From the IMG/VR virus record IMGVR_UViG_3300032116_018332, positions 1 to 41,235 of that record: a stretch of DNA of 41,235 nucleotides. One strand, written 5' to 3'. The first letter of the stretch is position 1, and each line of letters opens with the position of its first letter. The translations under genes were made by a program, and so were the position numbers. This document shows positions 1 to 41,235 of the stretch, piece after piece. Source of the DNA: a virus. The notes under the pieces are model-generated. The model made no database searches. It worked only from the letters and a program-made list of their open reading frames with translations, and had not been told where the DNA came from.

Positions 1-1
1 T

Positions 2-80
2 TGTTGACGGCGTAGAGTAGGACAAATTGTCAACAGTCTACAGACCCCCGCTTTACTAGGTTGTGCGGTAAACAACCTAG
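2..80. other. GC-rich non-coding stretch with two hairpins, probably the end of a structured RNA
   Basis: No open reading frame is credible here. A 7-bp perfect inverted repeat (TGTTGAC at 2-8, GTCAACA at 29-35) is followed by a 9-bp perfect stem (CTAGGTTGT at 56-64, ACAACCTAG at 72-80, 7-nt loop). There is no T-run after the second stem, so it is not a standard terminator. The stretch is clearly richer in G+C than the coding DNA and lies next to a tRNA array, like the structured intervals at 7.5-8.1 kb. It may be the tail of a similar RNA beginning upstream of the window. Strand is not determined. Confidence 0.4.
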
Positions 81-97
81 ACCGATTAAATAACAGT

Positions 98-343
98 ATG
101 AAAGAGCTACTAAAAAGTCTGCCGCAGCTACTAGCTGCGCTACCAGAAATAGTCAAGTATCTTAAGTACATTCCTATCATTATGATTTTAGCCGGATTAG
201 GATATGGCATATTCTATTGGACGCAAAATTATAAAGATCCTTACGTCTGCGTGAACAATCATGTATTCGAACAACTTAGAATAGATTCCGACATTTATGT
301 TTTTAAAGGCGGAACCTGTGTTGATTCTAAAGATTTAAAATAA
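98..343 (+). CDS. small single-pass membrane protein, unknown function
   Basis: An 81-residue protein. Residues 1-20 form an amphipathic leucine/lysine helix, and about residues 23-41 are a hydrophobic membrane segment (YIPIIMILAGLGYGIFYW). A short polar tail follows with two cysteines (C51, C74) that could form a disulphide outside the cytoplasm. The start has no clear Shine-Dalgarno sequence, but TTAAATA lies 7 nt upstream, resembling the near-leaderless late arrangement used elsewhere in the window. The stop lies just before the tRNA-Ala gene. I do not recognise a family. A role in the envelope (for example lysis or exclusion) would be a guess. Confidence 0.6.
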   Translation: MKELLKSLPQLLAALPEIVKYLKYIPIIMILAGLGYGIFYWTQNYKDPYVCVNNHVFEQLRIDSDIYVFKGGTCVDSKDLK

Positions 344-346
344 TTA

Positions 347-422
347 GGGCTGTGATTGAGCTGGGGTTCTTGGCTGCTTTGCAAGCAGTTATCGGTGGGT
401 TCGATTCCCACACGGTCCACCA
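347..422 (+). tRNA. tRNA-Ala(TGC)
   Basis: The acceptor arm pairs GGGCTGT with ACGGTCC, and the discriminator A is followed by an encoded CCA. The T-arm is GTGGG/CCCAC around TTCGATT. The anticodon loop TTTGCAA gives anticodon TGC (reads GCA). The D-arm is weak (about 3 bp). This is the first of seven tRNAs packed into about 560 nt. Confidence 0.9.
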
Positions 423-428
423 TACAAT

Positions 429-504
429 TGGGGAGTAGATCAATTGGTAGATCAACGGGTTTTGATCCCGCAGGTTGCAGGTTCGAGTCCTGTCTCCCTT
501 GCCA
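429..504 (+). tRNA. tRNA-Gln(TTG)
   Basis: The anticodon loop TTTTGAT on a CGGG/CCCG stem gives anticodon TTG (reads CAA). The T-arm GCAGG/CCTGT surrounds TTCGAGT. The acceptor pairs GGGGAG with CTCCCT, leaving U1-U72 unpaired, a weak first pair typical of tRNA-Gln. CCA is encoded. Confidence 0.92.
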
Positions 505-506
505 AT

Positions 507-582
507 ACCGCTGTAGTGAAATAGGATATCATACAACCCTGCGAAGGTTGAGTCTCAGGTTCAACTCCTGATGGCGGTGCCA
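507..582 (+). tRNA. tRNA-Arg(GCG)
   Basis: The acceptor ACCGCTG pairs with TGGCGGT, with discriminator G and encoded CCA. The anticodon stem CAACC/GGTTG carries loop CTGCGAA, giving anticodon GCG (reads CGC, CGU). Bacteria normally read this box with an ACG anticodon converted to inosine, so a G34 version is uncommon. Confidence 0.88.
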
Positions 583-588
583 AACAAT

Positions 589-664
589 GGTGTCATTAGT
601 GTAGTGGCCTGCACCCTGCTCTGTGAAAGCAGTAGTACCGGATCGATACCGGTATGGCACCCCA
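589..664 (+). tRNA. tRNA-His(GTG)
   Basis: The acceptor GTGTCAT pairs with ATGGCAC. The extra G at 589 faces discriminator C at 661, the G-1:C73 pair that defines tRNA-His. Anticodon stem CTGCT/AGCAG carries loop CTGTGAA, anticodon GTG. CCA is encoded. Confidence 0.93.
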
Positions 665-666
665 AT

Positions 667-740
667 GCTCTTATAGTATAAAGGTATTACACTACATTGG
701 TAATGTAGAAACTCTGGATCGTTACCAGATAGGAGCACCA
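667..740 (+). tRNA. tRNA-Thr(GGT)
   Basis: The acceptor GCTCTTA pairs with TAGGAGC. The anticodon stem CTACA/TGTAG carries loop TTGGTAA, anticodon GGT (reads ACC, ACU). The T-arm is TCTGG/CCAGA. CCA is encoded. The T-loop ATCGTTA departs from the usual TTC start. Confidence 0.9.
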
Positions 741-744
741 ATTT

Positions 745-820
745 GCTGCTTTAGCTGATGTGGTCATAGCGGCGGTCTGAAGAGCCGTTGAACGTGGTTC
801 GATTCCACGAGGCAGCACCA
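745..820 (+). tRNA. tRNA-Phe(GAA)
   Basis: The acceptor GCTGCTT pairs with AGGCAGC, discriminator A, encoded CCA. The anticodon stem GCGGT/GCCGT (one G-U at each end) holds loop CTGAAGA, giving anticodon GAA. A CTG anticodon in a shifted frame would leave the stem unpaired, so Phe is preferred. Confidence 0.85.
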
Positions 821-828
821 ACTAATAT

Positions 829-902
829 GGCCTCATATCTCAAAAGTAGAGCACTCGACTGATAATCGAAAGACGTAGTAGCGTTACCTGCTAAGGCTAC
901 CA
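829..902 (+). tRNA. tRNA-Ile(GAT)
   Basis: The anticodon loop CTGATAA on TCGA/TCGA gives anticodon GAT. The acceptor GGCCTCA pairs with TAAGGCT with one mismatch, and CCA is encoded. The T-arm is degenerate (TAGC/GCTA around GTTACCT), so this gene is less canonical than its neighbours. Its 3' end overlaps the end of the opposite-strand gene at 884 by 19 nt. Confidence 0.82.
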
Positions 903-1438
903 GTAAAGTAAGGAAGAAATATTTTTTCTGCTTCTTCCCAAGTTATTCTTTTATCTGTGTTGATATGTTTTAATGCAAAAGAATAGCACTGTCTAAAAGT
1001 ATTGCCATTGTGTACAGAATGTAGATCGTGTGCATTAACTAAGGACACTGAATCTAAAATGCCTTGGTCTAAGATATCTAAGTCGTTAAGAGTGTAACCT
1101 CCCTCAACAGTTTCTCCTAGCGTATTAGTATAAGTCTTTATAGACTGTCCTGATTTTATTTTATACCAAATCATTTTAGCCTGTTGGCTATTGTAGATAA
1201 AATTTATTTTTACACAACCATATTCTGGACTACTGTCTCTATGTATGGTATACTGTTGATTAGGTACTGCAATTAACATTCTTGGAATGTCATAAGCGAG
1301 TCCAAGGGAACTTAACCAATTTTTAAAATTTTGATCTATCATGTGTTCTTTAATTTCTAATTCTACATGAACCTTGATAGGTGGAAATTTGTAAGGCTTG
1401 AATTCAAATGGAAGATTAAGATAGTGATAACATTTCAT
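884..1438 (-). CDS. 2OG-Fe(II) oxygenase-like protein (small phage type)
   Basis: A 184-residue protein that I assign to the 2-oxoglutarate/Fe(II) double-stranded beta-helix fold by motif. It has an HxD pair at H66-R67-D68, and a distal region V131-R149 that lines up with the same region of the upstream neighbour, placing the second histidine at H140 and the 2OG-binding arginine at R149. Such enzymes hydroxylate proteins, nucleic acids or small molecules using O2 and 2-oxoglutarate; the substrate is unknown. The start codon overlaps the stop of the upstream gene (ATGA), so the two form a translationally coupled minus-strand pair. They look like distant paralogues. Confidence 0.65.
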   Translation of the reverse strand: MKCYHYLNLPFEFKPYKFPPIKVHVELEIKEHMIDQNFKNWLSSLGLAYDIPRMLIAVPNQQYTIHRDSSPEYGCVKINFIYNSQQAKMIWYKIKSGQSIKTYTNTLGETVEGGYTLNDLDILDQGILDSVSLVNAHDLHSVHNGNTFRQCYSFALKHINTDKRITWEEAEKIFLPYFTGSLSR

Positions 1439-2028
1439 AGAAGTAAACCTTTTTCTTCAAAATGTTTAACTACATCATCCCATTGATAATTTTCTAAATT
1501 GAATCTTACACTTATGCAAAATCGATATTCATGATCATTAGTAATGGCATGAGGTAAGTCTACTCTAACTAATGTAGCTTGATCAGAAATTTCTACAGAA
1601 TCAATCTTAGTTAGTTGTTCAATTGGCCATTTAACATCGTAAACAGAAGGTGCATTTTTAGTTACATGCATTTTGCCTTCAGGTAACTCATACCAGTGCA
1701 TTTGACTGTGTTTGCCGCCAATTACCCAATTAATTGCAAAGGGTACCGACTTAATTTGATCTTGTGTACTATTAGCATCAAGATCTATATGTGCCATTTG
1801 ATCAGTAGTACCAATAGGTCTATAAAAAATGATTGATTTATATGCAAGTTCTAGGCCTAGAGAATTTACATATTCTATCCAAGACTTTTTAAAAAGTTTA
1901 TTCGATTCTACAGTCCAAACTCTAAAATTAGGCAGGAACCTCGGTTCTCTATAAAACCATTTATAGGACGTACTCAACGCATCTTGCGTGTTTATATTCA
2001 CTCTATGCCAACTAGGTAGGGGTTTCAT
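1435..2028 (-). CDS. 2OG-Fe(II) oxygenase-like protein
   Basis: A 197-residue protein with H80-I81-D82 followed by a hydrophobic strand, and a distal VDLPHAITNDHEYRF segment with H160 and R169. This is the HxD...H...R pattern of 2-oxoglutarate/Fe(II) oxygenases. The N-terminal third (PSWHRVNINTQDALS) is a variable lead-in. The gene is first in a two-gene minus-strand operon with the coupled 884-1438 gene. A T4-type late box (CATAAATA) lies about 18 nt upstream, so expression late in infection is inferred. The HxD and distal PH...R are visible; substrate and reaction are not. Confidence 0.68.
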   Translation of the reverse strand: MKPLPSWHRVNINTQDALSTSYKWFYREPRFLPNFRVWTVESNKLFKKSWIEYVNSLGLELAYKSIIFYRPIGTTDQMAHIDLDANSTQDQIKSVPFAINWVIGGKHSQMHWYELPEGKMHVTKNAPSVYDVKWPIEQLTKIDSVEISDQATLVRVDLPHAITNDHEYRFCISVRFNLENYQWDDVVKHFEEKGLLL

Positions 2029-2046
2029 AATGCTACTCTAAATTTA

Positions 2047-2054
2047 TATTTATG
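2047..2054 (-). promoter_or_regulatory. T4-type late promoter, minus strand
   Basis: On the minus strand this reads CATAAATA, the T4-type late -10 box recognised by the gp55 late sigma factor. It lies about 18 nt before the ATG at 2028. It is back to back with a plus-strand copy at 2070-2077, so this 60-nt gap is a divergent late promoter region. Confidence 0.65.
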
Positions 2055-2069
2055 GGGATTAAATTACCT

Positions 2070-2077
2070 CATAAATA
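2070..2077 (+). promoter_or_regulatory. T4-type late promoter, plus strand
   Basis: CATAAATA is followed at 2080-2086 by the Shine-Dalgarno sequence GGAGGAG and then ATG at 2093. This is the clearest case in the window of the late box combined with a normal ribosome binding site, although the leader would be only about 10 nt. Confidence 0.65.
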
Positions 2078-2092
2078 CTGGAGGAGTTGATT

Positions 2093-2869
2093 ATGAAAAA
2101 ATATTGGTTAAAACACGAAATACCTATTGCCGAAGAACTAATGTCCTTGGCACCAAAACTACTACAAGAATTTTTGGACTTTCATCCTGATTGGCTTACA
2201 GGCGGATTTAAAGAAGGAAGAAGCCATGATTTTGTCAATTGGAAAACTGAAGGATTAAAATATACTCATCCTTATGCAGAACCTCCAATTGTGTTTAATG
2301 GATTAGAACAACCAGATATTGTTGCTGCATTTCCAACTGCTGCGGCATTAACTGAAAAATATTTTGACGATTGTCCTAGTAGCTTATATTCAACACTGGA
2401 ACCGGGCATTATTCCAAGACACACCGGGAAAGAAAATAGAGACAACGAATACCTGCGTATTCATGTTCCGCTGCATACTCCTGCAGGAGACATTTTCTTT
2501 GAATGCGAGGGAGTAGAAATAGACTGGACAGACCTTTGGGGATTTAATAATCAGTTGATACATTCTGCACACAATTATACAGGACGTAGAAGATTGATCT
2601 ATATGATAGATATCAGTTATAAAAGATTAGGTCTTGAAATACAACCTAAATATAATCCTATACGCGAACTTAGGATACCTGCATTTGTAAGAGGTAAGTT
2701 ACCTAAGCAGCTTCATGCACATCAGGAACTGGCCTTAAAAGCTAATTTAGGATTAAAAGAAGTGGCTTATCAAAGCCCAGTAATAGATATGAAACCAATA
2801 GAAGGTTTCGTCAGTTATAAAGAAGAAGAAGCACTTAGAGCTCAAAAAAAGAAGGAACAAGAACAATGA
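2093..2869 (+). CDS. aspartyl/asparaginyl beta-hydroxylase family oxygenase
   Basis: A 258-residue protein of the AspH family (2OG-Fe(II) oxygenases). Visible family features are the STLEPGIIPRHTG stretch with H110-T111-G112, the LRIHVPLH strand around 121-128, and F151...H157...N161 with R165-R167 before MIDI. AspH enzymes bind iron with two histidines and a glycine where others have Asp, so H-x-G is normal here. Family members hydroxylate Asp/Asn side chains or related small molecules. A further TTG start lies 6 nt upstream, but ATG 2093 has GGAGGAG at good spacing. The C-terminus is a charged Lys/Glu tail. The stop codon abuts the tRNA-Arg gene. Confidence 0.82.
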   Translation: MKKYWLKHEIPIAEELMSLAPKLLQEFLDFHPDWLTGGFKEGRSHDFVNWKTEGLKYTHPYAEPPIVFNGLEQPDIVAAFPTAAALTEKYFDDCPSSLYSTLEPGIIPRHTGKENRDNEYLRIHVPLHTPAGDIFFECEGVEIDWTDLWGFNNQLIHSAHNYTGRRRLIYMIDISYKRLGLEIQPKYNPIRELRIPAFVRGKLPKQLHAHQELALKANLGLKEVAYQSPVIDMKPIEGFVSYKEEEALRAQKKKEQEQ

Positions 2870-2944
2870 CGGCCTTTCGTTCAACGGATAGGATGCTGCG
2901 CTTCGAACGCAGAGATATGGGTTCGATTCCTGTAGGGCCGGCCA
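2870..2944 (+). tRNA. tRNA-Arg(TCG)
   Basis: The acceptor CGGCCTT pairs with AGGGCCG, discriminator G, encoded CCA. The anticodon stem CTGCG/CGCAG carries loop CTTCGAA, anticodon TCG (reads CGA). It begins at the base after the upstream stop codon and ends 4 nt before the next ATG, so it is probably cut from a polycistronic mRNA. Confidence 0.93.
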
Positions 2945-2948
2945 GCTT

Positions 2949-3611
2949 ATGACAAAATTAGCATTAATCACAGGCGGCACACGAGGCATCGGAGCTGCCA
3001 TTGCAGACAATTTAAGTCTTGACTACAAAGTGGTCACTGTTGGTCGTAGTGCCGGCGCAACAGAACAGGGTGATTTAACTGATAGCAATTTTAGAAATTA
3101 TCTTGTTGAAACGTATACTCCTGATCTGTTTATCAACAATGCTGCGGCATTGTTTTTAGACAAATACAAAATGATTCACGTCAATGGTACAGTTGCAGTA
3201 GACTTACTGTTTAAATTCTATGACAAAATGAATCAAGGACAAATTATTAATCTGTCAAGTATTAGTGCAGAAAGATTGACCGGTGTTAAAGAAGGTGAGC
3301 CAAGAACTGCCTATGCTCTGGCTAAAAAGTTTTTAAAAGACAGTAGTTTGACACTGAGCAACAGTAGAATGAAGCCAATTAAAGTTATGTGTCTAAGCCC
3401 GTCAGCAGTAGATACTGACATGGCTAGAAGTCTCACTGAGTATAGAGTCAAAGACGAAGACTATCAAAACTACAATTGGGACTCTAGTATTTGTTGGGCA
3501 AGACCTCAAGAAATCGCTAGTATAGTTAGATGGATGATAGAACAGCCTGAGTGGATTAATATACCAGAAATGGTAGTAGATAACCACTACAGCAAATCAT
3601 TTATTTGGTAA
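2949..3611 (+). CDS. short-chain dehydrogenase/reductase (SDR)
   Basis: A 220-residue classical SDR. The cofactor motif T8-G9-G10-x-x-G13-x-G15 is followed by a second-strand VGR segment, the structural NNAA motif (N63-A66), the LSS strand (S103/S104/S106) and the catalytic Y122-x-x-x-K126. The enzyme oxidises or reduces an alcohol/carbonyl substrate with NAD(P)H; GR after the second strand slightly favours NADP. The substrate is not evident. It sits 4 nt after tRNA-Arg and converges with the minus-strand gene that ends at 3612, with no intergenic space. Its place among oxygenase genes suggests it may act on the same molecules. Confidence 0.88.
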   Translation: MTKLALITGGTRGIGAAIADNLSLDYKVVTVGRSAGATEQGDLTDSNFRNYLVETYTPDLFINNAAALFLDKYKMIHVNGTVAVDLLFKFYDKMNQGQIINLSSISAERLTGVKEGEPRTAYALAKKFLKDSSLTLSNSRMKPIKVMCLSPSAVDTDMARSLTEYRVKDEDYQNYNWDSSICWARPQEIASIVRWMIEQPEWINIPEMVVDNHYSKSFIW

Positions 3612-4751
3612 TTAAAGATTATAAAAATACAGTCGCTTAACTTGTTCTTGATCTTGAAAGAAAGTGTATTGACTATTTTGTTTTATCTTTTCCAACATGC
3701 CTGGTTTAAAATTTACATTGTCCCATACATAGAAAAGATACAGATCATTATCGAATGTAACACTGTGCGGTACATGACTTCCTGAAAAAACTAGGATACT
3801 AGATCTAGCAGTAATTTTAAATTCATGCGGTTGTCTTTGATCTGTGTAAGATCGTTTTAATAACGCAGGACTACTATAGTAGCCTAAAAGATTAGGATCA
3901 TCATCTGGGATTGGATCCCAGAACTTATAAGTAAGTCCAGTGCCATTAAAAGTTACACGAACAGCAATTGTTAGTGTAAGTCTGTTTTCTTCCGTGACGC
4001 GATGTGTATGTACAATAAATTCATTGTCCAAACTTTCATGTCCAATTAATACAGCAGCGTGATCGCAATCTTCTATAAAAGTTTCTGCAAGAGTTTCTGC
4101 ATCTCTAGTTAACTGCATGAATCTTCTGTAGATATAAGGCTGATCATACATAGCAGTTTGCATAGCATGATCAAACGTGTACATAAGTAGCCAAGTAGGA
4201 ATTTTACCTTTGTGGGTAGACAGATCATGCGGTCTGCGTACAATACTACTGGTTCTTTCTTTAAGAAAACGAGAACCAGTTAAGTCAGGGCTCTTGTCCC
4301 AAATACCATTTCCTTTGTAGTCAATCATATTACCAATAGGTATTATATGTTTGACAAACCAATCTAAATGTAAAGGTAACAAGGTCCAACAAATTATTTG
4401 ATTTTTTGGCGGGTAGTAAGTATATGGAAATTTACTGACATATTCATCATTAGATGTATATCGATTGAACTCTACATCGGCTGCAGAATGTGCATTATGA
4501 AAACTAAGAATGAGATCATCATATTTGACTCTATTTTCAGCAGCCCATTCGTCGTACTCTGCTTCCGACCAGAATATCACCCGAAGTTCGGACTCTAAAC
4601 CGTTTGGCGTCCAATGTTGCTCTATGTTAACAATCGCGTCTGATTTGAGCAACAGCTTGTATAATTCTATAATATCTTTGATGTTATGAGGATTTTCATC
4701 AATTGTAGTTCTTTTAACTACATTGTAAACTATGTAAAGATTTGAGTTCAT
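3612..4751 (-). CDS. large hypothetical protein, possibly a divergent 2OG-oxygenase fold
   Basis: About 379 residues, not confidently recognised. The C-terminal third contains FIVHTHR followed by a strand-like TLTIAVRV, and later HVPHSVTFDNDLYLFYVWD. These echo the HxD strand and distal PH segment of the small 2OG oxygenases nearby, but with HxH instead of HxD and no arginine at the usual site. A cupin-like metal site is therefore possible but unproven. ATG 4751 is preferred over TTG 4757 because the TTG lies immediately against a late box. The late box ATAAATA ends 7 nt before the ATG and no Shine-Dalgarno is visible, so translation may be leaderless. Confidence 0.5.
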   Translation of the reverse strand: MNSNLYIVYNVVKRTTIDENPHNIKDIIELYKLLLKSDAIVNIEQHWTPNGLESELRVIFWSEAEYDEWAAENRVKYDDLILSFHNAHSAADVEFNRYTSNDEYVSKFPYTYYPPKNQIICWTLLPLHLDWFVKHIIPIGNMIDYKGNGIWDKSPDLTGSRFLKERTSSIVRRPHDLSTHKGKIPTWLLMYTFDHAMQTAMYDQPYIYRRFMQLTRDAETLAETFIEDCDHAAVLIGHESLDNEFIVHTHRVTEENRLTLTIAVRVTFNGTGLTYKFWDPIPDDDPNLLGYYSSPALLKRSYTDQRQPHEFKITARSSILVFSGSHVPHSVTFDNDLYLFYVWDNVNFKPGMLEKIKQNSQYTFFQDQEQVKRLYFYNL

Positions 4752-4758
4752 TGTCAAA

Positions 4759-4765
4759 TATTTAT
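4759..4765 (-). promoter_or_regulatory. T4-type late promoter with a near-leaderless start, minus strand
   Basis: On the minus strand, ATAAATA is followed by 7 nt (TTTGACA) and ATG 4751. The RNA start expected about 6-7 nt after the -10 box would fall at the start codon. Confidence 0.6.
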
Positions 4766-4795
4766 TGAGTTAGCAAAATCTAAATTAAAATTAGG

Positions 4796-4824
4796 TTGAC
4801 CAAATTAATGTTTGATAGTATAAT
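4796..4824 (+). promoter_or_regulatory. sigma70-type promoter for the phosphoesterase gene
   Basis: TTGACC (4796-4801), a 17-nt spacer and a perfect TATAAT (4819-4824). The ATG at 4850 follows, with AAGGAGAG as ribosome site. It is divergent from the late promoter at 4759-4765. Confidence 0.8.
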
Positions 4825-4849
4825 AATAGAAATAAAAAAGGAGAGCATT

Positions 4850-5449
4850 ATGCCTGCTGTGTTTTTAGTAAGCGACACGCATTTTGGACACGCTGGTGTG
4901 TGCCGATTTTTGCGTGAAGATGGAAGCAAACTTCGTCCTTGGGATGATCCTAGCGAAATGGACGAGGCTATGATCAAGCGATGGAACGAACGTGTTCGCC
5001 CAAACGACAAAGTTTATCACTTAGGTGATGTAGTGATTAATCGTAAAGCATTATCTACGTTATCTCGCTTAAACGGAGACAAAGTGTTAATCCGTGGTAA
5101 CCACGATATCTTTAGGGATGACGAGTATAGAATGTACTTTCGTGAATTACGTGCATACCACGTTATGAACGGAATGATCTTAAGTCATATTCCAGTACAC
5201 GAAGCAAGTTTAGGTCGGTTTGGTGTCAACATTCACGGACACTTACACGCAGGTCGTGTTAAAAAAGCACGTGGTATAAATGCTAAAACGGGAGAAGTTT
5301 TATACAGTGACGAAATTGATACTCGTTATCATTGCGTATGTGTAGAACAAACCGACTACACACCTATCTTGTTTGAAGACGTTATCAAGCGTATTGAAGA
5401 AGAAGGTGGGACCGTTGGATTTAAAAACGGCAACGGTCCTACTATGTAA
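4850..5449 (+). CDS. calcineurin-like metallophosphoesterase
   Basis: A 199-residue protein with the full metallophosphoesterase motif set: D9-x-H11 (SDTHFGH), G59-D60, G83-N84-H85-D86, a later histidine at H113, and G130-H131-x-H133. These bind two metal ions and hydrolyse phosphate esters or diesters. Phage members are often compared with lambda phosphatase or cyclic-nucleotide phosphodiesterases; the substrate here is unknown. ATG 4850 is chosen over an upstream in-frame ATG that overlaps the promoter -10, because AAGGAG lies at optimal spacing. It heads a sigma70-driven pair with the small gene at 5460. Confidence 0.9.
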   Translation: MPAVFLVSDTHFGHAGVCRFLREDGSKLRPWDDPSEMDEAMIKRWNERVRPNDKVYHLGDVVINRKALSTLSRLNGDKVLIRGNHDIFRDDEYRMYFRELRAYHVMNGMILSHIPVHEASLGRFGVNIHGHLHAGRVKKARGINAKTGEVLYSDEIDTRYHCVCVEQTDYTPILFEDVIKRIEEEGGTVGFKNGNGPTM

Positions 5450-5459
5450 GGAGAACATT

Positions 5460-5636
5460 ATGAAACCAACATTGTTTGAAAATCTATTTACTAAAGAAGT
5501 TGTAATTTGTGATAACCCTAAAGACATTCAAGCCATTGACGGTGTCGAATATCTATTAGTACATAGAGAATATAACCAAAGAAAGTTTCTTATTCGTAGA
5601 GACAGTTTGAAAAAAATAGATAAAATAAAAGCTTGA
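5460..5636 (+). CDS. small hypothetical protein
   Basis: A 58-residue, basic, soluble protein. It starts 10 nt after the phosphoesterase stop and has its own AAGGAG site, so it is in the same operon. The beta-rich centre (VEYLLVHREYNQRKFLIRR) and basic C-terminus could suggest nucleic-acid or protein binding, but I see no family motif. The end of the gene carries the -35 box of the tRNA promoter at 5633. Confidence 0.6.
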   Translation: MKPTLFENLFTKEVVICDNPKDIQAIDGVEYLLVHREYNQRKFLIRRDSLKKIDKIKA

Positions 5637-5661
5637 CAGTCTGTTGGTAAGACTATATAAT
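5633..5661 (+). promoter_or_regulatory. consensus sigma70 promoter of the second tRNA array
   Basis: A perfect TTGACA (5633-5638), 17-nt spacer and perfect TATAAT (5656-5661), with tRNA-Leu beginning 43 nt downstream. Both boxes match the bacterial consensus, so strong host-polymerase transcription of the tRNA and ncRNA array is expected. Confidence 0.9.
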
Positions 5662-5703
5662 AGAAGAATAGTTTAATTGTTCATTAAAAATTAAGTTTCT
5701 TCT

Positions 5704-5785
5704 GCGCATGTGGTGGAATGGTAGACACGCTAGTCTTAGGAACTAGTCTTTCGGGGTGGGGGTTCGAGTCCCTCCATGCGCACCA
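5704..5785 (+). tRNA. tRNA-Leu(TAG)
   Basis: The acceptor GCGCATG pairs with CATGCGC, discriminator A, encoded CCA. The anticodon stem CTAGT/ACTAG carries loop CTTAGGA, anticodon TAG (reads CUA/CUG). It has the longer variable arm and D-arm expected for leucine tRNAs. Confidence 0.93.
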
Positions 5786-5874
5786 TATAGAAACACATTA
5801 ACGGTACCCTCCGAGTAAAGATTGGGCTAAGTTAATGTGACGTAATCTGAAGCCAGGTTAGTGTGTTCCTATAT
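5786..5874 (+). ncRNA. candidate structured RNA filling the gap between tRNA-Leu and tRNA-Val
   Basis: This 89-nt interval has no gene. Its ends pair with each other in an 18-bp stem (5785-5802 with 5857-5874) with one A-C mismatch and one G-U pair. The same left strand can instead form a perfect 9-bp hairpin, CACATTAAC (5794-5802) with GTTAATGTG (5831-5839), so two mutually exclusive folds exist. A short inner stem, AGATT (5819-5823) with AATCT (5844-5848), fits the long fold. The long stem, with its ATAG/AACACATT and AGTGTGTT strands, is related to the terminal hairpin of the 7493-7764 interval. It would be released by tRNA end processing. Function unknown. Confidence 0.6.
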
Positions 5875-5950
5875 GGGAGGTTAGCTCAGTTGGTAGAGCG
5901 TTGCCCTTACAAGGCAAATGTCGCCGGTTCGAACCCGTCACCTCCTACCA
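5875..5950 (+). tRNA. tRNA-Val(TAC)
   Basis: The acceptor GGGAGGT pairs with ACCTCCT, discriminator A, encoded CCA. The anticodon stem TTGCC/GGCAA carries loop CTTACAA, anticodon TAC (reads GUA). The D-arm is canonical (AGCTCAGTTGGTAGAGC). Confidence 0.95.
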
Positions 5951-5957
5951 AATATGT

Positions 5958-6049
5958 CCCCCGGTAGTTTAACGGTAAAACAGCGGATTTATATCCCGTG
6001 TGCAACAGATAATTGGCCAATGTGGGTTCGACTCCCGCCTGGGGGACCA
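5958..6049 (+). tRNA. tRNA with anticodon TAT and an unusually long variable region (Ile-AUA?)
   Basis: The acceptor CCCCCGG pairs with CTGGGGG, discriminator A, encoded CCA. The T-arm GTGGG/CCCGC surrounds TTCGACT. The anticodon arm GCGGA/CCCGT has an A-C mismatch closing loop TTTATAT, giving anticodon TAT (AUA, Ile). About 22 nt lie between the anticodon and T arms, far more than the usual 5, and include the palindrome ATTGGCCAAT. Long variable arms normally mark Leu, Ser and bacterial Tyr, so the identity is uncertain. Confidence 0.7.
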
Positions 6050-6056
6050 ATTTAAT

Positions 6057-6146
6057 GGAAGTGTGGCAGAGTCTGGTTTATTGCACCTGTCTTGAAAACA
6101 GACGAACCGAAAGGTTCCGTGAGTTCGAATCTCACCGCTTCCGCCA
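6057..6146 (+). tRNA. tRNA-Ser(TGA)
   Basis: The acceptor GGAAGTG pairs with CGCTTCC, discriminator G, encoded CCA. The anticodon stem CTGT/ACAG carries loop CTTGAAA, anticodon TGA (reads UCA). The long variable arm (GAACC/GGTTC) is typical of tRNA-Ser. Confidence 0.94.
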
Positions 6147-6164
6147 GATTTGATAAAATAGTTC

Positions 6165-6193
6165 TTGAATTTTTTTTGAACTTCATGTAATAT
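6165..6193 (+). promoter_or_regulatory. probable sigma70-type promoter
   Basis: TTGAAT (6165-6170), 17-nt spacer and TAATAT (6188-6193), upstream of the small membrane-protein gene at 6231, which has an AAAGGA ribosome site. It matches the consensus less well than the other promoters here. Confidence 0.55.
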
Positions 6194-6230
6194 ATAGGTT
6201 CATTAGTTAAGTTCTTGAAAGGAAACAAAA

Positions 6231-6437
6231 ATGAATTTGAAACTCAAAGCAGCATTAATTTCAATTGGTGTAATGGGCAGCGCATTTTTAACAGGGCTTA
6301 TTTTAAGCCAATTTCCTACTTGGGTAGTAGGAGTTATTGCTATTGTTTTTGCCCTAGGTATAGTTTATAATCTAGCACTTGCTGGATTGAAGTTTGATCA
6401 AGCAGTAGAAAAAATGAACGAGAAATATCAAAAGTAA
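6231..6437 (+). CDS. small two-helix membrane protein
   Basis: A 68-residue protein with two hydrophobic segments, about residues 9-28 (ISIGVMGSAFLTGLILSQF) and 31-52 (WVVGVIAIVFALGIVYNLAL), followed by a charged tail. A strong GAAAGGA ribosome site precedes the ATG. It sits between tRNA-Ser(TGA) and tRNA-Ser(GCT), 7 nt before the latter. I recognise no family; a holin-like or membrane-modulating role would be speculation. Confidence 0.65.
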   Translation: MNLKLKAALISIGVMGSAFLTGLILSQFPTWVVGVIAIVFALGIVYNLALAGLKFDQAVEKMNEKYQK

Positions 6438-6444
6438 AGAATAT

Positions 6445-6539
6445 GGAGCGTTGGCCGAGTTGGTCGAAGGCACTTTCCTGCTAAGAAAGCATCGGGGCTA
6501 AAACTCTGATCGTTGGTTCGAATCCAACACGCTCCGCCA
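6445..6539 (+). tRNA. tRNA-Ser(GCT)
   Basis: The acceptor GGAGCGT pairs with ACGCTCC, discriminator G, encoded CCA. The anticodon stem CTTTC/GAAAG carries loop CTGCTAA, anticodon GCT (reads AGC/AGU). It has the long variable arm of serine tRNAs. Confidence 0.95.
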
Positions 6540-6561
6540 AAATTTTATCATAGGATAATAA

Positions 6562-6741
6562 ATGTTAAATTTTTTTAAAAAATGGACACCTGTATTCATA
6601 GTATTCGCAATAATTATTAATTTAATTGCAAGTTATGGAGCAGACAACGATGCGGCATTCAATGCCAACATTATTGCACTAACAGGATGGATAGTTATTG
6701 CATTTGAAACATTTACAAAAAGGTCACAATATGAAAGCTAA
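6562..6741 (+). CDS. small membrane protein
   Basis: A 59-residue protein read directly from the sequence. A short N-terminal helix (MLNFFKKW) is followed by hydrophobic segments at about 10-24 (PVFIVFAIIINLIAS) and 36-50 (NIIALTGWIVIAFET), then a polar end. A weak ATAGGATAA ribosome site precedes the ATG. It overlaps the next gene by 11 nt in another frame, which suggests translational coupling. Function unknown. Confidence 0.6.
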   Translation: MLNFFKKWTPVFIVFAIIINLIASYGADNDAAFNANIIALTGWIVIAFETFTKRSQYES

Positions 6742-6901
6742 TTCAAGTTTTAAACTAAGTAAGTCTAGTAAAATGATGATGGCCAGTATGTTGCCGCCAC
6801 GTAGTCATGCTTTTAAAGCAGCAATGATTCAAGCAGAATTAGCAGCAGCCGTTAGGCCTAAAACTAATAAAGCAGATCGATCAGCTAAGGCGGCAGAATA
6901 A
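6731..6901 (+). CDS. small conserved-looking phage mini-protein
   Basis: A 56-residue, strongly basic, Met/Ala-rich protein with a KLSKSSKMMMASMLPPRSHAF core and an AMIQAELAAAV helix. The start at 6731 is chosen because AAAAAGG precedes it and the upstream in-frame ATG lies inside the previous gene. It resembles mini-proteins I recall from marine T4-like phages (an FKLSK segment followed by a helix), but their function is not known to me. It abuts the next gene (stop 6899-6901, ATG 6902). Confidence 0.55.
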   Translation: MKANSSFKLSKSSKMMMASMLPPRSHAFKAAMIQAELAAAVRPKTNKADRSAKAAE

Positions 6902-7153
6902 ATGGCTGGCAAAGGTTCTAGACCTAGGCCTTATAGCATAAGTCAAAATCAGTTTGCTAGCAACTGGGATAATATTTTTAATAAAGGTAAAACAATGCAA
7001 GTAAGAGTTCAAGAAAAAATTGGTACGTGTGGCTGTGGTCGTAGCCCAACAGGTAATTGTATTGGTTGGCACGGTCTTAGCGAATCGGAGTATCAAGCAA
7101 AATTAGCTTCGTATATTGCAGAACAAGATAAAGGAACAACAAATGCAGGTTAA
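6902..7153 (+). CDS. mini-protein fused to a CDGSH-like Cys/His motif
   Basis: 83 residues in two parts. Residues 1-31 carry [12 protein letters not shown] followed by FASNWDNIF, a mini-protein type I recall from T4-like marine phages. Residues 43-57 carry C43-x-C45-x2-S48-x4-C53-x-G-x-H57, close to the CDGSH iron-sulphur signature (C-x-C-x2-S-x3-P-x-C-D-G-x-H) but one residue shorter and with Ile for Asp. Bound metal is therefore an inference. An internal ATG at 6995 has AAAGG 8 nt upstream, so the second part may also be made alone. It overlaps the next gene by 11 nt. Confidence 0.6.
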
Positions 7154-7412
7154 AGCCAGTCATATTTTAGTACCAACGCTCACAGAAGCACAAGCATTAC
7201 ACAACAAAATTTCAGCAGGCGAAGACTTTGCTGAATTAGCAAGAAACAGTAGCAGTTGTCCCAGTGGCCGCAATGGCGGTGACCTAGGAATGTTTGGTCG
7301 TGGACAAATGGTTAAACCATTTGAAGATGCCGCTTTTGGTCTTGATGTTGGTGGCCTCAGCGAGCCAGTCCAGACACAGTTTGGTTTTCACGTAATCAAA
7401 CGTACTGCGTAA
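7143..7412 (+). CDS. parvulin-type peptidyl-prolyl isomerase (PpiC-like)
   Basis: An 89-residue, single-domain parvulin, close in size to E. coli PpiC. Family landmarks are ASHILV near the N-terminus, [39 protein letters not shown], and FGFHVIK at the end. It catalyses cis-trans isomerisation of prolyl bonds and probably acts in the cytoplasm because there is no signal peptide. ATG 7143 with AAGGA upstream is preferred over the ATG at 7116, which lies inside the preceding gene. Parvulins are rare phage cargo. With ClpP and the metalloprotease it suggests control of protein folding and turnover. tRNA-Thr begins 6 nt later. Confidence 0.9.
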
Positions 7413-7418
7413 GAAATT

Positions 7419-7492
7419 GCCCTTTTAGTTAAATGGTATAACAGTTGATTTGTAATCATCAATTGGTGGTTCGATTCCATCAAGGGGCACCA
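7419..7492 (+). tRNA. tRNA-Thr(TGT)
   Basis: The acceptor GCCCTTT pairs with AAGGGGC, discriminator A, encoded CCA. The anticodon loop TTTGTAA gives anticodon TGT, matching bacterial tRNA-Thr; the stem GTTGA/TCATC has one mismatch. The T-arm is GGTGG/CCATC. Confidence 0.88.
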
Positions 7493-7764
7493 AGAACCTC
7501 GTAGGCCCATCTACGTTATAAATGGGGGTCTGTTGGCTTAACCAGAACGCCAAGGCTCATGCGATGTGCCTCAGAACCCGCTATATGGGTGCAAGAAAAA
7601 TCGTAGGTGGGTTCTACACCTTACCAGAAGTAAATGTAGCGGACAGAGTAACAGCTCAGTCTAGGGCTAGTGAGGACTAGTGGCTAGGCACTTTTATAGA
7701 ACACATTCGGTTGGCTCATAGCCAACAGAGACATAAGAAACGTGAGTGTGTTTTATCAAAGTAT
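7493..7764 (+). ncRNA. candidate structured RNA between tRNA-Thr and tRNA-Gly
   Basis: A 272-nt interval with no credible protein, about 46% G+C by hand count in an AT-rich genome. Visible pairings: AGAACC at the start with GGTTCT (about 7611-7616); a CGTAG/CTACG hairpin whose GCCCAT loop can pair with ATGGGT near 7586; TTGGC/GCCAA; GTGCCT (near 7566) with AGGCAC (near 7686); a 7-bp hairpin GTTGGCT/AGCCAAC near 7720; and a terminal 12-bp stem ATAGAACACATT with AGTGTGTTTTAT that closes the 3' part. The loop-loop and long-range matches suggest a compact tertiary fold. It begins one base after one tRNA and ends one base before the next. I could not match it to RNase P RNA, tmRNA or a group I intron. 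Confidence 0.65.
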
Positions 7765-7838
7765 GCGGGGTTAGTTTAATGGTAAAACTACAGATTTCCA
7801 ATCTGTTGTTGAGAGTTCGATTCTCTCACTCCGCTCCA
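7765..7838 (+). tRNA. tRNA-Gly(TCC)
   Basis: The acceptor GCGGGGT pairs with ACTCCGC, discriminator T, encoded CCA. The anticodon stem ACAGA/TCTGT carries loop TTTCCAA, anticodon TCC (reads GGA). Confidence 0.94.
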
Positions 7839-7845
7839 GACATTT

Positions 7846-7923
7846 CGGAGTGTGGCGCAGTCTGGCTAGCGCACCTGGTTTGGGACCAGGGGGTCCAAGG
7901 TTCGAATCCTTGTACTCCGACCA
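7846..7923 (+). tRNA. tRNA-Pro(TGG)
   Basis: The acceptor CGGAGTG pairs with TACTCCG, discriminator A, encoded CCA. The anticodon stem CCTGG/CCAGG carries loop TTTGGGA, anticodon TGG (reads CCA). Confidence 0.95.
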
Positions 7924-8117
7924 AGACGTTCTGTCTAATCAGCAGATACTGTGACCCGCAGGATGAGAAGTGGTGTGATAGCCAAGGGTGGTACCACTCC
8001 TACCGAAGTGGCGCTGGCAATGCGAGAACGGAACCCGTCGGGGAGTGGGTGGAGGCCATGGGTACGCAAGTAACTATGGTATAATTACCACCGGGGTTCG
8101 CAGAGCACTTAATTCAT
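7924..8117 (+). ncRNA. candidate structured RNA between tRNA-Pro and tRNA-Cys
   Basis: A 194-nt interval, about 54% G+C by hand count, the most GC-rich stretch seen in this AT-rich window. It can form AGTGGT...ACCACT, GGTATAATTACC, ACGGAACCCGT and other short stems, and it is purine/GC-rich in single-strand-like segments (GGGGAGTGGGTGGAGGCC). It exactly fills the gap between two tRNAs, so tRNA maturation would release it. Open frames across it are accidental because they also run through the tRNAs on either side. No known RNA family was recognised by eye. It shares no obvious sequence with the other two intervals. Confidence 0.6.
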
Positions 8118-8195
8118 GCACAGGTGGCAGAGAGGCCCAATGCAAGAGTCTGCAAAACTCTAAAGCCGTCGGTTCGAATCCGACCCTGTGCTCCA
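8118..8195 (+). tRNA. tRNA-Cys(GCA)
   Basis: The acceptor GCACAGG pairs with CCTGTGC, discriminator T (U73, the tRNA-Cys identity base), encoded CCA. The anticodon stem AGAGT/ACTCT carries loop CTGCAAA, anticodon GCA. Confidence 0.94.
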
Positions 8196-8210
8196 TACTT
8201 TTAAACAGTG

Positions 8211-8282
8211 GCGGAAGGGTGAAACGGTTTACACGCTGGTCTCATAAGCCAGAAACATCAGGTTCGATTCCTGTTTTCCGCA
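8211..8282 (+). tRNA. tRNA with anticodon CAT (elongator Met or Ile2)
   Basis: The acceptor GCGGAAG pairs with TTTCCGC and the anticodon stem CTGGT/GCCAG carries loop CTCATAA, anticodon CAT. The paired G1-C72 argues against an initiator tRNA. One extra A precedes the CCA (CAACCA), so CCA is not directly encoded in place. Met and lysidine-modified Ile2 cannot be separated by eye. Confidence 0.85.
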
Positions 8283-8314
8283 ACCAAAGATAAATTATTA
8301 TATGGAGTATTACT

Positions 8315-8452
8315 ATGAAGACTGGTGAAACTTTAAATAAAGCGTATGGTAATATTCCAAAAGAAGTTCCTAGAATAAATCTCTATGAGTTTGGTCCAGT
8401 GAGAGGTATTAAATACTATTGGATTAAATTTATTAGAAGATTCACAAGATGA
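8315..8452 (+). CDS. small basic hypothetical protein
   Basis: A 45-residue protein read directly from the sequence, with ATGGAG 8-13 nt before the ATG as a ribosome site. It is basic, and its C-terminus (GIKYYWIKFIRRF) is aromatic and positively charged, as in membrane- or RNA-contacting peptides. Its stop is followed by 1 nt and then tRNA-Gly(GCC), so it lies inside the tRNA transcript. No family recognised. Confidence 0.5.
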   Translation: MKTGETLNKAYGNIPKEVPRINLYEFGPVRGIKYYWIKFIRRFTR

Positions 8453-8453
8453 T

Positions 8454-8529
8454 GCGGGCGTAGCTCAGTTGGTAGAGCGTTACCTTGCCAAGGTAAATGT
8501 CGTCAGTTCGAACCTGATCGCCCGCTCCA
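8454..8529 (+). tRNA. tRNA-Gly(GCC)
   Basis: The acceptor GCGGGCG pairs with TCGCCCGC positions, discriminator T, encoded CCA. The anticodon stem TTACC/GGTAA carries loop TTGCCAA, anticodon GCC (reads GGC/GGU). The D-arm is canonical. Confidence 0.95.
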
Positions 8530-8530
8530 A

Positions 8531-8944
8531 TTACTTAAAGTAATTAGTTTCTCTCAGAGCAATGTTAATAAACTTGCTAGCAAATTCAAAATTTTTACTC
8601 AATGCTGTAAACAATTCCGGATTTAAAGATCTACTGGCTATACTATAGCTTGTTGACCCAATATTGATATAATAACCAATATCCATTCCTCGTTGTTTAC
8701 CAAAGGTTGGGAATACTCCGCAGAGAAACAAACATTCGTCACCAAGATGCTTGGCATCACTAGCCGTTTGTATTGTTAAATAATTTTCAGCAATACTAGG
8801 TTTTGGATACCAATCGCTCTTTTCCATATGATCTGCCAATAGCAGCAGTATATAACTTTCAACATATTTGGGGAGCTCGTAGCCATAAAACTCGCTAGCC
8901 TCTTGCAAAAGTTGATAAAAGGCTGTAATATAGTGGTTGTTCAT
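8531..8944 (-). CDS. hypothetical protein under a late promoter
   Basis: A 137-residue soluble protein: a helical N-terminal part (residues 5-40), a middle segment around SDWYPKPSIAENYLTIQTASDAK, and a C-terminal helix with FEFASKFINIALRE. I recognise no family. The frame continues upstream through the antisense of tRNA-Trp, but ATG 8944 is the real start because ATAAATA lies only 5 nt before it. No Shine-Dalgarno is present, so the message would be leaderless. It lies convergent to the tRNA-Gly gene and is the only minus-strand protein gene in the tRNA region. Confidence 0.6.
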   Translation of the reverse strand: MNNHYITAFYQLLQEASEFYGYELPKYVESYILLLLADHMEKSDWYPKPSIAENYLTIQTASDAKHLGDECLFLCGVFPTFGKQRGMDIGYYINIGSTSYSIASRSLNPELFTALSKNFEFASKFINIALRETNYFK

Positions 8945-8949
8945 AAAAA

Positions 8950-8956
8950 TATTTAT
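8950..8956 (-). promoter_or_regulatory. T4-type late promoter with leaderless start, minus strand
   Basis: On the minus strand ATAAATA is followed by TTTTT and ATG 8944 (5-nt gap). It overlaps the region just before the opposite-strand tRNA-Trp. Confidence 0.6.
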
Positions 8957-8959
8957 TAC

Positions 8960-9033
8960 TACTCCATAGTGTAACGGCAGCATACCGGTCTCCAAAACCG
9001 TTGGTCGCGGTTCGAATCCGTGTGGGGTAGCCA
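8960..9033 (+). tRNA. tRNA-Trp(CCA)
   Basis: The acceptor TACTCCA pairs with TGGGGTA, discriminator G, encoded CCA. The anticodon stem CCGGT/ACCGT carries loop CTCCAAA, anticodon CCA (UGG). It is the last tRNA of the array. Confidence 0.92.
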
Positions 9034-9049
9034 TTAAAGAGAGATACAA

Positions 9050-9616
9050 ATGAGAAACTTAATTTTAACTTTAGACAGCAGCGGATTACCTCATGATTGG
9101 ACTACTTGGCAAGATGCCGTTACATTGAAGTGTAAGGGATCTATCGCCTGGGAATTTGGTGATGAAGAATTCGTTTTCAGAGGCGGTACTAACCGTATGA
9201 CTGGGCTACCTTCTGAAGTTAGTATCAGTTCGATTATAGCTCTCAAATCTAAATTTTCTAACCGAAATCGAACACCGGCATTTAACAATCGAAACCTTTT
9301 TAGAAGAGATCTAGGCGTATGTGCTTACTGTGGCGTAACACACAAAGAAATTGATCTTACCAAAGATCATATTCAACCACAAAGCAGAGGCGGAGTTACT
9401 AACTGGATGAACTGCGTTACTGCATGTAAACGCTGTAACAACAAAAAGGACGATAGAACTCCTGAAGAAGCAAATATGTTACTAAAGTATGTGCCGTATA
9501 TTCCAGATCGAGCAGAAGGATTAATACTGCGTAATAGAAACATACTTGTAGATCAAATGGAGTTTTTGAAAAACTTTTTACCCAAGCACAGTAGAATGTT
9601 ATCAATGTTTAACTAA
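9050..9616 (+). CDS. HNH endonuclease
   Basis: A 188-residue protein with a C-terminal HNH nuclease domain: CAYCG (first zinc knuckle), TKDHIQPQSRGG with the catalytic DH pair, N for the central position, and AC-x2-C-NNKK closing the zinc site. The N-terminal 75 residues are a separate beta-rich part (WDLTTW-like strand and FRGGTNR). Ribosome site AGAGAG precedes the ATG. It sits at the junction between the tRNA array and the accessory island, a common place for homing-type HNH genes, so it may have helped mobilise either. It is not nested in an intron. Confidence 0.9.
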   Translation: MRNLILTLDSSGLPHDWTTWQDAVTLKCKGSIAWEFGDEEFVFRGGTNRMTGLPSEVSISSIIALKSKFSNRNRTPAFNNRNLFRRDLGVCAYCGVTHKEIDLTKDHIQPQSRGGVTNWMNCVTACKRCNNKKDDRTPEEANMLLKYVPYIPDRAEGLILRNRNILVDQMEFLKNFLPKHSRMLSMFN

Positions 9617-9629
9617 CCTTAAGGCAAAT

Positions 9630-10472
9630 ATGAAAAAACTTATCAGCATCTTTATTTTAGGCATAACTCTTTTTTCCAACAATGTACAAGCAGAACGACC
9701 AAGAGATGTCATTATGCGTGACTTTAATCAAGGAGTTAATAGACTAGATCTTAACGACGATCAAAAGAAGAAATGGGACGCTGTTATCAGCACCATCTTT
9801 CGTCTACATGAAAAGTTAGGTGGATGGGGTAAGTACGCTCAAGCTGGCGCACCTTGGGTACAGTATCCAGGGCATTGGTACGTGGTTAGGCACACTAGTG
9901 ACCCTGCTAGTGATCTAGTAAACAAATATTCTACTATCACAGTAGAAGATTATAATCGAGTTATTAGAGCTCACATTGACATCCATATTCGAATGGAGGA
10001 ATTTGATAATAGTCTAGATATAAAAACACGTCGACAATTTCGTTCTCATTTTAGAGATGTTTGGGCATGGGTATATGACCAAATGACAGATCAGTTGAGT
10101 AGATCTCTAGACAAAGAAATCAAAGACACTAGATCATTTACATCGAATATAAAACTTTCTAAAGAACAAAGAAAGCAAGTTGACGATTATCTGTCCGAAC
10201 TTGAGCAAGCAAGAAAGGATACTTCCGAAGCTAAAAGCGAAGGACGTAAGACCATGTGGAAGATTATGACTAATGCTGAAATTCCATGGGGGCAAAATCC
10301 TCTAATGTGTTCGACCTTTTTTAATGCTTATGGTCGAACAATGGACACTTATATAGCCACAGTAAAAAATATTGAAGCTGTGTTAGACGAAGATCAAAAA
10401 ATTATTTTTCAAAAAAATGTAGTAGCCAAATATCAAAAAGAATTTGACAGTCTTACCAGCACACTTAAATAG
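9630..10472 (+). CDS. exported helical protein, Spy/CpxP-like
   Basis: A 280-residue protein with a clear signal peptide (MKKLISIFILGITLFSNNVQA, cleavage after A21 or A22). The mature part is highly charged and helical. Three LTxxQ-like turns are visible: LDLNDDQKKKW near 37-47, LSKEQRKQVDDY near 175, and LDEDQKIIFQK near 252. This motif is typical of Spy/CpxP periplasmic chaperones, which are about half this size. The likely site is the host periplasm, where it could act as an ATP-independent chaperone or envelope-stress modulator; that is inference. It starts the plus-strand run of the accessory island, 13 nt after the HNH gene. Confidence 0.6.
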   Translation: MKKLISIFILGITLFSNNVQAERPRDVIMRDFNQGVNRLDLNDDQKKKWDAVISTIFRLHEKLGGWGKYAQAGAPWVQYPGHWYVVRHTSDPASDLVNKYSTITVEDYNRVIRAHIDIHIRMEEFDNSLDIKTRRQFRSHFRDVWAWVYDQMTDQLSRSLDKEIKDTRSFTSNIKLSKEQRKQVDDYLSELEQARKDTSEAKSEGRKTMWKIMTNAEIPWGQNPLMCSTFFNAYGRTMDTYIATVKNIEAVLDEDQKIIFQKNVVAKYQKEFDSLTSTLK

Positions 10473-10475
10473 TGT

Positions 10476-11789
10476 ATGAACGTAGATATTAGAGACTGTA
10501 CACATTTTGGTATATTACACAGACCTGATAAGTATCTTTCCGAAAGTGTTGCTAATCAAAGTTTTGAAATAACACAATACTGGACAGAAACTTATATAAA
10601 AACTTATCAGGTCTCTGCAGACATTGATGAACTTTTAAAAATTGCATTAGCGCAAGGCAAAAAGTATTGCCTTATTCAAGAATCAGGAAATATGATCTTT
10701 GATCATAGTTTCTACAAAACTCTAGCACCCTATCTTAATAATGACAATTGGTTTGCAATTGCTCACATCATTGCCAAAGAATCAACAGGCATACACCCCC
10801 AAACCATTTTTGTAAATGTAGAAAATTGGAATCGTATTGGACAACCTAGTTATCAAGAACACGCTCCTAATAGTCCAATAGATTTAATTGTACCAAAAAA
10901 AAGTTTAAGCAATATACACGATGATTATACGCCTTTATGGATATTGCCTTCTAAGAATACAACCGCTGTCAGTGATTATCAGCCTGGGTGGGGTTGGATT
11001 AACTCTGCGTTAGAAGCAGGACTGATCGTACGGAACTTTACACATGATATGAGACAATATAAAGTTTTCTTGTACCCAGATAAAGACCACCTATGGTATG
11101 ATATGCAGAGTATGATTCTTCATTCTCTAGCAGTAGAGCGTACTAAAGTATTTTTTGATAATACTGAAGGTATAAGTGGATTTGAATCTGTGTCTAATAT
11201 TGATAATTTTTATCTAGTAGCTAGCGGTTTCAAACCAAACGTTATTGCCGAAGCTTGCGGATTTAATAATAATACAAACATTTGTTATATAGACTATAGC
11301 GGCAATGCACTTGAATTTAAAAGATGGTTGCATAAGAATTGGGATGGTCGAAACTATGTAGAAACTGTTCGACAATATGTTACCATGATACCTGCACTAT
11401 TTGAAAGTGTTAAATTTGCAGATGTAGAAGATCACTGGCGTCAAGTAATTAATTATTTTGGTAGTGAAGAAAAGTTTGCTCTACACTGGAAAAAATTTAA
11501 CAGTTGTAAAATAAGTTATTTGCTAGTAGACATTGTAGGATTTCAAAGAAACTATCTGATTAACGTAATTGATCCAACAAAGAACAATGCTATTTGGTGG
11601 AGCCATGCTTTTAATACATTTAACAGTCTTATGTTAAAAGGACGAGAAGGATCAGCAGTGTGCTATAAACATTGGATAGAAGATCTCTACAAACGAGATC
11701 CAAATATCATAACACTCAGTTGCTACGATAATCGACAAGAGTTATTACCATCTACTTCACTCAAGGAATACTTTAATGGATCTATATAA
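10476..11789 (+). CDS. large hypothetical protein
   Basis: A 437-residue soluble protein, alternating hydrophobic strands and helices, rich in W, Y and N. It has no signal peptide or membrane segment. Recognisable pieces such as QPGWGWINSALEAGLIVRNFT (about 169-189) and DIVGFQRNYLINVIDPT do not match a family I know. The fold could be an alpha/beta enzyme such as a glycosyltransferase, but no DxD or nucleotide motif is clear. It starts 4 nt after the Spy-like gene without a strong ribosome site and overlaps the next gene by 14 nt, so all of 9630-13103 is probably one operon. Confidence 0.55.
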   Translation: MNVDIRDCTHFGILHRPDKYLSESVANQSFEITQYWTETYIKTYQVSADIDELLKIALAQGKKYCLIQESGNMIFDHSFYKTLAPYLNNDNWFAIAHIIAKESTGIHPQTIFVNVENWNRIGQPSYQEHAPNSPIDLIVPKKSLSNIHDDYTPLWILPSKNTTAVSDYQPGWGWINSALEAGLIVRNFTHDMRQYKVFLYPDKDHLWYDMQSMILHSLAVERTKVFFDNTEGISGFESVSNIDNFYLVASGFKPNVIAEACGFNNNTNICYIDYSGNALEFKRWLHKNWDGRNYVETVRQYVTMIPALFESVKFADVEDHWRQVINYFGSEEKFALHWKKFNSCKISYLLVDIVGFQRNYLINVIDPTKNNAIWWSHAFNTFNSLMLKGREGSAVCYKHWIEDLYKRDPNIITLSCYDNRQELLPSTSLKEYFNGSI

Positions 11790-12393
11790 TTGGATTATAT
11801 TTCAAAGTAGATTACCTTGGTTAAAGATTATGCAAGACTGTCCTCACGACGAGATGCTAGCCGAGGCACGGGCAGTTAGGTCAAGATTTGTAGCTCATAG
11901 ATATACTACCGGTGAGACTCATCAAGGTTGGAGTAGTTTAGTCGTGCATGGCCTTGGTCCTGAATGTACTTTGGCCCACGAATCATATGGCTACGACGAT
12001 ATAATGCAAGCACCACATGCATGGACAGAAATAGCAGACTTATGTCCTGTAACTAAGAGTTGGATAGAAAGTTTAGAATTTGAACACCTTTTTAGAGTAA
12101 GATTTATGTTGTTAGAAGCTGGCGGATTTATTGCTGAACATACTGACACTGATCAGTCTAGATTATTTGCGTATAATGTAGCTCTTAATCAACCCGAAGA
12201 ATGTGTGTTTACAATGACAGAACACGGTCCAATACCATTTAATAAAGGCGATACATTTTTGTTAGATGTTAGCAACAGTCATCATGTGTATAATAATTCG
12301 AATGAAGATCGTTATCATATAATCATACACGGTGTTCCGGGAGCAAAGGCTAGAGATCGAGTAGTAAAAAGTTTCTTAAAGAATAAAAAATGA
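11776..12393 (+). CDS. AspH-like 2OG-Fe(II) oxygenase
   Basis: A 205-residue protein resembling the aspartyl/asparaginyl hydroxylase fold. After the lead strand RVRFMLLEAGGFIAEHTDTD comes the metal pair H122-T123-D124, then a beta run (FAYNVALNQ), a GDTFLLDVSNSHH turn supplying the distal histidine (H169 or H170), N173 and R179. It is expected to hydroxylate using O2, Fe(II) and 2-oxoglutarate; the substrate is unknown. It overlaps the 437-residue gene by 14 nt and the methyltransferase gene by 4 nt (ATGA), giving tight coupling of the three. Confidence 0.75.
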   Translation: MDLYNWIIFQSRLPWLKIMQDCPHDEMLAEARAVRSRFVAHRYTTGETHQGWSSLVVHGLGPECTLAHESYGYDDIMQAPHAWTEIADLCPVTKSWIESLEFEHLFRVRFMLLEAGGFIAEHTDTDQSRLFAYNVALNQPEECVFTMTEHGPIPFNKGDTFLLDVSNSHHVYNNSNEDRYHIIIHGVPGAKARDRVVKSFLKNKK

Positions 12394-13103
12394 GCACACA
12401 TCCTTATTATCCAAGATTCACATACTTTAATCAGCAGTTAGAAAACTTCGATTGGACTAACAGTAAAATTTTAGACTACGGAGGTAACTGGGGTAATCTG
12501 TTAAGAGATCCTAGCAGTACTATACCCCAAGAAAATTACTGGTGCATCGATGTAAGTGAAGATGCTATCAATCAAGGTAAACAAGATTATCCTAATGCAC
12601 ATTGGTACTATTACAATAAATGGAATCATTGCTACAACAGTAACGGAGATAAGAGTTTAAAAATACCTAGCCTTGAAACTAAATTTGATCTGATTACTGC
12701 ATTCAGTGTAGTAACACATGTCACAGAAGAAGACATGATAGACATAATATATCATGATTTATTTCCATTGCTTAATACAAACGGTATTCTAGCTTTTACA
12801 TTACTAGAACCTTCTGCTTTAGTTTATTTTGCTAAAAAACGAGGACTTAGTCTAATTGAGATAACAAAACTATTAAGCAAGGCCGCAGCACACAAAGATA
12901 GTCTTTATTACATTAACTCAGATATCATTATAGGTGTAGATCAGCCAGTACCGTTGCCTAGCTCTGATTTCTTTGTAAGCTTTTATTCGATAGAACGTGC
13001 CAAAAAAATATTCTCTAATAACCTTCTAGATATTAAAAAACCTGCAAACAGCGAGATACAATATTGTGTATTTCTTAAGAATCATCCTGCTCAAGAAGAA
13101 TAA
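12390..13103 (+). CDS. class I SAM-dependent methyltransferase
   Basis: A 237-residue protein. Motif I is ILDYGGNWGN (D29-x-G31-x2-x-G35), with the acidic end of strand 2 in CIDVSEDAI, and motif IV FDLITAFSVVTHV followed by a helix (EEDMIDIIYHDLFPLL) and LNTNGILAFTLLEP. This is the Rossmann-like SAM methyltransferase order. The acceptor is unknown; linkage to hydroxylases suggests tailoring of a shared substrate. The gene ends convergent with the minus-strand oxygenase, overlapping by 29 nt. Confidence 0.82.
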   Translation: MSTHPYYPRFTYFNQQLENFDWTNSKILDYGGNWGNLLRDPSSTIPQENYWCIDVSEDAINQGKQDYPNAHWYYYNKWNHCYNSNGDKSLKIPSLETKFDLITAFSVVTHVTEEDMIDIIYHDLFPLLNTNGILAFTLLEPSALVYFAKKRGLSLIEITKLLSKAAAHKDSLYYINSDIIIGVDQPVPLPSSDFFVSFYSIERAKKIFSNNLLDIKKPANSEIQYCVFLKNHPAQEE

Positions 13104-13638
13104 TTGGATCAGGATCTAATCCTACAGACAGAGTTACCCGAGGAACTTTTGCTTCATCATTAAGTTTGATTCCGTGCGGCTTACTAATTCTTAAAACAGT
13201 TGGTTCGTCAACTGTTACTTCATCTACAAGATTATAATCAGTGTTTACAACGCTGTAGAATACTGCCCCGTTAGGGAAAATCTCTTGGCTAAATTTAACA
13301 TTAGCATAAAAACTTGTAACTGTTTCTTCACAGTTTACAATAGGAATGTTTACTCTTGCTCTATCTGCACCAGAGTCAACATGAATCGCGCCTTCATAAT
13401 TACTCAACATTATGTAAGCAATAACAAATTTTACCTTAAACCCTAATTCTTCAAATGCTTGATCAAACTCAGGACATTCTTTTCTAAACTCTTTATGATC
13501 AAATAAAAACACTGGAACTATATTTCTTAGATCTTGAGGATTAGTTAAAAACTTTTCTTTTTCCTTATCTAAAAACTCTTCTGCTTTTTTTTGAATAACA
13601 TCCAGATTTTTTAATTTAATTTTTTTCCAGTATTTCAT
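13075..13638 (-). CDS. 2OG-Fe(II) oxygenase-like protein
   Basis: A 187-residue protein with a helical N-terminus, then metal pair H86-V87-D88 (EGAIHVDSGADRARVNIPI), a strand segment ending in AVFYSVVNTD, and a distal ISKPHGI segment with H155 and R167 before VTLSVGL. This is the HxD...H...R arrangement of 2-oxoglutarate oxygenases. It has an AAGGA ribosome site, is second in a minus-strand pair with 13648-14106, and its 3' end overlaps the methyltransferase gene on the other strand. Substrate unknown. Confidence 0.7.
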   Translation of the reverse strand: MKYWKKIKLKNLDVIQKKAEEFLDKEKEKFLTNPQDLRNIVPVFLFDHKEFRKECPEFDQAFEELGFKVKFVIAYIMLSNYEGAIHVDSGADRARVNIPIVNCEETVTSFYANVKFSQEIFPNGAVFYSVVNTDYNLVDEVTVDEPTVLRISKPHGIKLNDEAKVPRVTLSVGLDPDPIILLEQDDS

Positions 13639-13647
13639 TTCTAATCC

Positions 13648-14106
13648 TTAAAAAATACATCCACTTATACTTAATCTTTTTTTACCTGGAGTTAAGTTCC
13701 AAGCTCTATGCATGGTGTCAACTTTTAACATGTGCCACCTATGCGGCATTATTACTTCTGAATGCAAAATAGTTTCTTTATCATCTTCATAAAATGTTGT
13801 TTCGACATCTTCATTTCCTTGATTAAAGATGTAATTAAATTTTATAGTTGCTCCAATGTCCTTGTGCATTGGTAAATCAGTTCGTATGACTTGCACAAAC
13901 CATTTTATTGATTTACATATATTTTCTTTGCACCATTGATTCAAATTATCAGTTGGTGGAATCGAACTGTATATATGTTTCATAATTTTATACTTTGGAT
14001 CGTTCTCTGGGAACGCATTATTTTTTTGAGACAAGATATATTCGTCGGTTATCTCATCTAAAAGCTCTTGAGGTATTCTGGGTAAATTTATATAGGTCAC
14101 GTACAT
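13648..14106 (-). CDS. 2OG-Fe(II) oxygenase-like protein
   Basis: A compact 152-residue protein containing H81-K82-D83 in LPMHKDIGATIKFNYIF, and a distal LKVDTMHRAWNLTPGKKRLSIS with H133 and R144. This is a minimal double-stranded beta-helix oxygenase. ATG 14106 lies 6 nt after a late box (GATAAATA on the minus strand) and has no Shine-Dalgarno, so it is another near-leaderless late gene. It heads the minus-strand pair and is divergent from the TauD-like gene. Confidence 0.7.
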   Translation of the reverse strand: MYVTYINLPRIPQELLDEITDEYILSQKNNAFPENDPKYKIMKHIYSSIPPTDNLNQWCKENICKSIKWFVQVIRTDLPMHKDIGATIKFNYIFNQGNEDVETTFYEDDKETILHSEVIMPHRWHMLKVDTMHRAWNLTPGKKRLSISGCIF

Positions 14107-14112
14107 GGAAAA

Positions 14113-14120
14113 TATTTATC
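14113..14120 (-). promoter_or_regulatory. T4-type late promoter with leaderless start, minus strand
   Basis: On the minus strand GATAAATA, then 6 nt (TTTTCC), then ATG 14106. Confidence 0.6.
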
Positions 14121-14134
14121 TGCTACTATTATCA

Positions 14135-14141
14135 ATAAATA
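14135..14141 (+). promoter_or_regulatory. T4-type late promoter, plus strand
   Basis: ATAAATA, then 19 nt including AGAGGA, then ATG 14161. With the minus-strand copy at 14113-14120 it forms a divergent late promoter. Confidence 0.6.
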
Positions 14142-14160
14142 TAGAAAAGTAGAGGAACTT

Positions 14161-15033
14161 ATGCAAATCAAACCATTAGACTATTGCGGAGTAGAAATAA
14201 CTGACATCGATCTTGCCAATCTGACAGACGATGACTACGCTCAGATAAAAGAAATATACCTCCAACATTTGATAATTGTTATCAGAAATCAAAAAGTTGC
14301 TACAGTTCCTTATGCTAAATTGATTCAAAGACTTGGAACTATTGCCAATTGGAAACAGGCAGTATGGGATATTTTTGGAAAACCTTCTAAATTTTTTACA
14401 GGAAGTCCTGTTGATGCATTCAGCTTTACAGGACCAGATTATATGTTTCCTGTACAACGAGTTACTGGTAAAAAAATAAACGGTCAGCGCACTGGAATTT
14501 TTGGACAAGGTAAACTAGATTGGCATTCGAATATGAATGGACCTTTTAATCGAGCTCGAGGTGTCGCGCTCCAGGGAGTTTCAAAAGGCATTATTGGAAC
14601 TAGTACCAGCTGGATGGACACTACATTAGCCTATGCTGCTATGAGTGACGAGCTTAAAAAGAGATGTGAAGGTGTAGTTGGAAGATTTGAATATAGTCCA
14701 GAAATTTGGGCTGAAGGTCTTCCACCTGACCAATATTCTGATATGTTAAAGAATAAAGAAGAATATTATGAAATGCCGTTAGTTAACATAAGTCATTCAG
14801 GAAACCCCGGACTTTATTTTCATTTTATGAATAAATGTTCGTTCCCTAGCGATCCAGAACTTCTCGAAATACTAAAAACACATTGCTTCCAACCACAGTT
14901 TATCTACACACACTTTTGGCAACCAGGAGATATTGTTGTCAGCGATCAAGTTCTTACTCTACATAAAAGAGATACTGACGATCCTAAAATTTTAGAAGAA
15001 AGAGTTCTCAGTAGATACACCTTTAATCACTAA
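14161..15033 (+). CDS. TauD/TfdA-family protein with HxN in place of HxD
   Basis: A 290-residue protein with the TauD/TfdA layout: an N-terminal Ile/Leu region, the metal strand LDWHSN, the GTSTSWMDTTLAYAAMSDELKK segment that matches the family GGDTLF...LSxELK region, and the distal WQPGDIVVSDQVLTLHKRD with H268, then R in LSRYTF. The first metal pair is H122-S123-N124, where TauD enzymes have H-x-D/E. Either the iron site is altered or activity is changed. Family members oxidise sulphonates, betaines or similar. It begins a six-gene plus-strand run and shares a TAATG stop/start with the next gene. Confidence 0.82.
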   Translation: MQIKPLDYCGVEITDIDLANLTDDDYAQIKEIYLQHLIIVIRNQKVATVPYAKLIQRLGTIANWKQAVWDIFGKPSKFFTGSPVDAFSFTGPDYMFPVQRVTGKKINGQRTGIFGQGKLDWHSNMNGPFNRARGVALQGVSKGIIGTSTSWMDTTLAYAAMSDELKKRCEGVVGRFEYSPEIWAEGLPPDQYSDMLKNKEEYYEMPLVNISHSGNPGLYFHFMNKCSFPSDPELLEILKTHCFQPQFIYTHFWQPGDIVVSDQVLTLHKRDTDDPKILEERVLSRYTFNH

Positions 15034-15647
15034 TGATTATTCATCGTATCGACAGCAACTATCCTATAGAAAAGATAATAGAATTCTGTAGTCATTCTAA
15101 AGTTGATCCGCTACCTGGTGCAATCAATATGTCTATTGATGATTGGGAAAATAAAAATTATACCTTATTGTATACACTATACAAACAAAAAAGATATGAT
15201 GACCCTAGCAAGTCGGCATACCTTGGTATAGAGTTCGCCGGTAAGATCATAGCAGCCGGTGGATATTATCCATTAGATTCGGATCCTAATATTGCTATAT
15301 TAATGTCTAGGATGTATACTATACCTAAAGCCAGGAATCAAGCAGTACATGGTAAGTTTTTATTTCCGAGAATAATGTCGGAAGTTGCGGAATTGAACTA
15401 CCAAGCAGGCCTGGTCTCATATAATCAATATAATTTATGGATGAAGACCGCTCTTATGAGAGCTAGTAGTGGCCGAGGAATCTTTTTAGGTATTAAAACA
15501 CCTGATGAATATCGAGGATGGACTGATATAGAACAACCCCTCATGATAAAAAATACTCCACAATGGTGTTTATATAAACTGTTTAATCCTACTTATCTAC
15601 CCATATTTCTAAAAAGTATAGATAAAATCAAAATTTTATCTCAATAA
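15033..15647 (+). CDS. GNAT-like acyltransferase
   Basis: A 204-residue protein with the GNAT order: an N-terminal strand-helix, then YLGIEFAGKIIAAGGYYPL (beta hairpin), ILMSRMYTIPKARNQAVHGKFLF (the strand and acyl-CoA loop region), and a final helix. The classical Q/RxxGxG/A motif is poorly conserved, so the assignment is by overall pattern. It may transfer an acyl or acetyl group to an amine. It is coupled to the TauD-like gene by TAATG and followed by the first desaturase. Confidence 0.5.
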   Translation: MIIHRIDSNYPIEKIIEFCSHSKVDPLPGAINMSIDDWENKNYTLLYTLYKQKRYDDPSKSAYLGIEFAGKIIAAGGYYPLDSDPNIAILMSRMYTIPKARNQAVHGKFLFPRIMSEVAELNYQAGLVSYNQYNLWMKTALMRASSGRGIFLGIKTPDEYRGWTDIEQPLMIKNTPQWCLYKLFNPTYLPIFLKSIDKIKILSQ

Positions 15648-15654
15648 ATAAACT

Positions 15655-16374
15655 ATGTTTCCTTTAAATTTATATTCAGCCATTGCGCTGTCATTGTTAT
15701 TCACCCATGTAACTATTATAGCAGTTACATTATACCTACATAGGTGTGCTACGCATCGTGGATTAGAAATGCATCCAATACTATCTCACTTCTTTCGTGC
15801 ATGGCTTTGGTTAACTACTGGTATGACTACTAAAGCATGGGTAGCAGTGCATCGCAAACATCATCAGAATACAGATGCCGAAGGCGATCCACATAGTCCA
15901 CATATGTTCGGAATCTGGAGATTGATCGGAGGTGGATGGAGTTTGTATCACGAAGCGACCAAAGACCCGGCCATGGTTATAAAATATGGATCAGGTACTC
16001 CTAAAGATTGGGTCGAGCGTAAAATCTACACCAAATTCCATCAGTATGGTATTCTTGTAATGTTAGTTATAGACTTATTATTATTTGGATGGTGGGGCGC
16101 ACTAATATGGGTAATACAAATGATTTGGATACCTTTCTGGGCTGCTGGAATTATAAATGGGCTAGCACACTGGTGGGGTTATCGCAACGGTGAGACTAAA
16201 GATCAAAGCAGAAATATTAGTCCATGGGGTATCTTAATTGGCGGTGAAGAGCTGCATAATAATCATCACATGGATCCTGCAAGTCCCAAGTTTAGTCGCA
16301 AGTGGTTTGAAATCGACATAGGTTGGGTATACCTTAATATTTTCAAGTTAATTGGATTGGTAAAATTAAAATGA
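15655..16374 (+). CDS. fatty-acid desaturase (stearoyl-CoA/acyl-lipid Delta9 type)
   Basis: A 239-residue integral membrane enzyme with the three histidine boxes of the desaturase superfamily: HRCATH (HxxxxH), HRKHH (HxxHH) and HNNHH (HxxHH), separated by hydrophobic segments near the N-terminus and around residues 130-170. It introduces a double bond into acyl chains using a di-iron centre, O2 and electrons from a host donor. It is shorter than typical Delta9 desaturases (about 300) but the boxes are intact. ATAAATA lies only 4 nt before the ATG but partly coincides with the previous stop codon. Confidence 0.9.
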   Translation: MFPLNLYSAIALSLLFTHVTIIAVTLYLHRCATHRGLEMHPILSHFFRAWLWLTTGMTTKAWVAVHRKHHQNTDAEGDPHSPHMFGIWRLIGGGWSLYHEATKDPAMVIKYGSGTPKDWVERKIYTKFHQYGILVMLVIDLLLFGWWGALIWVIQMIWIPFWAAGIINGLAHWWGYRNGETKDQSRNISPWGILIGGEELHNNHHMDPASPKFSRKWFEIDIGWVYLNIFKLIGLVKLK

Positions 16375-17246
16375 AAAAAACCCTTTTACTATTACTAATA
16401 TCTTTTTTTATGAGTTCTCTGGCTTATGCCGAGCCACCTAAAAAATTTAAATCTAAAAAATATAAACAGTATCAAACAAAAGTTTATAAGAAAAAACTAA
16501 AGGTTTCTAAAAAATTCTATTCGCCTAATAGCTCATATGCAATATACGATTACTCTAGTTCTCAATTTGACAATGAGCATAATGTAACCGACATTAAAAG
16601 CATTGCCAGTATAACAAAGTTGTTTACAGCTATAACTGTAGTTAACAGCAAAGCCGACTTAAACGAAAAACTATACGTGACTGGTAACAACGGCGGCAAA
16701 GTTATCAAAGGCTCGTGGATCAGTCGAATAGATCTTTTAAAAGCAATGGTTACTAATTCTGATAACCTAGCAGCTGAAGTATTGGCCAACAATCATCCTA
16801 GAGGGTTTAAACAATTTATAATTGATGCAAATGACTATAATAAACGAATTGGGTTAAAGCATACAGAAATAGTTGACAGTAGTGGTCTACTTCCGGGCAA
16901 TGTTAGCACAGCAGCCGACTTAGTACTATTCTTAAATTCAATTAAAGATAATGACGTTATTAAAGAAATCGCTAATCTTAGAGGACACGAAATCGCAGTT
17001 CCTCGTCCTAAAGGTAAAAGAATTATAACAATTAAATTTCATAATACTAATCCTGACATTTACAAAATGGACAATGTTATTATAAGCAAAACAGGCTTTA
17101 CTAATCCAGCAGGACGTTGTGTAGTCATGTTAGTTGAACGTGGTCAAAAGCTATATGCGTTAGTTGTGTTAGGTGCAAGAACTCCTAGCGACCGCAGTAG
17201 AATACTGCACAATTTATTAGACAAGGCTAATACAGTTCACATTTAA
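16371..17246 (+). CDS. exported D-Ala-D-Ala endopeptidase, PBP7-like (S11 family)
   Basis: A 291-residue protein with signal peptide MKKTLLLLLISFFMSSLAYA (cleavage near A20), a very basic linker (residues 24-48) and a serine DD-peptidase domain with S80-x-x-K83 (SITK), S130-D131-N132 and K240-T241-G242. These residues identify a low-molecular-weight penicillin-binding protein; PBP7/PbpG cuts D-Ala-meso-DAP cross-links. It would act on host peptidoglycan in the periplasm. This is unlike normal phage endolysins or transglycosylases. It overlaps the desaturase by 4 nt. Confidence 0.88.
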   Translation: MKKTLLLLLISFFMSSLAYAEPPKKFKSKKYKQYQTKVYKKKLKVSKKFYSPNSSYAIYDYSSSQFDNEHNVTDIKSIASITKLFTAITVVNSKADLNEKLYVTGNNGGKVIKGSWISRIDLLKAMVTNSDNLAAEVLANNHPRGFKQFIIDANDYNKRIGLKHTEIVDSSGLLPGNVSTAADLVLFLNSIKDNDVIKEIANLRGHEIAVPRPKGKRIITIKFHNTNPDIYKMDNVIISKTGFTNPAGRCVVMLVERGQKLYALVVLGARTPSDRSRILHNLLDKANTVHI

Positions 17247-17256
17247 TTTTACAAAT

Positions 17257-17284
17257 CATAGTGCTCTATAAATAAAGCACTATG
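17257..17284. promoter_or_regulatory. late promoter inside a 9-bp perfect inverted repeat
   Basis: CATAGTGCT (17257-17265) and AGCACTATG (17276-17284) are perfect complements, separated by 10 nt that hold most of TATAAATA (17267-17274). The right arm ends in the ATG of the next gene. The repeat could be a dyad operator or an RNA hairpin that hides the start codon. Confidence 0.6.
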
Positions 17285-17860
17285 ATTATAAGAGAACTGA
17301 CATTTGACGATCATGCACAGTTATTAGAACTGATGCAGAAAAATCCAACTCTCATGAAAATTGAAGACGATGAGTATCAGGAAACACTAGCTCAACGTGC
17401 AGGATTTTTTTTAAAAGACCCACACTTTTTTAATATTGGCTGCTTCGATAACAATAAGTTAGTGTCTACCATTAATTTTTACGAATCAGATCAAGCACCA
17501 AGTTGGACTATCATTCAGTGTACTAGAGATCTTCCAGGAGCATTTTGCTCATTCCCCGAAGAAAGAACCATGTTAAGTATGATGTTTCAGGAAGCTGAAG
17601 CTAGAGATCTTACAAGATTTTATATCTGTTTTAACTCAAAAATGCCTATGATGATGAATAGAAGCAGAGTGGGCGCAAGATTGCTTGCAAAATGGATCCC
17701 AGAAATTACTAAATATGAGATAGCAGACGATGCTATTGTCCCGGCAGGAACTATGCCTAAGTACAGTTATCAAAAAATGTTATTAGGTAAACCCTGGCCC
17801 GTAGATTTAATTATAAGATGTGGATTCTTAAAAAATGAGTACAGAAAAATTACAACTTAA
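17282..17860 (+). CDS. GNAT-like N-acyltransferase
   Basis: A 192-residue protein that begins MIIRELTFDDHAQLLELMQ, the classical GNAT N-terminus, followed by HFFNIGCFDNNKLVSTINFYES (strands 2-4) and a long helix EERTMLSMMFQEAEARDLTRFYIC with a C-terminal strand. The acyl-CoA loop is not obvious, so the donor is uncertain. It is controlled by TATAAATA 7 nt upstream, without a Shine-Dalgarno. It overlaps the second desaturase by 26 nt, so the two are probably co-translated. Pairing of GNATs with desaturases suggests acyl-chain or lipid chemistry. Confidence 0.6.
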   Translation: MIIRELTFDDHAQLLELMQKNPTLMKIEDDEYQETLAQRAGFFLKDPHFFNIGCFDNNKLVSTINFYESDQAPSWTIIQCTRDLPGAFCSFPEERTMLSMMFQEAEARDLTRFYICFNSKMPMMMNRSRVGARLLAKWIPEITKYEIADDAIVPAGTMPKYSYQKMLLGKPWPVDLIIRCGFLKNEYRKITT

Positions 17861-18650
17861 AGACTTTCATACACATACATGGTTTAGTGTATTACCTTTA
17901 TATCTCCTCTTTCTAGGATCCCTCAGTCAAATCGGAAGCACCTCGCTGTTGAGTCTGTGTTTATTTTTTGTTTTTTGGACATTAATTGGCGGCTGCGGAA
18001 TAGAATTGACCTTCCACAGATTGTTAAGTCATAAATCTTTTGAAATATCAAACTGGGCTAAAAAGTTGTTTTCTTATTTGGGGTGTTTAGCTATGAACGG
18101 TAGTCCTATTTTTTGGGTAGCTATTCACAAGCAACATCATCCCTACGCTGACACAGATTCTGATCCTCATCATCCTGGACAAGGATTCTTTATGAGTTAT
18201 ATTGGTTGGGCGTTACACAAGCCTAGTTTAGACAAAATTAGATTCGCTCGAGCAGGTAAGGACCTATTGACTTCTAAGTTTCAATTATTTTTACAACAGC
18301 ACTATTATTTGTTAGTCTGGGGCTTTTATCTAGCCGTATTTTTAATTAGTCCTACAATTTTTTGGTTAAGTTTTGTGCCAGCATGTTTGTTAGCGCACAA
18401 TCAAGGTAATATAGTTAACTTTTTCTGTCATCAGAAAAAATACGGCTATAGAAATCACGAAGTCAAAGATAACAGTGTAAACATAAAAGCTTTAAGTTTT
18501 TTAACTTGGGGATTAAGTCTACACAATAATCATCATAATCAAAGTCAAAGTGCTAACTTAGCTTCTAAGAATGATGAGACTGATTTTGGTTACGTACTTT
18601 TAAAATTTTTATCTAAAATTAAAATAGTTAAAAATTTACATACTGCGTGA
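17835..18650 (+). CDS. second fatty-acid desaturase
   Basis: A 271-residue membrane enzyme with histidine boxes HRLLSH, HKQHH and HNNHH, and membrane segments at about 17-55 and 155-190. Divergent from the first desaturase, so it is unlikely to be a recent duplication; the two may act on different positions or substrates. It uses a di-iron site and O2. The stop is followed closely by the Rieske gene on the other strand. A GTGAT...ATCAC dyad lies at 18647-18670, too weak to call a terminator. Confidence 0.88.
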   Translation: MSTEKLQLKDFHTHTWFSVLPLYLLFLGSLSQIGSTSLLSLCLFFVFWTLIGGCGIELTFHRLLSHKSFEISNWAKKLFSYLGCLAMNGSPIFWVAIHKQHHPYADTDSDPHHPGQGFFMSYIGWALHKPSLDKIRFARAGKDLLTSKFQLFLQQHYYLLVWGFYLAVFLISPTIFWLSFVPACLLAHNQGNIVNFFCHQKKYGYRNHEVKDNSVNIKALSFLTWGLSLHNNHHNQSQSANLASKNDETDFGYVLLKFLSKIKIVKNLHTA

Positions 18651-18656
18651 TAAAAA

Positions 18657-19715
18657 TTATTTTCCATCACTCCAGTTACTAGACACATATTTGTCGTAAT
18701 AATCATAGAAATGTTGATATCCTTTTTCTAAAGGATCTTGAACAGGACCAAAATCATCCATACCTGTTTTATAATTAAATTTTCGACCCTTATCTATTCT
18801 TAAAGCTATTTCATCATCTTCTACTGTAGTTTCCATATAAGCAGCCTGATGCGCAGCTACTAGTTCTGGTTCAAAGTGAAGAACATCTTCGGGATAATAA
18901 AATTCAACAATGTTTTTTGTTTTTTGCGGTGAGTCAGGCCACACCGTGGATACTACTAATACGTGCGGATACCATTCTACCATAATATTTGGATATATGG
19001 TTAACCATATTGCTCCATACTCAGGAACCTTTCCACCTGAATAATTTAGTACAGCTTTCTGATACCTTTCCCAAACTGGAGTGCCTGGTGTACGTAGTTC
19101 GTTATTAACGCCAACAGATTGGCAACTGTAGTTTTTACTGAACTGCCAAACGAGCTCTTCACAGTTGACAAAGCTTCCTAAACCAGGATGAGAAGGCGTT
19201 ACATGGTAATCATCTAAGTAAACTTCAATAAATGTTTTCCAGTTATAATTACATTCTTGAACTATTCGAGAATGAAATGCATAATTTTCAAAACTAAAAT
19301 GCTTACTTAAATTCATGTCGGCAAGATTTTCTTTGATATTAGTAAAGCCTGAATCAAATATAAGCCCGTTCCATGTTTGTGTACTAAATTTTCTAAGGCT
19401 AAGATTCGGGCAAGGATCAAATTGAGGTGCACCTAATAGTTTACCTTCACGATCGTATGTCCAACCGTGCAATGAACAAACAACATTGTTTGTTTTTCCT
19501 GATCCAGTTAATATAGTTCCTTGGCGGTGCCTGCAAACGTTGCTTAGACATTCAACACCGTTTTTATTTTTAATTAAGACTCTTGCTTCGTCATCTTGAT
19601 CTATGACTAGATAGTTATCAACTGAAAGCTCGTGACCTAAGTATCTAGTCTGTTTGAACAATACTTGTTCTTTTTCTAAAATAAGATCATCAAAATAGAA
19701 GTGTGACGGTTTCAT
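18657..19715 (-). CDS. Rieske non-heme iron oxygenase
   Basis: A 352-residue protein with the Rieske cluster ligands C61-x-H63 and C80-x2-H83 (CRHRQGT...CSLHGW) and the mononuclear iron site in DDYHVTPSHPGL (H171 and H176, with an acidic ligand later). This architecture (alpha subunit of ring-hydroxylating or choline/betaine/carnitine-type monooxygenases) carries out O2-dependent hydroxylation or demethylation; it needs a reductase, which is not seen here. It lies 10 nt after the PP-loop gene in a minus-strand pair. Rieske enzymes are very rare in phages. Confidence 0.9.
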   Translation of the reverse strand: MKPSHFYFDDLILEKEQVLFKQTRYLGHELSVDNYLVIDQDDEARVLIKNKNGVECLSNVCRHRQGTILTGSGKTNNVVCSLHGWTYDREGKLLGAPQFDPCPNLSLRKFSTQTWNGLIFDSGFTNIKENLADMNLSKHFSFENYAFHSRIVQECNYNWKTFIEVYLDDYHVTPSHPGLGSFVNCEELVWQFSKNYSCQSVGVNNELRTPGTPVWERYQKAVLNYSGGKVPEYGAIWLTIYPNIMVEWYPHVLVVSTVWPDSPQKTKNIVEFYYPEDVLHFEPELVAAHQAAYMETTVEDDEIALRIDKGRKFNYKTGMDDFGPVQDPLEKGYQHFYDYYDKYVSSNWSDGK

Positions 19716-19725
19716 AAATTAATTT

Positions 19726-20709
19726 TTAATTTGTAGTTTTGGCTATTTTTAATAATTCTTCAGTGGTCCAGTAATTACAATTTTGTTTAAACTCATTTAT
19801 GATTAAAGGATATCCATCTGATGTTTTAAACTTATGACGGCCGCCGCCATAAGATTCTTTACCGTGTAAATTATACAGTCTTTCAGACACATCAATCATC
19901 CATGTTTCAATATCTTCCATACCGTGTTTCTTGATTCTAGGGATCATTTCCGGCCAAGCTTCTCTGTATCCTTGAAGTTTAGTTGAACTCATTCCTAACT
20001 TACCAGGGAAGCCATCATTAACAATCTTATCAAACCAATTAGTCTGAGTTAGTGCTAAAAATTGATTAGGGCTCCATCGGCACCAATCTGCAACAGCCGA
20101 TCGTCCTTGCTGCGTAAAGAACTTACACCAGCCCCAATTATATTCCCACTCAGTAACCAGCCATGTTCCTTTTTTAGAATAATCTTTATCAGTTCTTTCT
20201 ATAAACAATTCTCCACCGGCCATTACTGGTAATCCGTCAACTAAGTCGCATAGAGCCAATTGTGGAAGTAGAGGAGGAATGACTATTTGAGATTTGAGAC
20301 TGTAATCTGCTGCATCATTCTCAAAAAATTTAACAACATCGAAGTCAATAAACTTATATGGAACACCAAGTGATTCACATATAATAACTGCATAGCTCAC
20401 ATCATAGATGTTAAGATCATTTTTATAACGTCCAATATAAACATCAAAATCAATTCCCGCAGCCTTAAACGATCTTAACATCATTTCGCTTTCGCTGCCG
20501 CCAGAAAACATTAAGCTAAATTTTTCATTTGGATACCAATCGCGAATAGATTGAGTAGCTTTAATACATTCTGTTCTAAAGTCTTGTATAGGATCATCGG
20601 TTGGTTTTATCAAAGCTTGAAATTTTTGCTCCGGACTAGTTCTTCTAAGTTTGGTTGGATCATTGTCATAACAATAATACAGCCAGTTGTTTTCGGTATG
20701 GGTAAACAT
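19726..20709 (-). CDS. PP-loop ATP-pyrophosphatase domain enzyme
   Basis: A 327-residue protein with the PP-loop at S69-G70-G71-S72-E73-S74 (MFSGGSESEMML), the signature of N-type ATP pyrophosphatases such as asparagine synthetase, QueC, TilS and PAPS reductase. The central residue is Glu rather than the usual Asp. There is no glutaminase domain and no zinc cysteine set, so it adenylates an unknown acid or carbonyl. It is first in an operon with the Rieske gene, has AGAGG before the ATG, and a TATAAATA box upstream. Confidence 0.75.
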   Translation of the reverse strand: MFTHTENNWLYYCYDNDPTKLRRTSPEQKFQALIKPTDDPIQDFRTECIKATQSIRDWYPNEKFSLMFSGGSESEMMLRSFKAAGIDFDVYIGRYKNDLNIYDVSYAVIICESLGVPYKFIDFDVVKFFENDAADYSLKSQIVIPPLLPQLALCDLVDGLPVMAGGELFIERTDKDYSKKGTWLVTEWEYNWGWCKFFTQQGRSAVADWCRWSPNQFLALTQTNWFDKIVNDGFPGKLGMSSTKLQGYREAWPEMIPRIKKHGMEDIETWMIDVSERLYNLHGKESYGGGRHKFKTSDGYPLIINEFKQNCNYWTTEELLKIAKTTN

Positions 20710-20731
20710 GTTGCCTCTAAAAATAAAGCAA

Positions 20732-20739
20732 TATTTATA
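20732..20739 (-). promoter_or_regulatory. T4-type late promoter, minus strand
   Basis: On the minus strand TATAAATA, a full match to the T4 late consensus, 22 nt before ATG 20709 with an AGAGG ribosome site between. Confidence 0.7.
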
Positions 20740-20779
20740 GACCTAATTATACCTTCATAAATTTTAAAAACCAAACTGT

Positions 20780-20808
20780 TTGACTTTGTTAGAATAAGTA
20801 GTTATAAT
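20780..20808 (+). promoter_or_regulatory. sigma70-type promoter with leaderless start
   Basis: TTGACT (20780-20785), 17-nt spacer, perfect TATAAT (20803-20808), then only 6 nt before ATG 20815. Transcription would begin at the start codon. Divergent from the late promoter at 20732. Confidence 0.8.
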
Positions 20809-20814
20809 ACCCAC

Positions 20815-21363
20815 ATGAGTAAAGTTTCTAAAAGTCCAGACCGTCATACCTTTCAAAAGGAAGGCTATGAACAACGCCTAGCCGAAAAAGGCGAAACTCC
20901 TAGCGAAGCTTATCTTGATTATTTTGAAAAGATACTTTACGAACACGATCACAAATTTGATGATCCAGAAACTCACAAAAACAATATGGAGTACGAATTA
21001 GTAACTACTGATTGGATATTGGAAAAAGTGCGCAGCAGTGAATCCTATGCTCAGAACTTGTATGCAGCCATGTGTAATAACCAGTTTCAAAAACGTGAGT
21101 TGTGGCCCATACTAGCCGAACAAACTTGGAGTTGTACTTGGCGTTACTCCGGTGGCATCGTCGCAGACATGCGACAAGAAGGTGATTACATTGATTGGTA
21201 TTGTAGCGGCATGGGCGGGCTTGCAGGCGAGTGGGATAAAGATGTAGAGACCTTTGAACAGTGGACTGCACGTACCAAGTTTGTTTCTGAAGGTGTTGTC
21301 ACTGAAGAAATTCAAAAAGATCTTTTTGAATTAGGTTGGTTAGTAATGGACGAGGACAAATGA
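20815..21363 (+). CDS. acidic hypothetical protein
   Basis: A 182-residue acidic protein. The N-terminal half is helical (EAYLDYFEKILYEHDHKF), the centre has a WPILAEQTWSCTWRYSGGIVAD segment and the C-terminus SEGVVTEEIQKDLFELGW. I recall similar proteins as conserved hypotheticals of T4-like marine phages, without a function. It is the first gene of the plus-strand early block and has a leaderless start under a strong promoter. It overlaps the next gene by 1 nt. Confidence 0.65.
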   Translation: MSKVSKSPDRHTFQKEGYEQRLAEKGETPSEAYLDYFEKILYEHDHKFDDPETHKNNMEYELVTTDWILEKVRSSESYAQNLYAAMCNNQFQKRELWPILAEQTWSCTWRYSGGIVADMRQEGDYIDWYCSGMGGLAGEWDKDVETFEQWTARTKFVSEGVVTEEIQKDLFELGWLVMDEDK

Positions 21364-21536
21364 TGAAATATACATTTAATGCAGAAGATATATTTGAAGA
21401 CATTCCTGGAGATCCAGACAATGTCATTTTGAAATTTCCTCCTGAAATATTAGAACAAACAGGGTGGAAAGAAGGAGACACATTGAATATTGAATTAGAG
21501 GACGGTGCTATTACCGTAACAAAAGTTAATGGCTAA
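21363..21536 (+). CDS. AbrB/MazE-like small protein
   Basis: A 57-residue protein with the swapped-hairpin pattern of AbrB/SpoVT/MazE domains: VILKFPPEILEQTGWKEGDTLNIE and a closing AITVTKV strand. Such dimers bind DNA, often their own promoter, as regulators or antitoxins. No toxin gene adjoins it, so a regulator is more likely. Start 21363 is chosen because GAGG lies 7 nt upstream; ATG 21360 is also possible. It overlaps the IF-1 gene by 8 nt, so its level may be coupled to IF-1. Confidence 0.7.
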   Translation: MKYTFNAEDIFEDIPGDPDNVILKFPPEILEQTGWKEGDTLNIELEDGAITVTKVNG

Positions 21537-21750
21537 GTCTGATGATTTATTAGAACTACGGGGAACTGTAACAGAAGTATTACCTAATAGTACGTTTCGT
21601 GTCAAAGTTGAAAACATTGACCACGAAATTCTCTGCTATATAGGCGGCAGATTGAAACAACATAAAATTAAAGTAATTCTGGGAGATCCAGTTACGATTG
21701 AAGTTAGTGTTTATGATTTGAAAAAAGGTAGAATTACTTACAGACATTGA
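21529..21750 (+). CDS. infA: translation initiation factor IF-1
   Basis: A 73-residue S1-domain protein, almost the length of E. coli IF-1 (72). Shared landmarks in order: MAK start, RGTVTEVLPNSTFRV, EN before the loop, I-G-G-R (IF-1 has I-S-G-K), LGDPVTIEV and the C-terminal YDLKKGRITYR. IF-1 binds the ribosomal A site in the 30S initiation complex and works with IF-2 and IF-3. A phage copy would alter initiation on host ribosomes. It has no strong ribosome site of its own and overlaps the AbrB-like gene by 8 nt, so its translation is probably coupled. Confidence 0.93.
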   Translation: MAKSDDLLELRGTVTEVLPNSTFRVKVENIDHEILCYIGGRLKQHKIKVILGDPVTIEVSVYDLKKGRITYRH

Positions 21751-21756
21751 GGAACT

Positions 21757-21918
21757 ATGACAACTTTAAATGAAGCAGCAAAAAAAACCGGCGAAAATCT
21801 TTGTATCTTGTTAGAAGCATTGGTATCAAAAATTAACGAATTAACAGAAGAAAATTTAAAACTTAAAACTGAATTAGCTAAATTGAAATTAGAAAAAGTT
21901 CAAAATGATATCCAATGA
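21757..21918 (+). CDS. small coiled-coil protein
   Basis: A 53-residue protein with ATG 6 nt after the IF-1 stop and a GAGGA ribosome site. Residues 17-48 form a clear coiled coil with Leu/Ile at heptad positions (INELTEENLKLKTELAKLKLEK). It probably dimerises. The stop region overlaps the next gene by 14 nt. No family recognised. Confidence 0.6.
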   Translation: MTTLNEAAKKTGENLCILLEALVSKINELTEENLKLKTELAKLKLEKVQNDIQ

Positions 21919-22186
21919 AAAAGATCTTAAGATATTTAAGAAATGGCTCAAAAGCCATTTAGCCTACGGTCCAACTACTATAACATTTATAAAAAAAGAT
22001 GGTACTGAAAGATCTATGAACTGTACTATCAACGAAGGATATATTCCTGAAGAGCTACATCAAAAAAATGATAAGAAAGAAAAAAAGATCAACGACGAGG
22101 TTATGCCAGTTTATGATCTTGATGTAAAAGGGTGGCGAAGCTTTCGCTGGGATTCAGTAAAAACAATAACATTTACACTATCATGA
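21905..22186 (+). CDS. SH3-fold-like phage protein, unknown function
   Basis: A 93-residue protein with the phage motif FIKKDGTERSMNCTI, a Pro-rich middle with charged Lys/Glu, then VYDLDVKGWRSFRWDSVKTI. This resembles a family of small beta-barrel (SH3-like) proteins I recall from T4-like phages, in which a GWRSFRWD segment is conserved. It may bind nucleic acid or a partner protein. It overlaps both neighbours (14 nt upstream, 4 nt downstream). Confidence 0.65.
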   Translation: MISNEKDLKIFKKWLKSHLAYGPTTITFIKKDGTERSMNCTINEGYIPEELHQKNDKKEKKINDEVMPVYDLDVKGWRSFRWDSVKTITFTLS

Positions 22187-22563
22187 TCGAAATTTTATTA
22201 TTACTCTGTTTTATCGTTAAACATTTCTTAGTAGACTTTGTTTGGCAAACAGAAACACAATTAGAAGAAAAAGGCCAATACTTAAAATCGGGAGGATTGG
22301 AGCATTCTGGTTTACATGCACTGTTCACATATCTTATTCTAATTCATATGTTAGATATGCCTTTTGCGTTAATGCTATCAATACTTGACTTTAGTTTGCA
22401 CTATCATATTGATTGGGCTAGAATGTATATCAATAAAAGATATAATTATACTCCCTCAGACAAGGGATTTTGGTTTTGGCTAGGCCTTGACCAATTACTA
22501 CATCAACTAACTTATATTGTTATTACTATTGTGACCATACTTATAATCGGAGACTTTATCTAA
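22183..22563 (+). CDS. DUF3307-like membrane protein
   Basis: A 126-residue integral membrane protein. It begins MIEILLLLCFIVKHFLVDFVWQ, then LEHSGLHALFTYLIL, histidines around LHYHIDWARMYINK and a C-terminal hydrophobic segment. This pattern (HFLVDF, HSGLHAL, H-x-ID) is that of the DUF3307 family seen in phages and bacteria. The clustered histidines suggest metal binding; the function is not established. ATG 22183 overlaps the previous stop. Confidence 0.7.
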   Translation: MIEILLLLCFIVKHFLVDFVWQTETQLEEKGQYLKSGGLEHSGLHALFTYLILIHMLDMPFALMLSILDFSLHYHIDWARMYINKRYNYTPSDKGFWFWLGLDQLLHQLTYIVITIVTILIIGDFI

Positions 22564-22800
22564 ATGGAAATACGCTACAGTGACAAATGCAAAGTAATCC
22601 ATGTAAATGGAAATAATAAAAGTGCAGAAGCAGACGTTCTAGAATTTAAGGACAAGAAAAAACTAGTAGTTGCACTAGGAAATGCTGTAAAATTGCACAT
22701 GACATGGAACGGTAAAGAATACGAAGGAAAACAAGCCGGCTTAGATTTTGTAAGTAAAGGCCCAGAAGTATTTAAAACCAGTGTTGCTAAAAGAGGTTAA
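22564..22800 (+). CDS. small hypothetical protein
   Basis: A 78-residue basic protein with a beta-rich pattern (KCKVIHVNG, ADVLEFKDKKKLVVAL, KLHMTWNGKEYEGKQAG). I recall it as a conserved small protein of T4-like marine phages, without a function. It starts directly after the previous stop without a strong ribosome site. Confidence 0.6.
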   Translation: MEIRYSDKCKVIHVNGNNKSAEADVLEFKDKKKLVVALGNAVKLHMTWNGKEYEGKQAGLDFVSKGPEVFKTSVAKRG

Positions 22801-22803
22801 CAA

Positions 22804-23040
22804 ATGAAAACATTTGACACATTCGAGAAAGTTGAAGATATGGGTGCGTGTGTTAAGCGTCCCATTGTAGTACACGCTAAAAAGATTGATGAAGAATTCC
22901 GTGTCAATACGCTAGAAGGCAACTACAAACAAGGCAAGCCCGGAGACTACTTAATGCGTGGTATCGATGGTGAACTTTATATCTGCGACGGTCCTATTTT
23001 TGAAAAGACTTACGATTTTGTAAAGGAAGAAAATGCCTAA
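22804..23040 (+). CDS. small PGDYL-motif phage protein
   Basis: A 78-residue protein with the region [18 protein letters not shown] then [27 protein letters not shown]. The PGDYL (usually PGDYV/G) motif marks a small phage and bacterial domain found alone or fused to other proteins, of uncertain role. It overlaps the clpP start by 8 nt, so the two are probably coupled. Confidence 0.65.
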
Positions 23041-23623
23041 TCTAGTACCAATGGTAGTTGAGCAAGAAGCTCGCGGTGAACGTGCCTATGACATTTATAG
23101 TCGCTTATTAAAAGATCGCATTGTTATGCTGGACACTGATGTTAACGAACATACAGCTAGTCTTATCGTTGCACAGTTGTTATTTTTAGAAAGTGAAAAT
23201 AGTGAAAAGGATATCAGCTTTTTTATCAACAGTCCCGGCGGAGTGGTTACTGCTGGCATGGCTATTTACGATACAATGCAGTTCATTCGGCCTGACGTTT
23301 CCACAATCGTTATGGGCCAAGCTTGTAGTATGGGCAGTCTCCTTGCTTGTGCTGGTGCTCCTGGTAAACGTAAAATGCTACCGAACGCAAGACACATGAT
23401 TCATCAACCTAGTGGCGGTGCTCGTGGCCAAGCCACAGACATGCAGATTCAAGTTGAAGAAATCTTAAAGATGAAAAAATCTTTAACTGAAATCTATGTC
23501 AAGCATAACAGCAAGGGCAAGACCTACGAACAGCTACTAGCTGACATGGAACGTGATAAGTTCATGAGTGCCCAAGAAGCACTGGAATACGGACTAATTG
23601 ACGAAATTATCACTAAAAGATAA
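23033..23623 (+). CDS. clpP: ClpP-like serine peptidase
   Basis: A 196-residue protein of normal ClpP length. The catalytic triad is S99 (GQACSMGS), H124 (MIHQPSGG) and D171 (ADMERD). The [14 protein letters not shown]-terminus and FINSPGG strand that line the barrel are intact. The protein should assemble into a tetradecamer and work with host ClpX or ClpA, redirecting or supplementing host proteolysis or processing phage proteins. It overlaps the upstream small gene and precedes a metalloprotease. Confidence 0.95.
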
Positions 23624-23647
23624 TATGCGTATATAATTGGGTTACAT

Positions 23648-23678
23648 AGTCTGCACTAAATACGTTTAGGAGCAGACT
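23648..23678 (+). promoter_or_regulatory. hairpin that encloses the ribosome binding site of the metalloprotease gene
   Basis: AGTCTGC (23648-23654) pairs perfectly with GCAGACT (23672-23678), and inside this CTAAA (23656-23660) pairs with TTTAG (23665-23669) over a TACG loop. The ribosome site TAGGAG (23667-23672) lies in the right strand and the ATG at 23679 follows immediately. This would hide the site and looks like a translational operator. The left loop also holds TAAATA, a possible late box. Confidence 0.65.
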
Positions 23679-24407
23679 ATGAAGCGTCAAGCATTTGATT
23701 GGTCTAAGCTAGATCGATACACATTAATAAGTGTTCTTAACGGTGCCCGAAAAGAAATTGTCGGGCAAAAACTACTTATTGAAGATCTTCACAAAATCCT
23801 AAGTCATCAAGTCAAAAAACATCTCCCAATTAAAACTAAAATGATTAGAAATCCCGGGCAAGAAGAAAGGGAAATCTACATAGGTGGCTGCTATTACGGA
23901 CATTATGACGAAAATCAAACCAATCGATTTATAGAAATAATTTTTAGTTACTGCTTGTTTGATAAATTTTTAAAGATATCTCAAAGTAAATGGAACAGAA
24001 TGTGTTCGGTATTTGCAGATACAATCTTGCACGAAATAATACACATGCGTCAATATCGAACTAGGCGTTGGAAAATACTTCCAGGTTATGAAAGTATGGC
24101 CCATTTAGCCAAACAGCGCAAAGATCAAAATTATTACGGACATCCGGATGAAATTGGTGCTTATGCATTTAACATTGCTTGCGAAATGTACGATCGATTT
24201 GGTACAAATTATCAAATGATCAAACGATATCTAAACTCAAATCAATGTGTTAGACATAAAAGAACTAACTATTTTAGATATTTGAAAACTTTTGACATGA
24301 ATCATTCTCACAGAGTAATTAAAAAACTTAAGAAAAAAGTAACTTACTATCTTCCATACGCCGAGTTTGGTAAACCATTTAAAACTTCGGATCATATCAA
24401 CTACTAA
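23679..24407 (+). CDS. zinc metalloprotease-like protein (HExxH)
   Basis: A 242-residue protein with the zinc motif H-E-I-I-H in TILHEIIHMRQYRTRRWK (around residues 120-137) and a downstream glutamate candidate in HPDEIGAYAFNIACEM. The HEIIHMRQ context resembles phage and bacterial SprT-like/metallopeptidase domains. The rest is highly basic, with a Lys/Arg-rich C-terminus suggestive of nucleic acid or virion contact. Its ribosome site lies in the hairpin at 23648-23678. It follows clpP by 55 nt. Target unknown; inactivity cannot be excluded. Confidence 0.7.
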   Translation: MKRQAFDWSKLDRYTLISVLNGARKEIVGQKLLIEDLHKILSHQVKKHLPIKTKMIRNPGQEEREIYIGGCYYGHYDENQTNRFIEIIFSYCLFDKFLKISQSKWNRMCSVFADTILHEIIHMRQYRTRRWKILPGYESMAHLAKQRKDQNYYGHPDEIGAYAFNIACEMYDRFGTNYQMIKRYLNSNQCVRHKRTNYFRYLKTFDMNHSHRVIKKLKKKVTYYLPYAEFGKPFKTSDHINY

Positions 24408-24411
24408 GTAC

Positions 24412-24440
24412 TTGACTTTTTTTTAAAGCGATGTTACAAT
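24412..24440 (+). promoter_or_regulatory. sigma70-type promoter for DNA ligase
   Basis: TTGACT (24412-24417), 17-nt spacer, TACAAT (24435-24440). The ATG at 24474 follows after 33 nt without an evident Shine-Dalgarno. Confidence 0.7.
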
Positions 24441-24473
24441 TGCTTTAAATTACTTTTTACCTTATCTAAAACT

Positions 24474-25790
24474 ATGAGAAACGCCTGGGATATTATCAAG
24501 GAACTAGAAGCAACTAATAGCCGTTTGGAAAAAGAAGCCATCATTTTGAGAGAAGCTGAAGATCAAAATGATTTATTTTTTGAAGGACTTCGATTTGCTC
24601 TTGATCCTATGATCACGTTTGGTGTAAAGCAAGTTGATGAAAAACAACCAAATGATGGATTAGGAGTAGCTTGGGGTCATTTTAGAGAAACTCTAGTTGA
24701 TCTTCAAAATCGCGAGGTTACTGGTAATCTGGCCAGAGATATACTAGATCATTTAAAAGACAAATCATTTACCGATCAGTGGAACTATTGGTATCGCCGA
24801 ATTCTTATTAAAGATTTACGCTGTGGATTAAGCGACAAAACTGTTAACAAAGTGGTGGAGAAAAAATATGCAGATTACATTGTACCTACTTTCACTTGCC
24901 AGCTTGCTCACGATAGTGCTAATCATGAAGGAAAACTCGCAGGTAAAAAATTGGTGGAAGTCAAGCTGGATGGTGTGCGTGTTATTACTGTTGTGTGGCC
25001 AGACGGTCGTGTTCTTCAATTTAGCCGTAATGGCAAAGAGCTTGTAAACTTTGAACACATTAAACAAGAACTTGCACTAAATGCCAATACATTTACAGAA
25101 CCAATGGTACTTGATGGCGAAGTTATGAGTTCAAGTTTCCAAGATTTGATGAAACAGGTTCACCGTAAAGACAATGTTGCAGCCAGTGATGCAGTTCTAT
25201 GGTTATTTGATATTTTACCGTTGCGGGCGTTTGAATCAGGTATTTTTAATATGATCCAAAAAGATCGTAGCAGCTGGTTACACGATTGGTATAACAATAA
25301 GCTTAATAAATCGATGGCATATGTACGATGCTTAGATCAAGCTATTGTAGATTTAGATACAGCTGAAGGACAAAATTTATTTCGTATGTATAACAAATCT
25401 GCTATTGAAAATAATTACGAAGGTATTATGATTAAGGATCCCCAGGCTCCTTATGAATGTAAACGTACTGCAAGTTGGTTAAAATTAAAACCATTTATTG
25501 AAGTGTCATTGGAGGTTACAGATGTTGAAGAAGGGACTGGAAGGAATGTTGGACGCCTTGGAGCATTGGTCTGCGAGGGCAATGATGATTCTAGGCACAT
25601 CAGGGTTAACGTGGGTTCCGGTTTTAGTGACGATGATCGGAATACTTTTTGGAATTCACGGAGTGATGTTCTTGGCAGAATTGTTGAAGTAAGGGCAGAT
25701 GCTATAACTCAAAATCAAGACGGTAGCTACAGTTTACGTTTTCCAAGATTTCTTTCGTTTAGAGGTTTTGAAAACGGAGAAAAAATTTAA
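24474..25790 (+). CDS. ATP-dependent DNA ligase
   Basis: A 438-residue ligase. After an N-terminal helical DNA-binding part, motif I is EVKLDGVRV with adenylated K164, followed by motif III (MVLDGEV), motif IV (EGIMIKDP) and motif V (SWLKLKPF), then an OB-fold C-terminus. It seals nicks in replication, recombination or repair and corresponds to gp30 of T4 in role and approximate length. It is driven by the sigma70-type promoter upstream. The next gene starts 9 nt after its stop. UvdE downstream suggests a repair function in the same block. Confidence 0.95.
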   Translation: MRNAWDIIKELEATNSRLEKEAIILREAEDQNDLFFEGLRFALDPMITFGVKQVDEKQPNDGLGVAWGHFRETLVDLQNREVTGNLARDILDHLKDKSFTDQWNYWYRRILIKDLRCGLSDKTVNKVVEKKYADYIVPTFTCQLAHDSANHEGKLAGKKLVEVKLDGVRVITVVWPDGRVLQFSRNGKELVNFEHIKQELALNANTFTEPMVLDGEVMSSSFQDLMKQVHRKDNVAASDAVLWLFDILPLRAFESGIFNMIQKDRSSWLHDWYNNKLNKSMAYVRCLDQAIVDLDTAEGQNLFRMYNKSAIENNYEGIMIKDPQAPYECKRTASWLKLKPFIEVSLEVTDVEEGTGRNVGRLGALVCEGNDDSRHIRVNVGSGFSDDDRNTFWNSRSDVLGRIVEVRADAITQNQDGSYSLRFPRFLSFRGFENGEKI

Positions 25791-25799
25791 ATTAAAAAT

Positions 25800-26174
25800 A
25801 TGACAAATCCATTTCGCGATCAAGAAAAATTTATGAAAGCTTGCGACCAAAGTGTTGACAAGTATGACGGTTCTCAATATGCTATGTATCTTAAATTAAT
25901 CGACGAGGAAGTCGGAGAATTACATCAAGCAGTTGTAGCCAACGACGATGTAGAACAATTAGATGCATTAATTGATATTCTAGTTGTTACTATTGGTGCT
26001 ATCCATTCTATAGGTGCAGATGCCGAAGGTGCTTGGAAAGAAGTTATGAAAACTAACTTTGCCAAGATTGATAGCGAGACTGGTAAAGTACGTAAGCGTG
26101 AGGACGGTAAGGTACTTAAACCTATCGGCTGGACTCCTCCTGATCTAGCAGCATTTGTAGGAGACTTTAAATGA
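25800..26174 (+). CDS. MazG-like nucleotide pyrophosphohydrolase
   Basis: A 124-residue all-alpha NTP pyrophosphatase. The acidic metal motifs are LIDEEVGELHQA (E-E-x2-E) and DALIDILVVTIGA (D-x3-D), the usual four-helix metal cluster. The C-terminus GKVRKREDGKVLKPIGWTPPDL is the conserved tail of phage members. These enzymes hydrolyse (d)NTPs or related nucleotides to monophosphates and alter nucleotide or (p)ppGpp-linked pools; the substrate is not certain. It overlaps speD by 4 nt. Confidence 0.85.
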   Translation: MTNPFRDQEKFMKACDQSVDKYDGSQYAMYLKLIDEEVGELHQAVVANDDVEQLDALIDILVVTIGAIHSIGADAEGAWKEVMKTNFAKIDSETGKVRKREDGKVLKPIGWTPPDLAAFVGDFK

Positions 26175-26533
26175 GCTATTGGGGGTATCATTTAATCTTA
26201 GATGTAGGAGGCTGCGACTCTTCTTTGATGGCTGATAGGCTAAACGTCTACAACTGGATTACATCTTTAGTTAAAGATATCGATATGATTCCAGTTGGTG
26301 AGCCGAGTATCGAATACACGGCTGCAGATGATATAGATAAAGCAGGATTTACAGCAATTCAAGTAATTGTTACTAGTAGTATTGTAGCACACTTTATTGA
26401 CTCTACAGGACAGATATATATAGATGTCTTTAGTTGTAAAAAGTTTGATCTTGATGTTGTAAAAAATAGTGTTAAAAATTATTTTGGTGCAGGAAAGATG
26501 AGAGAGTTCTTCCTGACTAGACAAGCTGATTAA
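26171..26533 (+). CDS. speD: S-adenosylmethionine decarboxylase proenzyme
   Basis: A 120-residue protein matching bacterial SpeD. Taking the Thermotoga enzyme as reference, the self-cleavage serine corresponds to S69, the catalytic His to H74 (5 later) and the catalytic Cys to C89 (20 later), all present in VTSSIVAHF and DVFSCKKFD. The Glu that precedes the serine in most members is Thr (T68). It makes decarboxylated SAM for polyamine synthesis and is known cargo of cyanophages. It is coupled to the MazG-like gene (ATGA). Confidence 0.85.
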   Translation: MSYWGYHLILDVGGCDSSLMADRLNVYNWITSLVKDIDMIPVGEPSIEYTAADDIDKAGFTAIQVIVTSSIVAHFIDSTGQIYIDVFSCKKFDLDVVKNSVKNYFGAGKMREFFLTRQAD

Positions 26534-26544
26534 AGGAGATAAAA

Positions 26545-27216
26545 ATGTTTGTTACAAGTTATAGAACTGCTGGTGAAATTAATTCAGCAATGATTCGAGT
26601 ATATCAAAATATGATGATAGCCGTTTTGATTAGTATGGTTACTAGTTTCATAGTAGGCAATACGCCTATGCTAATGGCACTGTTTTTCGGAACGCCATTA
26701 AAATGGTTGATTATGTTGGCGCCCATTGGATTCATTTTATTTTTTAGTTTTAAAATGGAAGACCTTAGTAAAGATACAGCCACAATGTTATTGTGGGTAT
26801 TTTCTGTATTAATGGGACTAAGTTTCAGTGCTATTTTTGTCGTCTACACCGGTGCTAGTATTGTTATGTCATTTATGAGCGCAGCTATACTTTTCGGTTG
26901 TATGACCTTTTATGGTTATTTTACAAAACGTAGTTTAGAAAGTTTCGGACAATTTTTGATTGTAGGACTAATTGCTATCTGTATCGCTAGTATTGTTAAT
27001 ATTTTTGTAGGTAGTAGTGTAATGACCACTGTGATCAGTGCGTTGGCTATCATAATCTTTTTGGGACTAACTGCATATGATACACAACGTATCCGTGAAA
27101 TGGTTAGCTATGATAATAATGGTAATGCTGAGGTAGCAGGAGCATTGACTTTGTACTTAAATTTCATTAACATATTCCTTAACTTGTTACAACTTTTTGG
27201 AAGTAAAAACGAATGA
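26545..27216 (+). CDS. Bax inhibitor-1/YccA-family membrane protein
   Basis: A 223-residue protein with seven hydrophobic segments, the topology of the BI-1 family, and the conserved C-terminal region LGLTAYDTQRIREMVSYD followed by ALTLYLNFINIFLNLLQLFG. YccA, the bacterial family member, interacts with the membrane protease FtsH and can restrain it. A phage copy could modify FtsH activity or membrane ion balance. It has a strong AAAGGAGA ribosome site and overlaps the next gene by 4 nt. Confidence 0.9.
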   Translation: MFVTSYRTAGEINSAMIRVYQNMMIAVLISMVTSFIVGNTPMLMALFFGTPLKWLIMLAPIGFILFFSFKMEDLSKDTATMLLWVFSVLMGLSFSAIFVVYTGASIVMSFMSAAILFGCMTFYGYFTKRSLESFGQFLIVGLIAICIASIVNIFVGSSVMTTVISALAIIIFLGLTAYDTQRIREMVSYDNNGNAEVAGALTLYLNFINIFLNLLQLFGSKNE

Positions 27217-28028
27217 GAAATTATTGGACTTGTAGTAAATTTGCAGATTGGATTCGCGGCACCACTAAACTAAAGTGCGGCACTGGCAAAGAGTGGCATG
27301 AATGGGAAAAGGCTGCTAAAGCTAAGTATCCTGTTCGTTGGTGGATCGCCGAAGAAGGCCTAGACCATATTCAAGACGTTTGGTGCTGGATTCCGGAAAG
27401 GATTAATGATGTACGATATTATGTTAATAATCGTTGGGTCTCTCATAGCCATCGCCTCACGGCGCATCCTAGAGATATCAAACCAGGACAATGGTCGGAC
27501 GTTGGCAATCGTTTTCTTCCTTGTCTATTTAACAGCTTGGTGGATTTTATTGAGATAGAAAAAGCGTGGACACATTGTGTTTGGGACGACGATGCACGTA
27601 AGACCTTTGGATACCCTTGGTGGCGTCGATGGTTCCGTCAATGGCGCTGTCCAGAAGCAGGCATTGCCCATTTAAAATGGGAAATGGAACTAACTACCGC
27701 GGAGTTTCTTGAGGATAGTGAAAAGCACAAAGCCGAGCCTACATATCAAGCTAAGGCTGCTCGAGAGCTTTTTGAGCTGTATACTTGGTGGAAGGAAGTT
27801 TATCCAAAACGTCCAGACATGTATGATGCCAGTGGATGGAGTGCCTACTGCGAAATGCGTCGTGAACGAGGTTACCATCTCTTAGACATGGAAGATAAGA
27901 CACCAGAAGAAGCTGAAATGTGTAGAACTGCATTAGATAAGAGTCAAGAAATTGAAGCAGCATATAACAAAGAAGATGAAGAAATGATGATTCGTCTTAT
28001 TAAAATTCGTGAAAGTCTTTGGACTTAA
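27213..28028 (+). CDS. tryptophan-rich hypothetical protein
   Basis: A 271-residue soluble protein with many Trp residues (RWWIAEE, DVWCWIPERI, YPWWRRWFRQWRC) and a central SHSHRLTAHPRDIKPGQW. It resembles a conserved hypothetical of T4-like marine phages that I recall by the WCWIPERINDVRYYV-type segment. The C-terminus is a helical acidic coiled-coil (TPEEAEMCRTALDKSQEIEAAYNKE). No enzymatic motif is visible. It overlaps the BI-1 gene. Confidence 0.65.
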   Translation: MRNYWTCSKFADWIRGTTKLKCGTGKEWHEWEKAAKAKYPVRWWIAEEGLDHIQDVWCWIPERINDVRYYVNNRWVSHSHRLTAHPRDIKPGQWSDVGNRFLPCLFNSLVDFIEIEKAWTHCVWDDDARKTFGYPWWRRWFRQWRCPEAGIAHLKWEMELTTAEFLEDSEKHKAEPTYQAKAARELFELYTWWKEVYPKRPDMYDASGWSAYCEMRRERGYHLLDMEDKTPEEAEMCRTALDKSQEIEAAYNKEDEEMMIRLIKIRESLWT

Positions 28029-28034
28029 TAAATA
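28028..28034 (+). promoter_or_regulatory. possible late promoter
   Basis: ATAAATATTC follows the stop of the Trp-rich gene and precedes AAAGGAG and ATG 28054. It shares the TATTC downstream bases with other late sites in this window. Confidence 0.45.
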
Positions 28035-28053
28035 TTCAACAAAGGAGACCGCT

Positions 28054-28287
28054 ATGAAATTAATCACAGCACTAGTATTAGCCTCAGCAATGAGCTTGGC
28101 AACAGCAGCCGAAGAAAAAAATGTAAAGGTTGATGGCAAGACCTACGAAGTTCGTGTACCAAAATCAGCAAAAATTGACTGTAAGGATGCTAAAAATGCA
28201 GACAAAACTGAATGCAAAAAGCAACCTAAAGAAATGCCAAAAATTGAAAAACCAGTTGCACCAAAAGAAGAACCTAAAAAGAAGTAA
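28054..28287 (+). CDS. small exported Lys/Pro-rich protein
   Basis: A 77-residue protein with signal peptide MKLITALVLASAMSLATA (cleavage after A18 or A19) and a mature part rich in Lys, Glu and Pro, with C62/C72-like cysteine pairs (IDCKDAKNADKTECKK) that may form a disulphide. The C-terminus is a KEEPKKK tail. A strong AAAGGAG site precedes the ATG. It is followed by an intrinsic terminator and is the third exported protein in the window. Function unknown. Confidence 0.65.
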   Translation: MKLITALVLASAMSLATAAEEKNVKVDGKTYEVRVPKSAKIDCKDAKNADKTECKKQPKEMPKIEKPVAPKEEPKKK

Positions 28288-28298
28288 TTTTATCCACC

Positions 28299-28322
28299 GC
28301 CCGGACCTAGTCCGGGCTTCTT
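28299..28322 (+). terminator. rho-independent terminator
   Basis: GCCCGGA (28299-28305), loop CCTAG, TCCGGGC (28311-28317), then TTCTT. A GC-rich 7-bp stem with a short U-rich tail, immediately after the exported-protein gene. Confidence 0.8.
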
Positions 28323-28332
28323 AAATTGTAAT

Positions 28333-28557
28333 ATGAACGACTACTCTACAGTAATATCTGCCATTAATTTTGTTAATAGTGCTTTTTTACTAACACTTGG
28401 CCTTATTATTATTATCGCTGGGATAATAATCATAAACAATCTTATTATGCGTTTTTATATGCCTATGGGCATAGCCAAATGGCTGCGTAATACTATAATG
28501 CACCCGACTGAATATCCAAAAGAACCGGTTGACAAGAAAGACCCAACTGTGCTATAA
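28333..28557 (+). CDS. small membrane protein
   Basis: A 74-residue protein with one long hydrophobic stretch (residues 14-38, FVNSAFLLTLGLIIIIAGIIIINNL) and a soluble tail with Pro and charged residues. No ribosome site is clear. Its 3' end contains the promoter of the next gene (28529-28558), so coding and regulatory sequence overlap. Function unknown. Confidence 0.6.
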   Translation: MNDYSTVISAINFVNSAFLLTLGLIIIIAGIIIINNLIMRFYMPMGIAKWLRNTIMHPTEYPKEPVDKKDPTVL

Positions 28558-28558
28558 T
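28529..28558 (+). promoter_or_regulatory. sigma70-type promoter inside the end of the upstream gene
   Basis: A perfect TTGACA (28529-28534), 18-nt spacer and perfect TATAAT (28553-28558), giving a leader of about 25 nt with CAGGA before ATG 28587. Confidence 0.85.
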
Positions 28559-28586
28559 TACTCATAATTAACAAACAGGAGTGATT

Positions 28587-29765
28587 ATGGCTCGCGTCAA
28601 AGCTAAAAAAGTTGTTGTAAAATCCACAACTTCCAAATCCAAACGTGATACTAGCCCAAATTGGGAAGGTAGCGAAGCTTGGTCTATTGACAAGTTTTAT
28701 GCACATTTTCATAACAGTTCTTTGTACTACCGTTCTGAATACGGTGGCAAAGAACTGAAGCCTCAAGTTATTAAATGGTTAACGCAAAAAGGCGTGGACA
28801 AAAGCATTATAGCGTCGTTTAAGCGTACTAAAGACTGGCGCAGTCATCTTACCATGGGCACTATTGCTTCTTGCTTGTTGAAGGGTATGCCCGAACAGCG
28901 AGCTGATTTTAACAACGGCAGAAACACTGCGGATTGGTTGTTAGCCCAAGTTAACAAAGTTATAGGTGAAGGTAAGTACGACATCGAAGAAGTAACAGAC
29001 GATGTTGCTAAAACTACAACTGTACAACCTAGTATTCAAGACAGACTACGCGAAGTTGCCCTGTCAATGACTGAAGATATCGAAAATGCTATCGAAAGTT
29101 GGCAATCCGACGCTGAATCTTTTGAGCCAAAGGCTTTTAAGGTTCTTAACTTACTAAAAGGCAAAGATGCTAAGGCAGCTCATGCTCGCGTTATTCGAGA
29201 CCAGTATGCTAAAGACTTAGCAGAACTAGAAGAATTAGCTAGTGGACAAGCTGACGAACAGTTACGTGAAGCGTACAGCCATCGCAGTAAAAAACAGATC
29301 CGCAAGTTAATTGATTTTTACACAGAAGTGAATTCTGCTTGCACCATGCTCATGCAGGAAAGTAAAATCAATCGTAAGCCACGTGCTAAGAAAGTAGTAC
29401 CTGCTGACAAGATTGTTGCTAAACTCAAATATAAAAAGACCGACGAGCCTTTAAAATTAGTCAGTATTAATCCTGCAGACATTCTTGGTTCAAAAGAATT
29501 GTGGATCTACAATACTAAAACTCGTAAATTAGGCAAATATGTAGCTGCCGACTTTAACGAACTTGGTGTCAAAGGTGCTAGTATTACAGGCTTTAGTGAA
29601 GCTAACAGCATTCAAAAAACTCTACGTAAACCTGTTGAACAACTCAAAGAATTTAAGGCAGCAGGTAAAGTTGCACTACGTAAGTTTTTAGAAGACATCA
29701 AAGCAACCGATACAAAATTAAACGGTCGACTAAATGAAGAAACTATTTTGCTTAAAGTAGCATGA
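28587..29765 (+). CDS. Lys-rich, helical hypothetical protein
   Basis: A 392-residue protein with a basic start (MARVKAKKVVVKS) and a helical body rich in Lys/Glu, including RKLIDFYTEVNSACTMLMQESKINRKPRAKKVV and a C-terminal domain with LWIYNTKTRKLGKYVAADF and GASITGFSEANSIQKTLRKP. I recall it as a conserved hypothetical of cyanophage/pelagiphage genomes; function not known to me. Charged content fits nucleic-acid or virion association. Start ATG 28587 is preferred over GTG 28581. Confidence 0.6.
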   Translation: MARVKAKKVVVKSTTSKSKRDTSPNWEGSEAWSIDKFYAHFHNSSLYYRSEYGGKELKPQVIKWLTQKGVDKSIIASFKRTKDWRSHLTMGTIASCLLKGMPEQRADFNNGRNTADWLLAQVNKVIGEGKYDIEEVTDDVAKTTTVQPSIQDRLREVALSMTEDIENAIESWQSDAESFEPKAFKVLNLLKGKDAKAAHARVIRDQYAKDLAELEELASGQADEQLREAYSHRSKKQIRKLIDFYTEVNSACTMLMQESKINRKPRAKKVVPADKIVAKLKYKKTDEPLKLVSINPADILGSKELWIYNTKTRKLGKYVAADFNELGVKGASITGFSEANSIQKTLRKPVEQLKEFKAAGKVALRKFLEDIKATDTKLNGRLNEETILLKVA

Positions 29766-29780
29766 TAGATAAGTATGTAC

Positions 29781-29815
29781 AGAGGACTTAGGCATTCAAC
29801 CCTCTTTAAATATTC
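29781..29815 (+). promoter_or_regulatory. stem-loop and late-like box in the leader of the QueD-like gene
   Basis: AGAGG (29781-29785) pairs with CCTCT (29801-29805) around a 15-nt loop, followed by TTTAAATATTC (29805-29815). The core AGAGG...CCCTCT then an A/T-rich tail resembles a preQ1-I riboswitch P1, but the loop and tail do not match its consensus well. It may instead be a weak terminator plus a late box (TTTAAATA). Confidence 0.35.
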
Positions 29816-29847
29816 TGCATGCCATTGCTAACTTTAAGGAGATATCA

Positions 29848-30372
29848 ATGGCAAAATATTATTCAACAAAAACATATGGCACTGACAGAGGATTAAGTTG
29901 TTGTTTTAGGCAATGGCGTAGCACTCATAGTCATTGCGCATTACTACACGGATACTCGATTGGTATCAAACTAATTTTTGAATCAGAGACACTAGACGAT
30001 CGTAATTGGGTCATGGACTTTGGCGGACTCAAAGCGTTCAAAGAATGGAGTGAGTGGCAATTTGATCATACACTTTGTGTAGCATTAGATGATCCTCACC
30101 TGGAACTTTTTAAACAAATGGCTAAACTAGGCAAACAAGCAGACGGCGGTGTCTGTGATTTAAGACTAGTAGAAGCCGTTGGTTGCGAAAAGTTTGCTGA
30201 ATTAACGTATCGTACCATGAATGAAATACTAGAAGCTTATAGGGAAGGCAGAGGATGGACACATCCAGATGGTCGTGTATTTGAAGCACGATATCCTGTA
30301 GGGCAAGGTGTTAAATTACGTTCAGCAGAAGTATTCGAACACGCTGGTAACTCAGCAATATACGAAGGATAA
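29848..30372 (+). CDS. 6-carboxytetrahydropterin synthase/PTPS-like (QueD-like)
   Basis: A 174-residue protein of the T-fold PTPS/QueD family. It contains FRQWRSTHSHCALLHGYSIGIKL (catalytic Cys and zinc histidines, with HGY where QueD has HGHxY, so one ligand is changed), NWVMDFGGLK, the FDHTLCVALDDP region and C-terminal EVFEHAGNSAIYEG. Family enzymes form 6-carboxytetrahydropterin for queuosine/7-deazaguanine synthesis; phages use this for base modification. No QueC, QueE or FolE gene is in the window. An AAGGAG site precedes the ATG. Confidence 0.85.
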   Translation: MAKYYSTKTYGTDRGLSCCFRQWRSTHSHCALLHGYSIGIKLIFESETLDDRNWVMDFGGLKAFKEWSEWQFDHTLCVALDDPHLELFKQMAKLGKQADGGVCDLRLVEAVGCEKFAELTYRTMNEILEAYREGRGWTHPDGRVFEARYPVGQGVKLRSAEVFEHAGNSAIYEG

Positions 30373-30373
30373 C

Positions 30374-30511
30374 ATGTTTACCTTGTTGTTACTTGTACTA
30401 GTTTTTTTAGTTATAAGTTTAGTAGATTGGACTTGGATAAAATCTAAATTTTATTCATACGATACAGAGCTAATAAAACAAATTTTAGAAGATTATTCCA
30501 AAAGTAAATGA
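30374..30511 (+). CDS. tiny membrane protein
   Basis: A 45-residue protein with a strongly hydrophobic start (FTLLLLVLVFLVISLV) and a charged helical tail (KFYSYDTELIKQILEDYSKSK). It lies 1 nt after the QueD-like stop, without a strong ribosome site, and overlaps the glycosyltransferase gene by 4 nt, so translational coupling is likely. Function unknown. Confidence 0.6.
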   Translation: MFTLLLLVLVFLVISLVDWTWIKSKFYSYDTELIKQILEDYSKSK

Positions 30512-31209
30512 CACAAAGATGGGTAGTTTGCCTAAAACATGGCACAAAGTATTCTTCTGAATACGTAAACAAATTATACAGTATGACTAAAAGGCATTCT
30601 ACGATGCCTTTTAATTTTGCCTGCATTACAGAAAACGCACATGGGCTTGATCCAAATATAAAAATTATTCCTTTACCTCAAGATAATAAGTTAAGTGGAT
30701 GGTGGTACAAGCCTTATGTATTTTCAACAGAAATTCCAATAGATGGAACTATATTATTTTTAGATTTGGATCTAGTAATTGTTAGGAATTTTGATTACTT
30801 ATGGACTTACGAACCTGAAAAGTTTTGCATAATACGAGACTTTGCAAGAAGTAGAGTTAAGCACTGGCACAAATTTAACAGCTCTGTGTTTAGATTAGAA
30901 AAAGGCCAACATGCACACGTATGGAATAATTTAATTTCTGACTACTCCCCTGTTAAAAAAATGCACGGAGATCAGGATTGGATTTATAATCAAATTACCA
31001 AGAACTTTAGTTTTTGGCCTGATCAATGGATACAGAGTTATAAATGGGAAGTAAGATCTAAAAGTGAACTAGTAGGTGTAAATTCTGGAAGAAGATTCTC
31101 TACAGTAAAGAATCCAAAAGTTGATTACGAAACTTCAATATTAGTGTTTCACGGTGATCCTAAACCTAGCGAAGTAAAAGATCCAATAATCATTGACAAC
31201 TGGCGATAA
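30508..31209 (+). CDS. GT8-like glycosyltransferase
   Basis: A 233-residue protein with a GT-A-type pattern: the N-terminal strand WVVCLKHGTKYSSEYV, SGWWYKP before ILFLDLDLVIV, in which D-x-D binds metal and the sugar nucleotide, and later HGDQDWIYNQI and VFHGDPKPSEV. This order is typical of GT8-family and phage-encoded small glycosyltransferases. It could modify phage DNA bases, virion protein or host surface; no partner is evident. The next gene starts 17 nt on, with its own promoter overlapping the end of this gene. Confidence 0.8.
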   Translation: MTQRWVVCLKHGTKYSSEYVNKLYSMTKRHSTMPFNFACITENAHGLDPNIKIIPLPQDNKLSGWWYKPYVFSTEIPIDGTILFLDLDLVIVRNFDYLWTYEPEKFCIIRDFARSRVKHWHKFNSSVFRLEKGQHAHVWNNLISDYSPVKKMHGDQDWIYNQITKNFSFWPDQWIQSYKWEVRSKSELVGVNSGRRFSTVKNPKVDYETSILVFHGDPKPSEVKDPIIIDNWR

Positions 31210-31221
31210 AAGTATTATAAT
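31193..31221 (+). promoter_or_regulatory. sigma70-type promoter with leaderless start
   Basis: A perfect TTGACA (31193-31198), 17-nt spacer and perfect TATAAT (31216-31221), then only 5 nt before ATG 31227. The UvdE mRNA would start at the AUG. Confidence 0.85.
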
Positions 31222-31226
31222 ACATC

Positions 31227-32246
31227 ATGACTAAACGTATAGGTTTCGCTTGCAAATGGATCGACTTTCCGCACCAAGTGGAAGGCATCAAACCAAAAGA
31301 CGAGTGTAAAAAATATAATACTGGTGCTACAACCGTAGCTTGGCTTAATCGTCAAACTAAAGATGTAGCAGTGGCAAAGCTCTGGTCATTGATGGAACAG
31401 AATATTGAATCAACCCGTAAACTAGTAGAAAGAGTAGGTAATCTAGATGAACCACTTAGGATGGTACGTATCAGCAGTGATCTTCTTCCCGTATATACTG
31501 AGTCTAGTTGGAGCTGGTTTTGGCGTCAAGCTGATGTACGATCATACGCCGAAACACATTTTAAACAAGTGGGCGATTTGGCTAGAGCTCGTAACGTTCG
31601 TCTCAGCTTTCATCCTGGGCAATTTACTGTTTTGGCATCTGACAATGAAAATATTGTTCAGCGTTCTATAGAGGAGTTTGAATATCATGCAGATATGGCC
31701 CGTTGGATGGGGTTCGGTATACAATTCCAAGACTTTAAAATCAATGTCCACATTGCGGGTAGAGCCGGTCCAGAAGGTATCCGCAGTGCCTACAAAAAAC
31801 TCAGCACCGAAGCAAGAAATTGCATTACCGTCGAAAACGAAGAAAACTCGTGGGGTTTAGATGATTGTCTCAGTCTTAGCGATCTTATACCTACTGTTCT
31901 TGATATTCATCATCATTGGGTTCGCGAAGGGGAGTATTTGGATCCTAGCGACGCCCGAGTTACACGGGTCATTGACAGCTGGCGCGGTGTTCGTCCTACT
32001 ATGCATTACTCCATCTCAAGAGAAGACGTCTTGGCCGGACATTGTTCAAACACTCTTCCGGACTATCAATCTTTACTAGAGTCTGGTTACAAAAAAGCCA
32101 AGCTTAGAGCACATAGTGATTTTTATTGGAACACGCCTGTAAATGATTGGGCATTAACTTTTAATGATCAATTTGATATTATGTGTGAATCGAAGGCTAA
32201 GAACTTAGCCAGTTTTAAACTATATGAGCATAGTTTGATAAAATAA
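31227..32246 (+). CDS. uvsE: UV damage endonuclease UvdE
   Basis: A 339-residue TIM-barrel endonuclease of the UVDE family. Metal-binding motifs include SFHPGQF, INVHIAG, VENEENSWG and DIHHHWV, with HSDFYW near the C-terminus. It nicks 5' to UV photoproducts and abasic sites, starting alternative excision repair; light-exposed marine phages commonly carry repair genes. It starts without a leader under a consensus promoter and ends at a strong bidirectional terminator. Confidence 0.95.
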   Translation: MTKRIGFACKWIDFPHQVEGIKPKDECKKYNTGATTVAWLNRQTKDVAVAKLWSLMEQNIESTRKLVERVGNLDEPLRMVRISSDLLPVYTESSWSWFWRQADVRSYAETHFKQVGDLARARNVRLSFHPGQFTVLASDNENIVQRSIEEFEYHADMARWMGFGIQFQDFKINVHIAGRAGPEGIRSAYKKLSTEARNCITVENEENSWGLDDCLSLSDLIPTVLDIHHHWVREGEYLDPSDARVTRVIDSWRGVRPTMHYSISREDVLAGHCSNTLPDYQSLLESGYKKAKLRAHSDFYWNTPVNDWALTFNDQFDIMCESKAKNLASFKLYEHSLIK

Positions 32247-32271
32247 AAGGGCTCCGAAGAGCCCTTTTTTA
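32245..32271. terminator. bidirectional rho-independent terminator
   Basis: AGGGCTC (32248-32254), loop CGAA, GAGCCCT (32259-32265), then TTTTT. On the minus strand the loop reads TTCG and is followed by CCTTTTATTTT, so it also serves the convergent EF-hand gene. It is the border between the early block and the late block. Confidence 0.9.
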
Positions 32272-32616
32272 TTGTGCCTTGGGTTTACGACCTCGGGACG
32301 TTTTGACTTTTTCAGTAACTGCCTTTGTTACTTCTTTGGCTTTCTTTGTAGTTTTCTTTACTGCTTCTTTAGCATCTTCTAGATTTACTTTTCCGTCTCC
32401 GTTTACATCTAATACATTAGAAATAACAGGTTGAACAGGTACACTTTCGTGTCCAATTCCGTCTGCTTTAGTTGTTTTAGAGGGAGTTTCAATCTTGTAA
32501 GGTGCTTGCGTAGCAGCATCTAGTGGGTGCTTACCATCTGAACTTTCTTTGTTTAGCATATGGTACCCAACATAAACGATAATAGCCAAAGCTATAATAG
32601 CGATAATGATTTCCAT
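32269..32616 (-). CDS. membrane-anchored EF-hand-like protein
   Basis: A 115-residue protein with an N-terminal membrane segment (MEIIIAIIALAIIVYVGYHML), a low-complexity linker, a single calcium-binding loop DVNGDGKVNLED (about 69-80; D, N, D, G, V, N and D at EF-hand positions), and a Lys-rich tail. The loop fits the dockerin/EF-hand consensus. It would sit in the inner membrane, with the side of the tail uncertain. CTAAGGAG precedes the ATG and a TAAATA box lies upstream. Confidence 0.75.
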   Translation of the reverse strand: MEIIIAIIALAIIVYVGYHMLNKESSDGKHPLDAATQAPYKIETPSKTTKADGIGHESVPVQPVISNVLDVNGDGKVNLEDAKEAVKKTTKKAKEVTKAVTEKVKTSRGRKPKAQ

Positions 32617-32635
32617 AAAAATCTCCTTAGGAAAA

Positions 32636-32651
32636 TATTTAGTTATAAATA
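32636..32651. promoter_or_regulatory. divergent late promoters
   Basis: On the minus strand CTAAATA (32642-32636) serves the EF-hand gene. On the plus strand TATAAATA (32644-32651) is a full consensus match followed by TTCC and ATG 32656, leaving 4 nt before the superoxide dismutase start. Confidence 0.65.
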
Positions 32652-32655
32652 TTCC

Positions 32656-33210
32656 ATGACATACAATTTTATCAAATGGGCACTTGTAGAAAGTACAAAT
32701 GAACCAAAAACACTAGAACTCTATGATTTACCCTACAGCCGTACTGATCTAGACCCGTCAATTAGTAAAGAAACACTAGATGTACACTACGGTAAATTAG
32801 CCAAAGGATATGTAGACCGTTATAATGCAGGAGAAGGAGACCCCGATTTTAACGAAGCGGGCGCCTATTTGCACAATATTTTATTTGCACAATACAAAAA
32901 ACCAGAAAGCAGTAATAGTCCAACTGGTGCAATTTTAGAATTTATTGAAAAACATTTTAAAAGCTTTAATAACTTTGTAGAAAAATTTGAAGTTGAAGCT
33001 ATGAAGCTACAAGGATCAAATTGGATTTACTTAGCTAAGAACGGCAAAATTAAAAGCATACCGAACCATCAAACACGTAGTGATATTGTACTGTTAATTG
33101 ATTGGTGGGAACATGCTTGGTTCTTGGATTACGGTAGCGACAAGAAAAAATATCTAGCTAATCAATGGAAAATTATTAACTGGGAAATTGTTTCCGCTAG
33201 AGTTCACTGA
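32656..33210 (+). CDS. Fe/Mn superoxide dismutase
   Basis: A 184-residue SodA/SodB-family protein. Metal ligands are present: H44 (DVHYGK), H73 (YLHNILF), D149 and H153 (IDWWEHAW). Tyr52 matches the active-site tyrosine. The gateway histidine of E. coli SodB (H30) is Leu48, and the second-sphere region reads PNHQ (H138) where Mn-type have Gln, so metal preference is not predictable. It converts superoxide to O2 and H2O2. ATG 32656 with a 4-nt gap to the late box is preferred over longer frames that run through the promoter region. Confidence 0.9.
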   Translation: MTYNFIKWALVESTNEPKTLELYDLPYSRTDLDPSISKETLDVHYGKLAKGYVDRYNAGEGDPDFNEAGAYLHNILFAQYKKPESSNSPTGAILEFIEKHFKSFNNFVEKFEVEAMKLQGSNWIYLAKNGKIKSIPNHQTRSDIVLLIDWWEHAWFLDYGSDKKKYLANQWKIINWEIVSARVH

Positions 33211-33484
33211 TGTCCTTCATGCTGCTAGCTGGCATGTCCCACACTGTTCTACGCTCAACTGCTTTTCTTTGAGCAAACTTTTTTGTATCACAGATTGAAC
33301 AACAATGAAAAAAATTGTTGTTCAATCGTCGCGGATCTAACTTTCCCTTGTCTCTCTTAAAAATAGTTTTACAATTGTCACATCTTAGAACTACAATAGT
33401 TTTTTTACGAATGTATTGATGGGATGCTCCAAGTTTACTGACTCTTGTAAAGGATTTTTCTTCAGTCTCAAGTGTTAAAAACAT
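33197..33484 (-). CDS. zinc-ribbon hypothetical protein
   Basis: A 95-residue basic protein. C35-x2-C38 (RCDNCKTIF) and C61/C62-x2-C65 (HCCSIC) make a zinc-ribbon-like four-cysteine set. The C-terminus is charged with RRTVWDMP. The minus-strand start follows GTAAATA by 4 nt (CTTA), again a near-leaderless arrangement. It overlaps the superoxide dismutase 3' end by 14 nt. A DNA-binding role is plausible but unproven. Confidence 0.65.
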   Translation of the reverse strand: MFLTLETEEKSFTRVSKLGASHQYIRKKTIVVLRCDNCKTIFKRDKGKLDPRRLNNNFFHCCSICDTKKFAQRKAVERRTVWDMPASSMKDISEL

Positions 33485-33488
33485 TAAG

Positions 33489-33495
33489 TATTTAC
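33489..33495 (-). promoter_or_regulatory. probable late promoter, minus strand
   Basis: GTAAATA on the minus strand with a 4-nt gap to ATG 33484; weaker match to the late consensus. Confidence 0.45.
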
Positions 33496-33516
33496 ATTCG
33501 GATTATAAAATTTTCC

Positions 33517-33524
33517 TATAAATA
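33517..33524 (+). promoter_or_regulatory. T4-type late promoter, plus strand
   Basis: TATAAATA, a full match. ACGGAG then ATG 33545 follow, giving a leader of about 15 nt. Confidence 0.7.
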
Positions 33525-33544
33525 ATGACAACGGAGATTAAAAA

Positions 33545-33898
33545 ATGGTTAATCTTAGCAATAGTGCTATTGAAAAAATTAAAGAATTAATAGAAGAAGA
33601 AGGAAATCCTGATTTAAAACTGCGGGTCTTTGTGCAAGGCGGCGGCTGTTCAGGATTCCAATACGGATTCACATTCGATGAAGAACAGAACGAAGATGAT
33701 TTTGATTTTACATTTAACGGTGTAAAAGTAATTATTGACAGTATGAGTAGTCAGTATTTGCAAAACGCTGAAATAAACTACGTAGAAGATATCACAGGAA
33801 GTCAGTTTACAGTTAAAAATCCTGACGCTAAAACTACCTGTGGATGCGGCAGCAGCTTTTCCGTTGACGAAGAGTTCTACGATAATATCGGAGTATAA
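33545..33898 (+). CDS. A-type Fe-S carrier (ErpA/IscA/HesB-like)
   Basis: A 117-residue protein with the three conserved cysteines of A-type carriers: C35 in GGGCSGF and C99-x-C101 in TTCGCGSSF. The [14 protein letters not shown]-terminus and [12 protein letters not shown] strand match the family. It delivers Fe-S clusters to targets in the cytoplasm. In this window it could supply the Rieske oxygenase or other iron enzymes. It is the first gene after the TATAAATA box and is followed 6 nt later by the giant fibre gene, so it is transcribed with structural genes. Confidence 0.93.
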
Positions 33899-33904
33899 TA
33901 AAAA

Positions 33905-36900
33905 ATGGCAAGAAGAGTAATTGATATTGGAGTCCAAGGGAACGACGGAACTGGGGATAGTATTAGAGAAAGTTTTCGAAAAGTAAACGAAAACTTTGTA
34001 GAACTCTATGCTATTTTTAATCAAGGCGATACTATCAGTTTTACAGATCTAGATGATGTTCCTGACGAATTAGGCAGTTACAAAATTCCAATGAGTTCAG
34101 CCGAAGGCGACTTTATTGAAATGCGTTCCTTAGTTGAAGGAACTGGTATAGCCATAGATTACGAAAATGAAGATGGCGAAATTATTATCAGTTCTACTTC
34201 TAGTGAAGTATCTAGTGATCCTAGTCCAACATTAGGCGGTCCTTTAAATGCTAATCTTCAAGGTGTAGCTAATACAATAGATTTTAACGATATTACTGCT
34301 ATTAATAATGCAGTCATTAGTTTTAATGCTACTCACGGAACAAATATTACTGCTGATAGTTTAGTCATCAACAGAGGATATGCAGATTCAAGGTATATAA
34401 ATGTTGCTGGCGATACTATGACTGGTGCATTAAATGTGCCAGCCGGGGCATCAGGAACACAAGTTCCAAGAGTTAGCGAAGTAGTTAAAAAAGCTGGCGA
34501 TACTATGACCGGCGTTTTAACACTATCAGATCATCCTGGGACACTTGCAGGTGTTGGTATTATTAACGGCGATGATGATTTACAAGCAGCTACTAAACTT
34601 TATGTTGACAATTCTAGTTTTAGTAGTGCAACAAATTTATTTGTAGCAACCAGTGGACAGGATGATCCTGATCCTCCTTATCCAGAAGGTAAAGAAGGTC
34701 GAGCATTTGCTTACGCATTTGGAACAGTAAACAGAGCTGCACAAAAAGCGGAAGAAGTTATATATTACAATCGAGCGAGACCAGGACCGTATAAGCAAAC
34801 AATTACCTATACAAATAACGACGTTGCTATATCTTCAATTATTAGTACAGTTAGTTTAACCACTACACAAAGTTTAGGATATATTGAAGCCAGTGATATT
34901 TTGTATAGCAATATTGAATTCATTCAAAAAGAAGTTATAGAACATATAAACACTGAATATCAAGATCTAGTTTATAATGAAGAGTTGTGCGAAAGAGATG
35001 TAGGGTTAATTGTACAGGCTATTCTTTTAGATCTACGTATTGGCGGAAATTATCAGACAGTTAATGCAGGGTTAAGCTATCGCCGAAACGCTAGTGCTAG
35101 ATTTGCAAGTTCAACTCAATTAGAAGAAACCGCAGCTGGTATCGCATACGCACAAACAGTAGCAAATGTTATCTTAAGCGAAACTTTAAGTTACGAACCT
35201 TTACAAGGCGTAGTAGCAATTCAGTATCCAAGTGATCTAGGTTTCGCCATCCCTAACAGCTCAATTAGAAATAATGTAAGCGAGCAGTTCAATGATATTA
35301 TTGATATTTTAAATACAGGACTAAGTGCTGCTCCTACTGTTGACACAGGTAACGGAACATATCTTGTTCAATTTTCAAACGGCGGTAACTCTAGCGTAGA
35401 TCAAGGTATTGCTGCAAACAGAGATATTATTGCAGGCAAAATATTAAGAGGTCAAACGTCAGGTGCTACAGGTAAGATTGTTAGTTATACAGCAGACTAC
35501 GATCCCGGAATTGATGATTTAATTGAAGTACAATTACTACAGCCAATTGAATTTGAAGTAGGTGAGACACTTGAATATGCAGAAAGTATCAATCAATCAG
35601 AGATCACTATTAGAGTTGAGAGTGGATCTTATGAAGAAGATTATCCAATAAGAATTCCAGCTAACGTTTCTCTAAAAGGAGACGAATTTAGACGAGTGCT
35701 TATTCGTCCTAAAGATAGACCAAGTCAAAGTCCTTGGAGAGGAATATTCTTCCGAAGAAACATCGAACACGATGGTATTGACAATGTATTAACTAGATCA
35801 GGTTACGATATTCAGCCTGTTACTATAAATTTAACTACAGATAGACTGACTGCGATTACTGCAATCAAAGCAGGGGTTGGAATACGAATAAGAAGTACCG
35901 GATCATTACCAACCCCATTAACAACAGACGCAGTTACTAGTGCAGGTATTACACTAACTAAAGTTCTTTACGTTAGAGATGTAGTTGGACTAACTTTTAA
36001 ATTATCTGACACTCCTGAAGGTACTGCATTTGATTTAACTGGATTAAACAGTGGTATTCATACTTTAATACCAGAACCGTTAAACACTTTAGGTGCTACA
36101 TGTGCAATTAGTATATCAGCTATCACTAAAGGTACCAGTACTATTGTTACTACTGGATCGGCTCATAATTTAAAAGATGGAGATAGAATAACATTCGCTG
36201 ACGTTGGAGGAATGACTCAGTTAAATGGAAATACTTATTATGCCAAGGCAAGCACCCTAGGGACTACTCAGTTTGAATTGCACGATGCAGAAAAATTGAT
36301 CAGTACTAGTCGAGTAGACAGTACAGCGTACGGTGTGTACACTCCAAGTACTGGTTACGTCAAAGCATTTATTGAATATGGGTACCATTATCTGACTGAT
36401 CCTCGATTAGCTCTATCAAACACTAATCCGGCTCTAAACAACAAACTGATCGATGTTTTCTTAATGAATGATGCAACTATTATAAGAAACGTCACAGCAC
36501 AGGGTCACGGTGGATTTATGATGGTACTTGATCCTGAGGGTCAAATCTTACACAAGTCACCATACTGTCAAACTGCTACCAGTTTTAGTCAAAGTACTCA
36601 TACTCATAGATTTGCAGGCGGACAATATATTGACGGATTTACTGGACGTCTTGGTGCTACTGTTACGTTGTCAGGATCATTCACTGGACCTTTTAGAATT
36701 GGACTTAGTGGATTACCTCGGAATATTAATTCACCTACCAGTTTCTTTTATAACGGATTTCGATATCAAATCAATGCTGTAATTAGATATAGCTCTAATA
36801 CAGCGTTCGTAGTTCTTGATGACACTACACCCTGGGTTGAAAATCCAACATTTGGATTATTAAGTCCACTACTGCCAGGAGGTATTAGAGTCATTATAGA

Positions 36901-39900
36901 AACAGCAGGATATCGTAGTATGTTGGCTAATGACTTTACTCAAGTTAACGATCTAGGCTATGGTATTGTTGCAACCAATAATGGATACACTGAACAAGTA
37001 AGTACTTTCTGTTATTATAATCAAATTTCATATCTGTCTGAGAATGGCGGACAAATTCGTTCAGTTGCTGGATCTAACTGTAATGGCGTTTATGCGCTTG
37101 TTGCTCGAGGAAGAGATCCTAATGAAGTTCCTGATGTTGTAGCATTAGCACAATCTTTTGTGCAGGTTGCTAGAGTTTATAAGTCAGGTTTATTAACTGA
37201 CGGTGACATAAGTGATACTTTATTTTATATTAGAAATTATTCTTATGTTCCGTTTAATCAATCAGAAGTTGAAATTGATCATGGTTCAAGTATTGGTATA
37301 GTAAAATATACTATTAGTAGTGCCAGTGGAACTGGCGAAATTGCCGCAGCAGATCAAGTTGGTCCAATAACAATTTTAACTGCGGATAATACTAATCCTG
37401 TTAGAATAACAACTACAACACCGCACGGTTTTAGTTCAGGTTGGCTCGTTAATATTAGCGGCGTAAGCTCTATGATTCAAATTAACGACCGATCGTATTA
37501 TGTAAAATATATCAACGCAACACAATTTGATCTTTATTCACAAAGAACATTAAAGAGCGATTACAGCATTGATGGTACAGGATATCTTGACGGTACAGGC
37601 GGCAGTGCTAGTGCTGGGCCCGAAATTCTAAAAGTAAATCTAGCAGCAAGTATTATTGCAGGTGCTAGTAGTGGACTGTTTGACGATGTAAACAATAATC
37701 AAACTATTATTATTAGAGCACAAACACAATTTAGTTTAACTGGTGTAACTGAAGTTTCTCCTACAAGACCTTCTACTGCACTTGTATTTGACAATCAAAC
37801 AGATCAAACTCTTAGAACAATTGCATTTAGCACATCAAGTCCAGGCAATGGAGGATTGTGGTCAGATTTAACACAAACTTCTGTTACAGTTAGAGAAGCA
37901 TATTCTTATGTAAGTCTAGCATTAGATTATAATAATCTTGCAGTTGTAGATCCAACTAATGCAAGTAAAAAATTAGGTTCTCAATCTAGTGACACTAAGA
38001 TAGCAGTTAATATAGGAGAAAGTCCTTCTCAAACACTTCTTGATAAACTTAACTCCGGTAATTATGCATTTGGCTGGTACGGTAAAATACATAGAATTGA
38101 CAGTGTAACTCAAGCTGCAAATGATCCTGCTAGCGTAAAATATATTAATTCCCCAGCTGGAGCAATTACTAAATCAGTGGCTCTAAGAGAAATTAACGGC
38201 ATTACAAACAGCTCAGTGGTAGAAATTACAACCTCTGTGGCGCATACCTATACTGACGGAACTAGAGTTAGAATTTTTGGTTTGCCAATAGCCAGTATGT
38301 ATGCACTTAATAATACTGTAGGTTATACAAAATCTACTGGTCCTAACACGTTTGAACTTTATTCAGATAGCGGACTAACTCTAGGTATTGATACTTCGAA
38401 TACCACTGTATACAGTGCTTACACAACTGGTGGTAAAATAGAATCACCTACAAGAATAAGAACTAATACCAATCACGGCTACAGTGACGGTACTAGAATT
38501 TATATTACCAACGTAGGAGGTATGGTTCAATTAAATGGACAGACACTCTATGCTAAGGTGATAGATGCAGACGAATTTGAATTATATGAAGATGCTGATT
38601 TACTAAATCCATTAGACACTAGTTTGTATAATAACTATAGTGGCGTTGGTGGTACAATAGTAATAAGCAACCCTTCGTACATCAGCATTAGTACAATATC
38701 TGAAATTTATAGTCCTGCTAGTGCAGCAGGTCTTTATTCCGGCTTCGACAGCGGCATTGCTTATAGCATCCAAGCTGGCTTGCAGGCAGGCAGTACAGGT
38801 GAAATCAGTGTTAACATTAGTACTACTCGTGTAACTAGTCATGACTTCTTAGACATCGGTACTGGCGGTGTTAATGACACTAACTACCCAAGACAAATTT
38901 ATGGCGATCCTGTTAATCAACCAACTCAAGCTAACGAGGTAGTTGAAGAAGGCGAAGGACGAGTTTTCTATTCAAGCACTGATCAAGACGGTAATTTTAA
39001 AGTCGGTGAATTCTTTAAAGTTGATCAAGGAACAGGTACAGTTCAGATTAGCGGTAGTATCAGTCTTGGAAGACTAGCAGGTATACAATTACTGCGTGGT
39101 GACGAAGTCAAAGAATTTAGTAACGACAGTTCGATGACTAATGCTGACACTGATACTGTTCCAACTGAAAGTGCAGTTGTAGGATATGTTAATAAACGAT
39201 TAGGATTAACAGAAGCTAGCGCACCAGTTACTGGTCCAATTGGTCCAGGGTTCCTTGCATTAGATAATAGTAATCAACCTTCATCTAATATTAGTTGGGG
39301 CGGTTATAAAATTACCAACTTGTTAAATCCCACTGACGCTTTAGATGCAGTCAATAAAGACTATGTTGACACACAACTTTCACTTCAAAACGAATTAAGT
39401 GAACTACAAGATATTGTAATTAATGAACCTTATCTTGATGCACAATTACTGGCATCTAAACAAGTACCAGGCGGATTAGAATGGCACAATGTTACTGTTA
39501 CCGGAGATTTAAATCTTGAGTATGACAGTACTGCAAACAGTATTGTAGCAAACTTGTCTTTAGGCAGTATTGGCAACGCTCAAATCGCTAATGACGCTGC
39601 TATTGCACAAAGTAAATTAAGTTTATCAAACAGTACATCAGCAACCACAGCTGGAGCAGCTACTAAAGGTATAGCTAGTTTTAACAGTGCCAACTTTACT
39701 GTCGTCGATGGATGGGTAAGCATTACATCCACTGGTCTAGCATCTTTAGGTAATATAGCAGCTACTTCAGTGTTAGGAAATTCTAATAGTAGTAGTGCGT
39801 CTGTTTCAGAAGTAACAATGAAGACTGTAGTTGAAAAAGGTGTGGCCACTGCATTTAGCGGTAGCGGTCTATTACAAAAAACTGTTAATCCTTTAGACCC

Positions 39901-40639
39901 CACTGATATAACCTATAGTACTACTAGCGTAACCTCTACAGGGGTTGCTGGAGCACTGATACAAACCGAAGCTGCTTCTGGATCACCTACGTTAACTACA
40001 ATGCAAGGTGGTGGTGGTATTGATATAAAATATCTAAAACTTGATACTTATCGAGTAATGGATACTGGTACATTTACTATTTTTTCCGGTACTGCTATCG
40101 AACAAACTGCTTTGGTAACTAGACTGTTTACTCCAGCAGGACAACAGTATGAGGGAGCTCATTTTATAAGTGCTACAGGAGGTAGTGATTCATCGTTACC
40201 ACTTATTGAACTGCATGGCAATTTTAACCTACCAGATGATGGAAGTACTCTTGTATCTACATACGGTGACTTGTCAGAATACTATGAAGCCGATCAAGAA
40301 TATGAATCCGGAACTGTACTAATATTTGGTGGAAATAAAGAAATTACTACTACAACAACACTAGCAGATTCTAGAGTAGCAGGTATAGTAAGTACTGCAT
40401 CAAGTTTTCAAATGAACGGCGATTGTCCAGGTACAAAAGTACTGTTAGCATTAACAGGTCGTGTTCCGTGTAAATTTATCGGAACTATAAGCAAAGGAGA
40501 CATGGTATGCACATCCTCAACACCAGGGTATGCGTGTCGTGCTGACAATCCGGCATTTGGAACAATCATAGGAAAATCGCTTGTAGATAAAACTACACTA
40601 GAACCAGGTGTAATCGAAGTAGCAGTAGGAAGACTATAA
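33905..40639 (+). CDS. giant tail-fibre/baseplate-associated protein
   Basis: A 2,244-residue structural protein. The N-terminus has GNDGTGDSIRESFRKVNENF and ELYAIF, a motif repeated in the next gene (NKGNGDPIRVAFGKVNDNF, ELY), probably a docking element. GDTMTG collar-type repeats occur at about 169 and 198. Four related repeats of about 50 residues occur near 740-790, 1160-1215, 1435-1485 and 1510-1560, each with an H-G/N-x2-D-G motif, a GMxQLNG core and FELY. They resemble the FCCH-type repeats of phage fibres. The C-terminus (about 2130-2244) is a YESGTVLIFGG...VAGIVST...GDMVCTSSTPGYA...GVIEVAVGRL domain I recall from T4-like phage fibres. It shares TAATG with the next gene. Host recognition is the likely role. 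Confidence 0.85.
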   Translation: MARRVIDIGVQGNDGTGDSIRESFRKVNENFVELYAIFNQGDTISFTDLDDVPDELGSYKIPMSSAEGDFIEMRSLVEGTGIAIDYENEDGEIIISSTSSEVSSDPSPTLGGPLNANLQGVANTIDFNDITAINNAVISFNATHGTNITADSLVINRGYADSRYINVAGDTMTGALNVPAGASGTQVPRVSEVVKKAGDTMTGVLTLSDHPGTLAGVGIINGDDDLQAATKLYVDNSSFSSATNLFVATSGQDDPDPPYPEGKEGRAFAYAFGTVNRAAQKAEEVIYYNRARPGPYKQTITYTNNDVAISSIISTVSLTTTQSLGYIEASDILYSNIEFIQKEVIEHINTEYQDLVYNEELCERDVGLIVQAILLDLRIGGNYQTVNAGLSYRRNASARFASSTQLEETAAGIAYAQTVANVILSETLSYEPLQGVVAIQYPSDLGFAIPNSSIRNNVSEQFNDIIDILNTGLSAAPTVDTGNGTYLVQFSNGGNSSVDQGIAANRDIIAGKILRGQTSGATGKIVSYTADYDPGIDDLIEVQLLQPIEFEVGETLEYAESINQSEITIRVESGSYEEDYPIRIPANVSLKGDEFRRVLIRPKDRPSQSPWRGIFFRRNIEHDGIDNVLTRSGYDIQPVTINLTTDRLTAITAIKAGVGIRIRSTGSLPTPLTTDAVTSAGITLTKVLYVRDVVGLTFKLSDTPEGTAFDLTGLNSGIHTLIPEPLNTLGATCAISISAITKGTSTIVTTGSAHNLKDGDRITFADVGGMTQLNGNTYYAKASTLGTTQFELHDAEKLISTSRVDSTAYGVYTPSTGYVKAFIEYGYHYLTDPRLALSNTNPALNNKLIDVFLMNDATIIRNVTAQGHGGFMMVLDPEGQILHKSPYCQTATSFSQSTHTHRFAGGQYIDGFTGRLGATVTLSGSFTGPFRIGLSGLPRNINSPTSFFYNGFRYQINAVIRYSSNTAFVVLDDTTPWVENPTFGLLSPLLPGGIRVIIETAGYRSMLANDFTQVNDLGYGIVATNNGYTEQVSTFCYYNQISYLSENGGQIRSVAGSNCNGVYALVARGRDPNEVPDVVALAQSFVQVARVYKSGLLTDGDISDTLFYIRNYSYVPFNQSEVEIDHGSSIGIVKYTISSASGTGEIAAADQVGPITILTADNTNPVRITTTTPHGFSSGWLVNISGVSSMIQINDRSYYVKYINATQFDLYSQRTLKSDYSIDGTGYLDGTGGSASAGPEILKVNLAASIIAGASSGLFDDVNNNQTIIIRAQTQFSLTGVTEVSPTRPSTALVFDNQTDQTLRTIAFSTSSPGNGGLWSDLTQTSVTVREAYSYVSLALDYNNLAVVDPTNASKKLGSQSSDTKIAVNIGESPSQTLLDKLNSGNYAFGWYGKIHRIDSVTQAANDPASVKYINSPAGAITKSVALREINGITNSSVVEITTSVAHTYTDGTRVRIFGLPIASMYALNNTVGYTKSTGPNTFELYSDSGLTLGIDTSNTTVYSAYTTGGKIESPTRIRTNTNHGYSDGTRIYITNVGGMVQLNGQTLYAKVIDADEFELYEDADLLNPLDTSLYNNYSGVGGTIVISNPSYISISTISEIYSPASAAGLYSGFDSGIAYSIQAGLQAGSTGEISVNISTTRVTSHDFLDIGTGGVNDTNYPRQIYGDPVNQPTQANEVVEEGEGRVFYSSTDQDGNFKVGEFFKVDQGTGTVQISGSISLGRLAGIQLLRGDEVKEFSNDSSMTNADTDTVPTESAVVGYVNKRLGLTEASAPVTGPIGPGFLALDNSNQPSSNISWGGYKITNLLNPTDALDAVNKDYVDTQLSLQNELSELQDIVINEPYLDAQLLASKQVPGGLEWHNVTVTGDLNLEYDSTANSIVANLSLGSIGNAQIANDAAIAQSKLSLSNSTSATTAGAATKGIASFNSANFTVVDGWVSITSTGLASLGNIAATSVLGNSNSSSASVSEVTMKTVVEKGVATAFSGSGLLQKTVNPLDPTDITYSTTSVTSTGVAGALIQTEAASGSPTLTTMQGGGGIDIKYLKLDTYRVMDTGTFTIFSGTAIEQTALVTRLFTPAGQQYEGAHFISATGGSDSSLPLIELHGNFNLPDDGSTLVSTYGDLSEYYEADQEYESGTVLIFGGNKEITTTTTLADSRVAGIVSTASSFQMNGDCPGTKVLLALTGRVPCKFIGTISKGDMVCTSSTPGYACRADNPAFGTIIGKSLVDKTTLEPGVIEVAVGRL
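36121..36300 (+). repeat. first FCCH-type repeat block in the fibre gene
   Basis: This encodes about residues 740-798 with HNLKDGDRITFADVGGMTQ, LNGNTYYAKA and QFELHD. It corresponds to similar blocks around 37380-37560, 38170-38380 and 38430-38600. The copies differ at the DNA level, so they are old duplications of a protein module, not recent DNA repeats. Confidence 0.7.
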
Positions 40640-40944
40640 TGACACAAAAAATAATAAATTTAGGTACTGCAAACAAAGGTAATGGCGATCCCATTAGAGT
40701 AGCATTTGGTAAAGTCAACGATAACTTTACTGAGCTTTATAACTATGTTGGAGCTAGTAATCTTACTGAATTGGCTCAAGACTATGTGGCACAAATGTTA
40801 GTCAATGGTGATCACGAAGGTGCAACTGTAGAATATGACGATGCAAATAATAAATTAAATATTCTAATAGCACAGGACTACGACGGAGGAGCAGCCTCCA
40901 CGGTATATGACGATGAAACACTTTTAGATGGGGGCGGAGCATAA
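40639..40944 (+). CDS. small fibre-associated structural protein
   Basis: A 101-residue protein that begins with the same module as the giant fibre: INLGTANKGNGDPIRVAF, GKVNDNFTELYNYVG. The rest is acidic and beta-rich with a repetitive YDD pattern (VEYDDANNKLNILIAQDYD, AASTVYDDETLLDG). It is probably a minor fibre or adaptor subunit. It overlaps the fibre gene by one base and the next fibre gene starts 1 nt after its stop. Confidence 0.75.
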   Translation: MTQKIINLGTANKGNGDPIRVAFGKVNDNFTELYNYVGASNLTELAQDYVAQMLVNGDHEGATVEYDDANNKLNILIAQDYDGGAASTVYDDETLLDGGGA

Positions 40945-40945
40945 C

Positions 40946-41235
40946 ATGGCACGTAGAATACAATTAAGAAGAGATACAGCAGCGAATTGGTCTAGTACTA
41001 ATCCTACCTTGGCTCAAGGTGAGATTGGTATTGACTTGACCAATAATAAAATTAAAATAGGTACTGGTACTACTGCCTGGAACAGCCTTGCCTACTGGGA
41101 TGATAAAGAAACTGCATCTATTGGTGCATTTGATTTTACTGGTAATGTGATAACAACTAATGACAGTAGTAATGTTATTATAGATCAAGCAGTTGAAATA
41201 AAAAGTGATTTAAAAGTTGCAGGGAATTTAGAACC
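40946..41235 (+). CDS. tail-fibre protein, 5' part only (window edge)
   Basis: The first 96 or so residues of a protein that continues past the window. It begins MARRIQLRRDTAANW, then PTLAQGEIGIDLTNNKIKIG, which is the N-terminal domain seen in phage fibres such as the major tropism determinant. Later parts (GNVITTNDSSNVIIDQAVEIKSDLKVAG) are typical of beta-helical fibre stems. It is the third of a run of fibre genes. Confidence 0.8.
   Translation, partial: MARRIQLRRDTAANWSSTNPTLAQGEIGIDLTNNKIKIGTGTTAWNSLAYWDDKETASIGAFDFTGNVITTNDSSNVIIDQAVEIKSDLKVAGNLE

Follow-up and report, generated by a model that had tools for sequence, protein, structure and literature searches.

A structured RNA of four tandem pseudoknots in the tRNA arrays of uncultured phages

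Large structured RNA classes are few in phages, and two of them, GOLLD and ROOL, form RNA-only cages of unknown purpose. Pseudoknots in series are found in one-piece tmRNA, which carries up to four of them in tandem, and at the 3′ ends of plant RNA viruses, where consecutive H-type pseudoknots adjoin a tRNA-like element. GOLLD is a structured phage noncoding RNA of unknown function, often longer than 800 nt and often located near tRNA islands, which combines a conserved 3′ part with a variable 5′ part and has reportedly been recovered together with ribosomes in pull-downs (PMC12286853). ROOL, a phage and prophage RNA of likewise unknown function, is also often found near tRNA islands and contains pseudoknots within a multi-stem fold, P1-P19 (PMC12286853). 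Two-piece tmRNA has already been described in aquatic phages (PMC9004378).

The window, by which we mean the whole stretch of 41,235 bases that was analysed, is a virus record that encodes phage genes such as those for a tail fibre and a DNA ligase. A preliminary description had proposed that an undescribed structured RNA exactly fills the gap of 272 nt (7493-7764) between its tRNA-Thr(TGT) and tRNA-Gly(TCC) genes, and the tRNA borders placed by ARAGORN at 7492 and 7765 agree with that position (Table 1). The G+C content of the interval is 46.3% as against 37.0% for the whole window, in line with the earlier estimate of about 46% on an AT-rich background. The statement that the interval has no plausible protein also holds, as no conserved open reading frame is found in it, the stop-free runs vary among the relatives and the lengths of these populate all three classes modulo 3 (41/41/31). 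An RNA fold, a cmscan search against Rfam and a search for covariation among viral-metagenome homologues had been suggested as checks. In the first, the interval was compared with 200 dinucleotide shuffles and folds more stably than every one of them (z = -3.65). In the second, none of the 4227 families of Rfam 15 matched the interval up to E = 5, at the gathering score or below it; the adjoining tRNAs are the only matches above chance around it, and ten relatives searched up to E = 0.5 gave no credible match at the core. Elsewhere in the window, tRNAs at 829-899 and 8211-8282 score above the Rfam gathering cut-off and were missed by ARAGORN. Near the tRNA genes there are also an aspartyl/asparaginyl beta-hydroxylase-like protein (2087-2869), a stand-alone PpiC-type isomerase (7143-7412) and an HNH endonuclease (9050-9616), and a phage-borne Fe/Mn superoxide dismutase is encoded at 32560-33210.

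Table 1 Coordinates of the structured RNA, its elements and the adjoining tRNA genes in the window.
Feature	Position	Strand	Details
tRNA-Thr(TGT), upstream neighbour	7419-7492	+	ARAGORN, Rfam
Whole inter-tRNA structured RNA	7493-7764	+	core 7493-7692 and 3′ extension 7691-7764
Pseudoknot 1	7500-7526	+	S1 7500-7504/7511-7515 (CGTAG/CTACG); S2 7506-7510/7522-7526 (CCCAT/ATGGG)
Pseudoknot 2	7527-7553	+	S1 7527-7529/7541-7543 (GGU/ACC); S2 7533-7537/7549-7553 (UUGGC/GCCAA)
Pseudoknot 3	7554-7605	+	S1 7554-7556/7568-7570 (GGC/GCC); S2 7560-7565/7600-7605 (UGCGAU/AUCGUA)
Hairpin P4	7576-7579/7587-7590	+	in the long loop of pseudoknot 3
Pseudoknot 4	7606-7639	+	S1 7606-7611/7620-7625; S2 7614-7618/7635-7639 (CUACA/UGUAG)
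Joint GGACAGAGUAACAGCUCAG and small hairpin P5	7641-7658	+	joint within about 7641-7659; P5 7646-7648/7655-7657
3′ hairpin P6	7659-7689	+	outer 7659-7664/7684-7689; inner 7667-7671/7676-7680
Optional 3′ extension	7691-7761	+	P7 7691-7709/7743-7761 (18/19 pairs); inner hairpin 7710-7716/7720-7726
tRNA-Gly(TCC), downstream neighbour	7765-7838	+	ARAGORN, Rfam

The first relative, L002, repeats the gene order of the window, with a PpiC-like gene followed by tRNA-Thr(TGT), the RNA and a tRNA-Gly, the last of which has a GCC anticodon instead of TCC. A pattern of 20 bases taken from the shared 3′ region matched 40 IMG/VR contigs and a looser one 96, four of these being false matches in coding regions; two further patterns, drawn from the central part of the RNA, matched 10 and 100 contigs. 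An nhmmer profile run on the retrieved DNA gave 178 matches on 173 contigs, 162 of them full length, and in total full-length relatives are present on about 160 IMG/VR contigs, with 113 distinct members below 96% identity. All members are metagenomic. Recovery by conserved patterns biases the apparent conservation of the bait itself, which was checked with independent patterns. Two exact patterns had zero matches in 84,980 bacterial and archaeal genomes (species), and a blastn comparison of GenBank phages with the interval and with four of its relatives returned nothing meaningful and no cultured relative. No report of the RNA was found in a literature search outside bioRxiv and most subscription journals. 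A covariance model of the core, R1, scores 7493-7692 at 161.8 bits (E = 2.2e-45) with the window among its 57 training rows, and members outside the training set score up to 181 bits. R1 also reveals diverged second copies in several contigs. Such subfamilies or second copies, which share mainly the 3′ module, are seen in L046, L067 (261-456), L069, L086, L087, L106 (8043-8240), L157 (4548-4747), L117 (5107-5332) and L113 (9416-9615), and some lie next to a normal copy carried by the same phage.

The fold was derived from a MAFFT alignment of 57 members built without structure, in which column pairs were ranked by mutual information with background correction. The highest-ranking pairs are canonical, reach z values of up to 17.8 and are each represented by several pair types, and read jointly with a descriptor scan they define four H-type pseudoknots in a row, a fold that the preliminary description had missed; folding of single sequences likewise misses most of the pseudoknots. 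In the core of about 200 nt, the four H-type pseudoknots occupy 7500-7639 in tandem and are followed by a small hairpin and, at 7659-7689, by a 3′ hairpin of two parts. Over all classes of the 57 members the helices are 85.6% paired with 351 two-sided cells, as against 34.6-46.6% and 29-109 in controls with slid partners, and the alignment is imperfect near S2 of pseudoknot 3 and near pseudoknot 4, which lowers the counts there. The contrast is maintained in the 43 class-C members (88.7% paired and 269 two-sided cells; slid 36.4-45.9% and 18-77) and in the nine window-like members (97.6% of cells paired and 16 two-sided pairs; slid 31-47% and 0-1). Some helices are invariant within a class, namely S2 of pseudoknot 3 in class C and S1 of both pseudoknots 2 and 3 in the window class, and their support arises between the classes.

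Pseudoknot 1 contains the top covarying column pairs, and in close relatives both sides change in three pairs of S1 and two pairs of S2. The true partner of CCCAT is ATGGG at 7522-7526, with compensatory changes. The GCCCAT:ATGGGT pairing proposed earlier is fully paired in two of the nine close relatives and a second earlier pairing, GTGCCT:AGGCAC, in the window alone; neither is conserved, and both were rejected. In pseudoknot 2, S1 changes from GC to CG in 20/57 members, while S2 is 96% paired with both sides changed in two pairs among the 43 class-C relatives. S1 of pseudoknot 3 is 100% paired, with UA replaced by CG in 12/57, and the first pair of its S2 undergoes the same replacement in 20/57; the pseudoknot is also supported by the descriptor scan. 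Pseudoknot 4 shows two-sided changes in both the window-like and the class-C sets and has a descriptor score of 19.4 as against 11.1 for shuffled sequence, where the control consisted of simple and not dinucleotide shuffles. The joint GGACAGAGUAACAGCUCAG served as bait, so that its invariance is partly due to ascertainment, and it varies in relatives retrieved with another pattern; in 43 relatives from an independent pattern, the GGACAGAGUAACAGCUCAG region with P5 shows an AU to GC change in 8/43. Finally, P6 is 98.7-100% paired across the 57 members, and a single position shows as many as five pair types. Four tandem H-type pseudoknots with P5 and P6, supported by covariation, are the features by which we propose to define the family, and all are found here. 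The presence of a structured RNA in the tRNA-Thr/tRNA-Gly gap is thus confirmed: its relatives covary strongly on structure-free alignments, and it has neither an Rfam family nor a conserved protein. That 7493-7764 is a structured RNA maintained by selection is practically certain.

Downstream of P6 the RNA is less uniform. A P7-type helix follows P6 in 86 of 122 members, a score equalled by shuffled flanks in 8 of 366 trials, and cores that lack P7 often run directly into a tRNA. The extension of the window itself has no relative among the loci retrieved, and a few relatives of extensions were found elsewhere in tRNA arrays. The optional extension contains a T-loop-like sequence in 14 members, the window not being one of them. 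By eye, such sequences sit on an acceptor-like stem and resemble a tRNA-like domain; in L006, L010, L018, L030 and L032 a T-arm with the loop TTCGAYT and a varying stem is combined with the acceptor-like stem, a long helix and what appears by eye to be a further pseudoknot. Similar elements now and then stand free between tRNAs, e.g. at 3183-3304 in L015. Pairwise identity of pseudoknot 1 shows no correlation with that of pseudoknot 3 (r = 0.01) or with that of the 3′ module (r = 0.06); the identities of pseudoknots 2 and 3, in contrast, move together (0.72). The RNA is therefore a mosaic of exchangeable modules that are shuffled between phages. The modules recombine and the sequence inside each pseudoknot varies freely, so that no obvious active site or ligand pocket is conserved across the whole RNA.

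The genomic surroundings of the RNA are highly consistent. Around 130 distinct members, all 1687 nearby tRNAs lie on the strand of the RNA and none on the opposite one, and a tRNA is present within 500 nt on either side in 117 of the members. An upstream tRNA ends within 15 nt in 53/130 and a downstream one lies within 250 nt in 107/130; the commonest neighbours are, as in the window, tRNA-Thr(TGT) upstream (26 cases within 30 nt) and tRNA-Gly(TCC) downstream (48 cases within 250 nt), with tRNA-Met(CAT) also common on the downstream side. In 49 members no tRNA occurs within 500 nt upstream, with the flanking DNA present, and some members begin directly after a stop codon. The later part of the array is favoured, with 7.9 tRNAs within 3 kb upstream and 4.2 downstream. 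Twelve contigs of 166-358 kb carry one or two copies each. Among 18 large contigs with the RNA, 12 have a permuted tmRNA elsewhere, and five have GOLLD above the cut-off at another place; in L010, GOLLD (7549-8012) and the four-pseudoknot RNA (4792-4993) share a single tRNA array. Examples of the permuted, two-piece type of tmRNA are found at 13-295 in L007 and 14398-14621 in L027.

The preliminary description was unable to place the RNA in either GOLLD or ROOL, and the comparison supports keeping it apart from both. With GOLLD (RF02032) it has in common that it is a structured phage RNA in or near tRNA arrays; however, GOLLD is larger and has another fold, its covariance model has no match over the new core, and the phages that carry both RNAs keep them in separate places. 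ROOL is likewise a pseudoknot-containing phage RNA near tRNA islands, but no Rfam 15 match links it to the new core, which is about 200 nt long and built of four tandem pseudoknots in contrast to the multi-stem fold of ROOL. Both the one-piece and the permuted tmRNA (RF04321) are similarly rich in pseudoknots and the permuted form often occurs in the same phages, whereas the core lacks a tmRNA model match, a tag reading frame and tRNA-like ends. The upstream pseudoknot domains at the 3′ ends of plant RNA viruses, compared by description, are alike in their tandem H-type pseudoknots and belong to unrelated genomes. The core also has no match to the self-cleaving ribozyme models known to Rfam, and a resemblance by eye to group I introns and RNase P was dropped as Rfam gave no match. 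By these model tests the RNA is not GOLLD, ROOL, tmRNA or a catalogued ribozyme, and it is best read as a new family with a new architecture within the broad kind of structured RNAs of phage tRNA arrays.

The position of the RNA suggests how it might be produced. It would be transcribed within the tRNA array, and from what is known of tRNA biology, it would be set free when RNase P matures the 5′ end of the tRNA that follows and a 3′ tRNA nuclease trims the one that precedes, after which the compact RNA may act in trans during infection. Such release would not be universal, as follows from the 49 members that have no tRNA within 500 nt upstream and those that start behind a stop codon. The lack of an obvious conserved site spanning the RNA also counts against this reading. 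By analogy with GOLLD and ROOL, the likeliest role would be that of a structural or binding RNA tied to the takeover of translation. We assign a probability of roughly 60% to an uncatalogued family of phage noncoding RNAs that is transcribed with the array, released and acts in trans. Translation would be the likeliest arena because of the company of tRNAs, tmRNA and GOLLD, and a specific role at the ribosome or in translation, for which the same analogy speaks, is a doubtful proposition.

The main rival to a trans-acting RNA is a cis-acting element of the array that protects or spaces the precursor or aids its transcription or processing, for instance as an antiterminator or a stability block. 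The constant location within the array, on the strand of the tRNAs, speaks for it, and a place in the 3′ half would suit protection of the 3′ part. Nevertheless, the single or double copy per large contig despite many tRNA gaps speaks against a general spacer, in some members one flank or the other is free of tRNAs over 500 nt, and the late position is ill-suited to a 5′ leader antiterminator, a role that is disfavoured for this reason; a cis role as a whole is judged unlikely. A spacer without function or the remnant of a mobile element, with stems formed by chance, could be reconciled with the mosaic modules, the optional 3′ hairpin and the few relatives elsewhere in arrays, but the strong covariation in 57 sequences refutes this for the core and the architecture is constant in well over 100 members, which makes it the least credible of the alternatives.

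Two further explanations would assign the fold to a known kind of activity. A self-cleaving ribozyme that helps to cut the array would agree with the compact pseudoknotted fold and with the conserved joint that links pseudoknot 4 to the 3′ hairpin; however, the invariance of the joint is in part that of a bait and the joint varies in relatives found otherwise, and with no catalogued Rfam ribozyme family matched, this is considered very improbable. Descent from tmRNA, as a fragment or derivative, is suggested by the four tandem pseudoknots and by the T-arm-like hairpin on an acceptor-like stem in some 3′ extensions. The core, on the other hand, has no T-arm, acceptor or conserved reading frame and is not matched by a tmRNA covariance model, and the separate permuted tmRNA in 12 of the 18 large contigs already weakens such an origin, which appears marginally less probable still than a ribozyme; an identity of the core with tmRNA was rejected on the same grounds.

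A second undescribed structured RNA is located at 7924-8117 of the window, where it fills the gap between tRNA-Pro and tRNA-Cys. It has no match in Rfam or among GenBank phages, and a pattern derived from it matches at least 119 IMG/VR contigs; 73 distinct full-length relatives covary with z up to 23, many pairs being 100% canonical. The four-pseudoknot RNA is also present in 35 of 107 further loci that were retrieved through this second RNA.

The four-pseudoknot family is widespread in large uncultured phages, and its fold is defined well enough to be drawn and mutated. Tentatively, it may represent a new modular class of phage RNA, in which a released chain of exchangeable pseudoknots, attached to a 3′ hairpin module that stays constant and in some cases to a tRNA-like domain, would serve large aquatic phages, together with the tRNAs, tmRNA and GOLLD that they encode, in taking over or protecting translation. 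If this is true, then together with the RNA at 7924-8117 it would make the tRNA arrays of large phages a hidden home of several new RNA classes. The mining of inter-tRNA gaps with exact patterns can expose RNAs that are absent from the current catalogues. Since the pseudoknots predict exact compensatory mutants, the question of why tRNA arrays hold structured RNAs becomes testable.
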